From the IMG/VR virus record IMGVR_UViG_3300013093_005309, positions 1 through 38,413 of that record: a stretch of 38,413 nucleotides of DNA; one strand, given 5' to 3'. The translations under genes and the position numbers were made by a program. Under the pieces are notes generated by a model, which was not told the DNA's origin, did no database searches, and saw only the letters and a list, made by a program, of their open reading frames with translations. This document shows positions 1 through 38,413 of the stretch, piece after piece (position 1 is the stretch's first letter; each line of letters starts with the position of its first letter). The DNA comes from a virus.

Positions 1-414
1 TTAATTATTCCACAATTCGTCGCGGAGGTAGGTGGTGGCGTATTTCTTCTCGGCGGTGCCGCGACGGCGCTCGTATTTGGGTATGAATAGGTACGCTTTG
101 ACCTGATCTGCGGTGGTCATCTTCTTCCAGTATGCCTCTGTTTTCTTCTTAGAGGAGCGTTCTTTGTCGTTGTAGCGGTTCCAGAACATGTCGAAAGTGA
201 CTTCCATCTGCTTCTCGACGAAGGTGGCGTCCTTGGTGAGTGCGGCGAATGCCTGGAGCATGCTGAGCTCCCAGGGCATGAATTTGAAGAGGAACGCATA
301 CTGTGAATCCTCTATTGGTTCGCTTATAAGAAGAGAAGAGAGCCTGCCGCCCTCTCCGTATGTGAATATTATCTCTCCCTTGATCTTTGGGGATGTCATT
401 GTTATGGTAAGCAT
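1..414 (-). CDS. Hypothetical early protein with replication-protein-like C-terminus
   Basis: 137 aa, last gene of the leftward early operon; its TAA stop sits on the first base of the window. The start at 414 overlaps the stop of the upstream GemA-like gene (ATGA), which supports this start and translational coupling. The C-terminal half (about residues 75-135) has the pattern FWNRYNDK..., a Trp/Lys helix, then YATTYLRDELW. That pattern recurs at the ends of phage primosome and replication-initiator-like proteins. Function is unproven; the N-terminal half (residues 1-70) is not recognised. Confidence 0.7.
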   Translation of the reverse strand: MLTITMTSPKIKGEIIFTYGEGGRLSSLLISEPIEDSQYAFLFKFMPWELSMLQAFAALTKDATFVEKQMEVTFDMFWNRYNDKERSSKKKTEAYWKKMTTADQVKAYLFIPKYERRRGTAEKKYATTYLRDELWNN

Positions 415-833
415 CAGCGATTGAAGGATTTTATATAGTCTAATTTTACTTTCTTGGCGTTCTGAAAGAGCATATAGAGCTCCTGGTGGTCGTAGTCGTT
501 GAACTTTCTCTTATTGCCACGCACCCCGTATTTCTCTGCCCAGGCTTTTGCATCGGCAGCGGTGCGGCCTATAGATAGAAACTGCGATATTATGCCCTTG
601 CGCAGGCGGTCTGCTACCTGATCTATTGGTTGCTGCGGCCCGTTTGACCGATTTTTGACCAGGGCGGCGAGTGACCGCTCCAAACCGGCGAGCTCCACCG
701 GAGACAGGCTGCTAAGACTGCCAGTAGATCCGCCCGTATAGCGGTTAACTGCCTCTTCCTTGGTTAATGCCTCGCCATTGGCGTTGATCTGCTTTAGAAT
801 GGCAAAGAAACGGGCGTATTTACTGTTTTTCAT
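414..833 (-). CDS. GemA/Mu gp16-like early protein
   Basis: 139 aa from the ATG at 833. A longer start at 863 exists but would run into the upstream methylase gene, whose stop is at 838. The N-terminus (YARFFAILKQINANGE) followed by a Leu-rich block SLSSLSPVELAGLERSLAAL and a C-terminal Trp-...-YGVRGNKRKFNDYDHQEL segment matches the GemA/gp16-type proteins common in Bacteroidota prophages. In Mu, GemA modulates host gene expression and topology; here only the family resemblance can be claimed. It is in the expected place, late in the early operon. Confidence 0.65.
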   Translation of the reverse strand: MKNSKYARFFAILKQINANGEALTKEEAVNRYTGGSTGSLSSLSPVELAGLERSLAALVKNRSNGPQQPIDQVADRLRKGIISQFLSIGRTAADAKAWAEKYGVRGNKRKFNDYDHQELYMLFQNAKKVKLDYIKSFNR

Positions 834-837
834 ACTA

Positions 838-1638
838 TTAATAGTTTGTCCAAACACATTCAATGGCTTCCTTTTTGCTCCGGTTATTTTTTCGCTGGGG
901 GCCGATGTGTATTTTAAAATCTTTGTACAGTTCCCTCATTAATGGAGTATCATAACCGCTAACCGCTACTTTTGCCTGCACTTTGTGCGCCCAATAGGCT
1001 AAATCAATATGGTCTTGGTCTTTGAAGTCAAATCTGTAAGCTGTGCTGCTCCGCAATAATTTGTCGTAAGGGCTATCCAAATAGAAAAAAGTTGCTGGAT
1101 CATCGTATAGCTTCATTATTGCTCTAAAGTCACGGCATTCAATTTGTACTCGCTTCAGCCGCTCCGATACAGCATATAATCCCTCAACAGCGTTTATCCA
1201 TTTATGTGTTTTCTCGCTTATTGAACAACGGCTATCCCGAATTGAAGCACTCCAACCTCTTACTTTATCTTGAGCACCTGCGGCCCAAATAGATTGCTGG
1301 GTACGTATAAAGAATTTGCGGGCTTGCTCTACAGCCGAATCCAGATCGCTATACCACGCATCATCATATTCCTTTTTACTATGCGGAGTTAACTGTAGTT
1401 GTGCAATCAATTCATCAGGTTGATGTCTTAGTACCCGAAAAAAGTTAACTACCTGGTTGTTGATGTCGTTATAGGTTTCTATTGGAGCTGGTTCCATGTT
1501 TAGCAGCACGACACCACTACCTCCGAACACATCTATTCTGTGATTGCAGGGAATTTCAATAATTGGAAGTAGCCATTGTAAATAACTAAATTTTCCACCG
1601 AGATAGGTAAAGGTCTGCTTGAGATTTGAAATGTGCAT
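838..1638 (-). CDS. D12-class DNA adenine-N6 methyltransferase (Dam-like), copy 1
   Basis: 266 aa from the ATG at 1638, chosen because motif X (FTYLGGKFSYLQWLLPII) starts 9 residues later; an upstream start at 1713 would overlap the previous gene. The AdoMet motif FGGSG is at residues 38-42, NDIN at about 57-60, and the catalytic DSPY at 188-191, all in the order of D12 (Dam/DpnM-type) methylases. It should methylate adenine in phage DNA and so protect against host restriction or alter regulation. The sequence is visibly more AT-rich than its neighbours, suggesting accessory cargo. A second, divergent D12 methylase lies at 37631-38413. Confidence 0.88.
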   Translation of the reverse strand: MHISNLKQTFTYLGGKFSYLQWLLPIIEIPCNHRIDVFGGSGVVLLNMEPAPIETYNDINNQVVNFFRVLRHQPDELIAQLQLTPHSKKEYDDAWYSDLDSAVEQARKFFIRTQQSIWAAGAQDKVRGWSASIRDSRCSISEKTHKWINAVEGLYAVSERLKRVQIECRDFRAIMKLYDDPATFFYLDSPYDKLLRSSTAYRFDFKDQDHIDLAYWAHKVQAKVAVSGYDTPLMRELYKDFKIHIGPQRKNNRSKKEAIECVWTNY

Positions 1639-1694
1639 TCGTATTAGTTTAGAAAGTTCGAGTATTGTACAAACATGAGTTGTGCCATAGCTCA

Positions 1695-2135
1695 TTATAA
1701 TTTTGACTTCCAATTGTGTGCATCATCGAAGAATTGAACCATTTTTAGCAGGTCGGTGTATCTGGATACCCAGGTGTGCACCATCTTGCGCATGAGGCCC
1801 AGGTCTTCGCCTTTTGCATGCAAACCGATGATGGGTATGTTTTTTGCCCATGCTGCGCCCATTTCTGCGCAGGCATCCTTGCCTGCCGGGCCGTAGTAGA
1901 TAACCAGGTCGCTTTCTGTGGCTCCCCTGGTATCGAATTCGAATGACTGATCTGCATCATCGGAGTTAACCCATTCCTCAAATTGAAACCGCTTAGTTAC
2001 ATGGTTGTGGGTTTCGCCATAATTATTCTCTACCCAGGATATGACTTCGTGACCCATTTGCCGTAGTAGCTCTGTGAGCATTTCGACTCCGTGCTGGTTC
2101 TTCCAGCTGCTTGCTATGTATATCTTTAATGACAT
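1695..2135 (-). CDS. Nucleoside 2-deoxyribosyltransferase-like protein
   Basis: 146 aa. It starts with the Rossmann-like strand KIYIASSWKNQHG and continues with GHEVISWVE; a central DLVIYYGPAG is followed by ACAEMGAAWAKNIPIIGL. The Glu in AEMGAA sits where the catalytic nucleophile lies in deoxyribosyltransferases. This fold cleaves or exchanges bases on deoxynucleosides or nucleotides. In a phage it could serve salvage, a modified-base pathway or an anti-defence role; which is not visible. It is separated from the downstream methylase start by about 56 bp and shares with it the leader ACTAATACRAATG. Confidence 0.7.
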   Translation of the reverse strand: MSLKIYIASSWKNQHGVEMLTELLRQMGHEVISWVENNYGETHNHVTKRFQFEEWVNSDDADQSFEFDTRGATESDLVIYYGPAGKDACAEMGAAWAKNIPIIGLHAKGEDLGLMRKMVHTWVSRYTDLLKMVQFFDDAHNWKSKL

Positions 2136-2140
2136 TTGTA

Positions 2141-2509
2141 TTAGTTTGAATTTTTAGTGTCAGTGTCAGTGTGTGTAATTTTCTTGACGTACAACCGATG
2201 TACGTTGGCAGTTTGTTTTACCCGTTGGCGTGGATTCAGGTCGAATTCGATCTTGCAGTGATCGGGCATTACAACAGAGATGTATCGCTTAAAAACACCT
2301 TTTCTGCCTTTATACTTGCCAGCAAGTATCTCAATACGATCGCCTTTCTCAAGAGGTGTTTGCTGGGCCTGACGGTAAGGAATGGCTTCAGCGGGATAAT
2401 GCTTGCAATTGCTGCAGAGATTTGGCCCCGACCAATAACAGTTACCATAAATGGGATGGATGCATGCTTGATCGTCTGTGCATCCGCAAATTTTGCAGGT
2501 TGAATTCAT
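2141..2509 (-). CDS. Small zinc-finger plus KOW-like domain protein
   Basis: 122 aa. Residues 1-40 carry a cysteine cluster (CKICGCTDDQAC, then NCYWSG, then CSNC) of the type CxxCG-tdd-AC that binds zinc in many small phage proteins. Residues 55-75 read KGDRIEILAGKYKGRKGVF, a KOW-like nucleic-acid-binding beta strand pair. The C-terminus is polar (THTDTDTKNSN). The pairing suggests a nucleic-acid-binding accessory protein. Specific function not recognised. Confidence 0.68.
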   Translation of the reverse strand: MNSTCKICGCTDDQACIHPIYGNCYWSGPNLCSNCKHYPAEAIPYRQAQQTPLEKGDRIEILAGKYKGRKGVFKRYISVVMPDHCKIEFDLNPRQRVKQTANVHRLYVKKITHTDTDTKNSN

Positions 2510-2523
2510 CAGTTAAAAAGCGA

Positions 2524-2715
2524 TTAATTTATAAAGTCATCTTCCTCCGCTGTCACAATAATTTGTATTTGTATGTCCCTTCCATGCTTGTCCTCCCCGG
2601 AGGCAACCAGAACCGTTGAGCTTAGTGCTGGTAGTGTCCATATACCGCTTTCAACATACAAGCCATCCAGGGCCTCTTTAAGTTTTTCCTGCAGGACTTC
2701 GCTTGCTACATTCAT
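2524..2715 (-). CDS. Small hypothetical protein
   Basis: 63 aa in the early operon between the zinc/KOW gene and the RecA-fold ATPase, with short intergenic gaps (14 bp on each side). An N-terminal amphipathic helix (SEVLQEKLKEALDGLYV) is followed by two short beta strands with a polar loop (SGEDKHGRDIQIQIIV). Not recognised. Coding status is supported by tight packing and the absence of a competing frame. Confidence 0.5.
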   Translation of the reverse strand: MNVASEVLQEKLKEALDGLYVESGIWTLPALSSTVLVASGEDKHGRDIQIQIIVTAEEDDFIN

Positions 2716-2729
2716 AATTATTATACTTT

Positions 2730-3380
2730 TTAGTTGAATAATGTTGTTTGTAATTGCTTTGATTTAGATTCTGTGGGACGTGGTGGCATGCGATCGGGAT
2801 CGCAAAAATCGAAAGGTTTGTTGCCTCCGAAGCGGGAGCGCGGATAGGCTACGAAATGCACTATGGGACAGATGATGTCCACCATAAAAGACAGGGCTTC
2901 GGCTGCATCGCCTTTAGGCTCTCCGGACTTATCGCCCCAGCAGATAACAATGAAGCTTTTACGCGGGAACAACTCGACGAGCCTTTTATACTGATCGATG
3001 GTGAGCTTCATGTAGTGCTGGCTGTCTATGATGACAAAGCGCGGCGAACCTTTCTGCGACAGGTATTGCACCATTTCCTCAAAGGTGTATTTCTGGAACA
3101 TGATCTTACCGGCGACCTCCTGGAGGTTGTATATTTTGATCACGTCCTGGAGGGTTTTGCTAATACCCTGCTCGTGGCTGTTGTATAATACCTTGCCGAA
3201 CCCGGCGAGGTATTTAGCCAGCATGATGGCAAAATTGGTTTTGCCGTTCTTCTTTTGCCCAGGTATGAGCATGCGGAAGTTAATCTCCGGCTCACCGAAA
3301 GATTCCAGCCACAGGCCGTCGAATTTGTAGGTTTTGAACTTCTTAGCCAAGAAGTCGTTTATTCCCCAAGCTTTTTTCAT
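2730..3380 (-). CDS. RecA/RadA-fold P-loop ATPase
   Basis: 216 aa. Walker A GQKKNGKTN is at residues 41-49 and Walker B FVIIDS at 115-120, followed by a strand ending in ICWGDKSGEPKG, the sensor position of RecA/RadA/DnaB-type cores. It lacks zinc-finger and Lon-like regions, so it is a minimal ATPase. It probably works on DNA during replicative transposition or repair. The leader AAAGCAGCAAATATG is shared with the gene starting at 9003. Exact role is inference. Confidence 0.72.
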   Translation of the reverse strand: MKKAWGINDFLAKKFKTYKFDGLWLESFGEPEINFRMLIPGQKKNGKTNFAIMLAKYLAGFGKVLYNSHEQGISKTLQDVIKIYNLQEVAGKIMFQKYTFEEMVQYLSQKGSPRFVIIDSQHYMKLTIDQYKRLVELFPRKSFIVICWGDKSGEPKGDAAEALSFMVDIICPIVHFVAYPRSRFGGNKPFDFCDPDRMPPRPTESKSKQLQTTLFN

Positions 3381-3400
3381 ATTTGCTGCTTTTGCTTTGT

Positions 3401-3574
3401 TTAAAATGTCCTTTTACTCCAAGAATGCGGGACGTGGAAGCGGATAACCTTCAGTGTCTCCAGGCGGGGCATTATTGCCAGCTGAATCTTTATTGCCAAT
3501 GGTAGTGAATCCGTTGGAATCGGTTTTTTAACGTGTGCCCTGGCGGCCTGTTCGAATAGTTCTTGATCCATCAT
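3401..3574 (-). CDS. Small hypothetical protein (57 aa)
   Basis: Short frame filling the gap between the ATPase gene and the DUF4406-like gene. It starts with tandem ATGs at 3574/3571 (MMDQELFEQAARAHVKK) and ends with SWSKRTF. The middle (LPLAIKIQLAIMPRLETL) is an amphipathic helix. The start lies 12 bp after the upstream stop, the spacing typical of this operon. Family unknown; called from position and composition only. Confidence 0.4.
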   Translation of the reverse strand: MMDQELFEQAARAHVKKPIPTDSLPLAIKIQLAIMPRLETLKVIRFHVPHSWSKRTF

Positions 3575-3586
3575 TGAGCGTGGCTA

Positions 3587-3889
3587 TTAGTGGTAAATAA
3601 TTGGCATTTTTAGGTTCATGGCTATGTGGCGCAGGAGGCAGGATTCCTTTTCCTCGGCCCAATCCGGAAGGAGGTGGAGCTCGTTGCACTGCAGCATGAT
3701 GGTGATGACGGATCGCATCTGCTCTTCGTAGGGCTGCTGGCTTACGGCCTTGGCCCATGCCTGGGCGTGCGTGTTGTGGCAGGCGATGTCTTTTTCTGTT
3801 GTGAGTTTCTTTTCCCAATCTTTGAATTTGCGGGTATCGTCGCTGGCGGGTGCGATGTGTTTGCCTGATATGAAGATCGTTTTGCTCAT
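3587..3889 (-). CDS. DUF4406-like (deoxyribosyltransferase-fold) protein
   Basis: 100 aa. The opening IFISGKHIAP corresponds to the first strand of the DUF4406 / deoxyribosyltransferase fold. The second half MLQCNELHLLPDWAEEK...RHIAMNLKMPIIYH matches the family's 'CD-x-hhLLPgW..S.GA..E..IA..L.h.I' signature. The catalytic-position Glu is not obvious (ESCLLRHIA), so activity is uncertain. It is the second protein of this fold in the operon, after 1695-2135. Its leader contains a perfect 14-nt tandem repeat (3894-3921). Confidence 0.65.
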   Translation of the reverse strand: MSKTIFISGKHIAPASDDTRKFKDWEKKLTTEKDIACHNTHAQAWAKAVSQQPYEEQMRSVITIMLQCNELHLLPDWAEEKESCLLRHIAMNLKMPIIYH

Positions 3890-3893
3890 TTTT

Positions 3894-3921
3894 AGTAATT
3901 AGTAGATAGTAATTAGTAGAT
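3894..3921. repeat. Tandem 14-nt repeat in a gene leader
   Basis: Two exact copies of AGTAATTAGTAGAT lie head to tail (3894-3907 and 3908-3921), ending 5 bp from the start codon of the DUF4406-like gene. A related but degenerate stretch (TAGTCGTTAGTAGATGG) precedes the gene starting at 13701. Confidence 0.85.
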
Positions 3922-3926
3922 AGTCG

Positions 3927-4115
3927 TTATTGTAGTTCGAGTGGAGCTCCGTAGTCGTCCCAGCCGCAGGCGGTGCAATTTTCCATAAACATTGATGCAA
4001 CGATGTGGCATGTGCCTTTGCAGTTGGGTGGTGGGTGGTGCCAGTAGCGCTTGATAGTCTCTACCTGTTCAGGCGTGAACTGATCCTGCCAGGTCTGTGG
4101 GTTCTGCTGATCCAT
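3927..4115 (-). CDS. Small hypothetical Cys-containing protein
   Basis: 62 aa. A polar N-terminus and a helix (TPEQVETIKRYWHH) are followed by CKGTC...CTACGWDDYG, a Cys spacing that could hold a metal. It overlaps the 3' end of the upstream gene by 47 bp in another frame, unusually much for this operon, so one of the two ends may be mis-set. Not recognised. Confidence 0.45.
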   Translation of the reverse strand: MDQQNPQTWQDQFTPEQVETIKRYWHHPPPNCKGTCHIVASMFMENCTACGWDDYGAPLELQ

Positions 4116-4353
4116 TGGTCTGTGTGGTTATGGGGTCGTTTACATTGCGCAGGAAAATGACCTGCGTATCTCCCTTTATGGCCTGGGGGTACTTATCGCC
4201 ATCGGCCTGGCACCAGTACCGGTATGTTTGATAGTAAGTCTTTTTGATTTCGCCCTTCACCATTTGCATGATGATCTTCTTGCGGTGCTTGGCGATATAA
4301 AACCTATCTCCGATCTGGAGCATTTTGGCGGTGGTTAACGTGTTGCGTTCCAT
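4069..4353 (-). CDS. Hypothetical early protein
   Basis: 94 aa. The first 70 residues look like a small beta-rich domain (MLQIGDRFYIAKHRKKIIMQMV...YQTYRYWCQAD...DTQVIFLRN); the last 25 are low-complexity and overlap the next gene. It starts about 20 bp beyond a strong intrinsic-terminator-like hairpin (4373-4405), so its transcription may depend on read-through or antitermination. No family recognised. Confidence 0.5.
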   Translation of the reverse strand: MERNTLTTAKMLQIGDRFYIAKHRKKIIMQMVKGEIKKTYYQTYRYWCQADGDKYPQAIKGDTQVIFLRNVNDPITTQTNGSAEPTDLAGSVHA

Positions 4354-4372
4354 TAGTGCCGGTAGTTTGGTT

Positions 4373-4405
4373 GATTAAAAAATAGTAGCCCTGGACAGGG
4401 CCACT
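4373..4405 (-). terminator. Rho-independent terminator-like hairpin inside the early operon
   Basis: On the minus strand, AGTGGCCCT-GTCC-AGGGCTACT (4405 to 4384) forms a 9-bp stem with one G-T pair and a 4-nt loop, followed directly by ATTTTTTAAT. It lies 19 bp after the alternative-frame stop (4424) of the repeat-bearing gene and before the gene starting at 4353. It would attenuate the distal half of the early operon. Confidence 0.7.
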
Positions 4406-4484
4406 GTAACCCTTAAATGTTGTTTAATGCATCCTGTCTTCGGCCAAAGCCTCGGATATCGCCTGCAGAAATTCGGCAAACGGA

Positions 4485-4790
<306 letters not shown>

Positions 4791-4825
4791 TGCTGCTTTG
4801 TTTTTTGATAATGGCGACATTGCCA

Positions 4826-4871
4826 TTGCACCTGTCCGGGCGTCGAACCCGGAGCGTTGCCAATCAGGTTA
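4826..4871 (-). ncRNA. tRNA T-arm/acceptor-like RNA element, copy 1
   Basis: On the minus strand the stop codon TAA of the upstream gene opens the element: TAACCTG, an 11-nt spacer, TCCGGG-TTCGACG-CCCGGA, then CAGGTGCAA. The inner stem-loop has the loop TTCGA-NN that defines a tRNA T-arm. The outer ACCTG/CAGGT stem follows directly as an acceptor stem would. There is no D-arm or anticodon arm. A second copy is at 5303-5348. Role unknown: mRNA processing, a translation-coupling structure or a protein-binding site. Confidence 0.6.
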
Positions 4872-5270
4872 CTTTTTGTTTCGCTTTTTGATAATGGGCT
4901 TTGCGGTGATCAGGGGCCAGTAATCGACCTCGTCGACTGTTACCGGCTCTGATGCCAGCATGAAAGCGCAACGATCCTCTTCAATGCCCAGAGCATCGAG
5001 CATGGTGTGGGCCATTGCGACGTTGTTGAAATAGAGGGCACCGTCCCCTTTGTCGTTACGGAGTGGGAAGCCTTCCTCTACGAGGCTGATGTACCAGTCT
5101 TCAGGATTGTCTTTATCCTGGTGGAAGCCAATGAGGCTGTCGCCTGCCAGCTGCATTTTCTCTGCTGCAGCTTTGTTGATACAGTTGGCACCTTTCCGGG
5201 CGAGGCTGATCATTGGTTCACCTCGCTTTGTTGCCACTGTGTTTTCCGGAATGAACGTCAATAATTCCAT
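4869..5270 (-). CDS. Hypothetical phage protein
   Basis: 133 aa. The N-terminus TVATKRGEPMISLARKGANCINKAAAEKMQLAGDSLIGFHQDKDNPEDWYISLVEEGFPLR resembles a widespread uncharacterised Bacteroidota phage protein with an AbrB-like start (P.I.L.rkG...IN..A...m.l..G). The C-terminus is basic (KPIIKKRNKK). Its start codon at 5270 is immediately preceded by an AAAT tetranucleotide run. It lies between the two T-arm-like elements. No function assigned. Confidence 0.65.
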   Translation of the reverse strand: MELLTFIPENTVATKRGEPMISLARKGANCINKAAAEKMQLAGDSLIGFHQDKDNPEDWYISLVEEGFPLRNDKGDGALYFNNVAMAHTMLDALGIEEDRCAFMLASEPVTVDEVDYWPLITAKPIIKKRNKK

Positions 5271-5286
5271 TTATTTATTTATTTAT
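5269..5286 (-). repeat. (AAAT)4 run directly before a start codon
   Basis: ATAAATAAATAAATAAATG on the minus strand: four AAAT units whose last bases form the ATG at 5270. Copy-number change would alter the A-rich region that Bacteroidota ribosomes read, so it could tune translation of the gene at 4869-5270. Confidence 0.8.
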
Positions 5287-5302
5287 GACTGCAAAATCGC
5301 AG

Positions 5303-5348
5303 TTGCACCTGCCGGGGCGTCGAACCCCGGATGCTGCCAGCCAGGTTA
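5303..5348 (-). ncRNA. tRNA T-arm/acceptor-like RNA element, copy 2
   Basis: Minus strand: TAACCTG, 11-nt spacer, CCGGGG-TTCGACG-CCCCGG, CAGGTGCAA. The first TAA is the stop codon of the gene at 5346-5585. Compared with copy 1 the T-stem has gained one G and one C on opposite sides, a compensatory change that keeps a 6-bp stem and supports selection on RNA structure. A further small hairpin ACTGC-GATTTT-GCAGT follows. Confidence 0.62.
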
Positions 5349-5585
5349 TTCTTTCACCCAAAGCGGGTGGCGGAGCAATTCTTCCATACGCCTATCCCGC
5401 TGAGTGCGGGAAGTGAAGCCTTTCTCCAGAGTAGCCCAATCCTTGTGGAACTTGTCTTTGTACTTGATGCAGATGTTGATGTATTCGGGCTTCTGATCGC
5501 GCCCGTTTGGGAAGGTGGGCACTTCAGATGCCCGAATGATGGTAAAACCTTCCTGGATGATCTTGAACTGGTCTTTACTGTCCAT
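5346..5585 (-). CDS. Small hypothetical protein
   Basis: 79 aa. A short beta segment (FKIIQEGFTIIRAS) and a charged middle (YINICIKYKDKFHKDW) precede an Arg-rich helix (SRTQRDRRMEELLRHPLWVKE). Its stop codon is the first base triplet of T-arm-like element copy 2. Its leader TTTTAAAAACCGCTTAAATG is nearly identical to that of the tail sheath gene. Not recognised. Confidence 0.55.
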   Translation of the reverse strand: MDSKDQFKIIQEGFTIIRASEVPTFPNGRDQKPEYINICIKYKDKFHKDWATLEKGFTSRTQRDRRMEELLRHPLWVKE

Positions 5586-5849
5586 TTAAGCGGTTTTTAA
5601 AAACGGTTTTGAATAGATGGCGTCTTCGGGTTTGCCGTCAACGAGGGCGGCGACATCGTTGGTAACCTGTAACATGGTTGCAGACCGGTAGACCTTGTTG
5701 GCCCGGTTATGCTGGATCATGTCGTAGATAGAACTTATATGCTGATCCGGAACCATGTCCATGCACTCTATGAGTATTAACTCTGATGCATCGAGCAGGT
5801 ATTCTCTTATCGCGGATACTTTGTCTGTCAGTGTTGGTTCGGTTGCCAT
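5586..5849 (-). CDS. Small hypothetical helical protein
   Basis: 87 aa, all-helical by inspection (TDKVSAIREYLLDASELILIE, SSIYDMIQHNRANKVYRSATML). It abuts the next gene exactly: its stop ends one base before the following ATG. The last codons (KPFLKTA) are encoded by the conserved TTTAAA-type leader of that next gene. No family recognised. Confidence 0.55.
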   Translation of the reverse strand: MATEPTLTDKVSAIREYLLDASELILIECMDMVPDQHISSIYDMIQHNRANKVYRSATMLQVTNDVAALVDGKPEDAIYSKPFLKTA

Positions 5850-5912
5850 TGGCCAGTGTGTTTATGTGGGTGAGGAATGTGATGAGTAATTGCCGCTTAT
5901 GTTTTAGCCTGG

Positions 5913-6440
5913 TCATGCGACAGGCTCTGCCTCCTCTTTCTTAAGCTCGATGAAGAACCTCTCGTCCTGATCTACCAACAACCCGACCTTTTTGAGGTTA
6001 GCGGCTACCTCCTGAGTATCGCGGTCGATGAGCAAACGATCTTTAGCTGGTTCTTCTATTTTACGCACATAGCCAGGCAGGTAAACTTTGAGGTTATCCA
6101 GTACCTTGGCCCAAGTCATTTTAGTGGCGAGCTTGAGCTTTGGTGTGCCGGTGCGGAAACCGATAACGCCGTGAACGGTGTCGAGGCTTTTCTTTTTGCT
6201 AAACACGGTATCCCGGTTCTCCAGGGCATATGTCTGCACTACTTCAAAGGCGTCTGTTTTGTCGGATTTCAGCGTATCAAGCTCTGCCTGGTACTTTTCC
6301 CTGATCCGAGTCATATCGGCGTCCATTTTGGCTGTTATGGCCTGCTCTTTGGCATCTGCCTTAGCATAGGTTGTGAGCGCTTCGTTGAACTGGTCTGCTG
6401 TGATGCCCTTCACGAGGGTCTTTGTTTCTCTCTTTGCCAT
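5913..6440 (-). CDS. gam: Mu Gam-like host-nuclease inhibitor
   Basis: 175 aa, the usual length of the Mu Gam family. An N-terminal antiparallel coiled coil (residues 12-75, ADAKEQAITAKMDADMTRI then KYQAELDTLKSDK) is followed by NRDTVFSKKKSLDTVHGVIGF and RTGTPKLKL, then YVRKIEEPAKDRLLID, the diagnostic block. Gam is a Ku-like protein that binds double-strand ends and shields them from RecBCD-type exonucleases during transposition. It sits in the early operon as in Mu. Confident assignment. Confidence 0.93.
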   Translation of the reverse strand: MAKRETKTLVKGITADQFNEALTTYAKADAKEQAITAKMDADMTRIREKYQAELDTLKSDKTDAFEVVQTYALENRDTVFSKKKSLDTVHGVIGFRTGTPKLKLATKMTWAKVLDNLKVYLPGYVRKIEEPAKDRLLIDRDTQEVAANLKKVGLLVDQDERFFIELKKEEAEPVA

Positions 6441-6441
6441 T

Positions 6442-6663
6442 TTATATTTTATTTAATTGGTTGCTTACTGTTTCTTTTTCATGCTGGGCCAACAAGTCAT
6501 TTACCTCTTTGATCTTCTGGAGCAGCTTTGCCTTGTGAACGGCAACTTCATTTGAAGGGGCGGTGTCTTTGTTGAGTGCCAGCCATTCGTCCATTTCGTT
6601 CATTTCGGCCAGGGCTACGTCCACCTTCGGGCTGATGCCGTGGATACTATTTTTTAATCGCAT
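6442..6663 (-). CDS. Small coiled-coil hypothetical protein
   Basis: 73 aa from the ATG at 6663 (MRLKNSIHGIS). A longer start at 6708 would overlap the previous gene by 60 bp. Predicted as two helices (PKVDVALAEMNEMDEWLAL and VHKAKLLQKIKEVNDLLAQHE). It ends one base before Gam starts. Function unknown; position next to Gam suggests an early replication accessory. Confidence 0.55.
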   Translation of the reverse strand: MRLKNSIHGISPKVDVALAEMNEMDEWLALNKDTAPSNEVAVHKAKLLQKIKEVNDLLAQHEKETVSNQLNKI

Positions 6664-6994
6664 AGGCTGAATTTTTGGCTTGTTTGTCAATGAGGCCGAT
6701 GATGTCACAAACGGCGACGTTGGCCAGTGGATCTTCTATCTTCCAGCTGCCCCAAAAGAGGCAGAATGCCAGGGCCTGGGGTTCGGTGAGATGGAGGGTG
6801 GTACCTTTGGCGCATTTTGGCTCCGCCAGGGTGAGCATAAAATACATCTCCTCCAGGTGGGCCTTAAGAAGAAAGTCAAGGCCGTCGTTAAGGGTGCTGG
6901 GAATGAATGTGTCCATCATCCACTCATAGAGTGTGATGAGCGCTTCGAGGCGCTGACGGCTAATCCGAAATTTTACTGTCACTTTCCTGGGCAT
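6647..6994 (-). CDS. Hypothetical early protein
   Basis: 115 aa, helical, with conserved-looking segments RISRQRLEALITLYEWMMD and LTEPQALAFCLFWGSWKIEDP. Its 3' end overlaps the next gene by 17 bp and its 5' end overlaps the previous one by 35 bp, consistent with coupled translation. Not recognised. Confidence 0.55.
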   Translation of the reverse strand: MPRKVTVKFRISRQRLEALITLYEWMMDTFIPSTLNDGLDFLLKAHLEEMYFMLTLAEPKCAKGTTLHLTEPQALAFCLFWGSWKIEDPLANVAVCDIIGLIDKQAKNSAYAIKK

Positions 6995-7259
6995 TGGCTA
7001 ATTCTTTGGCTCGGTTAATAAATTCTGATACTATTTCGGGTTTGGTGATATCGCCTTTGATAATGCGGCGCAGCTTTTTTGGGGTGGTGAACATTAGCTC
7101 ACACATTCTGGTCTGCCAGTCCGGGATGTTCCTGATCCGGTCGATGGCCTGTGTGACGGTGGAAAAGGGGATCTTGTTCGGATTAAGCGCCCAACGGTTG
7201 CCGAGGCGCGCTTTCTTGTGCTTTATGGGAACGTGATAACAGATGCTATGGTAGGTCAT
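6960..7259 (-). CDS. Hypothetical early protein
   Basis: 99 aa, basic. Segments RLGNRWALNPNKIPFSTVTQAIDRIRNIPDW and PKKLRRIIKGDITKPEIVSEFINRA suggest a small helical nucleic-acid-binding protein. Start overlaps the upstream stop by 4 bp (ATGA-type), supporting the 7259 start. Family unknown. Confidence 0.55.
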   Translation of the reverse strand: MTYHSICYHVPIKHKKARLGNRWALNPNKIPFSTVTQAIDRIRNIPDWQTRMCELMFTTPKKLRRIIKGDITKPEIVSEFINRAKELANAQESDSKISD

Positions 7260-7615
7260 AGAAAGTTGGATAAGTAGTGATGCAAATCGTTTTCGAGTAG
7301 TTCGTCGCCTATGATGGCGGCCTTCATTTCGGCATAGCTGGCCGCATCGGAGGCTAAGCAGTCGTTGTTTATCAAAAGGACATCGTCGTGCTGGTATTGC
7401 ATGCGGAACCAGTTCCAGTAGCCGTAGCTTTTATCCTGGAGGAGTTTGCGCAGGAAGTTGCCGCCATCCATATAGTTGCGGCAGAAGTATTCGGCAAACA
7501 ATGTTCCGTGGTGGAACATCATTTCGATATACTGCTCACGGGTAATGGACGCTACCTGCAGTATGGTGGACTGCGCCTTTTCTACCTCGGCTTTCATGAT
7601 GTTAGCGTAGCTCAT
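7256..7615 (-). CDS. Hypothetical early protein
   Basis: 119 aa, helical and rich in aromatics (FHHGTLFAEYFCRNYMDGG, YGYWNWFRMQYQHDD). It starts 2 bp after the MuB-like gene ends, so it is co-translated with the transposition genes. Not recognised. Confidence 0.55.
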   Translation of the reverse strand: MSYANIMKAEVEKAQSTILQVASITREQYIEMMFHHGTLFAEYFCRNYMDGGNFLRKLLQDKSYGYWNWFRMQYQHDDVLLINNDCLASDAASYAEMKAAIIGDELLENDLHHYLSNFL

Positions 7616-7617
7616 GG

Positions 7618-8556
7618 TTATGCTGTTTCCAAAGCGTTTAACAGATGGTGGCGGATGATAGCGCGTTTGATCAGGCGACCGTCGAGGACAACGCGGATGT
7701 TCACCTTTTCGTTCTTCTCAATTACCTGCTTGTTAGTGGGCTTGCACTGTGCGAAAATGCTTTCCTGGATAGCGGGATCATTGATGCCGTTGGCGGAACA
7801 AATGATGCGTGTGTCTTTGAGGGTATTGCCGGGCAATTCTATGAACGTGCGTCCGCAACGGCTGTCGAGCTCGTCGTACCCCTTGCGGTTGTACTTTACG
7901 CCACGCACAAAGTCGGTGCGCAGGTGCTCGGTACCGGCCATTATGACTCCGAGGCGATCTTCGCACTCGTTGAACAGGTGAATCAAGAATGACAATACAG
8001 AGGGCTTGAGACTGTTGGCCTGGTCGATAATGAGCAGTGAGCGGCCTTTGCGCGTGGCAAAGAACTCAATGACCATCTCCAGGATGTTATCCAGGCTTTT
8101 GTAGCCACTACCTACGTTAATACCCAAACAGGCTGCCAGCTTGTTGAGGAATTCCCGCTTAGACCAGTCGCGGCATATAATGCGGTGTACGGTCTTCGTG
8201 TTGTCGCCCTCCATGTAGGAATTAATGAGGGTAGTTTTACCGGCACCGGCGTTGGCGGCTATGCGCAGGAACAGGCCCATCTTGTGCGCATCCTGAAGGA
8301 TGGTCTTACCAATTCTGATGGTGGACGTTTCGGCTGTTTGCCAGCCCTTAGAGCGCCAGCCGAGTTTCATGGCCACGCGCCGCCACATATCGTCGCCCTT
8401 GGTGAGGTACTGATTGTCCTTCATCAGGGTGATGGTGGCTGCACTGACGTTGCATTTTGTTGCAACGGCCTGGTAGGAACCCAAGGTGTTCTTTGCTTCC
8501 TCGATCAGTTCGATAATTTCTGCTTTCACCTGATCGTTAATTGCTACATTTGTCAT
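7618..8556 (-). CDS. MuB-like AAA+ transposition target activator
   Basis: 312 aa, the length of Mu B. The N-terminal 60 residues form a helix-turn-helix (YQAVATKCNVSAATITLMKD). The AAA+ core has Walker A ANAGAGKTT at 101-109 and Walker B SLLIID at 173-178, then a sensor-like GVIMAGTEHL. The C-terminal basic domain (KVNIRVVLDGRLIKRAII) corresponds to MuB's DNA-binding end. MuB forms ATP-dependent filaments on target DNA, attracts the MuA transpososome and gives target immunity. It lies downstream of the transposase, as in Mu, with one small gene between. Confidence 0.9.
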   Translation of the reverse strand: MTNVAINDQVKAEIIELIEEAKNTLGSYQAVATKCNVSAATITLMKDNQYLTKGDDMWRRVAMKLGWRSKGWQTAETSTIRIGKTILQDAHKMGLFLRIAANAGAGKTTLINSYMEGDNTKTVHRIICRDWSKREFLNKLAACLGINVGSGYKSLDNILEMVIEFFATRKGRSLLIIDQANSLKPSVLSFLIHLFNECEDRLGVIMAGTEHLRTDFVRGVKYNRKGYDELDSRCGRTFIELPGNTLKDTRIICSANGINDPAIQESIFAQCKPTNKQVIEKNEKVNIRVVLDGRLIKRAIIRHHLLNALETA

Positions 8557-8586
8557 GAGTTAAACTTTAAAAGGGTTACTTAATGA

Positions 8587-8609
8587 GCGCCTTGCCGGGC
8601 GCTTTTTTT
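8587..8609 (+). terminator. Terminator-like hairpin on the strand opposite the early operon
   Basis: GCGCC-TTGCCG-GGCGC followed by seven T on the plus strand. Genes here run on the minus strand, so it would stop rightward (antisense) transcription just before it enters the transposase region. On the minus strand it is a hairpin right after a stop codon. Confidence 0.55.
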
Positions 8610-9003
8610 ATTTTGTAAGCTGTTTGAGTGCTGTTTCGGAGTTTAAGAATTTTCCTTCGCGGAGGTGGGCTATAAGCAACATGGCTTTTGCTTCGGCCTC
8701 AGTAGGCATTGGGTTGGATGAGTAGAGATCGCCGATATATAAGCGCTGATTATTTGTGATAAATTCGCCCAGCTTGTTGGACAAAATGAAAGTCCCATCT
8801 GCCGTTTGCGCGTAATAGTGGCCTGAAGCAACCGGCAGCATAATGCCGAGCTCCGCTGACGTGAAGGCGGGGTAATCGCAATGGAGCGGGTTGAATATCA
8901 CCTCGCCATTGACATATCCGAAAAGGGAAGGGCCGGTTATTCCGAATTCCTCTACCAGTATTTTTGCTGCTTCCAGGGAGCATACCTGATTTTCTACGTT
9001 CAT
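8608..9003 (-). CDS. Hypothetical phage protein
   Basis: 131 aa. Opening CSLEAAKILVEEFGITGPSLFGYV and closing PTEAEAKAMLLIAHLREGKF belong to a widespread uncharacterised phage protein that starts with a 'SLEqAk.L.elG' helix. Located between transposase and MuB, a position with no equivalent in Mu itself. Leader AAAAAGCAGCAAATATG shared with the gene at 3380. Function unknown. Confidence 0.65.
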   Translation of the reverse strand: MNVENQVCSLEAAKILVEEFGITGPSLFGYVNGEVIFNPLHCDYPAFTSAELGIMLPVASGHYYAQTADGTFILSNKLGEFITNNQRLYIGDLYSSNPMPTEAEAKAMLLIAHLREGKFLNSETALKQLTK

Positions 9004-9024
9004 ATTTGCTGCTTTTTTTTATGG

Positions 9025-11121
9025 TTAATACTGTGTTCGCGGGTTAATAATGAGTTCTGAATCGTCGTCAAAATCCGTGGTCGGTTCTGCGCCCAGGTAT
9101 TTACTTTCTGCCTGTTCGGCCTGGCGCTTGGTTACCGTAGTAGGGGCTATGAGCGACAGTGCATCGTAGCCGGTGCCTGTTTTGCGATACTCCAATTCCT
9201 GCTTGCGGTATTCGTCAATCTCATCGAGCATGGCACTGCGGCGGCGTATAACATCCCACTGAGCGTCGGGGCCGTAGCGCTGAGCCGGTACTTCCTCATA
9301 GGCCCGGCCCAGGAACTGCTTTATAGGGCCATCGGTGATGCTGTAAAGCATTACCTCGGTAAGGTCTTCTACATCATAGCATACCAAAACGTGGCTGTTA
9401 TTGGCGAAAATCTGATAGTCAGCCGCCTTGACGCGCCAGTAGTACACCACCTTTTGTATTTCCTTGCGGATGAGACCAGCGCCGTCGACCGGCAGCTTGA
9501 TCTTGAAGCCGAACAGGTAGTAAAAATCTTCCTGCTGCAGCCTGATAGCGTTTGGCGTTTCGCTGTTCTGCCGAAGCTGCAATGGCGACAGCTGCACGGT
9601 GCTGTGTTTGCGGCTCCATGTGCAATAAGGGGTATTGCGGTAAGCGTCTATTATGTTATCGGTTTCGGCGGCTGCAGCGTCGAAGTTGAAACCTGATGCC
9701 GCTGCCTGCGACCGCATGCGCTTTATGTATTGCTCTGACCGGTGGGCGTACATACGGCGGCTGCGAACGCCCTGGCCATAGTAGTACTGGCTTTCCTGCA
9801 TGAACACGGTCTGCAAGGTGCCGAACCAGCGTTCCAGTCCCGGTTTTGTGTTTGGATCTGATGACAGGGTTACTGTCACACCCCACTGGCGCAGATCTTC
9901 CAGGAAGACCTTCATTTCGGGGGTGTTGTGGCCGGGGAACTTATCGAAGATCATTTCAAATGGCAGGTATCCGGTTTCCCTGGCGGCCATGCGCAGGGCG
10001 TTGAATACGGCCCAGCGATCTTCAGTGATGCTATAGTTCCAGCCAATGACGTCGCCGGAGTGCACATCGCGGACGGCCACTATATATAGATATTCCTGCC
10101 GGGTGCGCTCGATCTCCTTGCCGTCGGGGCCGGTTAGGGTCACTTTGTGTTTGAAGTCGGCCAGGTTGACGCGGGTACCATCTATCTGCCAGCAGTCGCC
10201 AGCGAAAAGGGCATTCTGCATAGGCTGGTAGCCGCGATACTTGATGCCGAACCGGCCTTTGCTGCCGAAGCGGTTCTCAGCAGTAAGGTACCTGGTATTG
10301 TGCTCTTCCATGATGCCACCGATCCACCTGTCCTTCGGAGCAGGTTTGTTGGTGAGCATACACATATCCTGCACCTTCTTAATAATAAACGTGTTGGTGT
10401 AGTTGGCCCCATAGTCGCGCAGCTGCAGCACCCATGAGCGAATCTCCTCGTCGTGGAAACCTTTGGCGGCATTATCGTTGTCGGCCCTTGGGAGGCGTAT
10501 TACTTCCACTATCGGCGTACCGGCCATTACGGCTTCGATCTTGCGCTTTACTACCCGGACGTTGGAACCGAAGTATGGCACATCGTGCGTACTGATGAAA
10601 TTTGCCAACTGCTGGAAGAAATGGTATTTTCGGGTGTCGATATTGCTGGCCCTGATGTATTCCACAGCGCCATCCATGATGGCTGCGGCCTTAGACAGGT
10701 TTTCCTGCTGCTGGCGGGTGCAATCGTTATAGCAGCGCAGGTAAGTAGTGAAGCGGTGGTTTAAACAGGCTTTAAAGTGCGATTCAAAATCGTGGTTAGA
10801 CGGGCTCACCATAGCAGCTTTGCCGATCTGGAGGAGCGCATCGCGGCCTGGAAGCTGTGAGCGGTAATGTGCAGGTGCTTTATCGGGGATATTGTCGTAG
10901 GCGTAGTAAAAGGAGTTGTTGATGAACGCCCAGCGCCAAGCCTTGCCGGTGTCCGGAAGGATATCCCTGCCGTGAAAGCTTGGGGAAACTGATGCTTTGT
11001 ATGCGGAACGGGCTTTCATCATATATTCTGCAGTCAAACCGTTACAGGCCAGGAGCAGGAATCCTTGTGCGATCCATGCGGTGTTGTTTCTGATGTATAT
11101 GTCGTTTGGACGTAGTTGCAT
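9025..11121 (-). CDS. MuA-like DDE transposase
   Basis: 698 aa (Mu A is 663). The catalytic core is visible: first Asp in CWQIDGTRVNL (D314), second in MIFDKFPGHNTPEM (D393), and Glu in GLERWFGTLQ (E430), with 36 residues between the last two, the D,D-35-E arrangement. Residues 345-365 (YLYIVAVRDVHSGDVIGWNY) are the RNase-H strand. The N-terminal ~260 residues would bind the prophage ends and the C-terminus would contact MuB. It cuts and joins phage ends for integration and replicative transposition. Starts 30 bp after the Ner-like gene. Confidence 0.94.
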   Translation of the reverse strand: MQLRPNDIYIRNNTAWIAQGFLLLACNGLTAEYMMKARSAYKASVSPSFHGRDILPDTGKAWRWAFINNSFYYAYDNIPDKAPAHYRSQLPGRDALLQIGKAAMVSPSNHDFESHFKACLNHRFTTYLRCYNDCTRQQQENLSKAAAIMDGAVEYIRASNIDTRKYHFFQQLANFISTHDVPYFGSNVRVVKRKIEAVMAGTPIVEVIRLPRADNDNAAKGFHDEEIRSWVLQLRDYGANYTNTFIIKKVQDMCMLTNKPAPKDRWIGGIMEEHNTRYLTAENRFGSKGRFGIKYRGYQPMQNALFAGDCWQIDGTRVNLADFKHKVTLTGPDGKEIERTRQEYLYIVAVRDVHSGDVIGWNYSITEDRWAVFNALRMAARETGYLPFEMIFDKFPGHNTPEMKVFLEDLRQWGVTVTLSSDPNTKPGLERWFGTLQTVFMQESQYYYGQGVRSRRMYAHRSEQYIKRMRSQAAASGFNFDAAAAETDNIIDAYRNTPYCTWSRKHSTVQLSPLQLRQNSETPNAIRLQQEDFYYLFGFKIKLPVDGAGLIRKEIQKVVYYWRVKAADYQIFANNSHVLVCYDVEDLTEVMLYSITDGPIKQFLGRAYEEVPAQRYGPDAQWDVIRRRSAMLDEIDEYRKQELEYRKTGTGYDALSLIAPTTVTKRQAEQAESKYLGAEPTTDFDDDSELIINPRTQY

Positions 11122-11150
11122 TATTGGTGGCGCTGCTTCAGTTTAAATGA

Positions 11151-11345
11151 TCACTTTTTAACTGCGTTCATTTTCGCCTTCGTGGCTGCTTTCATTTTCG
11201 CCTGTTGCATTTTGCCATACGCTGCAACGAGCCTGTTGTTAGGAAACTGATGCCTTCTTTTCATCGCCTGCTTTACCGCTCCTACCGTTACGCCGAACTC
11301 CTCTGCGATTATTTGGTAGTCTGTTTTGGTTTTTGTAATGGTCAT
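11151..11345 (-). CDS. Ner-like small HTH DNA-binding protein
   Basis: 64 aa, first gene of the early operon. DYQIIAEEFGVTVGAVKQAMKR is a helix-turn-helix; the C-terminus is very basic (MQQAKMKAATKAKMNAVKK). In Mu the small Ner protein in this position turns down early and repressor transcription. Its start codon lies just downstream of the early promoter boxes. Ner/Cro-like role is inferred from position and size, not from sequence identity. Confidence 0.68.
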   Translation of the reverse strand: MTITKTKTDYQIIAEEFGVTVGAVKQAMKRRHQFPNNRLVAAYGKMQQAKMKAATKAKMNAVKK

Positions 11346-11358
11346 TTTCCTACTTTTG
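11325..11358 (+). promoter_or_regulatory. Candidate repressor promoter
   Basis: TTTG at 11325-11328 and TACTTTTG (TAnnTTTG) at 11351-11358 on the plus strand, 22 bp apart, close to the Bacteroidota sigma consensus spacing of 19-21. It overlaps the start of the divergent Ner-like gene. A second TAnnTTTG match (11430-11437) abuts the repressor ATG but lacks a well-spaced -33 box. Confidence 0.5.
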
Positions 11359-11364
11359 ATTTTC

Positions 11365-11392
11365 GTACCCCAATCGGGTACAACAAATGTAC
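11365..11392. promoter_or_regulatory. Overlapping dyads between the divergent promoters
   Basis: GTACCC-CAATC-GGGTAC (11365-11381) is a perfect 6-bp dyad, and GTACA-ACAAA-TGTAC (11378-11392) a perfect 5-bp dyad sharing its right arm. The second overlaps the -7 box of the early promoter. Candidate binding sites for the Ner-like protein. Confidence 0.6.
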
Positions 11393-11416
11393 AAACAAGT
11401 TTGTCGAAAAAACAAA
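11384..11416 (-). promoter_or_regulatory. Early promoter (leftward)
   Basis: Minus strand: TTTG (11416-11413), 21-bp spacer, TACATTTG (11391-11384), matching the Bacteroidota TTTG-N19-21-TAnnTTTG consensus. The -33 box lies inside one operator copy and the -7 box abuts the other, so repressor bound there would block it. Drives the Ner-transposase-MuB operon. Confidence 0.72.
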
Positions 11417-11424
11417 CAAGTTTG
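11392..11424. promoter_or_regulatory. Repressor operators O1 and O2
   Basis: Two exact copies of CAAACAAGTTTG (dyad CAAAC-AA-GTTTG) at 11392-11403 and 11413-11424, 21 bp apart centre to centre, so on the same DNA face two turns apart. They flank the spacer of the leftward early promoter. Confidence 0.78.
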
Positions 11425-11438
11425 CAAATTATTTTTGC

Positions 11439-12290
11439 ATGGCACCAATTGTACTAAGGCTGGATAAGTACCTGAAGCATCTGAAAATGAAGCCTGGAGA
11501 GCTTGCAAGCCAGCTTGGCTACGATAAGCCGGAGAAAATAAACCGCCTATTCAGGGACGGCAATGCGATGCCGAGCGTAGAAATACTTTATGATATTGCA
11601 AACAAGTTTGTTGAACTGGACATACACTGGCTTATTACCGGAAAGGGTACAATGCTTCATGGAGCTGCCGAGACTGCTAAGGGTAAGCAAAAAAGAGAGG
11701 AGCCTGCGTTCGTGGTATCGGAACCTGATATAGTTTATGCTGCGAGCCGCATAGAGGACAATGTTGTGAAAATGCCGGTGATGGACATGCAATTTGCTGC
11801 AGGGGTGAGTGCTTATGCACCTGATTTTCTTGAAACAGCTGATTTTGTATTTATTCCGCGTACCTGGTTAAAAAAGGGCGGTATATATGCCTGCGGTCGC
11901 ATCCGAGGTAATAGTATGGCCCCGACACTACTTGACAGCGGATATGGCCTTATCCGGTTGCTGGAGCCGGGCGAATGGAGCAATATGCCTGATGAAGAGA
12001 TCTATGTCGTGGTGTCTAAAGAAAACAATACAGCCAATGTGCAGGTGAAGCGAGTTAAGAATAGAACCGACAAGGGTTTCATTGTAATGATGTCTGATAA
12101 CCCCGACAAGGCTTCGTTCCCCAATTTCAACATATACAATGAAGAAATCGTGAGCATCTGGCATATGGATTGGTACTTCACCTCCAGGATGCCTAATATC
12201 CATAACCAGTACTATTCCCGGTTGAAAGACCTGGAGGATAAAGTAGATGATCTGATGCAGGAGCTAAAGCCAGTATTAAAAATTAAATAA
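11439..12290 (+). CDS. Prophage repressor, HTH plus S24 (LexA/CI-type) domain
   Basis: 283 aa from the ATG at 11439; the open frame runs further upstream, but the HTH begins right after this Met. HTH: MKPGELASQLGYDKPEKINRLF (residues 17-38). Linker 70-110 is polar. C-terminal S24 domain has the Ser in RIRGNSMAPTLLD (S159) and a Lys in the later VVVSKENN strand. An Ala-Gly (AAGVSA, 121-122) 37 residues before S159 is where LexA-type self-cleavage occurs, so SOS induction is plausible. Divergent from the early operon. A third operator-like site lies inside its own coding sequence (11599-11610). Confidence 0.9.
   Translation: MAPIVLRLDKYLKHLKMKPGELASQLGYDKPEKINRLFRDGNAMPSVEILYDIANKFVELDIHWLITGKGTMLHGAAETAKGKQKREEPAFVVSEPDIVYAASRIEDNVVKMPVMDMQFAAGVSAYAPDFLETADFVFIPRTWLKKGGIYACGRIRGNSMAPTLLDSGYGLIRLLEPGEWSNMPDEEIYVVVSKENNTANVQVKRVKNRTDKGFIVMMSDNPDKASFPNFNIYNEEIVSIWHMDWYFTSRMPNIHNQYYSRLKDLEDKVDDLMQELKPVLKIK
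11599..11610. promoter_or_regulatory. Third operator-like site inside the repressor gene
   Basis: A third exact CAAACAAGTTTG, about 190 bp downstream of O2 within codons for ANKFV. Could support looping or act as a roadblock for autoregulation; could also be coincidence of codon choice. Confidence 0.5.
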
Positions 12291-12311
12291 CTTTGTCGAA
12301 AACTCACAGTT

Positions 12312-12785
12312 ATGAAAAATATTATTATCGGAATAAGCCTGTTTTTTGGGGCGCTCTTTATCTATACACTGGTAACGAGGAAGGATAGGATTGAAGCTGC
12401 GGCGAAGGAAAGTGCCGCTATGGCTGAATTTCGGCGTGCGGACAGCTTATCTAAAGCAAAGAAAGATAGCATTGATGCGCGGAATAAATATGTATCGGAT
12501 AGTATTTTACACAGTACTCCTGAATACAAAGCTGACAGCATTAAGCATGCTAAAATTTTAACTGTAATGAATAGCTACGATTGTAATGAAGATCAGGCTG
12601 TCGCTATTTTACACCATGAGGTTTCAGTTGGAATGAGCAAAAAAATGGCTATTGCTGCGTGGGGAAGACCACGTGATGTAAACACAACAAGTGGCCAAAA
12701 TTATAAGAGGGAACAATGGGTCTACAATATGAAGACTTATCTATACTTCGATGAAACTGACAAAATCGTAACAATCCAGAATTAA
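12312..12785 (+). CDS. Membrane-anchored protein with SmpA/BamE-like end (moron candidate)
   Basis: 157 aa. One N-terminal membrane helix (IIIGISLFFGALFIYTLV), then a Lys/Asp-rich coiled segment (ADSLSKAKKDSIDARNKYVSDS). The C-terminal 55 residues read VGMSKKMAIAAWGRPRDVN...EQWVYNMKTYLYFDETDKIVTIQN, the pattern of small SmpA/BamE-type or DUF2845-like domains. It lies on the same strand just after the repressor, so it may be expressed in the lysogen. AT-rich like the methylases. Likely changes the host envelope; exact role unknown. Confidence 0.6.
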   Translation: MKNIIIGISLFFGALFIYTLVTRKDRIEAAAKESAAMAEFRRADSLSKAKKDSIDARNKYVSDSILHSTPEYKADSIKHAKILTVMNSYDCNEDQAVAILHHEVSVGMSKKMAIAAWGRPRDVNTTSGQNYKREQWVYNMKTYLYFDETDKIVTIQN

Positions 12786-12789
12786 GCGA

Positions 12790-12814
12790 AGTTGCTTTGC
12801 TCCTCTCAATAATC
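12790..12814. repeat. REP-like repeat, degenerate copy
   Basis: AGTTGCTTTGCTCCTCTCAATAATC matches the 25-nt element at 23491-23515 at 17 of 25 positions. It lies in the convergent gap after the moron-type gene. Confidence 0.45.
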
Positions 12815-12821
12815 TTTTAAC

Positions 12822-13142
12822 TTACCAAACGAGGTGCGCCCAATTGATGCGGAACCACTCCTTTTTCTTTTCCTTGGCTTCCTCGACCTTTTTGGGATTG
12901 CTGCAGATGATGTTGGTTATCTGCTTTGAGGATAGCCAGAACTCTCTTTCCAATTTTTTTAATATCTGGTCGTAGGTCACCAGGTTAGGCAGGCGCTGCT
13001 GCTTGTAATAGACATACCGAGCACAGATGGCCTGCACCTTATCTTCGTAAGCCGAGTTGTCGTGATCATGGGTTGCGGCAACTGCATCCTCCGGGAACAA
13101 CTCCCGTGAAAGCCGCTGCAACTTCTTTGCGCCGTATGCCAT
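12822..13142 (-). CDS. Hypothetical phage protein, last gene of left late operon
   Basis: 106 aa from the ATG at 13142 (MAYGAKKLQRLSRELFPED), preferred over 13184. Basic, helical; segments VQAICARYVYYKQQRLPNLVTYDQILKKLEREFWLSSKQI and VEEAKEKKKEWFRINW. Follows the tail-terminator candidate by 55 bp. Not recognised. Confidence 0.55.
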   Translation of the reverse strand: MAYGAKKLQRLSRELFPEDAVAATHDHDNSAYEDKVQAICARYVYYKQQRLPNLVTYDQILKKLEREFWLSSKQITNIICSNPKKVEEAKEKKKEWFRINWAHLVW

Positions 13143-13193
13143 TGGGTAACTATGCGAAATTAAATAATTAATATGCAATGGCAAAAAAGATAT

Positions 13194-13207
13194 GATGTTA
13201 TAACATC
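13194..13207. repeat. 14-bp perfect palindrome at a stop codon
   Basis: GATGTTATAACATC is fully self-complementary and spans the stop of the gene at 13198. Next to it, on the plus strand, TGATCGGTTATAGACGGCGA resembles the closing arm of the hairpin at 22546-22596. Confidence 0.8.
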
Positions 13208-13701
13208 TGATCGGTTATAGACGGCGACGGCTTTGCAATTGTAGGCGTTTGCCGCGCTGCAGTATCCTGGAAGGCGTGGGAGAACATGAGCTCGCGCACT
13301 TTGAGACCGGGACGCCGATTGTCTGACGTATAGGACACCCTGCTGAGCGGGGTGGTATTTGCAAGGGGTTTCCAGCCGTCGAGCGCGAGAAACAGGGCCA
13401 TTTCCAAATCGAATATCGCCAGGGCCGCGTCTTTGTAAGTGTCCGGGGTCACATTCATGGTGCTGCTATACGGATCGGTGAACAAGCTGATCTGGATCAA
13501 TCCTTCTGCCTGCTGCACACCACGCCCCAGGTCGGTAAATTTCCAGTTTTGAAAATCAATGAGCACACCAGGGAAAGCCACTGCCGGACGTTCGGGCATA
13601 TGCAGCTGGCCGTAGTTCATATCTGAATAGACAATGTCCGGCACCTGGTCGGCGATGCGGGCCTGTATGGCGGTGAAGATGTTGGCAAATGGACTGTTCA
13701 T
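13198..13701 (-). CDS. Tail terminator/minor tail-like protein
   Basis: 167 aa. N-terminal PFANIFTAIQARIADQVPDIVY, a central PAVAFPGVLIDFQNWKFTDLGRGVQQAEGLIQISLF and a helix ALAIFDLEMALFLALDGWKP give the alpha-beta layout of small tail-terminator or joining proteins that cap the tail tube. It sits just downstream of the gpG-like gene, where such a protein is expected. Assignment is by layout and position, not by a clear motif. Confidence 0.5.
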   Translation of the reverse strand: MNSPFANIFTAIQARIADQVPDIVYSDMNYGQLHMPERPAVAFPGVLIDFQNWKFTDLGRGVQQAEGLIQISLFTDPYSSTMNVTPDTYKDAALAIFDLEMALFLALDGWKPLANTTPLSRVSYTSDNRRPGLKVRELMFSHAFQDTAARQTPTIAKPSPSITDQML

Positions 13702-13741
13702 ATTGGAGTATTTAGTCGTTAGTAGATGGTAGATCGTCGTT

Positions 13742-14284
13742 TTAAAGTGGTTTTAATGTAAAGCAACGGGCGATCTCGTAGCGGATCATCTGCCGCATGC
13801 GCTCGGTTTGTTTATGGCTATTGCCCAGGAATTTGCGCTGAGGCATGCGCATGTATCTACGATGCTTGGGTACTACGGACTTCTTGAACTTGACGGCTTT
13901 AACGCCCTTTGCTGCCTTGATAGGCACCATGCGGATATGACCAGCAACCCGGACGGTGCCGGTGAACCCTTCGTTATGTACCTGCGCGTAAGGAACATCG
14001 GTTCCGATGGTGACGCTATCTGCAGTAACAGCTATGACCCGGATGGATCTGCGCAGCCTGCCGGTCTTATAAAGGATAGCCCGGCCCTGGTCTTTTGCGT
14101 CCTCGCTCTTGCGGGGCGTCCAGGGCTCCAGTTGCTGATCCGTCCATCCCTGCTCCTGGAATGCCTCATTGGAGAACTCCACCACTATAGCGCCAGCCTT
14201 AGCCATGATCACCGGCGCAATAGCGTGGATATTGCGCTGGATGGTGGCAAGTGGGGAAGCGAATGGGTTGGGCATCTTGACCAA
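13742..14284 (-). CDS. Mu gpG-like tail-completion / virion morphogenesis protein
   Basis: 180 aa. The blocks WTPRKSEDAKDQGRAILYKTGRLRRSIRV, GTDVPYAQVHNEGFTG and MRMPQRKFLGNS are the signature of the phage virion-morphogenesis (Mu gpG) family: 'L..tG.Lr.si', 'YA.vHn.G', 'iP.R.flg'. It joins heads and tails at the end of assembly. The order MuF then gpG is the same as in Mu. Confidence 0.87.
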   Translation of the reverse strand: MVKMPNPFASPLATIQRNIHAIAPVIMAKAGAIVVEFSNEAFQEQGWTDQQLEPWTPRKSEDAKDQGRAILYKTGRLRRSIRVIAVTADSVTIGTDVPYAQVHNEGFTGTVRVAGHIRMVPIKAAKGVKAVKFKKSVVPKHRRYMRMPQRKFLGNSHKQTERMRQMIRYEIARCFTLKPL

Positions 14285-14331
14285 TATTTTTAGGATTTCG
14301 GGATTTTAAGATTTGTTTTATTTGAAAGTTG

Positions 14332-14396
14332 TATATTTGTGGTGCCTGGATTTCTGGTATGGATTGCTTATCCTTATTCGTGAGCCAGGCTTTTTT
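14332..14396 (+). ncRNA. Candidate small RNA with own promoter and terminator
   Basis: In the 127-bp gap between two minus-strand head genes, the plus strand has TATATTTG (TAnnTTTG box, 14332-14339), then GCCTGG (14344-14349), an inner hairpin GGAT-TGCTT-ATCC, and CCAGGC (14385-14390) followed by TTTTTT. That is a ~50-nt transcript with a terminal hairpin running into a U tract. TTTG boxes upstream exist but at 7 and 16 bp rather than 19-21, so promoter strength is uncertain. It would be transcribed opposite to the flanking head genes and end just before the MuF 3' end. Confidence 0.45.
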
Positions 14397-14411
14397 GTGC
14401 CCGACCGGGTT

Positions 14412-15533
14412 TTACCGGGATACCTTCTTCAGCTTATCTACTATTGAATACAGCGTTTTATCTCCATCGATATCTCTAATTACCAGGTACGAAGGATGGT
14501 CTGCAATATCTACCTGCAAGTAGTGCCATTTCCAGCCTCGGCCTTTGGCGTCATCATCAGTTCGCACATATTTTCCTGTTTCGACCAATTGCTTTGCCTT
14601 GTAAATAGCTTGGTTCTTTTCCAAGTAATAGTCATGCGGCTGATTGAGCGTTTCCTTGATGCCGTTAACGCCAAAGTTCACTTTGCCGAGATGTGGTGAT
14701 ACAGCCGATGTGCCTGCGAGATTTTCTTTAGCCCAATTGCGGATACTGGCCGTCTGGACTTTGATGTAGGCGTTTTTGGCATCTTTGGGGATATCCTGGA
14801 AGTAGGCGCTGCCGTGCGGGAACACGAGCTGTTCTTTAGCCTGGTTGACGCGGAACATCTTTGGTACCAGGTCGCGCGGCGGCAACTTATCATCGGGGGT
14901 CTGCTCGACGCGATCGGAGGAGAGCTGGATGACGTTGCAGCGATCGTTGAAGTGCAGCGGGACATTGGCGTAGTTCCATACCGGATCATCCACCGGCCTG
15001 ATCAGGCCATCGAACGCCTTGCATATGGGGCATTCTTTGGCATCGTGGATGCCGGAGAACTTGAGCAGCGGCATTATATCCTTATTCTCCTCGAACCGCT
15101 GCCAGTTGGCGATACTTTGGGCTGCGGCCACGCCGGTATTGTACTCAGTGCGCCCGTAATTATTGTTCCAGGTGTCGACAATCTTGAGCGCCTCGCGCCT
15201 GAATTCCGTGAACGAGCGAACCCGGTCGCCATCCTTCAGGGTTGCTGTGAGATCCTGCAGCATGTGATAGTTCTTGGCGGCGCTGAACTGAAAGACGTTA
15301 GTCTCCAGCGCTGCCAGCATCTTATAGTCGGGGCTGTTATATGCGACCTTTGCGAATGTTTTGCCATAGCCTTTGAATACCCCTTCCATGAAGGTATCGG
15401 CCTGGTCGAGCGTGGTGGCATTGTCCACCCCGTCCCTGAAGGGGGAAAGGCCGTCGTACACCTTTTGGATCAGCTCCTCGTAGATGGGCGGTATAGGCCC
15501 GATCTCCGGATCATCGTTCTGCTCCTCCTCCAA
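14412..15533 (-). CDS. MuF-type head morphogenesis protein with C-terminal BECR-nuclease-like domain
   Basis: 373 aa from a TTG at 15533, the only usual start codon in this frame. The frame is open much further upstream (to about 15662) and still looks coding there (HQYNCQCPACASGHKEHF), so the true N-terminus is probably reached by frameshift from the portal gene (see 15644-15650). Residues 60-205 are the SPP1 gp7/MuF region: AALETNVFQFSAAKNYHML, RREALKIVDTWNNNYGRTEYN, HDAKECPICKAFDG and the C-rich RCNVIQL end. Residues 280-373 form a separate small domain (VNFGVNGIKETL...YLEKNQAIYKAKQL...WKWHYLQVDI...TLYSIV) of the Barnase/EndoU/ColicinE5/RelE-like type often fused to MuF proteins. Confidence 0.82.
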   Translation of the reverse strand: MEEEQNDDPEIGPIPPIYEELIQKVYDGLSPFRDGVDNATTLDQADTFMEGVFKGYGKTFAKVAYNSPDYKMLAALETNVFQFSAAKNYHMLQDLTATLKDGDRVRSFTEFRREALKIVDTWNNNYGRTEYNTGVAAAQSIANWQRFEENKDIMPLLKFSGIHDAKECPICKAFDGLIRPVDDPVWNYANVPLHFNDRCNVIQLSSDRVEQTPDDKLPPRDLVPKMFRVNQAKEQLVFPHGSAYFQDIPKDAKNAYIKVQTASIRNWAKENLAGTSAVSPHLGKVNFGVNGIKETLNQPHDYYLEKNQAIYKAKQLVETGKYVRTDDDAKGRGWKWHYLQVDIADHPSYLVIRDIDGDKTLYSIVDKLKKVSR

Positions 15534-15619
15534 TGTGATGTGAAAGTGTTCCTTATGCCCCGAAGCGCAAGCCGGACACTGGCAGTTGTATTGATGCTGC
15601 AGCTGGTGCCGCAGGCGTT

Positions 15620-17041
15620 CTATCTGCCGCGCCCGGCCTGGGCGAAAAAATCCAACATCCGCTGCAGCAGGTTACGCTTGCCGGAGCCACGCGCAGCCTG
15701 ATACGTTTCCAGTATCTTCCGGGCTTCTTTCGCTTGCTTTTTGGTGGGCTGCGGATTGGCCGGTTTCTTAGCTGGTTTGTTTTGAGGATCGTTCTCAATG
15801 TCATCTACCGCCTTAAGCGCCTTCTGCTTGTCCTCCAGCTTTTTCTTCAGCTCGTCGTAGTTGGATGGCTTTTCTACGCCGTAGGTCTCATACCAGTAGT
15901 CGTCCGATATAGGAAGATCTTCGGGCAGCTGGGCGTCTATGGACATGCGCTCCTTCAGGTATTCTATGCTGATCTCCTGGTCGAATTCAAACTCGCCGCC
16001 TTCAACTTTATAACCGTAGCTCTCCAGTATCTGCAGGAACTGATCGGAGTTTAAATAGCTTTTAAGGTAGAAAATGTCCGATTTAGATATTTCGTCCTGC
16101 TGATCCTTGTGCACCTTTGATTTGGCACCGGTACCGGTCTGGCCGTTTGTGGTGGTTTCGGTGTTGCCCAGGATGATCACCGACAGTTCGCGATTAAGAT
16201 TCTCAATGAAGTTGCTCTGCAGTTTGCCATCTCCATTGGTCACCTTGCCGTCTTTAAGTTCGAACTCCACCCCTTTGGGGATCATCAGCGCGAGGGCACC
16301 GCCGGAGTCGTCGAGGGTTCGCTTCAGTTCAATCTTTGCCTGCTGATCCGTAGCATCATAATACATTACCCGTACAGGCTGCCCGAATATCTCAATATAC
16401 TGTGACCAGTCGCCGAAGGCATTGCGCTTGTAAATTATGTATGGTATGCAGCTGAGCAGCAAGCCTAAATCCTCCGGTTCGCCGGTGACCAGGATATTTT
16501 TAGCACTGGTATAATCAATACCCTCACTTCCATTCTGCAGGAATGAAATGATCTGCCATTTAGGCTTAATGTGTTTGCGCGGGATAAGTCGAGGTGCAAA
16601 CTTTGGGCCCGGTTCAAATTCAATACCAGATATGCCCCATAGAATGGTTTCCAATATAGTGCGGCACACCAGGCGGAACTCACGAGAACCTATGAGCTTT
16701 TTGAATGACTTGTCCGGCTTGCCATCCTTTTTGAAGTGTAATGTCTTATTGAGTATGGTATCAAAGCGTTTGGCGATAATACCCTTAGTATGACCATCCA
16801 GAGAACAATCATCATATATATCGTATAGCCAACGACGATTGGGATAGTACCGGTCATCGGCATTAATGTGCGCATTTCGCCAATCCTGAATGGATATAGG
16901 GGTGCGATTGACCTTTTGGATAAAGGTTTCGTTGACGACCAGCTTCCATTCTTTTGGATCGATGGGTTTGTTGGCATATTGTGTGCTTTCGGCTGCGTCG
17001 TTACCGTCGAGATATGCTGCCGTAATTTTGGTAACTTCCAT
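15620..17041 (-). CDS. Portal protein, Mu gp29-like (DUF935 type)
   Basis: 473 aa. Diagnostic blocks: SIQDWRNAHINADDRYYPNRRWLYDIYDD (residues 50-80), ILETILWGISGIEFE, FGDWSQYIEIFGQPVRVMYYDATD and LALMIPKGVEFE, all typical of Mu gp29/DUF935 portals. The C-terminal 80 residues are a charged coiled coil (YDELKKKLEDKQKALKAVDDIE) and a basic tail. Forms the dodecameric DNA gate at the capsid vertex. Followed by MuF in the -1 frame. Confidence 0.9.
   Translation of the reverse strand: MEVTKITAAYLDGNDAAESTQYANKPIDPKEWKLVVNETFIQKVNRTPISIQDWRNAHINADDRYYPNRRWLYDIYDDCSLDGHTKGIIAKRFDTILNKTLHFKKDGKPDKSFKKLIGSREFRLVCRTILETILWGISGIEFEPGPKFAPRLIPRKHIKPKWQIISFLQNGSEGIDYTSAKNILVTGEPEDLGLLLSCIPYIIYKRNAFGDWSQYIEIFGQPVRVMYYDATDQQAKIELKRTLDDSGGALALMIPKGVEFELKDGKVTNGDGKLQSNFIENLNRELSVIILGNTETTTNGQTGTGAKSKVHKDQQDEISKSDIFYLKSYLNSDQFLQILESYGYKVEGGEFEFDQEISIEYLKERMSIDAQLPEDLPISDDYWYETYGVEKPSNYDELKKKLEDKQKALKAVDDIENDPQNKPAKKPANPQPTKKQAKEARKILETYQAARGSGKRNLLQRMLDFFAQAGRGR
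15644..15650 (-). other. Slippery heptamer for -1 frameshift, portal to MuF
   Basis: Portal codons 464-466 read GAT TTT TTC, giving the canonical X-XXY-YYZ heptamer T-TTT-TTC. Slipping back one base enters exactly the MuF frame, open from here to 14412. Six nt downstream, GCCG-GGCG-CGGC can form a hairpin. The portal frame ends at TAG seven codons later. The product would be a portal-MuF fusion (14412-17041). Confidence 0.5.
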
Positions 17042-17173
17042 GTATTTGTAATTTTTAAACTATTAATTCTTTTGCCGTTTCCCGGCTTTCTGCCGTATTC
17101 TCTATCGCGACCATCCCTTTCAGGCAAGTTTAAAGGAGTTTAAAGGGGGTTTTCGGGCATTTTGGCGCGCCTT

Positions 17174-17192
17174 ACCCCTATGTAATCTGGGG
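17174..17192 (-). other. Hairpin immediately after a stop codon
   Basis: ACCCC-(9 nt)-GGGGT, directly adjoining the TAA of the neck gene on the minus strand, in the 151-bp gap before the portal gene; the 8-bp palindrome GGCGCGCC (17164-17171) follows. No U tract, so a processing or stabilising hairpin rather than a terminator. The rest of the gap holds a TTTAAA-type leader (about 17130-17145). Confidence 0.5.
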
Positions 17193-17639
17193 TTAGAAGT
17201 AAGGATTGCGCTTCGCATTACTGCTTGCGGTAATCTGATCGCCTTGAGGAGCGGTCTCGCCGGTGGTGTCCTGGTAGGGCCAACCCTGGGGGTTTGCCTT
17301 GCCTGCCTGAATGTCTTTGAGCGAGGCGATGGTTTTTTCGTAAGCCGTTAGTGCTACCGACATGTCTATATTAGGATTAGCCAACCGGAGGAGCTGCCAG
17401 ACGGCTATGTCTTTGACCATGCTGTTGAGGTATGGATCGGTAATGGTGGCGGATACGTTAGCGGTCGCATCGCCGAAGAGCGCGACAAGGTCGTAACGGT
17501 TCAGGTACATCTTAGCCTGCGAGATGGCAATGTCTATAGCTTCGGTTGCTATGCTATCATCTGACCGGGTGATCAGTTGCTGCACTTCCGGGTACATCTT
17601 GGTTTTGAGATCGGCGGGGCTAACTATTGGTTGATACAT
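17193..17639 (-). CDS. Mu gp36-like neck/head-completion protein (DUF1320 type)
   Basis: 148 aa. The opening PADLKTKMYPEVQQLITRSDDSIATEAIDIAISQAKMYLNRYD and the middle LFGDATANVSATITDPYLNSMVKDIAVWQLLRLANPNID match the DUF1320/gp36 family; the end KRNPYF is also conserved. These proteins sit under the portal as head-completion adaptors. The order TerL, small gene, gp36-like, portal differs from Mu, where gp36 follows the capsid. Confidence 0.85.
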   Translation of the reverse strand: MYQPIVSPADLKTKMYPEVQQLITRSDDSIATEAIDIAISQAKMYLNRYDLVALFGDATANVSATITDPYLNSMVKDIAVWQLLRLANPNIDMSVALTAYEKTIASLKDIQAGKANPQGWPYQDTTGETAPQGDQITASSNAKRNPYF

Positions 17640-17829
17640 TGGTAAAAATTTTAAATGATTGTGGACTATCGATAATGAGGTACTCCAGGTTGTAAGAATC
17701 GCAGAGGCTGATCAGATCGGCAACAGTGATTGGCTCTTCGCCGCCCAGTGAATAGTTGGTGAGATCGCAAGGGTATATATATACCGTGCTGCCGCTTATT
17801 GCCAATGATATTTTTTGTGTCAGTGTCAT
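17620..17829 (-). CDS. Small hypothetical phage protein
   Basis: 69 aa. Beta strands (KISLAISGSTVYIYPC) and a helix-strand end (LISLCDSYNLEYLIIDS). Its ATG overlaps the terminase stop by one base (TAATG), and its end overlaps the next gene by 20 bp, so it is translationally coupled to both. Not recognised. Confidence 0.6.
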   Translation of the reverse strand: MTLTQKISLAISGSTVYIYPCDLTNYSLGGEEPITVADLISLCDSYNLEYLIIDSPQSFKIFTNVSTNS

Positions 17830-19376
17830 TAGAAGCGGCGGGGGTTTGTGGGTCGAGCAAAAAGGTTGACACCTCCATTGTAAGCGGCCCTGCTGTTGAT
17901 TGCGGATACGGCACCTTCGAGCGCATCGGGGCCGTCCATGATCTTTGCGTTGGGCCCAACGCTTTTCATCTGGTCGACCAGGCGTACCATATGTTGGTTA
18001 TTCTCTTCCTCTTTATTGAATATGAGCAGCCCATTGGTGTTGAGCGGCTCCAGGGTGCCTTCTATGCGAACCAACTTCTCCGGCTTTTTGCGGCCATCCG
18101 GAATGATGGACAGCATTAATCTGTGTTCCTGGCTCTTGGCGAAGAACAGCGGTTTGAATACCTGGTCGTAAAAGGGTTCCTGGAGGGTGTTGTTTTCAAT
18201 GTAATAGAATACGACGGGTTTAGATCTGTACCTGGCGCATTTGGCATCTATGAGCTTTTGCATCACAAAGAACCAGTCGGCAAACTTGGCGTTAGTGCAT
18301 TGATCCAGGAAGGCATGTATCACATAGTACCGGTGCTCCAGGCAACCGACCAGCACGAGGGATTTAAAGGAGTTTTTGCCCATGCCTTTGTCCTTATCCT
18401 TATTGGAGGTAGCCGGATCGGCGTAGGCGACCAGGAAGGGGAACCGATGCAGGGGCGGCACATCTCCCCATTGGATGTTTTTGAAGATGCGGCCCACCGT
18501 GAATGGGTTGTTGAAATACTCGCTCTGCTGCGCCGACCACGGGATCTTACTTAACACACGGTCGATATGCTCCTCGGTATTCTTTGCCGGCCAGGTGCTT
18601 TTGCCGTCCTTGTCCCGGATATTGATGATCTCATGCTTGTCGGCAAATTTGGCGGCCTGGGCGATACAACAGTTCTCGGCTATGAAGTTGCCATTCCACT
18701 TTATGAGGGTGGGAACAGATATGGAGCGGGTGCCGATGACGGCCTTGGTGGCGAAATCCCAATCCTGGGTTACCAGTTCTTCATTACGGGCGCGATCGTC
18801 GGTATCGTAATCGTCAAAATCAATGATATCCGGACGGCGGCCTTTTGTTTTGGTACCACGGATAATACCACCGCCGACGGCTTTAATGGAAAAGCCGCTG
18901 CGGGTGGTGATCATGCCTATTTTCCAAGAACCAATTTTCTCCTGTTCGCCATAGTCGTTGATGATGCGCTGGTTGGTCTCCAGATGCACCATGTATGGCA
19001 TGAACAGGTCTACTGCCGATTTTTCGGTGGCGGAGCATAGCAGCTTGTAGAACTTTTTGCCAGTTAGCAATAAGTATAGGTCTTCGCCCATAGACCTGGT
19101 GCTTTTGGCTAACTCACGAGACCACATGCGGACTTCGTACCATTCAGGGTTAGCCAGCACCCTCTTGGTGGCCGCCACCTGAAACGGTGCCGGTGGCGCA
19201 GTGAAATCGTTGGGAAAATAATATTTGAACCATTCCTCCGGGTTTGCTTCCAGCTTTGCGATGCGCCGTTTCTTCTGGTCGAGCGTTTCTTCCTTATCGA
19301 CCGGGGTGCTGTTCCTGATGTTGTCCCGGAACTCCTGCCAGCTTTCAAGAATTTGTCTTTTTGTAAGTTTCAGCAT
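17829..19376 (-). CDS. terL: Terminase large subunit (Mu gp28-like)
   Basis: 515 aa. A variant Walker A SRELAKST (residues 86-93), Walker B IIDFDD (184-189) and the C-terminal RNase-H nuclease with first acidic residue in AYADPATS (D320), YYIENN later and DGPDALEGAV near the end. The ATPase pumps DNA into proheads and the nuclease cuts after a headful. Overlaps the small subunit by one base. Confidence 0.93.
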   Translation of the reverse strand: MLKLTKRQILESWQEFRDNIRNSTPVDKEETLDQKKRRIAKLEANPEEWFKYYFPNDFTAPPAPFQVAATKRVLANPEWYEVRMWSRELAKSTRSMGEDLYLLLTGKKFYKLLCSATEKSAVDLFMPYMVHLETNQRIINDYGEQEKIGSWKIGMITTRSGFSIKAVGGGIIRGTKTKGRRPDIIDFDDYDTDDRARNEELVTQDWDFATKAVIGTRSISVPTLIKWNGNFIAENCCIAQAAKFADKHEIINIRDKDGKSTWPAKNTEEHIDRVLSKIPWSAQQSEYFNNPFTVGRIFKNIQWGDVPPLHRFPFLVAYADPATSNKDKDKGMGKNSFKSLVLVGCLEHRYYVIHAFLDQCTNAKFADWFFVMQKLIDAKCARYRSKPVVFYYIENNTLQEPFYDQVFKPLFFAKSQEHRLMLSIIPDGRKKPEKLVRIEGTLEPLNTNGLLIFNKEEENNQHMVRLVDQMKSVGPNAKIMDGPDALEGAVSAINSRAAYNGGVNLFARPTNPRRF

Positions 19377-19837
19377 CAGAACTTATTGTTTACCTGGTCT
19401 TGAATAAACACATCGAAATACTCCGTGATCAATTTTGCATCTTTCAGGTTGACCTTTTGCACAAAGCGGATAAAGGCGATGCCTAATTCGAAGAGCTGAC
19501 CTGCAGATGTTTCTGTCTCCAGGTTGCGAATGGCGGCGGTGTACTTAATGCTCATGTCTGCCAGCTTTGTATCTCCGTAGCCACCGGCGGTCTTTTCAAT
19601 CTTTTCGATAACGGCCTGGTTGATGGCATACATCCGCCGGAGGATATCGCTTTTTGCAGTAACGAGGGATGTTTTAAATGACTCCCATAGCTCGTCGGCA
19701 ATCCATGCCCGAAGCGTTTTTTCGGTGACGCCAGCACGATCGGCAATCTCCTTCCTGGAAAGGTCGCCGCCGGAAAGGAAAAGCAGTTTTGCATAGTCCT
19801 TTTTGCGTTTCATTTCTTCTGCTGATTCTCTCGCCAT
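19376..19837 (-). CDS. terS: Terminase small subunit (Mu gp27/DUF1804-like)
   Basis: 153 aa from the ATG at 19837 (MARESAEEMKRKKDYAKLLF); 19858 is the alternative. An HTH at residues 25-50 (SRKEIADRAGVTEKTLRAWIADELWESFK) is followed by long helices and an oligomerisation region (GQLFELGIAFIRFVQKVNLKDAKLI). Recognises phage DNA for packaging. First gene of the leftward late operon. Confidence 0.82.
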   Translation of the reverse strand: MARESAEEMKRKKDYAKLLFLSGGDLSRKEIADRAGVTEKTLRAWIADELWESFKTSLVTAKSDILRRMYAINQAVIEKIEKTAGGYGDTKLADMSIKYTAAIRNLETETSAGQLFELGIAFIRFVQKVNLKDAKLITEYFDVFIQDQVNNKF

Positions 19838-19908
19838 GTTGTCAGGATTTGCTTTCAAAATTCACCCATATATATCCCTTCAGGAAAAATCAGGTAAGCC
19901 ATTGCGAC

Positions 19909-19952
19909 AATGATTTCCACTAAACTGGAAATGATTTCCACTTTGGCGGAAA
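19909..19952. promoter_or_regulatory. Tandem dyads in the divergent late control region
   Basis: AATGATTTCCACT occurs twice, at 19909-19921 and 19930-19942, 21 bp apart. Each starts a dyad: TTTCCA-(6)-TGGAAA (19914-19931, perfect) and TTTCC-(8)-GGAAA (19935-19952). Lying between the two divergent late operons, they are good candidates for binding of a late activator. No convincing TAnnTTTG box is present in this 240-bp gap. Confidence 0.6.
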
Positions 19953-19985
19953 CGCTGAAATGCTGATTTGGCAAGCGTTTCAGCG
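19950..19985. promoter_or_regulatory. Nested inverted repeats in the late control region
   Basis: CGCTGAAA (19953-19960) pairs perfectly with TTTCAGCG (19978-19985), and AAACGCT (19950-19956) pairs with AGCGTTT (19974-19980). The two pairings share bases and are mutually exclusive, a possible switch at DNA or RNA level. The remaining gap to 20096 shows nothing clear. Confidence 0.55.
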
Positions 19986-20096
19986 CTTTGCAATTTTACA
20001 TCATGCGCAGGCCGAATGACGATACCGTATAGCACACTGATACTGTAGACAACATGAAGTGACCGGATACATTCAGCCTGCATTTTTTAAAAGCAC

Positions 20097-20765
20097 ATGG
20101 ACAAGCTGCAAATAGTAATGAAACAAGAAGCGCAGAAAACTGCGGATCTGCTCATTTACCGATCAATAGGTAAATGGGATGGACAGTTATCTGCTGAGGC
20201 GTTTGTTACTACACTGCTGAGTTTAGAGCAGCAGGGTTACCAGGTGCGGCTAAGGGTGAACAGCCCTGGCGGTGATGTGTATGAGGGTATTGCCATATTT
20301 AACGCCGTTGCAGCCAGCAAGATCATCACCTCCTGCAACATAGACGGCCTGGCAGCCAGCATGGCCAGCCTGATACCTATGGCCTGCAAAAAAGTGCTCA
20401 TGAGCAAGTATGCGAGGTTGATGACCCACCTACCGAGCGGAGGAGCCTGGGGTACCGCTAAAGAGCTGCGCAAAACAGCCGATGTGCTGGACGATATGAC
20501 GGTTACCGCGTGCCAGATGTACCAGCAGAAGACCGGCCTTAGCGAAGCCGAAGTAATGAGCCAGTTTTTGAACGACGAGGACAACTACTTCAACGCGGAA
20601 CAAGCCAAGAAGGCAAAGCTGATAAACGACACGTATGACGGCGAGGCTGTAAGCGTGCCAGAGGACAAGACCGATTACAAAGCATTGTGGACAGCATATG
20701 ACCACAAACTGAGCGCCAGCATGGGCCTCCACCAAAACAAACAACCATTAATTATAATATCATGA
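20097..20765 (+). CDS. ClpP-like prohead maturation protease
   Basis: 222 aa. ClpP/S14 fold: VRLRVNSPGGDVYEGIAIFNAV (residues 50-71), catalytic Ser in IDGLAASMASL (S88) and His in LMTHLPSGGAWGT (H111). Cleaves scaffold and possibly capsid protein during head maturation. Its stop overlaps the next start (ATGA), coupling it to the scaffold. First gene of the rightward late operon. Confidence 0.9.
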   Translation: MDKLQIVMKQEAQKTADLLIYRSIGKWDGQLSAEAFVTTLLSLEQQGYQVRLRVNSPGGDVYEGIAIFNAVAASKIITSCNIDGLAASMASLIPMACKKVLMSKYARLMTHLPSGGAWGTAKELRKTADVLDDMTVTACQMYQQKTGLSEAEVMSQFLNDEDNYFNAEQAKKAKLINDTYDGEAVSVPEDKTDYKALWTAYDHKLSASMGLHQNKQPLIIIS

Positions 20766-21274
20766 GAGAGATACGTTTAGCGATCACAGCGGAACTGTGC
20801 GCACACCTTGGGTTGACGGCCAGCTCGACAGATGGCGAATTCGGGGCTGCCATTTCAATGGCGGTGAACAAGGCGAAAAAAGCCGACGAATTCCAGGCAG
20901 AGAAAGAAAAGGCAGAAAAGGCCCTTTCCGACTACAAGAAGGGCGAGGCGACCAAAGAGGTAACGGCCATGCTGAAGACCGCGCTTGAGGGCAAAAAGAT
21001 CAGCGTTGCCGTGCATGATCAGCTCGCGATCGACTATGCAGAAAAGCCGGAGCCACTGAAAAAAGTGCTGGAGGGCATGAGCGCCTACACGCCGGTTACT
21101 GACAAGATAACCGATGGGCAGAAAAAGCTGATGGCGAGGTATGAAGGCAAGAAATGGCGCGAGCTGTATGAGGCCGGTGTGACCGAGCAACTCGGTAAGG
21201 ACTTCCCGGAACTGTATAAAGAGCTCTACAAGGAAGAGTACGGAAATGAGCCTGCCATGATGCCTAAGCCATAA
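20762..21274 (+). CDS. Capsid scaffold-like protein
   Basis: 170 aa, acidic/basic coiled coil (NKAKKADEFQAEKEKAEKALSDYKKGEA, residues 36-63), then ALEGKKISVAVHDQLAIDYAEKPEPLKKVLEGM, like the C-terminal scaffold half of Mu gpI and related proteins. Sits between protease and capsid, the standard scaffold place. In Mu the scaffold is an internal product of the protease gene; here it is a separate gene. Confidence 0.7.
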   Translation: MREIRLAITAELCAHLGLTASSTDGEFGAAISMAVNKAKKADEFQAEKEKAEKALSDYKKGEATKEVTAMLKTALEGKKISVAVHDQLAIDYAEKPEPLKKVLEGMSAYTPVTDKITDGQKKLMARYEGKKWRELYEAGVTEQLGKDFPELYKELYKEEYGNEPAMMPKP

Positions 21275-21347
21275 CGCCCGGCAATAAAGAGGTAACTGTA
21301 AGGCAGCAACTAACACAGTTTAAAACCGCTTTAAAAACCAATTGTTA

Positions 21348-22469
21348 ATGAAAAATCTCGGAAAAATTTTGCTGTCCTTCCTTGCATGGACAATCTGCGC
21401 TGCCTTTGCCGCTACAACAATGCAGATCAACTTTCACGTGTCGCCGATCGTAACGATCCTGGCCGTGCTTGCCATCACCATTATGACCGCTGCCGGAATA
21501 GGCTGCACCGCGCGGAACATTGTGCGCATGGATACCATTGGCATTGACCAGGTGTTCTGGGCCAAAGAGATCATCCAGCGCCTGTTCAAAGACAACGCCT
21601 TTTTGAAACTGGCTCGCAGCGATGACGAGTATGTGGTGGGCGGTATAGCCGTAGTAATACCACAGCCGGGCGCTGCACCAACCGTGGTGAAAAATAACAG
21701 TAGCTGGCCGATGACCGCCGTGCAACGTGCGGATAACATGATCATGTATGGCCTGGATACTTACCTGACGCAGCCCACCTTCATTACCATTGCTGACCTG
21801 CAGGGCATCAGCTATGACAAGACGCAGAGCGTGCTTACGGATCACTTTGATTACATGATGCAGTCGTTTGCCGACGATATGCTGATCAAATGGGCCAATG
21901 GGCTTCCGGGTTCCACCAACGTGGTATATACTACCGGCGGGGCAACCAACAGCCTGGAAATAGGCCAGACCGGCAGCAGGAACACCTGCAGTCACACCGA
22001 CGTAAAGAAGCTGCAGCGCATCATGAACAAGAACAATGTGCCACAGGGACGCGTGCTGCTGATGGAGGCCAATATGTATGACCAGTTCACCGACAGCCTG
22101 TCTGTGACCCAGTACCGCGACTTCAGTGAGCAGTTTGACCCTAAAACGGGCGTTGTGGGCAAGATGTATGGCTTTGACATCATGACGCGCTCAAGCGTGC
22201 TGATGGCGGCTGCAGGGCTGGACGGAAGCGGTAACCTGGCCATGAATGCCCTGGGCGCTGCCCTGGGTGCCACCGACAACGTAGGCTGCCTTGCCTGGCA
22301 GAAAGACCAGCTGGCCCGTGCGATCGGTGACATCAAACTGTTCACCAGGATAGACGACCCGCTGTATGCCGGTACGATCAACAACTGCTACATCAAGGGC
22401 GGTGGTCGTGTGCGCCGCGCCGACAATGTGGGTGTATATGCCCTGATGCAGGGAACGCCAGCGGGATAG
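21348..22469 (+). CDS. Major capsid protein with N-terminal membrane-hairpin extension
   Basis: 373 aa from the ATG at 21348; a TTG 6 bp earlier is less likely. From residue 61 (MDTIGIDQVFWAKEIIQRLFKD...) it is a Mu-gpT-like or HK97-fold-type capsid protein, with VVIPQPGAAPTVVKNNS, FADDMLIKWANGLPG and the terminal IKGGGRVRRADNVGVYALMQ. Residues 1-60 are instead two hydrophobic helices (6-23 and 33-51) separated by a short polar turn, ending in ARNIVR. Such an extension is odd for a cytoplasmic shell protein; it may be removed by the protease or may hold assembly at the membrane. Shares a TTTAAA-type leader with the sheath gene, which has a similar extension. Confidence 0.85.
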   Translation: MKNLGKILLSFLAWTICAAFAATTMQINFHVSPIVTILAVLAITIMTAAGIGCTARNIVRMDTIGIDQVFWAKEIIQRLFKDNAFLKLARSDDEYVVGGIAVVIPQPGAAPTVVKNNSSWPMTAVQRADNMIMYGLDTYLTQPTFITIADLQGISYDKTQSVLTDHFDYMMQSFADDMLIKWANGLPGSTNVVYTTGGATNSLEIGQTGSRNTCSHTDVKKLQRIMNKNNVPQGRVLLMEANMYDQFTDSLSVTQYRDFSEQFDPKTGVVGKMYGFDIMTRSSVLMAAAGLDGSGNLAMNALGAALGATDNVGCLAWQKDQLARAIGDIKLFTRIDDPLYAGTINNCYIKGGGRVRRADNVGVYALMQGTPAG

Positions 22470-22480
22470 TAGTAAGACAC

Positions 22481-22500
22481 ACCCCGTCCCTAAAGGGTGA
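22481..22500. repeat. CCCTAAAGGG mini-repeat, intergenic copy
   Basis: ACCCCGTCCCTAAAGGGTGA, a short imperfect inverted repeat. Relatives are at 15427-15446 (in MuF) and 23788-23807 (in a lysis gene). Confidence 0.6.
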
Positions 22501-22545
22501 CATGGGTTGAAGTTATACAAATGGGGCGCATGCCCACTGGACGAA

Positions 22546-22596
22546 GAGCCATAGCCGATACCGTAACAACGGATCGGCTATAGGCGGCGAGAGAAC
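22546..22596 (+). ncRNA. Late intergenic hairpin element A
   Basis: GAGCC, then ATAGCCGAT-a-CCGT-AACA-ACGG-ATCGGCTAT (13 paired bases, one bulge), then AGGCGGCGAGAGAAC. GCC/GGC close the base. Lies 35 bp before the secreted-protein gene; elements B (24648) and C (27586) share the design. Confidence 0.62.
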
Positions 22597-22630
22597 TTAA
22601 AAGTCAAAAGTTAAAAATCAAAATTTTATT

Positions 22631-23149
22631 ATGAAGACAAAATTCCTGGCTGTGATAGCCTTCCTTTTTGCGGCAGCGGTTACGACTGCCTGTGCCCAGG
22701 GCGTAGCGACTTATAAGGTGCCCAACCCGAATTATACGACATCGGGGTCATATACCCAGCCGAGCAACTACGTATCGAGTAACCCAGCCGGTGTGACGCA
22801 GATATGGCCCTGGTACACGAAGCTGGATTCTATTCTGAATACCGGAGCCGATACTTTTCGCTGTAAGCTGTATAGCTCCAACAGCCCTTCTACCGTGACC
22901 AGCTGGGTGCATGTGACCAGCATCAGCGGCACGAACACCAGTTGCAAAATAAAGCTATGGGCTACTGCAGACAGTGCCAAAGGTGTGGACTGGAAAGTGC
23001 TGGACAGTGTGACGGTAAACAACGTGAACCCCCAGGACTTCTACATTTTCAACAGCGGCAACGGATTCCCCTATACCAATTTCATGTGGACATTCCAGGG
23101 AGCAGGTACGCATCAGACGAGCTGGTATAGCGGCCTGCTGATCAAGTGA
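22631..23149 (+). CDS. Secreted protein next to capsid gene (decoration-position)
   Basis: 172 aa with a clear signal peptide (KFLAVIAFLFAAAVTTACAQG, cleavage probably ACA|QG). The mature part is Ser/Thr/Asn-rich and beta (YVSSNPAGVTQIWPWYTKLDSI, TSWVHVTSISGTNTSCKIKLW), like an Ig-type or surface protein. Directly follows the capsid gene, where decoration proteins usually lie, but a decoration protein should not be exported. Function open. Confidence 0.65.
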   Translation: MKTKFLAVIAFLFAAAVTTACAQGVATYKVPNPNYTTSGSYTQPSNYVSSNPAGVTQIWPWYTKLDSILNTGADTFRCKLYSSNSPSTVTSWVHVTSISGTNTSCKIKLWATADSAKGVDWKVLDSVTVNNVNPQDFYIFNSGNGFPYTNFMWTFQGAGTHQTSWYSGLLIK

Positions 23150-23265
23150 CCGACCGGCAAGCTGGCCCTGAAGGTAAACCCGCTACCCCTGCACCTGGAT
23201 ATCAAGCTAACCCTATACGCGAAAAAGCAGCGCCCCAAAACGACCATTCAAACAATCATCAGTAA
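23146..23265 (+). CDS. Possible small Pro/Ala-rich protein (GTG start)
   Basis: 39 aa beginning with GTG that overlaps the previous stop by 4 bp (GTGA), ending at TAA 23263. Composition is Pro/Ala/Gln-rich and hydrophilic (QAGPEGKPATPAPGYQ). Another frame of the same stretch is also open, so evidence is weak. Confidence 0.3.
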   Translation: MTDRQAGPEGKPATPAPGYQANPIREKAAPQNDHSNNHQ

Positions 23266-23277
23266 GACATCTGCCCA

Positions 23278-23478
23278 ATGCAACATGACAATCTTTTTTT
23301 AGCGATAGGGGGCCTGGTAACGGCAGCCGGAGGCTATTTCATGTGGTTTATCACTAACCAGCATGTATTGGCGATCATGGGGTTTATTGCCCTGTGCCTG
23401 TCGATATACGGCGGTATTCTAACGATCATAGAGCGGCGCATGAACATCCGGAACAAGAAGCGAGGGAACAGGCATTAA
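23278..23478 (+). CDS. Small two-helix membrane protein (holin candidate)
   Basis: 66 aa: two membrane helices (LAIGGLVTAAGGYFMWFI and VLAIMGFIALCLSIYGGILTI) and a short, strongly basic tail (RRMNIRNKKRGNRH). Size, topology and tail fit a class II holin. Located upstream of another membrane protein and of the endolysin. Confidence 0.6.
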   Translation: MQHDNLFLAIGGLVTAAGGYFMWFITNQHVLAIMGFIALCLSIYGGILTIIERRMNIRNKKRGNRH

Positions 23479-23490
23479 TGCTCAATGGCT

Positions 23491-23515
23491 GATTGCTTCG
23501 TTCCTCGCAATGACG
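23491..23515. repeat. REP-like repeat copy 1
   Basis: GATTGCTTCGTTCCTCGCAATGACG read across 25 nt: the dispersed element of many bacterial chromosomes, usually met in its reverse form starting CGTCATTGCGAGG. It lies between two lysis genes; near copies at 24106-24131 and 12790-12814. Confidence 0.8.
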
Positions 23516-23546
23516 TTTTTAAATGCTTAAAAAATTTCGACATACA

Positions 23547-24104
23547 ATGGATAGCAAAATTATAGTGTGGGGCATCAAAGGCTTTTATGCCCACACACCG
23601 AAATGGGCGCAGCGCCTTTTCCTGGTATTGCTGGCCGCTTACAGTGCGCTGCTGGAATTCATGTTCCGCTGCCCGGACGTGATACCGGCCACCATAGGCC
23701 ACTACCTGGTAATAGGCGCTCCGTTTCTGCTGCTTGCCTGCCAGGCGGTAGGTGTGAAGCCACCGACCGATGTTCCGGCTGATCCGAACCCAACCCTAAA
23801 GGGTGCAAGGACAGTGCTGCTGCTCGCGATGCTGCTGCTACCGGCCCTTGCAATGGGCTATGTGACCAAGAAGGATGTAAAGGCCGCCAAGCAGCAATAT
23901 AAAACAGCAAAGGGACGGCTTTCCATTATTGCCTGTCAGACGATGGACGACATTGACAAGGGGGCATCATTTGATAAGCTACGTCAGGATAATGAGCAGT
24001 ATCAGTCGCAGAGGGATGTGGTGTATATGGACAGCTTGTATTGGAGAGGGCTGAAGGCAGTGCGGCATGACCAACATGTGCCGAAGCTGCTGCGATTGAA
24101 ATAG
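23547..24104 (+). CDS. Membrane protein, holin/spanin-like
   Basis: 185 aa from the ATG at 23547 (MDSKIIVWGIKGFYAHTPKWAQ); 23523 is the alternative. Three hydrophobic helices (RLFLVLLAAYSALLEFMF, YLVIGAPFLLLACQAVGV, VLLLAMLLLPALAMGYV) precede a coiled, charged C-terminus (KKDVKAAKQQYKTAKGRL...NEQYQSQRDVVYMD) reminiscent of an inner-membrane spanin. The linker between helices 2 and 3 (NPTLKGAR) is encoded by a CCCTAAAGGG mini-repeat. Lysis role inferred from neighbours. Confidence 0.6.
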   Translation: MDSKIIVWGIKGFYAHTPKWAQRLFLVLLAAYSALLEFMFRCPDVIPATIGHYLVIGAPFLLLACQAVGVKPPTDVPADPNPTLKGARTVLLLAMLLLPALAMGYVTKKDVKAAKQQYKTAKGRLSIIACQTMDDIDKGASFDKLRQDNEQYQSQRDVVYMDSLYWRGLKAVRHDQHVPKLLRLK

Positions 24105-24105
24105 A

Positions 24106-24131
24106 GGTTGCTCCGTCCCTCGCAATGACGG
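24106..24131. repeat. REP-like repeat copy 2
   Basis: GGTTGCTCCGTCCCTCGCAATGACGG, same orientation as copy 1 and differing at four of the shared 25 positions. Begins one base after the stop of the membrane protein gene. Confidence 0.75.
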
Positions 24132-24161
24132 ATTTAATTAGTCACTTTTAAAATTCATATA

Positions 24162-24614
24162 ATGTCACTCAAGACAGTTTTAGAGCAGCTGATCACAAAG
24201 ATCGAGGCCGACTTCGGCAAAGCCATCCTCTTCCTGGATGCACACGTAGGGGCAGTGGAAACGGTAGAAAACTACCTGCTTTCTGTCCTGGAAAACCCCA
24301 CTGCAGATACGGCGATCGCAGTAGTACTGGGCCCAGCCTTCACCGCACAGGTTCCGAACCTGGAAGCGCTTCTTAAGACCGCCATCCAGGACACGCTGAT
24401 CGGCAGCAAGATCATTGCCGACATTGACGCCCAGGATACTATCGACGGCAAGATAAAGGTATTGCTGACGGACATTGCTGCCACACCTGGCATCAATAAG
24501 CCGATCATCCGAAAGATATGCCTGGCACTGCTGGCACTGCTGAATAACAAGGCGCTGGATGAAGACAGCTATGAGCTGTATTACCTGGCTAAAACGAGGC
24601 TTAAAGCCGCATAG
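24162..24614 (+). CDS. Hypothetical helical protein
   Basis: 150 aa, almost wholly helical (SLKTVLEQLITKIEADFGKAILFLDAHVGAVETVENYLLSVL, IIRKICLALLALLNNKALDEDSYELYYLAKTRLKA). No signal peptide. Lies between the membrane genes and endolysin, so lysis-related or structural. Not recognised. Confidence 0.6.
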   Translation: MSLKTVLEQLITKIEADFGKAILFLDAHVGAVETVENYLLSVLENPTADTAIAVVLGPAFTAQVPNLEALLKTAIQDTLIGSKIIADIDAQDTIDGKIKVLLTDIAATPGINKPIIRKICLALLALLNNKALDEDSYELYYLAKTRLKAA

Positions 24615-24647
24615 CAGGCACCGATAGAAGCTCTTTGAAAGAATGAC

Positions 24648-24697
24648 GAGCCTATGAGCCGCACCCGTGAATGGGGCGGCTATAGGCGGTAAAAGCA
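24648..24697 (+). ncRNA. Late intergenic hairpin element B
   Basis: GAGCCTAT-g-AGCCGC-a-CCC-GTGAAT-GGG-GCGGCT-ATAGGC then GGTAAAAGC. Nearly continuous pairing of 18 bp with two single-base bulges. The endolysin ATG follows 14 bp after GGCGG. Confidence 0.62.
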
Positions 24698-24703
24698 AGC
24701 AGT

Positions 24704-25189
24704 ATGAGAGAATTAGCACTCCAGTTCGCGATAAGCCAGATAGGCCAGCAGGAACAGCCCATAGGCAGCAACAGCGGCCCAATGGTGGACGAATACCTGA
24801 AATGCGCAGGTTTGAACCCCGGATATGCCTGGTGCCAAAGCTTTGTGCTTTGGTGTTACTGGAAGGCGGCACAGCAGCTGGCAGGAGCCAACCCGGTAGT
24901 GCATACTGCAGGCGTGCTGGATTGCTGGAACCGGACTGCAGTACAGTTCAAGATAACGCAGGCCGAGGCGCTGAAGCATCCGGAGCTGATATTGCCCGGT
25001 TACCAGTTTTGCCTGAAGGAAGGAAAGGCCAGCGGCCACACCGGCCTGGTGGAGCGCGTGGACGGAAACGTGATCCACACTATTGAGGGTAACAGCAATA
25101 CCAACGGCAGCCGCGAGGGTTATGAAGTAGTGCGCCACCAGCGCCTGATCAGCGAAGCGGATCTGCTGGGCTTTATCTGTTACGAATAA
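24704..25189 (+). CDS. Endolysin, CHAP/NlpC-type peptidase
   Basis: 161 aa single-domain hydrolase. Catalytic Cys in YAWCQSFVLW (C44), His in KASGHTGLV (H112) and Asn in HTIEGNSN (N130), the order and spacing of small CHAP/NlpC-P60-like amidases or endopeptidases. No signal peptide, so it needs the holin to reach peptidoglycan. It lies inside the structural operon between capsid and sheath genes. Confidence 0.85.
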   Translation: MRELALQFAISQIGQQEQPIGSNSGPMVDEYLKCAGLNPGYAWCQSFVLWCYWKAAQQLAGANPVVHTAGVLDCWNRTAVQFKITQAEALKHPELILPGYQFCLKEGKASGHTGLVERVDGNVIHTIEGNSNTNGSREGYEVVRHQRLISEADLLGFICYE

Positions 25190-25221
25190 TTAAGTCATCA
25201 ATAAAAACACAAATATTTTTT

Positions 25222-25713
25222 ATGAAGAAGATCACAATAAGCCACAAGATGTTTTTCGACGGCCATCCGAGCCGCAGGGAATTCCATTTCACAAGCGACG
25301 GGCAGGGCTTTTTTGAACAGCATGGTGCCAGCGCACACGCCCAAGAACTGGAGAAGAAAACCAAGGGTGCCGGTGAAATATTGAGCCTTACCAGGGATGA
25401 AGTGATTGCCTGGTGGAAGGAAGAACTGCCTAAGCTGGTAGCTGCTGCATCGGCAAAGGTGACAACTGCCGAGAATGCGATGGAAGCAGCGCGTAAGAAC
25501 CTGGAAGAACTGCCAGCCAAATCACCGGCCATTAAAAGGCAGACAGCCCAGATAGCCCTGGACAAGCGTGGTGAAGAACACGAAAAGGCTGTTGCCGAGC
25601 TCGCAGCTCTGCAGGCGGAGCTGGGCAAGCTGACCGAAAAGGAAGCGCCTAAGAAAGACGGTGAAGGCGAGGGCGAAAGCGAAAGCGACGAAGATGAGAC
25701 GCGTGTAGTATAA
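25222..25713 (+). CDS. Hypothetical coiled-coil protein with acidic tail
   Basis: 163 aa. Residues 1-45 (ISHKMFFDGHPSRREFHFTSDGQGFFEQHGASAHAQELEKK) resemble a recurrent uncharacterised Bacteroidota phage protein. The middle is a coiled coil (AENAMEAARKNLEEL...EHEKAVAELAALQAELGKL) and the end a Glu/Asp/Ser repeat (DGEGEGESESDEDET). Immediately upstream of the sheath. Function unknown. Confidence 0.62.
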   Translation: MKKITISHKMFFDGHPSRREFHFTSDGQGFFEQHGASAHAQELEKKTKGAGEILSLTRDEVIAWWKEELPKLVAAASAKVTTAENAMEAARKNLEELPAKSPAIKRQTAQIALDKRGEEHEKAVAELAALQAELGKLTEKEAPKKDGEGEGESESDEDETRVV

Positions 25714-25773
25714 GGCCCGCGCCCGGACGAACCAATTCGCAAAAACCCAAACGTGTTTTAAAAACCGCTTAAA

Positions 25774-27117
25774 ATGAAAAAAATCATAAACATATTGCTT
25801 GTCGCCTGCACCATAGGAATTATGGTGCCGGTGGCGGGTAATGTCGGCTTCGAGGAAGCGATAATGGCCACGGCGCTGGCGATCCTGTTCATGTTTTTGC
25901 CGAAGCCTCGACGCAGAGGGCATTACCATTACCAGGGTGTGACGATTGCCCTGACGAACGGCGGCCTGGGGGGCACCGTACAAACTGAAGATGGTGTTGT
26001 GGGCCTGGTGATGACCGGTGTGACGGAATCCGGAGGTTATACTCTGGGAACGCCTATCCTGGTGACCGGCATGACCTCGGTAACTGCAGCCGGAATATCG
26101 CAGGCCAATAACCCCTTTGCCTGGCGGCATCTGACCGAGTTTTATAACGAAGCTGGCGATGGTGCGCAGCTGTACCTGATGCTGACAAGCAATGCCACAA
26201 CGGTAGCCATGATGGCGCTGAACACCAATGCTAACGGCGTGGTGAAGATGCTTAACTACGCTGCCGGAGCAATTAAAGTGGTTGGTCTGCTGGCCGACGA
26301 CAAGGCGATACATACTGCAGGCGGTACCATAACCCAGACCAACGGGCTGAATGCCGATTGCTACACCGCTGCCAGCAACCTGCAGACGACCATAAACGGC
26401 TATGTAGCTGCAGAACAGCCATTGCGCGGGATCATTGGCTGTACGTCTTATACCGGCGTGGCCGCCAACCTGACCAACATGACCACCGGCAGCAACAACC
26501 GGGTAGGGTTCTTTTTGGGCGATACACAGATCTACGATGCCACCTACACGAGCTCCGCGATCGGGCTGCTGCTGGGACGCATAGCGACCATACCCGTGCA
26601 GCGCAAGATAAGCAGGGTGCTGGATGGCCCGCGCAGCAATAACGCGGCTTACTTAGGCAGCACGCCTATACTATGCACTACGGCTGACGTAGCGACCATA
26701 GGAGGGAAGGGTTTTATGACCTTTATAGCCTATGCCAACAGGAGCGGATTTTTCTTTAGCGGCGACCCTATGCTTACGGCTACAACTGACGATTACCAGT
26801 TGCTGTGCCGTGGCCGCGTGATAGATAAGGCGCATGTAATAGCCTACCAAACCTACCTGAACCAGGTGGATAATGATGTGCCTGTAAAGACTGACGGCAG
26901 CGGCCAGCTTGACCCCAACTATAGCCAATGGATGCAGAACCTGGTACTGCAGCAGCTGGTTACCACCATGCAGAAGGCGGGTGAGATCACCAACGCAGAC
27001 TGTTACATTGATCCGACACAGAACGTAGTATCTACCAATATGGTGATCATAGTGCTGAAAATACGCCCTAAAGCCTACTCCAGCACAATAGTGGTCAACC
27101 TGGGATTTGAACAATAA
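25774..27117 (+). CDS. Contractile tail sheath protein (DUF2586 type) with N-terminal membrane extension
   Basis: 447 aa. From about residue 52 (YQGVTIALTNGGLGGTVQTEDGVVGLVMTG) it is a DUF2586-like sheath: RGIIGCTSYTG, SSAIGLLLGRIATIPVQRKISRVLDG and the C-terminal handshake region (MVIIVLKIRPKAYSSTIVVNLGF). Residues 1-50 are extra: two hydrophobic helices (4-21 and about 29-43) and a basic stop PKPRRRGH. No internal start sits at the domain boundary except M at about 44. Compare the same plan in the capsid gene. Leader GTTTTAAAAACCGCTTAAAA. Confidence 0.88.
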   Translation: MKKIINILLVACTIGIMVPVAGNVGFEEAIMATALAILFMFLPKPRRRGHYHYQGVTIALTNGGLGGTVQTEDGVVGLVMTGVTESGGYTLGTPILVTGMTSVTAAGISQANNPFAWRHLTEFYNEAGDGAQLYLMLTSNATTVAMMALNTNANGVVKMLNYAAGAIKVVGLLADDKAIHTAGGTITQTNGLNADCYTAASNLQTTINGYVAAEQPLRGIIGCTSYTGVAANLTNMTTGSNNRVGFFLGDTQIYDATYTSSAIGLLLGRIATIPVQRKISRVLDGPRSNNAAYLGSTPILCTTADVATIGGKGFMTFIAYANRSGFFFSGDPMLTATTDDYQLLCRGRVIDKAHVIAYQTYLNQVDNDVPVKTDGSGQLDPNYSQWMQNLVLQQLVTTMQKAGEITNADCYIDPTQNVVSTNMVIIVLKIRPKAYSSTIVVNLGFEQ

Positions 27118-27144
27118 TTTTTTTAATACCTCAACACGAGCAAG

Positions 27145-27570
27145 ATGGAGTTTGTAACATATGATGACGTAGCCTGGAAAGAGATGTCGGTAGCCATAGA
27201 GGGCGCAGATATCGGGTTTATCAGGGGTGTGCGATATGCCATAGAAAGCGATGATGAACCAGTATATGGCAAAGGCGACCAGCCATTGTTCATCGGCAGC
27301 GGCAACGATAAATACATGGGCAGTTTCCGCTTTCTGAAGGGTACGCTGGACCAACTGCAGGTGGCTGCAAAATCCGCCGGGGCCGCCAACATTACAAAAA
27401 TAAGGTTCACCATCACTGTTACTTATGATCCTGGAGATGGCAGGCCGCTGATGGTAGATACCCTAAGCGGATGCAAGATCAGCAAATGGGAGAAAGGATG
27501 GGAACAGGGGGCTAAGTACATGGACATTGACGTGCCCATCACGTTCTTAAGCTTGACCACATTACCATAA
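27145..27570 (+). CDS. Tail tube protein
   Basis: 141 aa directly after the sheath, the constant tube position in contractile tails. Beta-rich with a long loop helix: IEGADIGFIRGVRYAIESDDEPVYGKGDQPLFIGSG, then MGSFRFLKGTLDQLQVA, then PLMVDTLSGCKISKWEKGWEQGAKYMDIDVPITFLSL. These match the gpFII/Mu gpM-type tube layout found in DUF2586-sheath phages. Confidence 0.8.
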   Translation: MEFVTYDDVAWKEMSVAIEGADIGFIRGVRYAIESDDEPVYGKGDQPLFIGSGNDKYMGSFRFLKGTLDQLQVAAKSAGAANITKIRFTITVTYDPGDGRPLMVDTLSGCKISKWEKGWEQGAKYMDIDVPITFLSLTTLP

Positions 27571-27585
27571 AGATGCTGCTTTATA

Positions 27586-27631
27586 GAGCCGGGCCGTACT
27601 CAGCAATGAGACGGCCTTTGGCGGTGAAAGC
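27586..27631 (+). ncRNA. Late intergenic hairpin element C
   Basis: GAGCC, g, GGCCGT-a-CTCA-GCAA-TGAG-ACGGCC, TTT, then GGCGGTGAAAGC. A 10-bp stem with one bulge and a GCAA tetraloop (GNRA class). GCC/GGC can close the base. Lies 34 bp before the tail-chaperone gene. Confidence 0.65.
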
Positions 27632-27658
27632 ATTTAAACAATTTTTAAAACATCAATT

Positions 27659-28015
27659 ATGATCCGCAAATTCTATGAAGCCGGCAACGAAGATAACGGC
27701 GGTGCAACACAGTTAAAAGGACAGGCGAGCGAAGAACAAATAGAAGCCTGGAAAGCCAAGTACAAACAGGGTATATATGGCATTGAAATAGATGGCAGTA
27801 TTCTTTACTTCCAGAATCCGACTCGTGTACACGTTAATCACTCCATGTCTCTGATGAGCGTCAAGTCTCCGCTGTCATTGTATGAATTTCTGGCAAAAGA
27901 TACCGTTATAGGCGGCGACGAGGACAAGCTGAAAGAAGATGATGCATTCTTCGGCATCACCGAGTATTTGAAAGCCAAAATGGACGGCAAAAAGGGCCAG
28001 CTGGTAAACCTATAA
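27659..28015 (+). CDS. Tail assembly chaperone, short form (gpG-like)
   Basis: 118 aa between tube and tape measure. IYGIEIDGSILYFQNPTRVHVNHSMSLMSVKSPLSLYEFLAKDTVIGGDEDKL resembles the N-terminal chaperone domain that coats the tape measure during tail assembly ('a.l.kP.r...a.s...'). A second frame continues beyond its stop (27988-28191), as expected for the usual frameshifted pair. Confidence 0.78.
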   Translation: MIRKFYEAGNEDNGGATQLKGQASEEQIEAWKAKYKQGIYGIEIDGSILYFQNPTRVHVNHSMSLMSVKSPLSLYEFLAKDTVIGGDEDKLKEDDAFFGITEYLKAKMDGKKGQLVNL

Positions 28016-28191
28016 GGGATTACGAGAAGCGTTCCGCGAGTGATCCCCTTGGTTTCTGGAACGCGCAGCTCAGCTACTACATGCATTATAGCAAGCAAGA
28101 GATAGCTGAGATGACCGATGAAGAATGGCAGGGGGCGCTTTGCCACCTGGCACATATAAGAAAAATTGAAAGCAAAGAGGGCAGCAAGTGA
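27988..28191 (+). CDS. Tail assembly chaperone, frameshift extension (GT-like)
   Basis: The -1 frame relative to 27659-28015 is open through its stop to TGA at 28189 and encodes DPLGFWNAQLSYYMHYSKQEIAEMTDEEWQGALCHLAHIRKIE. The 'Y....EI..MT..EW......L..IRK.E' pattern is typical of the second chaperone part. No good independent start precedes DPLGF (first ATG 28081). Candidate slip site C-AAA-AAG at 27988-27994, imperfect at its first base; an inverted repeat GCGTTCC/GGAACGC (28029-28064) follows. Confidence 0.62.
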   Translation, partial: QKGPAGKPIRDYEKRSASDPLGFWNAQLSYYMHYSKQEIAEMTDEEWQGALCHLAHIRKIESKEGSK

Positions 28192-30092
28192 ACGAGACAC
28201 TCACATTCGTACTGCAGTTAAAAGAACTGATGAGCGGTGGACTGGCTAAGATAGCCTCCACCGCTCAAACCACTTTTAACAATGTGGATGTGCGGCTGAA
28301 GAACACGCAGAGCCACTTTACTATGGTGGGCAAAAGTGTAGAGCAGCTTAATGCGAGGCTGACTCAACTTACCCAAAAAAGAGACCTGGCAGTGGACACC
28401 AGCCAGATAGCCAGGGCAAACCGGGAAATACAACTCCTGGAAAACAGGATAGAGCGACTTCAGAACAGGGGGCGAGTGCAAACAGCCGGAGGTACCGGTG
28501 GGCTAAGGCTACCTTGGTGGCTAAGCGCCGGTGTGGTGGGCGGCATGGCGCTGACCGGCTTAATGGGCGTCGTAAAGACCGGCGCTGACCAGCAACGTGA
28601 TATTGTGGGGCTTAGCACATTTATGGGCAAGCAAAATGCCCAGGCTTTTTACGGCAATGTGCAAAAGGACGCCAGGATAACCCCTTTTGTGACCCACGAC
28701 CTGATGGCCGCCGACCGAATGCTGATCAGCACCGGTATGAGCGCAGACAAGGCCAGGCACGACATTATGAACCTGGCCAATGCAATAGCGGCGACCGGGG
28801 GCGGCAATTACCAACTTGAGCGCATGGCCCAGCACCTGCAGATGATCAGAGGCATGGGGCATGCCAGTTATATGCAGCTGAAGGAGTTTACGACCAACGG
28901 CATCAACATCATGCAATTGCTGAGCGATGCTACCGGCAAACACATGAAAATGGCTCACGGGATGACCGTGAGTTACAACGAAATAGCCAAGGCCCTGGAG
29001 CATGCTGCGGAAAAGGGCGGCTTGTTTTATGGGGCACTGCAAGCACAGAGCCAAACAATATGGGGTAAATGGAGTACGCTGGTAGATGACCTGCAGATAA
29101 GCGCCGGAAAGATAGTGACCAGCCAATCTACGGCGATAACCGGTCTGCTGGATTTATTGGATAAATACGCGATGAAGCTACCGGAGATAGCTGAACATTG
29201 GGCCCCGGCAATAGCCCAGATCATAAAAGGCATCATTTCTCTTGTTGGATATCTTATTGACCTGGGAAAGTGGCTTTTTCATAATTGGAGCTGGTTCAAA
29301 TATGTGGTCGGTGTTGTCGTTGCCTTTAAAGCGGCGTTGGCAATAGCTACTACAATAGCTGCAGCCTATAATAGCGTGATGGTTATTGCTGCGGCCCGGT
29401 TGTCGGCTTTCGCAGTAGCCGAAGGCGAAGCCACTACAGCGGCTATTGGGCTTTCAACAGCAATGGAGGCCACGCCGTGGGGGGCTCTGGCGCTTGGCGT
29501 AGCTGGAGTAGGGGTTGCAATTACGGCTTTGATATCCCAAAGCAAGAATGCTGGAAATGACATTGTGAAAAACCTTACGCCGTCCAATGTAATTGCGACT
29601 ACAGGGAGAGGTATCCCTACTCAAGCTGATTTTGAACACGGATTAGCCGTAATGAAGCCCTTTGGTGGCTACAGATGGAAGGATTATAGAGACATGCCGT
29701 TGACAGCGCAGGAGCAGGCCCGCTTAGATGCTTTGGGCGGTACGCCAGGTGATAACATTGATTTTTTAAACAGGTATGGCAAGCGAGCCATGATGGAACG
29801 CATCATGGAAGATAGGCGGCGAGAGGCCGAGCGCGCCCATCTTGTTGTAAATCTGCCAGCAAAAGCACCAACGTCTCTAAAGAAGGGTAATGATGATGAA
29901 AATTCAGAAGGTGATTCCAATTCTGATGCAATTATAGGCGGTGGGCGGAAAAACACAACCATTAATGTTGGTCGCTTCTCTGACAAATTTGAGGTGCATG
30001 TGGGTTCTGCAGCCGAGGGCGCGCAGCAAACCAAGGAACGCTACGAAAGGTTGTTCCTGGAAGTGTTGAACAGTGCAAAACAAGCTTTGTAG
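28188..30092 (+). CDS. Tail tape measure protein
   Basis: 634 aa, GTG start overlapping the chaperone stop (GTGA). N-terminal coiled coil (FNNVDVRLKNTQSHFTMVGKSVEQLNARLTQL), then AGVVGGMALTGLMGVV, a helical middle with FTTNGINIMQLLSDATGKHM typical of tape-measure domains, and hydrophobic segments at about 360-450. Its length sets tail length; 634 residues imply a tail of very roughly 95 nm at 1.5 A per residue. Confidence 0.9.
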   Translation: MNETLTFVLQLKELMSGGLAKIASTAQTTFNNVDVRLKNTQSHFTMVGKSVEQLNARLTQLTQKRDLAVDTSQIARANREIQLLENRIERLQNRGRVQTAGGTGGLRLPWWLSAGVVGGMALTGLMGVVKTGADQQRDIVGLSTFMGKQNAQAFYGNVQKDARITPFVTHDLMAADRMLISTGMSADKARHDIMNLANAIAATGGGNYQLERMAQHLQMIRGMGHASYMQLKEFTTNGINIMQLLSDATGKHMKMAHGMTVSYNEIAKALEHAAEKGGLFYGALQAQSQTIWGKWSTLVDDLQISAGKIVTSQSTAITGLLDLLDKYAMKLPEIAEHWAPAIAQIIKGIISLVGYLIDLGKWLFHNWSWFKYVVGVVVAFKAALAIATTIAAAYNSVMVIAAARLSAFAVAEGEATTAAIGLSTAMEATPWGALALGVAGVGVAITALISQSKNAGNDIVKNLTPSNVIATTGRGIPTQADFEHGLAVMKPFGGYRWKDYRDMPLTAQEQARLDALGGTPGDNIDFLNRYGKRAMMERIMEDRRREAERAHLVVNLPAKAPTSLKKGNDDENSEGDSNSDAIIGGGRKNTTINVGRFSDKFEVHVGSAAEGAQQTKERYERLFLEVLNSAKQAL

Positions 30093-30094
30093 GT

Positions 30095-30787
30095 ATGAGT
30101 GAAGTAATAAATCTTGACCTGGTAGATGCGTTTAAGCAGGCTTTTGGCATACAGCCCAAAAGTTACGATTTGCAAGTGGCGGCTGTGCAAGGCGACACGC
30201 CGCTGAGCCGGAAAGAAAAGGGGCAGCTTGGCAGTCCCTATTATGCGATCGATAAGGTGCTGGGGGTGGAGTACTTCATGCCGGTGACAATAAGCTACCC
30301 TGACGTGAGCCAAACGGGGCTTACGGATACACAAACCCTGTACCTGAACGGACAGGCGATCAGTAATAGTGGCGCTTTGAATAGTGGCCTGATAAAAAGC
30401 TTTGATCTGCCGGTGCCAGTGATAAGTATAGATGCCAGGAACACGATAGTAAAGACCGGCCTTACCGAGCGAACCGGCACAGTGAAAGAGCTGATCAGCG
30501 CGGATGACTATGACATAACCATACATGGATTCATCATCAGTGCAACGGATGATTACCCGGAGGAAACAGTGGCGACGATGGCAGAGATATTCCGAGTAGG
30601 CCAGGCGGTGAGTATCAGGAGTGTGCTTACCGACATTTTTTTACTGCACCCGGACAGGAGCGGCAGCGACCAGGCTGTTGTTACAGATTTTAAGCTGACC
30701 GGGTTAAAAGGGCGAAAGAACCAAGAGGCGTATGAACTAAGGCTGGTGAGCGATGCTCCTTTCAGCCTTATAGATATAAGGCAATAA
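30095..30787 (+). CDS. Baseplate/tail protein, DUF6046-like
   Basis: 230 aa right after the tape measure, where Mu has its gp43 DNA-circulation-type protein. Core RNTIVKTGLTERTGTVKELISADDYDITIHGFIISATDDYPEE matches the DUF6046 family of Bacteroidota phages ('G..GTVKEli...Dw.I.I.G'). Likely an adaptor between tube and hub. Confidence 0.75.
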   Translation: MSEVINLDLVDAFKQAFGIQPKSYDLQVAAVQGDTPLSRKEKGQLGSPYYAIDKVLGVEYFMPVTISYPDVSQTGLTDTQTLYLNGQAISNSGALNSGLIKSFDLPVPVISIDARNTIVKTGLTERTGTVKELISADDYDITIHGFIISATDDYPEETVATMAEIFRVGQAVSIRSVLTDIFLLHPDRSGSDQAVVTDFKLTGLKGRKNQEAYELRLVSDAPFSLIDIRQ

Positions 30788-30788
30788 A

Positions 30789-31895
30789 ATGGCATTTTTT
30801 AAGCTTTGCAGCGATATAACAATAGGCAATTTCAGGTTTGCCGGTGTGCATGAGGTGCGCATCAAGCGCTCTATGCAAAGCGTGGAAGATAGCGCCACCA
30901 TAACGCTGCCGAGCATAGCTAAAATAGTGCAGGGCCAGAGTCAAGTGCCGGTGGAGGTAATTACCGGCAATTTGTTTAATGACGGCGAGCCTGTGACCAT
31001 TAACCTTGGATACAACGACAACAGCGCCTGGACACCGGGGGCAACGCCTATAATACCGGGAGGAAAGAATGATGGCCTTTGCACGATGTTTCAAGGGTTT
31101 GTGAAGCGGCGCGGTTTGGGGATGCCTCTGGTGGTGGAATGCGAGGGATATTGCCGTAAGCTACGCCAGGACATAGATGTGACGCACAGCTATGACGCAA
31201 CTACAGCAAGCGAGCTGCTGAACCTACTGAAAACGGACAGCGATGGGAATAGCACCGGCATTAATGTGATAGTGAAGGATGACCTTGATCTGCTACGGGT
31301 GAAGCTACGAAACGTAAATGGCCTGGAAATTATTGATTCGATCAAGCGATTCAGCGAAGGAGTGCTGAATGTGTTTTTTATAAATCCAACGACATTGTGG
31401 TGCGGCCTGACCTATACGCCATACAGCAGGGGTGAAGATCCGTTTAACCTGGGCGTCGTAGATTATGATCTTGGTTATAACTGCATTAAGGACAATAGCC
31501 TGGAAGAGCGCGTGAACACCGACGAACGAATACAAATATTGTTTGGGGGTACTACCGCTGTTAACAATAAAGTGTTTAGCGCGAGTGACGACAAAGCTGC
31601 AAAACGTAAATATAAGAGTCACCTGAGCAATGTGGGGGATGTGGCCGAGCTGCAAAAGCTGGCTAACGAAAAGCAGTATAAAACCAACTATGAAGGCTAC
31701 ACCGGCAGCATCAATACTTTTTTGCAACCCTACTGCGCGCCAGGATGGATTGCCAATATACATGACAGACGCTACCCGGAGCGAGACGGCCAGTACATGA
31801 TCGAGGGTACGGAAGTAACCTTCGGGCAGCGCGGTGCGAGGATAAGGGTGCAGATAGGGCCATTGTTGAACTTTAAACCAACTCCGGTATCATGA
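30789..31895 (+). CDS. Baseplate hub protein (Mu gp44/gpD-like)
   Basis: 368 aa. Beta-barrel pattern of gp27/gpD-type hubs: IGNFRFAGVHEVRIKRSMQSVEDSATITLP at the start, FQGFVKRRGLGMPLVVECEGYCRKLRQ, LLNLLKTDS and a C-terminal YMIEGTEVTFGQRGARIRVQIGP. Forms the trimeric hub carrying the spike. Overlaps the spike gene by 4 bp (ATGA). Confidence 0.8.
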   Translation: MAFFKLCSDITIGNFRFAGVHEVRIKRSMQSVEDSATITLPSIAKIVQGQSQVPVEVITGNLFNDGEPVTINLGYNDNSAWTPGATPIIPGGKNDGLCTMFQGFVKRRGLGMPLVVECEGYCRKLRQDIDVTHSYDATTASELLNLLKTDSDGNSTGINVIVKDDLDLLRVKLRNVNGLEIIDSIKRFSEGVLNVFFINPTTLWCGLTYTPYSRGEDPFNLGVVDYDLGYNCIKDNSLEERVNTDERIQILFGGTTAVNNKVFSASDDKAAKRKYKSHLSNVGDVAELQKLANEKQYKTNYEGYTGSINTFLQPYCAPGWIANIHDRRYPERDGQYMIEGTEVTFGQRGARIRVQIGPLLNFKPTPVS

Positions 31896-32500
31896 GCCAA
31901 TTGGAAACGCAGATAGCGCTTGCCATAGGAGATATAGCCCAAAAGGCCAAGAACCGAGGACGGCTTCGCTACCCGAATATGCCTGGGAAGGTGGTGGCAG
32001 GCAGTATTGATACTGCGGCGCTTACCTGCAGTGTGATATTAGATATTGATGACGACGGGAGCGCCGAACCCATACAGACAACCGGTGTGACGCTGGGCGT
32101 GAAGCCGGACGGCAGCACAAATGGCCTGATACTATACCCGGCAGACGGCAGCAATGTTGTTGTGGGGGAACTGGAGGATGGTAGCGGATGGACGCTGCTA
32201 AGGTGCAGTGATCTTACAAGGCTGCAGGTGGTGATAGGCGGTATGTCGTTTACGATAGGCGACAAGATACAGCTGAACGATGGCAGCCTGGGCGGCCTGG
32301 TGAAGCTGCTGGATCTGGTGGCTAAGTTGAACAAGCTTGAGAACGATTTAAACACCCTTAAAAACGTTTTAAAGACATGGACTCCCGTGGCCAACGATGG
32401 CGGTGCTGCACTGAAGGCTGCCGCATCAACGTGGGCTGGACAGCAACTTCAGGTGACACAAAGAGGCGATATTGAAAATACTAACATAACTCAAGGATAA
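31892..32500 (+). CDS. Baseplate central spike (Mu gp45/gpV-like)
   Basis: 202 aa. An OB-like N-terminal domain (GKVVAGSIDTAALTCSVILDIDDDG...PDGSTNGLILYPADGSNVVVGEL) and a repeat-rich middle (GGMSFTIGDKIQLNDGSLGGLVKLLDL) then a helix and C-terminal end. This is the plan of gpV/Mu gp45 membrane-piercing spikes. No clear HxH iron site is seen. Overlaps the next start by one base. Confidence 0.78.
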   Translation: MSQLETQIALAIGDIAQKAKNRGRLRYPNMPGKVVAGSIDTAALTCSVILDIDDDGSAEPIQTTGVTLGVKPDGSTNGLILYPADGSNVVVGELEDGSGWTLLRCSDLTRLQVVIGGMSFTIGDKIQLNDGSLGGLVKLLDLVAKLNKLENDLNTLKNVLKTWTPVANDGGAALKAAASTWAGQQLQVTQRGDIENTNITQG

Positions 32501-32796
32501 TGGCAACACGGCAGAACGACATAAAACTGGATAGCGGCTTTGACCTGGACATAGAGGGCGGAGACTTCGTGATGGACGAAAGCACCGCGCAGGCACAAAT
32601 GATGCTGCTACTGAACGGGGACGGTGATTTTAAACAGAACCCGACGGCCTGCGTGGATGCCTTCAAGTTCAAAGACGATGACGAAGACAACCTGGAGGGG
32701 GAAATAGTGACCAAGTTTGCCGCCGACGGGATGGTTGTTAAAAAGGCGCAGCTGGAAAGTGACGGTTCGGTAACCACAGACGCGTATTATAAATAG
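32500..32796 (+). CDS. Baseplate wedge protein, Mu gp46/gp25-like
   Basis: 98 aa with DIKLDSGFDLDIEGGDFVMDESTAQAQMMLLLNGDGDFKQNPTACVDAFKF. The 'D...d.......v.......q....LL...Gd....P..G......' pattern and place between spike and J-like gene fit a gp46/gp25-type sheath initiator. Confidence 0.7.
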   Translation: MATRQNDIKLDSGFDLDIEGGDFVMDESTAQAQMMLLLNGDGDFKQNPTACVDAFKFKDDDEDNLEGEIVTKFAADGMVVKKAQLESDGSVTTDAYYK

Positions 32797-32799
32797 ACA

Positions 32800-33117
32800 A
32801 TGGCAGCGAAAATAACGGCACGGCCCAATCAAAGCATGCTTGACCAGGCAATAATGGCGACCGGGTCGATGGAGGCTGCCATGCAGTTTTGCCTGGACAA
32901 TGCGGTAAGCGTTACCGATATACCCTCTCCAGGAACAGTATACCAGGTAAGCGATGCCGCCATAGCCCTGGGTGACAGAGGTGTGTTTGTAGGCATCTAT
33001 AACGAAGGGATCATTATAGGCACTTTGGGAAGTGCGCCAGGGGAAGTAGACATCTTGACTGAAGAGGGAGATGTGATGCTGAGCGAGGACGGGACACCAA
33101 TAGTAATGGAAGGATAA
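32800..33117 (+). CDS. LysM-like tail protein
   Basis: 105 aa. NQSMLDQAIMATGSMEAAMQFCLDNAVSVTDIPSPGTVYQV is the LysM-like 'q.l.DiA....Gs.e....l...N..s.td.l..G..l' motif common in Bacteroidota tail operons. C-terminal half contains a short strand repeat (VDILTEEGDVMLSEDG). Probably binds the baseplate or peptidoglycan. Confidence 0.65.
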   Translation: MAAKITARPNQSMLDQAIMATGSMEAAMQFCLDNAVSVTDIPSPGTVYQVSDAAIALGDRGVFVGIYNEGIIIGTLGSAPGEVDILTEEGDVMLSEDGTPIVMEG

Positions 33118-33126
33118 AAACAATTA

Positions 33127-35100
33127 ATGATGAAAAGAATATTGAAATTGATTGCGGCGTTGTTAATGACTTTGAACGCTGCCGGACAGGGAACAAAAAT
33201 GAGCCAGTTTAGCCAGCTTGGCTTGCAGGATACTGGCACCTACTTTGTTGTGCTGGAGCACAGCGGCAGCGGGTGGACGAATTATGTATATAAGGGCACC
33301 GGGTTGCTGTTTAAGAAGGATAGTACCTGGTATGTGACACCATCGGCCTTGAACCTGACAGTGGCGACGCTGATTGACAGCCAAGCTGTGCCGATAGCGG
33401 ACAGCGGAACGATTTATGCGACACCGGCGAATGTAAACACTGCTGTAACCGGCAAAGTAAATGTGGGCGATAGTGGCACTAAATATGCAACTCCTGCATC
33501 GGTGAACACTGCGACAGGTGGAAAGGTGAATGTGGCGGACAGTAATAGCAAGTATGCCACTCCGGCGTATGTGAACTCGCACACGGGATCGACACCAGGA
33601 TTGGGACAGGTGGCGGCGGTAAGTGATACGAGTATTTTGCCATTGTATGCGGGTAGCCCGGCGAGGGGTAATTATGGCAAGATAGACACTGCATCTGGTG
33701 GTGTATATAGCGGTTTGGGACTTTCTTACACGTTCAATCCGAGTGGGTTTAGCCTTTTGAAAACGGGCGGTAATTCGATATCTGCTTACCAGAATTATAG
33801 CGGGTTGCTGAGTTATACCAATTTGCCTTTATGGTCTTTTGGGGATGGGACATACACTGGCACGTTTTACCTGCCGAGGGCTAAGCTGACAGCGAACCAT
33901 TACTATATGCTGCCGAACAGAGACGGTAAACTGGTGGTGGCCGATACAACGACCGGAAGGTTGAATTTGAGCTATGCGGCATCTCCGCTGTACCTGGATG
34001 ATACGGCAGGCGGCGGTGGGTATAACCCTTATATGGCTACCACTGCGGATTTGAATACTGCGATCGGTGGGCTATCGACCAGCTATTGGAAGAATGGTGG
34101 GAATAGCTTTGGCGCGCAAGGCATCATTGGAACGATAGATAATAATGCCTTTAAGCTCATGCAATTTAACCGCGTAGTGGACAGCGTGGGTGGCTGGAAG
34201 CATTACTTTATGGGCGACACAGCGGCGACATCTGTGGGTGAGGTAATAGCTTCTTTTGGTAATACATATCACGGAGCGTTTCAAAGCAATCAGGTGATAT
34301 TGGGAGTGGGAAAGGGTAATTTGGCTTCATCCAATGTTCCCTTCGTTGAGTTAGGCTCGGCTGTGTATTCGTCAGGTGGCTTGTCCGGATTAAGTAGCTA
34401 TACGTTGTTTCAGAATAGCTCGACACCGACCACAATATATGGGGCCACATCTAACACAACCGGCACAAGGGTTGGGATGGCGGTCGCTCCGGGAAACTTT
34501 CATGCCGGAGGTAATATAGCCAATACATCGGGCCTCTTTTCTTTTTTCAGTAATGGAGGCAACGTACACGTGTACCGACCATCGGGAAATGGGCGTGTGA
34601 ACATATACGATGCGCAGTTCATTGCCAATGATACGGGTACTGCCAATGGTGTGCTTGCAAGTTATACGGACTATAGTGCAACGCTGACAACGGTATCGGG
34701 CATATATGCAGCATTTGAGGCTACGAAAAGCACTGGATATAGCCTTTACGCATCTGGTGGTGCACTCTTTTATAACCAGGGCAGGGCATTGTTTGGGACT
34801 GGCACTGACGATGGCAATCAGGTGCAGATTTCAGGGAATTTGAAGCTCGAGAACGCCGGTAATAAGATATTGATAGCAACGGGTACAAACTCGATACAAA
34901 ATACGGGTACTCTCAGCGGCGGAACTGTGACAATCAGCAATACTTCTGTTACCGCCAGTAGTCACATTACTCTTACGCCTACCAGCAATAGCAATCTGGG
35001 ACAATGGTATATAAGTTCGAGAGTGGCGGGTACGAGCTTTACTGTGACGAGCACGAATGCAAGCGATGCAAGTAGTTTCACCTATTTAATTGTAAACTAA
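33127..35100 (+). CDS. Tail fibre-like protein with signal peptide
   Basis: 657 aa. Starts with a signal-peptide-like segment (MKRILKLIAALLMTLNAAGQG). Residues 91-154 hold three ~23-residue repeats (ADSGTIYATPANVNTAV, GDSGTKYATPASVNTAT, ADSNSKYATPAYVNS), as in fibre shafts. The rest is Gly/Ser/Thr/Asn-rich beta sequence with SNLGQWYISSRVAGTSFTVTSTNASD at the end, a common C-terminus of Bacteroidota phage fibres and surface proteins. Placed between baseplate genes rather than after them. Confidence 0.72.
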   Translation: MMKRILKLIAALLMTLNAAGQGTKMSQFSQLGLQDTGTYFVVLEHSGSGWTNYVYKGTGLLFKKDSTWYVTPSALNLTVATLIDSQAVPIADSGTIYATPANVNTAVTGKVNVGDSGTKYATPASVNTATGGKVNVADSNSKYATPAYVNSHTGSTPGLGQVAAVSDTSILPLYAGSPARGNYGKIDTASGGVYSGLGLSYTFNPSGFSLLKTGGNSISAYQNYSGLLSYTNLPLWSFGDGTYTGTFYLPRAKLTANHYYMLPNRDGKLVVADTTTGRLNLSYAASPLYLDDTAGGGGYNPYMATTADLNTAIGGLSTSYWKNGGNSFGAQGIIGTIDNNAFKLMQFNRVVDSVGGWKHYFMGDTAATSVGEVIASFGNTYHGAFQSNQVILGVGKGNLASSNVPFVELGSAVYSSGGLSGLSSYTLFQNSSTPTTIYGATSNTTGTRVGMAVAPGNFHAGGNIANTSGLFSFFSNGGNVHVYRPSGNGRVNIYDAQFIANDTGTANGVLASYTDYSATLTTVSGIYAAFEATKSTGYSLYASGGALFYNQGRALFGTGTDDGNQVQISGNLKLENAGNKILIATGTNSIQNTGTLSGGTVTISNTSVTASSHITLTPTSNSNLGQWYISSRVAGTSFTVTSTNASDASSFTYLIVN

Positions 35101-35105
35101 ACGAT

Positions 35106-35447
35106 ATGAAAACAATAATGATGGCTTTTGCGCTGTTGGCCTGTATGAATGTGAGCGCACAAAATGTGAACCTGTATAAGGACAATGGCGGCAACGTTTA
35201 TTGCAATGTAAGCCCACAGGCAGTGAACATATCTGACACGGCCCTTGCAGTGCGGTTGAGCATTACGACCAATGATGACAACCAGATGGACTATGCGAAA
35301 ATCTACTACGTGTTTTTTGATGTGAACAATAACGCCATACTTCGCGGCAATTTTTCGCTCACGGGTACAGATTATAGCGCGTGGAAAGACAACAACTATT
35401 TATATCACTACGTGGCCACAAAATTGGATGTGGCGATAACTCAATAA
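35106..35447 (+). CDS. Small secreted protein of the fibre region
   Basis: 113 aa with signal peptide (KTIMMAFALLACMNVSAQ, cleavage after SAQ or SA). Mature part is beta-rich (VNLYKDNGGNVYCNVSPQAV, YAKIYYVFFDVNNNAILRGNFSL). Lies 5 bp after the fibre gene and 4 bp before the J-like gene, so it is part of the tail operon. Function unknown; fibre chaperone or receptor-binding accessory are options. Confidence 0.6.
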   Translation: MKTIMMAFALLACMNVSAQNVNLYKDNGGNVYCNVSPQAVNISDTALAVRLSITTNDDNQMDYAKIYYVFFDVNNNAILRGNFSLTGTDYSAWKDNNYLYHYVATKLDVAITQ

Positions 35448-35451
35448 GACA

Positions 35452-36273
35452 ATGGCAAGAAGCATCGCCCAAATACAGGCATCTATCGTTGCAGCGAAAA
35501 ACGCTGATGCAACGCTTTCCGGATTGACCAGCAGCAGCGCCACTGCAATATGGCTGCTGTGGACTTGGGTGGTGGCAACTGCCATGTGGGCGCATGAGAA
35601 CCTGTTTGACGCTCATAAAGCCGAGGTGCAAACAATAATTAAGACACAGGTGCCGCATGGTGTGGCGTGGTATGAGACGACGGCGAAGGCTTTCCAATAT
35701 GGCTATGCGCTGCCCGCTGATGCGGTTGTTTATGATACGATCGATGCGGCAGCGCAAGTGGTGAACTTTGCTGCAGCCATTGAAACCACGAACAAGTTGC
35801 GCATAAAGGTGGCTTCGCTGAGTGGGGTGAACCTGGCACCGCTTAGCGATGCACAATTGACTGCCTTTACGGCCTACATGAACCGGGTGAAAGATGCAGG
35901 AGTACGGCTGCAATGTACCAGTGCAGTTGGCGACAACCTGCGCATGGCCATGACGGTGTATTATGACCCGCTGGTGATCGATGCGACCGGGAAGCGGCTG
36001 GATGGCACCAACGATACGCCGGTGCTGAGTGCGATAGAGGCGTTTATCGATGGCCTGACGTTCAACGGCAAGCTGATCGTTACCAATGTAATAGACGCGG
36101 TGCTTGCGGTAGAAGGTGTGACGACGGTGACACTGACCTATTGTGCAGCACAGTACGGGGCCTTCCCTTATGCTGCGATCGCGGCTTCTTACACGCCGGA
36201 TGCGGGATACCTGGTACTTGATGCCGCTTACTTTAACGCTAACACAACTTATCAGCCAGATGGGGTTCTTTGA
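35452..36273 (+). CDS. Baseplate J-like protein (Mu gp47 position)
   Basis: 273 aa. MARSIAQIQASIVAAKNADATLSGLTSSSATAIWLLWTWVVATAMWAHENLFDAHKAEV is the N-terminal pattern of Bacteroidota baseplate J-like wedge proteins. Later AFIDGLTFNGKLIVTNVIDAVLAVEGV matches the 'L..i...G..v....i......v.GV' region. Forms baseplate wedges. Confidence 0.78.
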   Translation: MARSIAQIQASIVAAKNADATLSGLTSSSATAIWLLWTWVVATAMWAHENLFDAHKAEVQTIIKTQVPHGVAWYETTAKAFQYGYALPADAVVYDTIDAAAQVVNFAAAIETTNKLRIKVASLSGVNLAPLSDAQLTAFTAYMNRVKDAGVRLQCTSAVGDNLRMAMTVYYDPLVIDATGKRLDGTNDTPVLSAIEAFIDGLTFNGKLIVTNVIDAVLAVEGVTTVTLTYCAAQYGAFPYAAIAASYTPDAGYLVLDAAYFNANTTYQPDGVL

Positions 36274-36745
36274 TATTGATTTTGATGCCCTAACATGGCG
36301 CAACATACCTACCGCACTACGGAAGGTGAAGCTGTATGCATGGTTAAAGGTGCTGACAGCGCCCGTGAAGTATGTGTATGTGCTATTTACCGGTAACAGG
36401 AATGCGAACCTGTACCGGCTGGCGCACAATAGCCAGGTGCCGAAGATGGAAGCTGTGCTGAATGATACCTTTGACCCGGTGAGCCGAGGCATTTACATAG
36501 CTGATCCTAACTATGTGGACGCAGAGTATTTGTACCTGGTAGCAGAAGCGCCGACACATCAGCCAATATTCTTGGGCACCAGTTACTTGCCACTGGAGAG
36601 CGAAATAAGCGAGGCAACCAGGTTTATAGTGATGGTGCCGACCGTTGTGGCCGCTGCACCAGGATATGACGTAAACAGGCTCAGGGCGCTTGTAGATCAA
36701 TACAGGCTGGCCGGTCAGAATAATTACAGCATTCAAACATTTTAG
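36260..36745 (+). CDS. Baseplate wedge/tail protein (Mu gp48 position)
   Basis: 161 aa from the ATG at 36260 (MGFFDIDFDALTWRNIPTALRK); the frame runs further upstream into the J-like gene but starts naturally here with a 14-bp overlap. WLKVLTAPVKYVYVLFTGNRNANLYRLAHNSQVPKMEAVLNDTFDP is typical of the protein after J in Bacteroidota Mu-like tails. Confidence 0.68.
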   Translation: MGFFDIDFDALTWRNIPTALRKVKLYAWLKVLTAPVKYVYVLFTGNRNANLYRLAHNSQVPKMEAVLNDTFDPVSRGIYIADPNYVDAEYLYLVAEAPTHQPIFLGTSYLPLESEISEATRFIVMVPTVVAAAPGYDVNRLRALVDQYRLAGQNNYSIQTF

Positions 36746-36748
36746 ACG

Positions 36749-37579
36749 ATGAACAAGATAGATTTCAGCCACGCTGGAGGATTTCCGCTGACACAGGATC
36801 AGCTTGACTATTTGCAGCAAGCAGCGATAGCTTGCCTGAACGGGCTGGCGCTGGCACATGGTGCCGGGCCGGTGGCGCTGACGCCATTGGTTTATACCTA
36901 CGACGGAGGCACCTTGCATTATAATTTGCCCGCAGGTTGGATATTTTACAATGGAGAAATGCTTTACACAGCGGGAGGGTATGTCACGGATGGCTCTCTT
37001 GGGCCTGCCGTGCTCGGTTTTACTATCCAGGATAATACAACGAACCTGACCTACAATAATGGCTCGAATTTCCCTGCATTGCATAGCAAAGTTGCCGTTT
37101 GGAGCGCTGTAGCCGCCGGAGGAGGAGCTGGGATCATCCGATATAGTGACCTGGTGCCTTTTGGGCAGGGTTTTGGATTGAACGCGCGGGAAAGTGCTTT
37201 TAGCACTATAGCCGTAAGCATCCCTGCTAATGATATTACCGGCACGATTGAATATAAGAAGAATGCCTTGATCAATGCCGTACAGATAGAAATGACTGTT
37301 GCGGCTGTTTATATCGACTCCTTGTCTGATGCCCCAGGCGGCACAGTGCTGACATTGGGTACGTTACCGGTTGGCTATCGCCCAGCCAGCAATAAAACGC
37401 TCATGGCTCAAATGATTGGCGGCGCGGGGGCATATGTGCAACTTGACGGGGGGGGCGTAGCCACATGTGCACCGGTGAAAGTGAACTCAGACGGATCGGT
37501 GATACTCACTTTGGCTAAGCCTGCCGGAGGAACGGCGAGCCTTATCGTTACGCTGAGCGCGTTGTTGCCATTGGATTGA
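36749..37579 (+). CDS. Tail fibre/tip-like protein
   Basis: 276 aa. FSHAGGFPLTQDQLDYLQQAAIACLNGLALAHG is a common N-terminal attachment segment of Bacteroidota tail-tip proteins; the rest is beta sequence with a C-terminal domain LGTLPVGYRPASNKTLMAQM...KVNSDGSVILTL shared by many fibre tips. Likely receptor-binding. Last structural gene of the operon. Confidence 0.7.
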   Translation: MNKIDFSHAGGFPLTQDQLDYLQQAAIACLNGLALAHGAGPVALTPLVYTYDGGTLHYNLPAGWIFYNGEMLYTAGGYVTDGSLGPAVLGFTIQDNTTNLTYNNGSNFPALHSKVAVWSAVAAGGGAGIIRYSDLVPFGQGFGLNARESAFSTIAVSIPANDITGTIEYKKNALINAVQIEMTVAAVYIDSLSDAPGGTVLTLGTLPVGYRPASNKTLMAQMIGGAGAYVQLDGGGVATCAPVKVNSDGSVILTLAKPAGGTASLIVTLSALLPLD

Positions 37580-37630
37580 TAGGGAACAAATCTATATGGG
37601 GAAGTCAAAGCAACACGAACTATATAGATT

Positions 37631-38413
37631 ATGAAATCAGCTATCACATACTACGGAGGGAAGCAGAAACTGGTGAGTACGATACTACCATTATTCCCCG
37701 ATCATCAACTTTACAGCGAGCCGTTTGCAGGAGGAGCGGCGCTGCTCTTTGCTAAAGAGCCATCCGAAATTGAGGTTATCAATGACCTGAACAAGGAACT
37801 TATTAATTTTTATCAGGTAATGAAAAGTGATTTTGTAAGCCTGGAAAAGAAAATAAGAATAACGCTGCACAGTAGAACCTTGCATGCAGATGCAAAGGTT
37901 ATTTATAATAATCCTCATTTATTTAATAACCTGGAGCGCGCTTGGGCAGTTTGGGTGCTGGCCAGCCAGTCCTTTGCATCTATGCTCGATGGTACCTGGG
38001 GTTTCGATAAGACCAAGAATACGACGACAAAGAAGATTATCAATAAAGGCGTTCAGTTTACTGAAGAATATGCCATTAGGCTGCAGAACGTTCAGCTTGA
38101 GTGTGCGGATGCTCTTTATATAATTCAAAGCCGGGACACTGATCATTCGTTCTTCTATTGCGATCCACCATATTTTAACAGCGATTGCGGCCACTATACA
38201 GGGTACAGTGAGCATGACTTTGAACGATTGTTAAAGCTTTTGGCCTCTATTAACGGCAAATTTTTGCTGTCGTCTTATCCATCTGATATTCTGGAGCGAT
38301 TTGCGGCAAAGTATGGATGGAAACAAAAAAGGGTGATTCAACAGGTGTCTGTTAATAAAGGAGCTGGAAAGCAGAAAATTGAGTGTCTGACGGCCAACTA
38401 TGACTTTGAATAA
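37631..38413 (+). CDS. D12-class DNA adenine-N6 methyltransferase, copy 2
   Basis: 260 aa. Motif X AITYYGGKQKLVSTILPLFP, AdoMet motif EPFAGGAALL (FAGGA at 32-36), NDLN at 51-54 and catalytic DPPY at 178-181: complete D12 methylase. It ends exactly at the window end. More AT-rich than the tail genes, separated from them by a 51-bp gap, so it is probably cargo. It shares only family-level similarity with the copy at 838-1638. Confidence 0.9.
   Translation: MKSAITYYGGKQKLVSTILPLFPDHQLYSEPFAGGAALLFAKEPSEIEVINDLNKELINFYQVMKSDFVSLEKKIRITLHSRTLHADAKVIYNNPHLFNNLERAWAVWVLASQSFASMLDGTWGFDKTKNTTTKKIINKGVQFTEEYAIRLQNVQLECADALYIIQSRDTDHSFFYCDPPYFNSDCGHYTGYSEHDFERLLKLLASINGKFLLSSYPSDILERFAAKYGWKQKRVIQQVSVNKGAGKQKIECLTANYDFE

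Follow-up and report, generated by a model that had tools for sequence, protein, structure and literature searches.

Two 44-nt elements located between early genes of a Mu-like phage belong to a class of small tRNA-like RNAs that, on comparative sequence evidence, is a real conserved RNA and is viral, residing in tailed viruses of bacteria and archaea. The class consensus consists of a 5-bp acceptor, an 11-nt spacer with a D-loop-like GG, a 6-bp T-stem, a T-loop of the form UUCRANN and, directly afterward, a purine followed by C. Its function is probably in RNA processing by RNase P and/or RNase Z, with each element acting as a pre-tRNA mimic in a polycistronic early mRNA. For the more specific proposal, that the elements are minimal tRNA mimics with their own pseudoknotted elbow and constitute viral punctuation cut by host tRNA-maturation enzymes, as mitochondria use tRNAs, we consider the chances to be about even.

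The two elements reside in a 38,413-nucleotide stretch of viral DNA (IMG/VR record IMGVR_UViG_3300013093_005309), which was analyzed in full and is here called the window. The initial annotation had placed two elements between early genes, and both were found, on the minus strand, which is the coding strand in the left part of the phage. The elements, their parts, and the neighboring features are as follows.

4826-4869, minus strand: element A, tRNA-like core (R1 covariance model 44.8 bits, E 1.6e-9; evidence from sequence and class covariation)
Parts of element A: acceptor 5' strand 4865-4869; D-loop-like spacer 4854-4864; T-stem 4848-4853 and 4835-4840; T-loop 4841-4847; acceptor 3' strand 4830-4834; tail GCAA 4826-4829
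Element A as DNA, 4869 down to 4826: ACCTG-ATTGGCAACGC-TCCGGG-TTCGACG-CCCGGA-CAGGT-GCAA
Element A in RNA sense, 5' to 3': ACCUG AUUGGCAACGC UCCGGG UUCGACG CCCGGA CAGGU GCAA
4810-4827, minus strand: hairpin directly 3' of element A, AATGGC-AATGTC-GCCATT, 6 bp
5303-5346, minus strand: element B, tRNA-like core (R1 covariance model 44.8 bits, E 1.5e-9; evidence from sequence)
Parts of element B: acceptor 5' strand 5342-5346; spacer 5331-5341; T-stem 5325-5330 and 5312-5317; T-loop 5318-5324; acceptor 3' strand 5307-5311; tail GCAA 5303-5306
Element B as DNA, 5346 down to 5303: ACCTG-GCTGGCAGCAT-CCGGGG-TTCGACG-CCCCGG-CAGGT-GCAA
Element B in RNA sense, 5' to 3': ACCUG GCUGGCAGCAU CCGGGG UUCGACG CCCCGG CAGGU GCAA
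5288-5303, minus strand: hairpin directly 3' of element B, ACTGC-GATTTT-GCAGT, 5 bp
4485-4826, minus strand: gene downstream of A
4869-5270, minus strand: gene downstream of B and upstream of A, 133 aa, no family
5346-5585, minus strand: gene upstream of B, 79 aa, phrog_34157, unknown function; its TAA overlaps B by 1 base
5913-6440: Gam
7618-8556: MuB-like ATPase
9025-11121: MuA-like transposase

Both elements overlap the TAA of the upstream gene by one base, its final A serving also as the first A of ACCTG. The initial annotation had also reported a compensatory G/C insertion in the stem. The two sequences are instead equal in length and align without gaps, and compensatory substitutions distinguish their T-stems at two pairs (T-A in A but C-G in B, and C-G in A but G-C in B). 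A D stem and an anticodon arm are absent, as had been proposed, but the spacer of both elements does contain a D-loop equivalent, NTGGCAN, so that a partner for the elbow is present and the D arm has not been lost entirely. The statement that the elements are not tRNAs stands: ARAGORN predicts 0 tRNAs or tmRNAs in the window, 0 Rfam 15 families reach their gathering scores there, and the 11-nt spacer is too short to hold the D arm and anticodon arm of a cloverleaf (RF00005). Even at E-values up to 10, Rfam yields only chance matches in the element region. The T-arm is of the tRNA type (G53-C61, with a TTCRANN loop), in columns that are invariant and were partly imposed by our search.

A structural descriptor matches the window exactly twice, at A and B, and finds 0 matches in 100 dinucleotide-preserving shuffles. 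The covariance model assigns A and B 44.8 bits each (E ~1.5e-9), both being among the 72 sequences from which this model (R1) was built, and the next-best site in the window scores 13.8 bits. Minimum-energy folding of single copies was not significant (z -1.5 and -0.8) and missed the acceptor of element B. We regard single-sequence folding as uninformative for so small a fold, and the evidence for A and B as comparative. The hairpins that follow A and B differ in sequence with pairing preserved.

The placement of A bears on the annotation of the gene that follows it. The first ATG of this gene (start 4826) falls within the tail of element A, and an alternative ATG at 4788-4790 lies ~39 nt past the helix of A. 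Judging by the spacing of other copies, the latter is the likelier start. The window gene 4869-5270 has a 38%-identical homologue in a Chitinophagaceae genome (L150) that likewise follows a copy of the element, so the association of the element with this gene is old. A protein search for relatives of gene 4869-5270 yielded none that were confirmed, the L150 homologue having been reached via the element itself, and a search for phage records close to the window found none. The gene at 4485-4826 also contains a perfect tetranucleotide array (CTGG x 15.8, window positions 4514-4576) that encodes (PASQ) repeats near the C-terminus of its product; because gain or loss of repeat units would alter the reading frame, the array is a candidate for phase variation. 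Elsewhere in the left minus-strand region, positions 838-1713 encode a D12-class N6-adenine methyltransferase.

Pattern scans yielded 171 distinct copies of the element, in 170 of which GG occupies spacer positions 4-5 (a GG nearby was a search requirement). A scan of the collection with the acceptor letters fixed gave at least 119 stretches. Among the matches listed, those with a 13-nt spacer are real tRNAs, mostly tRNA-Asp, and were excluded from the class, and those with spacers of 10 to 12 nt mostly represent a recurring non-tRNA element; three matches with spacers of 10 or 12 nt overlap tRNAs predicted by ARAGORN. When the acceptor was left free, its letters varied with pairing kept (for example, GCCCG/CGGGC, GGGUG/CACCC and GCGCG/CGCGC). 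The descriptor requiring an 11-nt spacer and a 6-bp T-stem has 180 matches in 1.42 Mb of fetched loci, a number that is not a frequency, since the loci had been fetched by related patterns, and it has 0 matches in shuffles.

In a dereplicated alignment of 72 sequences (A1), 13 of 14 base pairs exhibit changes on both sides, and RNAalifold returned the 11-bp helix unprompted. Acceptor and T-stem pairing were search criteria, and covariation within them is partly built in. Three contacts were never imposed: spacer base 2 with spacer base 8, spacer base 9 with T-loop base 7, and spacer base 10 with T-loop base 6. These contacts are standard pairs in 79.6% of cells versus 51.9% after shuffling, their covariation is 0.665 versus 0.19, and the signal collapses when the columns are slid by 1-3 positions. 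The pair between spacer bases 2 and 8, for example, occurs as A-U, C-G, G-C and U-A. Within the window, the three contacts are U-A, C-G and G-C in element A, and C-G, C-G and one mismatch in element B. We read them as a D-loop closing pair plus a 2-bp contact from the spacer to T-loop bases 59-60. From these flanking covarying pairs, we infer that the GG segment docks on the T-loop, which would be a shortened route to the tRNA elbow. The initial description of the elements as mimics of a tRNA T-arm and acceptor thus appears apt, since the GG-T-loop elbow, the coaxial acceptor/T helix and the purine-C tail all seem to be retained.

Several properties indicate that the conserved object is RNA rather than a DNA site. 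Copies of the same genome never occupy both strands in 20 virus records; in the six annotated phages described below, the copies checked are intergenic and oriented with their flanking genes; and the stems of copies within one genome are only 34-67% identical with pairing kept. The stacked helix has 11 bp in most copies, and 12 (6+6) in many copies with a 10-nt spacer.

We also observed variant forms. In longer relatives, an additional arm separates the D-loop-like segment from the T-arm, a form intermediate toward a full tRNA (L154 11858-11979, 12933-13134 and 16028-16210; L134 2543-2605; L046 6820-6912). Such extra-arm copies are present in Mycobacterium phage Fowlmouth, and these relatives hint that the element descended from a tRNA. 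A near-invariant copy with a 10-nt spacer, CCTGATTGGTATCACCAAGGTTCGAATCCTTGGCAGG, occurs in many phage contigs (L013, L025, L033, L040, L051, L061 and more), with one copy each in three contigs searched whole. Its tail is not purine-C, and it is perhaps another subclass.

The tail and its surroundings are strongly constrained. A purine and then C follow the helix in all 137 spacer-11 copies that have a clean 5-bp acceptor (binomial figures for this tail are only a guide, the copies being related). The third tail base is C in 1 of these 137, and CCA is not encoded. Among tRNA genes sampled from element-carrying Chitinophagaceae and Kribbella genomes, C74 is present in 40 of 40 and position 75 is mostly not C; a second C occurs in 8 of 23 Kribbella tRNAs, and the element avoids it more strictly. 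The 3' end of the element is therefore that of a host pre-tRNA in which CCA is missing. A hairpin with a stem of at least 5 bp occurs near the 3' side in 57% of copies versus 16% in shuffles, and in many copies it starts 2-5 nt after the helix. The retention of C74 in all 40 of these sampled tRNA genes (G029 and G030), although CCA is not encoded, is notable for tRNA genes in its own right. In two haloarchaeal tailed viruses (L197 and L200), all copies have a C directly after the acceptor, with no purine, and then a hairpin, a tail rule different from that of bacterial copies.

In the collected copies, with ORFs called by rule, the element lies a median of 8 nt from the upstream stop codon, and the following start codon is a median of 40 nt away. 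All 26 copies checked in six annotated phages (Konstantine, Joe, VOLN27B, CRP19, Rabbitrun and Fowlmouth) are intergenic and on the same strand as both flanking genes, a count that leaves aside two Fowlmouth copies under small, possibly misannotated coding sequences and a ninth, weaker copy in Joe. Copies in these six phages mostly begin 5-15 nt past the stop and lie 30-55 nt ahead of the next start; in Joe and Konstantine, the distance from element to start is 33-53 nt. Copies cluster in small-gene regions outside the structural block. In the Fowlmouth stretch, 16 of 22 intergenic gaps carry no element, and because many gaps of the same phage lack it, any processing would not be general.

The covariance model built from 72 copies finds 5-14 copies per phage of Streptomyces and Mycobacterium, and also finds copies in tailed haloarchaeal viruses. 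Model-confirmed copies number 7 in Konstantine, 2 in Riemerella phage CRP19, 1 in Gordonia phage Rabbitrun, and, among haloarchaeal viruses, 2 in VOLN27B and 5 in HRTV-27. The initial annotation had proposed such a search across Bacteroidota phages, and it recovered 1-2 copies per phage; that annotation had also made its reading depend on further copies and a conserved loop, and copies do occur in other phages with the loop conserved. Elements mostly score 30-60 bits with this model, whereas the true tRNAs of Manuel, a related phage with 0 copies whose ordinary tRNA array served as a specificity control, give partial matches of at most 16.4 bits. When one consensus copy was compared with named phages, 235 records matched (Streptomyces 114, Mycobacterium 33, Halorubrum 31, Gordonia 17, Haloarcula 11, Riemerella 6, and others), the weakest of which are ordinary tRNA T-arms. 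Among the strong sites listed in this comparison, nearly all lack an annotated feature. The element is rare in cellular genomes: one strict pattern has 13 sites in 84,980 species genomes, and a coarse first look at Bacteroidota genomes beyond the query found the element in 1 of 395.

We propose that each element would function in cis as a pre-tRNA mimic within a polycistronic early viral mRNA. The 5-bp acceptor would stack on the 6-bp T-stem to form an 11-bp helix, and the GG of the D-loop-like segment would dock on the T-loop to create a tRNA elbow, with a single D-loop closing pair and two spacer pairs to T-loop bases 59-60 holding it in place. By ending the helix with a purine-C tail, the RNA would imitate a host pre-tRNA without encoded CCA. 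Cutting by host RNase P is predicted on the 5' side of the acceptor, probably joined by an RNase Z cut after the tail purine. After cutting, the upstream message would terminate just past its own stop codon, and the downstream message would begin with a structured 5' leader. This leader would be the element itself if RNase P alone cuts, or, if both enzymes do, a hairpin often starting 2-5 nt past the acceptor. The likely benefit would be separate stability and translation of early genes. Of this scheme, the sequences themselves show the secondary structure, its covariation, the tail, and the position, orientation and distribution of the copies; docking, recognition, cleavage sites and benefit are what we infer.

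RNase P is reported to recognize the T-stem-loop and to gauge the distance from the T-loop to the end, with its P15 loop pairing with the RCC of the tail (PMC11143913). It is also reported to cut hairpins consisting of an acceptor and T-arm, with interference at G19, G53 and A58 (PMC11143913). Since the features that the element retains (elbow, coaxial helix and purine-C tail) are RNase P contacts (PMC11143913), we favor a reading that involves this enzyme. The initial annotation had suggested that the elements could recruit tRNA-processing enzymes to cut the early mRNA, and these features, together with placement between genes, support that suggestion. Lost from the element are the anticodon, the D stem and CCA, and everything used solely in decoding or charging. 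RNase Z acts on tRNAs without CCA, and avoidance of a second C would fit its action. Because the hairpin starts 2-5 nt after the helix in many copies, a cut by RNase Z would leave a 5'-proximal hairpin on the downstream mRNA. Against processing, the stacked helix is mostly 11 bp versus 12 in tRNA, the length that RNase P is thought to measure, the archaeal-virus copies end in C without a purine, many gaps of a carrier phage lack the element, the related phage Manuel has none at all, and loop L15 of the host-type RNase P RNAs inspected has no recognizable GGU (the partner of RCC in E. coli).

Other readings must be weighed against processing. The element might be bound and left uncut, capturing a host factor that binds the elbow (EF-Tu, RNase P, T-loop modification enzymes or the ribosome), and so act as a translation enhancer or switch ~40 nt ahead of the downstream start codon. 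The fixed spacing to the next start (33-53 nt in Joe and Konstantine), the frequent hairpin ahead of the start and the conserved elbow bases would all suit such a role. We nevertheless judge it unlikely, for spacing to the upstream stop is tight too, and elbow binding alone leaves unexplained a purine-C tail that matches the trailer of host pre-tRNAs. Quite improbable, in our estimation, is a tRNA decoy that titrates host tRNA-directed defense or toxin nucleases, with intergenic sites used merely where room exists. A decoy would account for an elbow kept while the anticodon is lost, and for genomes in which numerous copies gather among small genes away from the structural block, but it has no need for a purine-C tail, a fixed spacing to start codons or placement of one copy per gap, and Bacteroidota phages carry only 1-2 copies.

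We assign a very low probability to an RNA antiterminator (like HK022 put) or other transcription-elongation signal of early operons. Early-type genes, a single orientation and multiple copies would be expected of such a signal, yet the strongest conservation is in the tRNA elbow and tail, copies occur before single genes deep in operons and not once after a promoter, and the element is shared by archaeal and bacterial viruses, which are transcribed by different RNA polymerases. We consider it scarcely credible that the copies are tRNA genes in decay or a repeat acting at the DNA level, such as a stoperator-like protein site or an integration site. Stoperators are likewise intergenic, repeated and in one orientation (PMC3029335), and the longer extra-arm copies in Fowlmouth hint at tRNA descent; however, the stems vary freely with pairing kept, even among copies of one genome, and decaying tRNAs would not keep an exact 11-nt spacer with its own covarying contacts. 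A stoperator-like DNA site was specifically considered and rejected, as primary sequence is not conserved (stems 34-67% identical among the copies of one genome).

We found no description of the element in the open-licence literature, and earlier work elsewhere is possible. Rfam does not include it, and the phage records checked carry no annotation for it. Use of a tRNA mimic as a processing signal is already known; to our knowledge, a viral form that is minimal, repeated and spread across two domains is new. Whatever the mechanism, the elements form a structured RNA class outside Rfam that spans viruses of two domains. If processing is correct, many well-studied phages carry a code for mRNA processing that has been overlooked and that relies on an essential ribozyme of the host, the carriers including Streptomyces phages Joe and Endor1, Mycobacterium phages Konstantine, Papyrus and Fowlmouth, and haloarchaeal tailed viruses. 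It would be a tRNA-punctuation system outside organelles, would supply natural minimal substrates for probing what RNase P and RNase Z require, and would offer a compact part for cutting synthetic operons. The extent of RNase P action on mRNA would then be directly testable, because each copy predicts exact RNA ends.

The elements of phage Joe and L134 match no Rfam 15 family at its gathering score. The single family that aligns full-length to copies is mascRNA-menRNA (RF01684), below its 42.5-bit cut-off: its best score at an R1-supported copy is 26.3 bits, the Joe element scores 26.2, and the window gives a partial match of 12.1 bits. The RF01684 model also gives weak signals in all 14 control genomes. 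The mascRNA and menRNA, found at the 3' ends of MALAT1 and MEN-beta, resemble the element in being tRNA-like RNAs inside a longer transcript, with a T-arm; their two D-loop guanines form the elbow, as the GG of the element would, and their D stem contacts T-loop bases (PMC11693755). In mascRNA, D-stem to T-loop triples replace the elbow contacts of tRNA itself, and the RNA is cut by RNase P and then by RNase Z (PMC11693755). They differ in belonging to vertebrate lncRNAs and in having a 7-bp acceptor, D and anticodon-like arms and an added CCA, whereas the phage element has ~44 nt, no anticodon arm and many copies between protein genes.

The t-elements of plant mitochondria are tRNA-like structures between genes that mark cuts by RNase P and RNase Z. 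According to PMC8601606, intergenic tRNAs mark RNase P and RNase Z cuts in polycistronic mitochondrial RNA. These signals are mostly real tRNAs in organelles, whereas the element is a dedicated minimal mimic in dsDNA viruses. In the model RNase P substrate AT1, an acceptor, T-stem and T-loop suffice for cutting (PMC11143913), and individual phage RNAs, phi80 M3 RNA and P1/P7 C4 RNA, are known RNase P substrates (PMC12710915). AT1 was designed, and M3 and C4 are single cases, unlike a repeated intergenic element with a D-loop-like segment. The tRNA-like domain of tmRNA, as in the element, combines an acceptor, T-arm and D-loop with no D stem, but the acceptor of tmRNA is 7 bp long, and tmRNA ends in CCA and includes a reading frame for the tag. 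The 3' tRNA-like structures of plant viruses (TYMV and others) are viral tRNA mimics that use a pseudoknot and are RNase P substrates (PMC12710915). They form the 3' ends of RNA genomes and terminate in CCA, whereas the phage element is internal, lacks CCA and occurs in dsDNA viruses. In principle, the closest known relative of the element is the eukaryotic mascRNA/menRNA.
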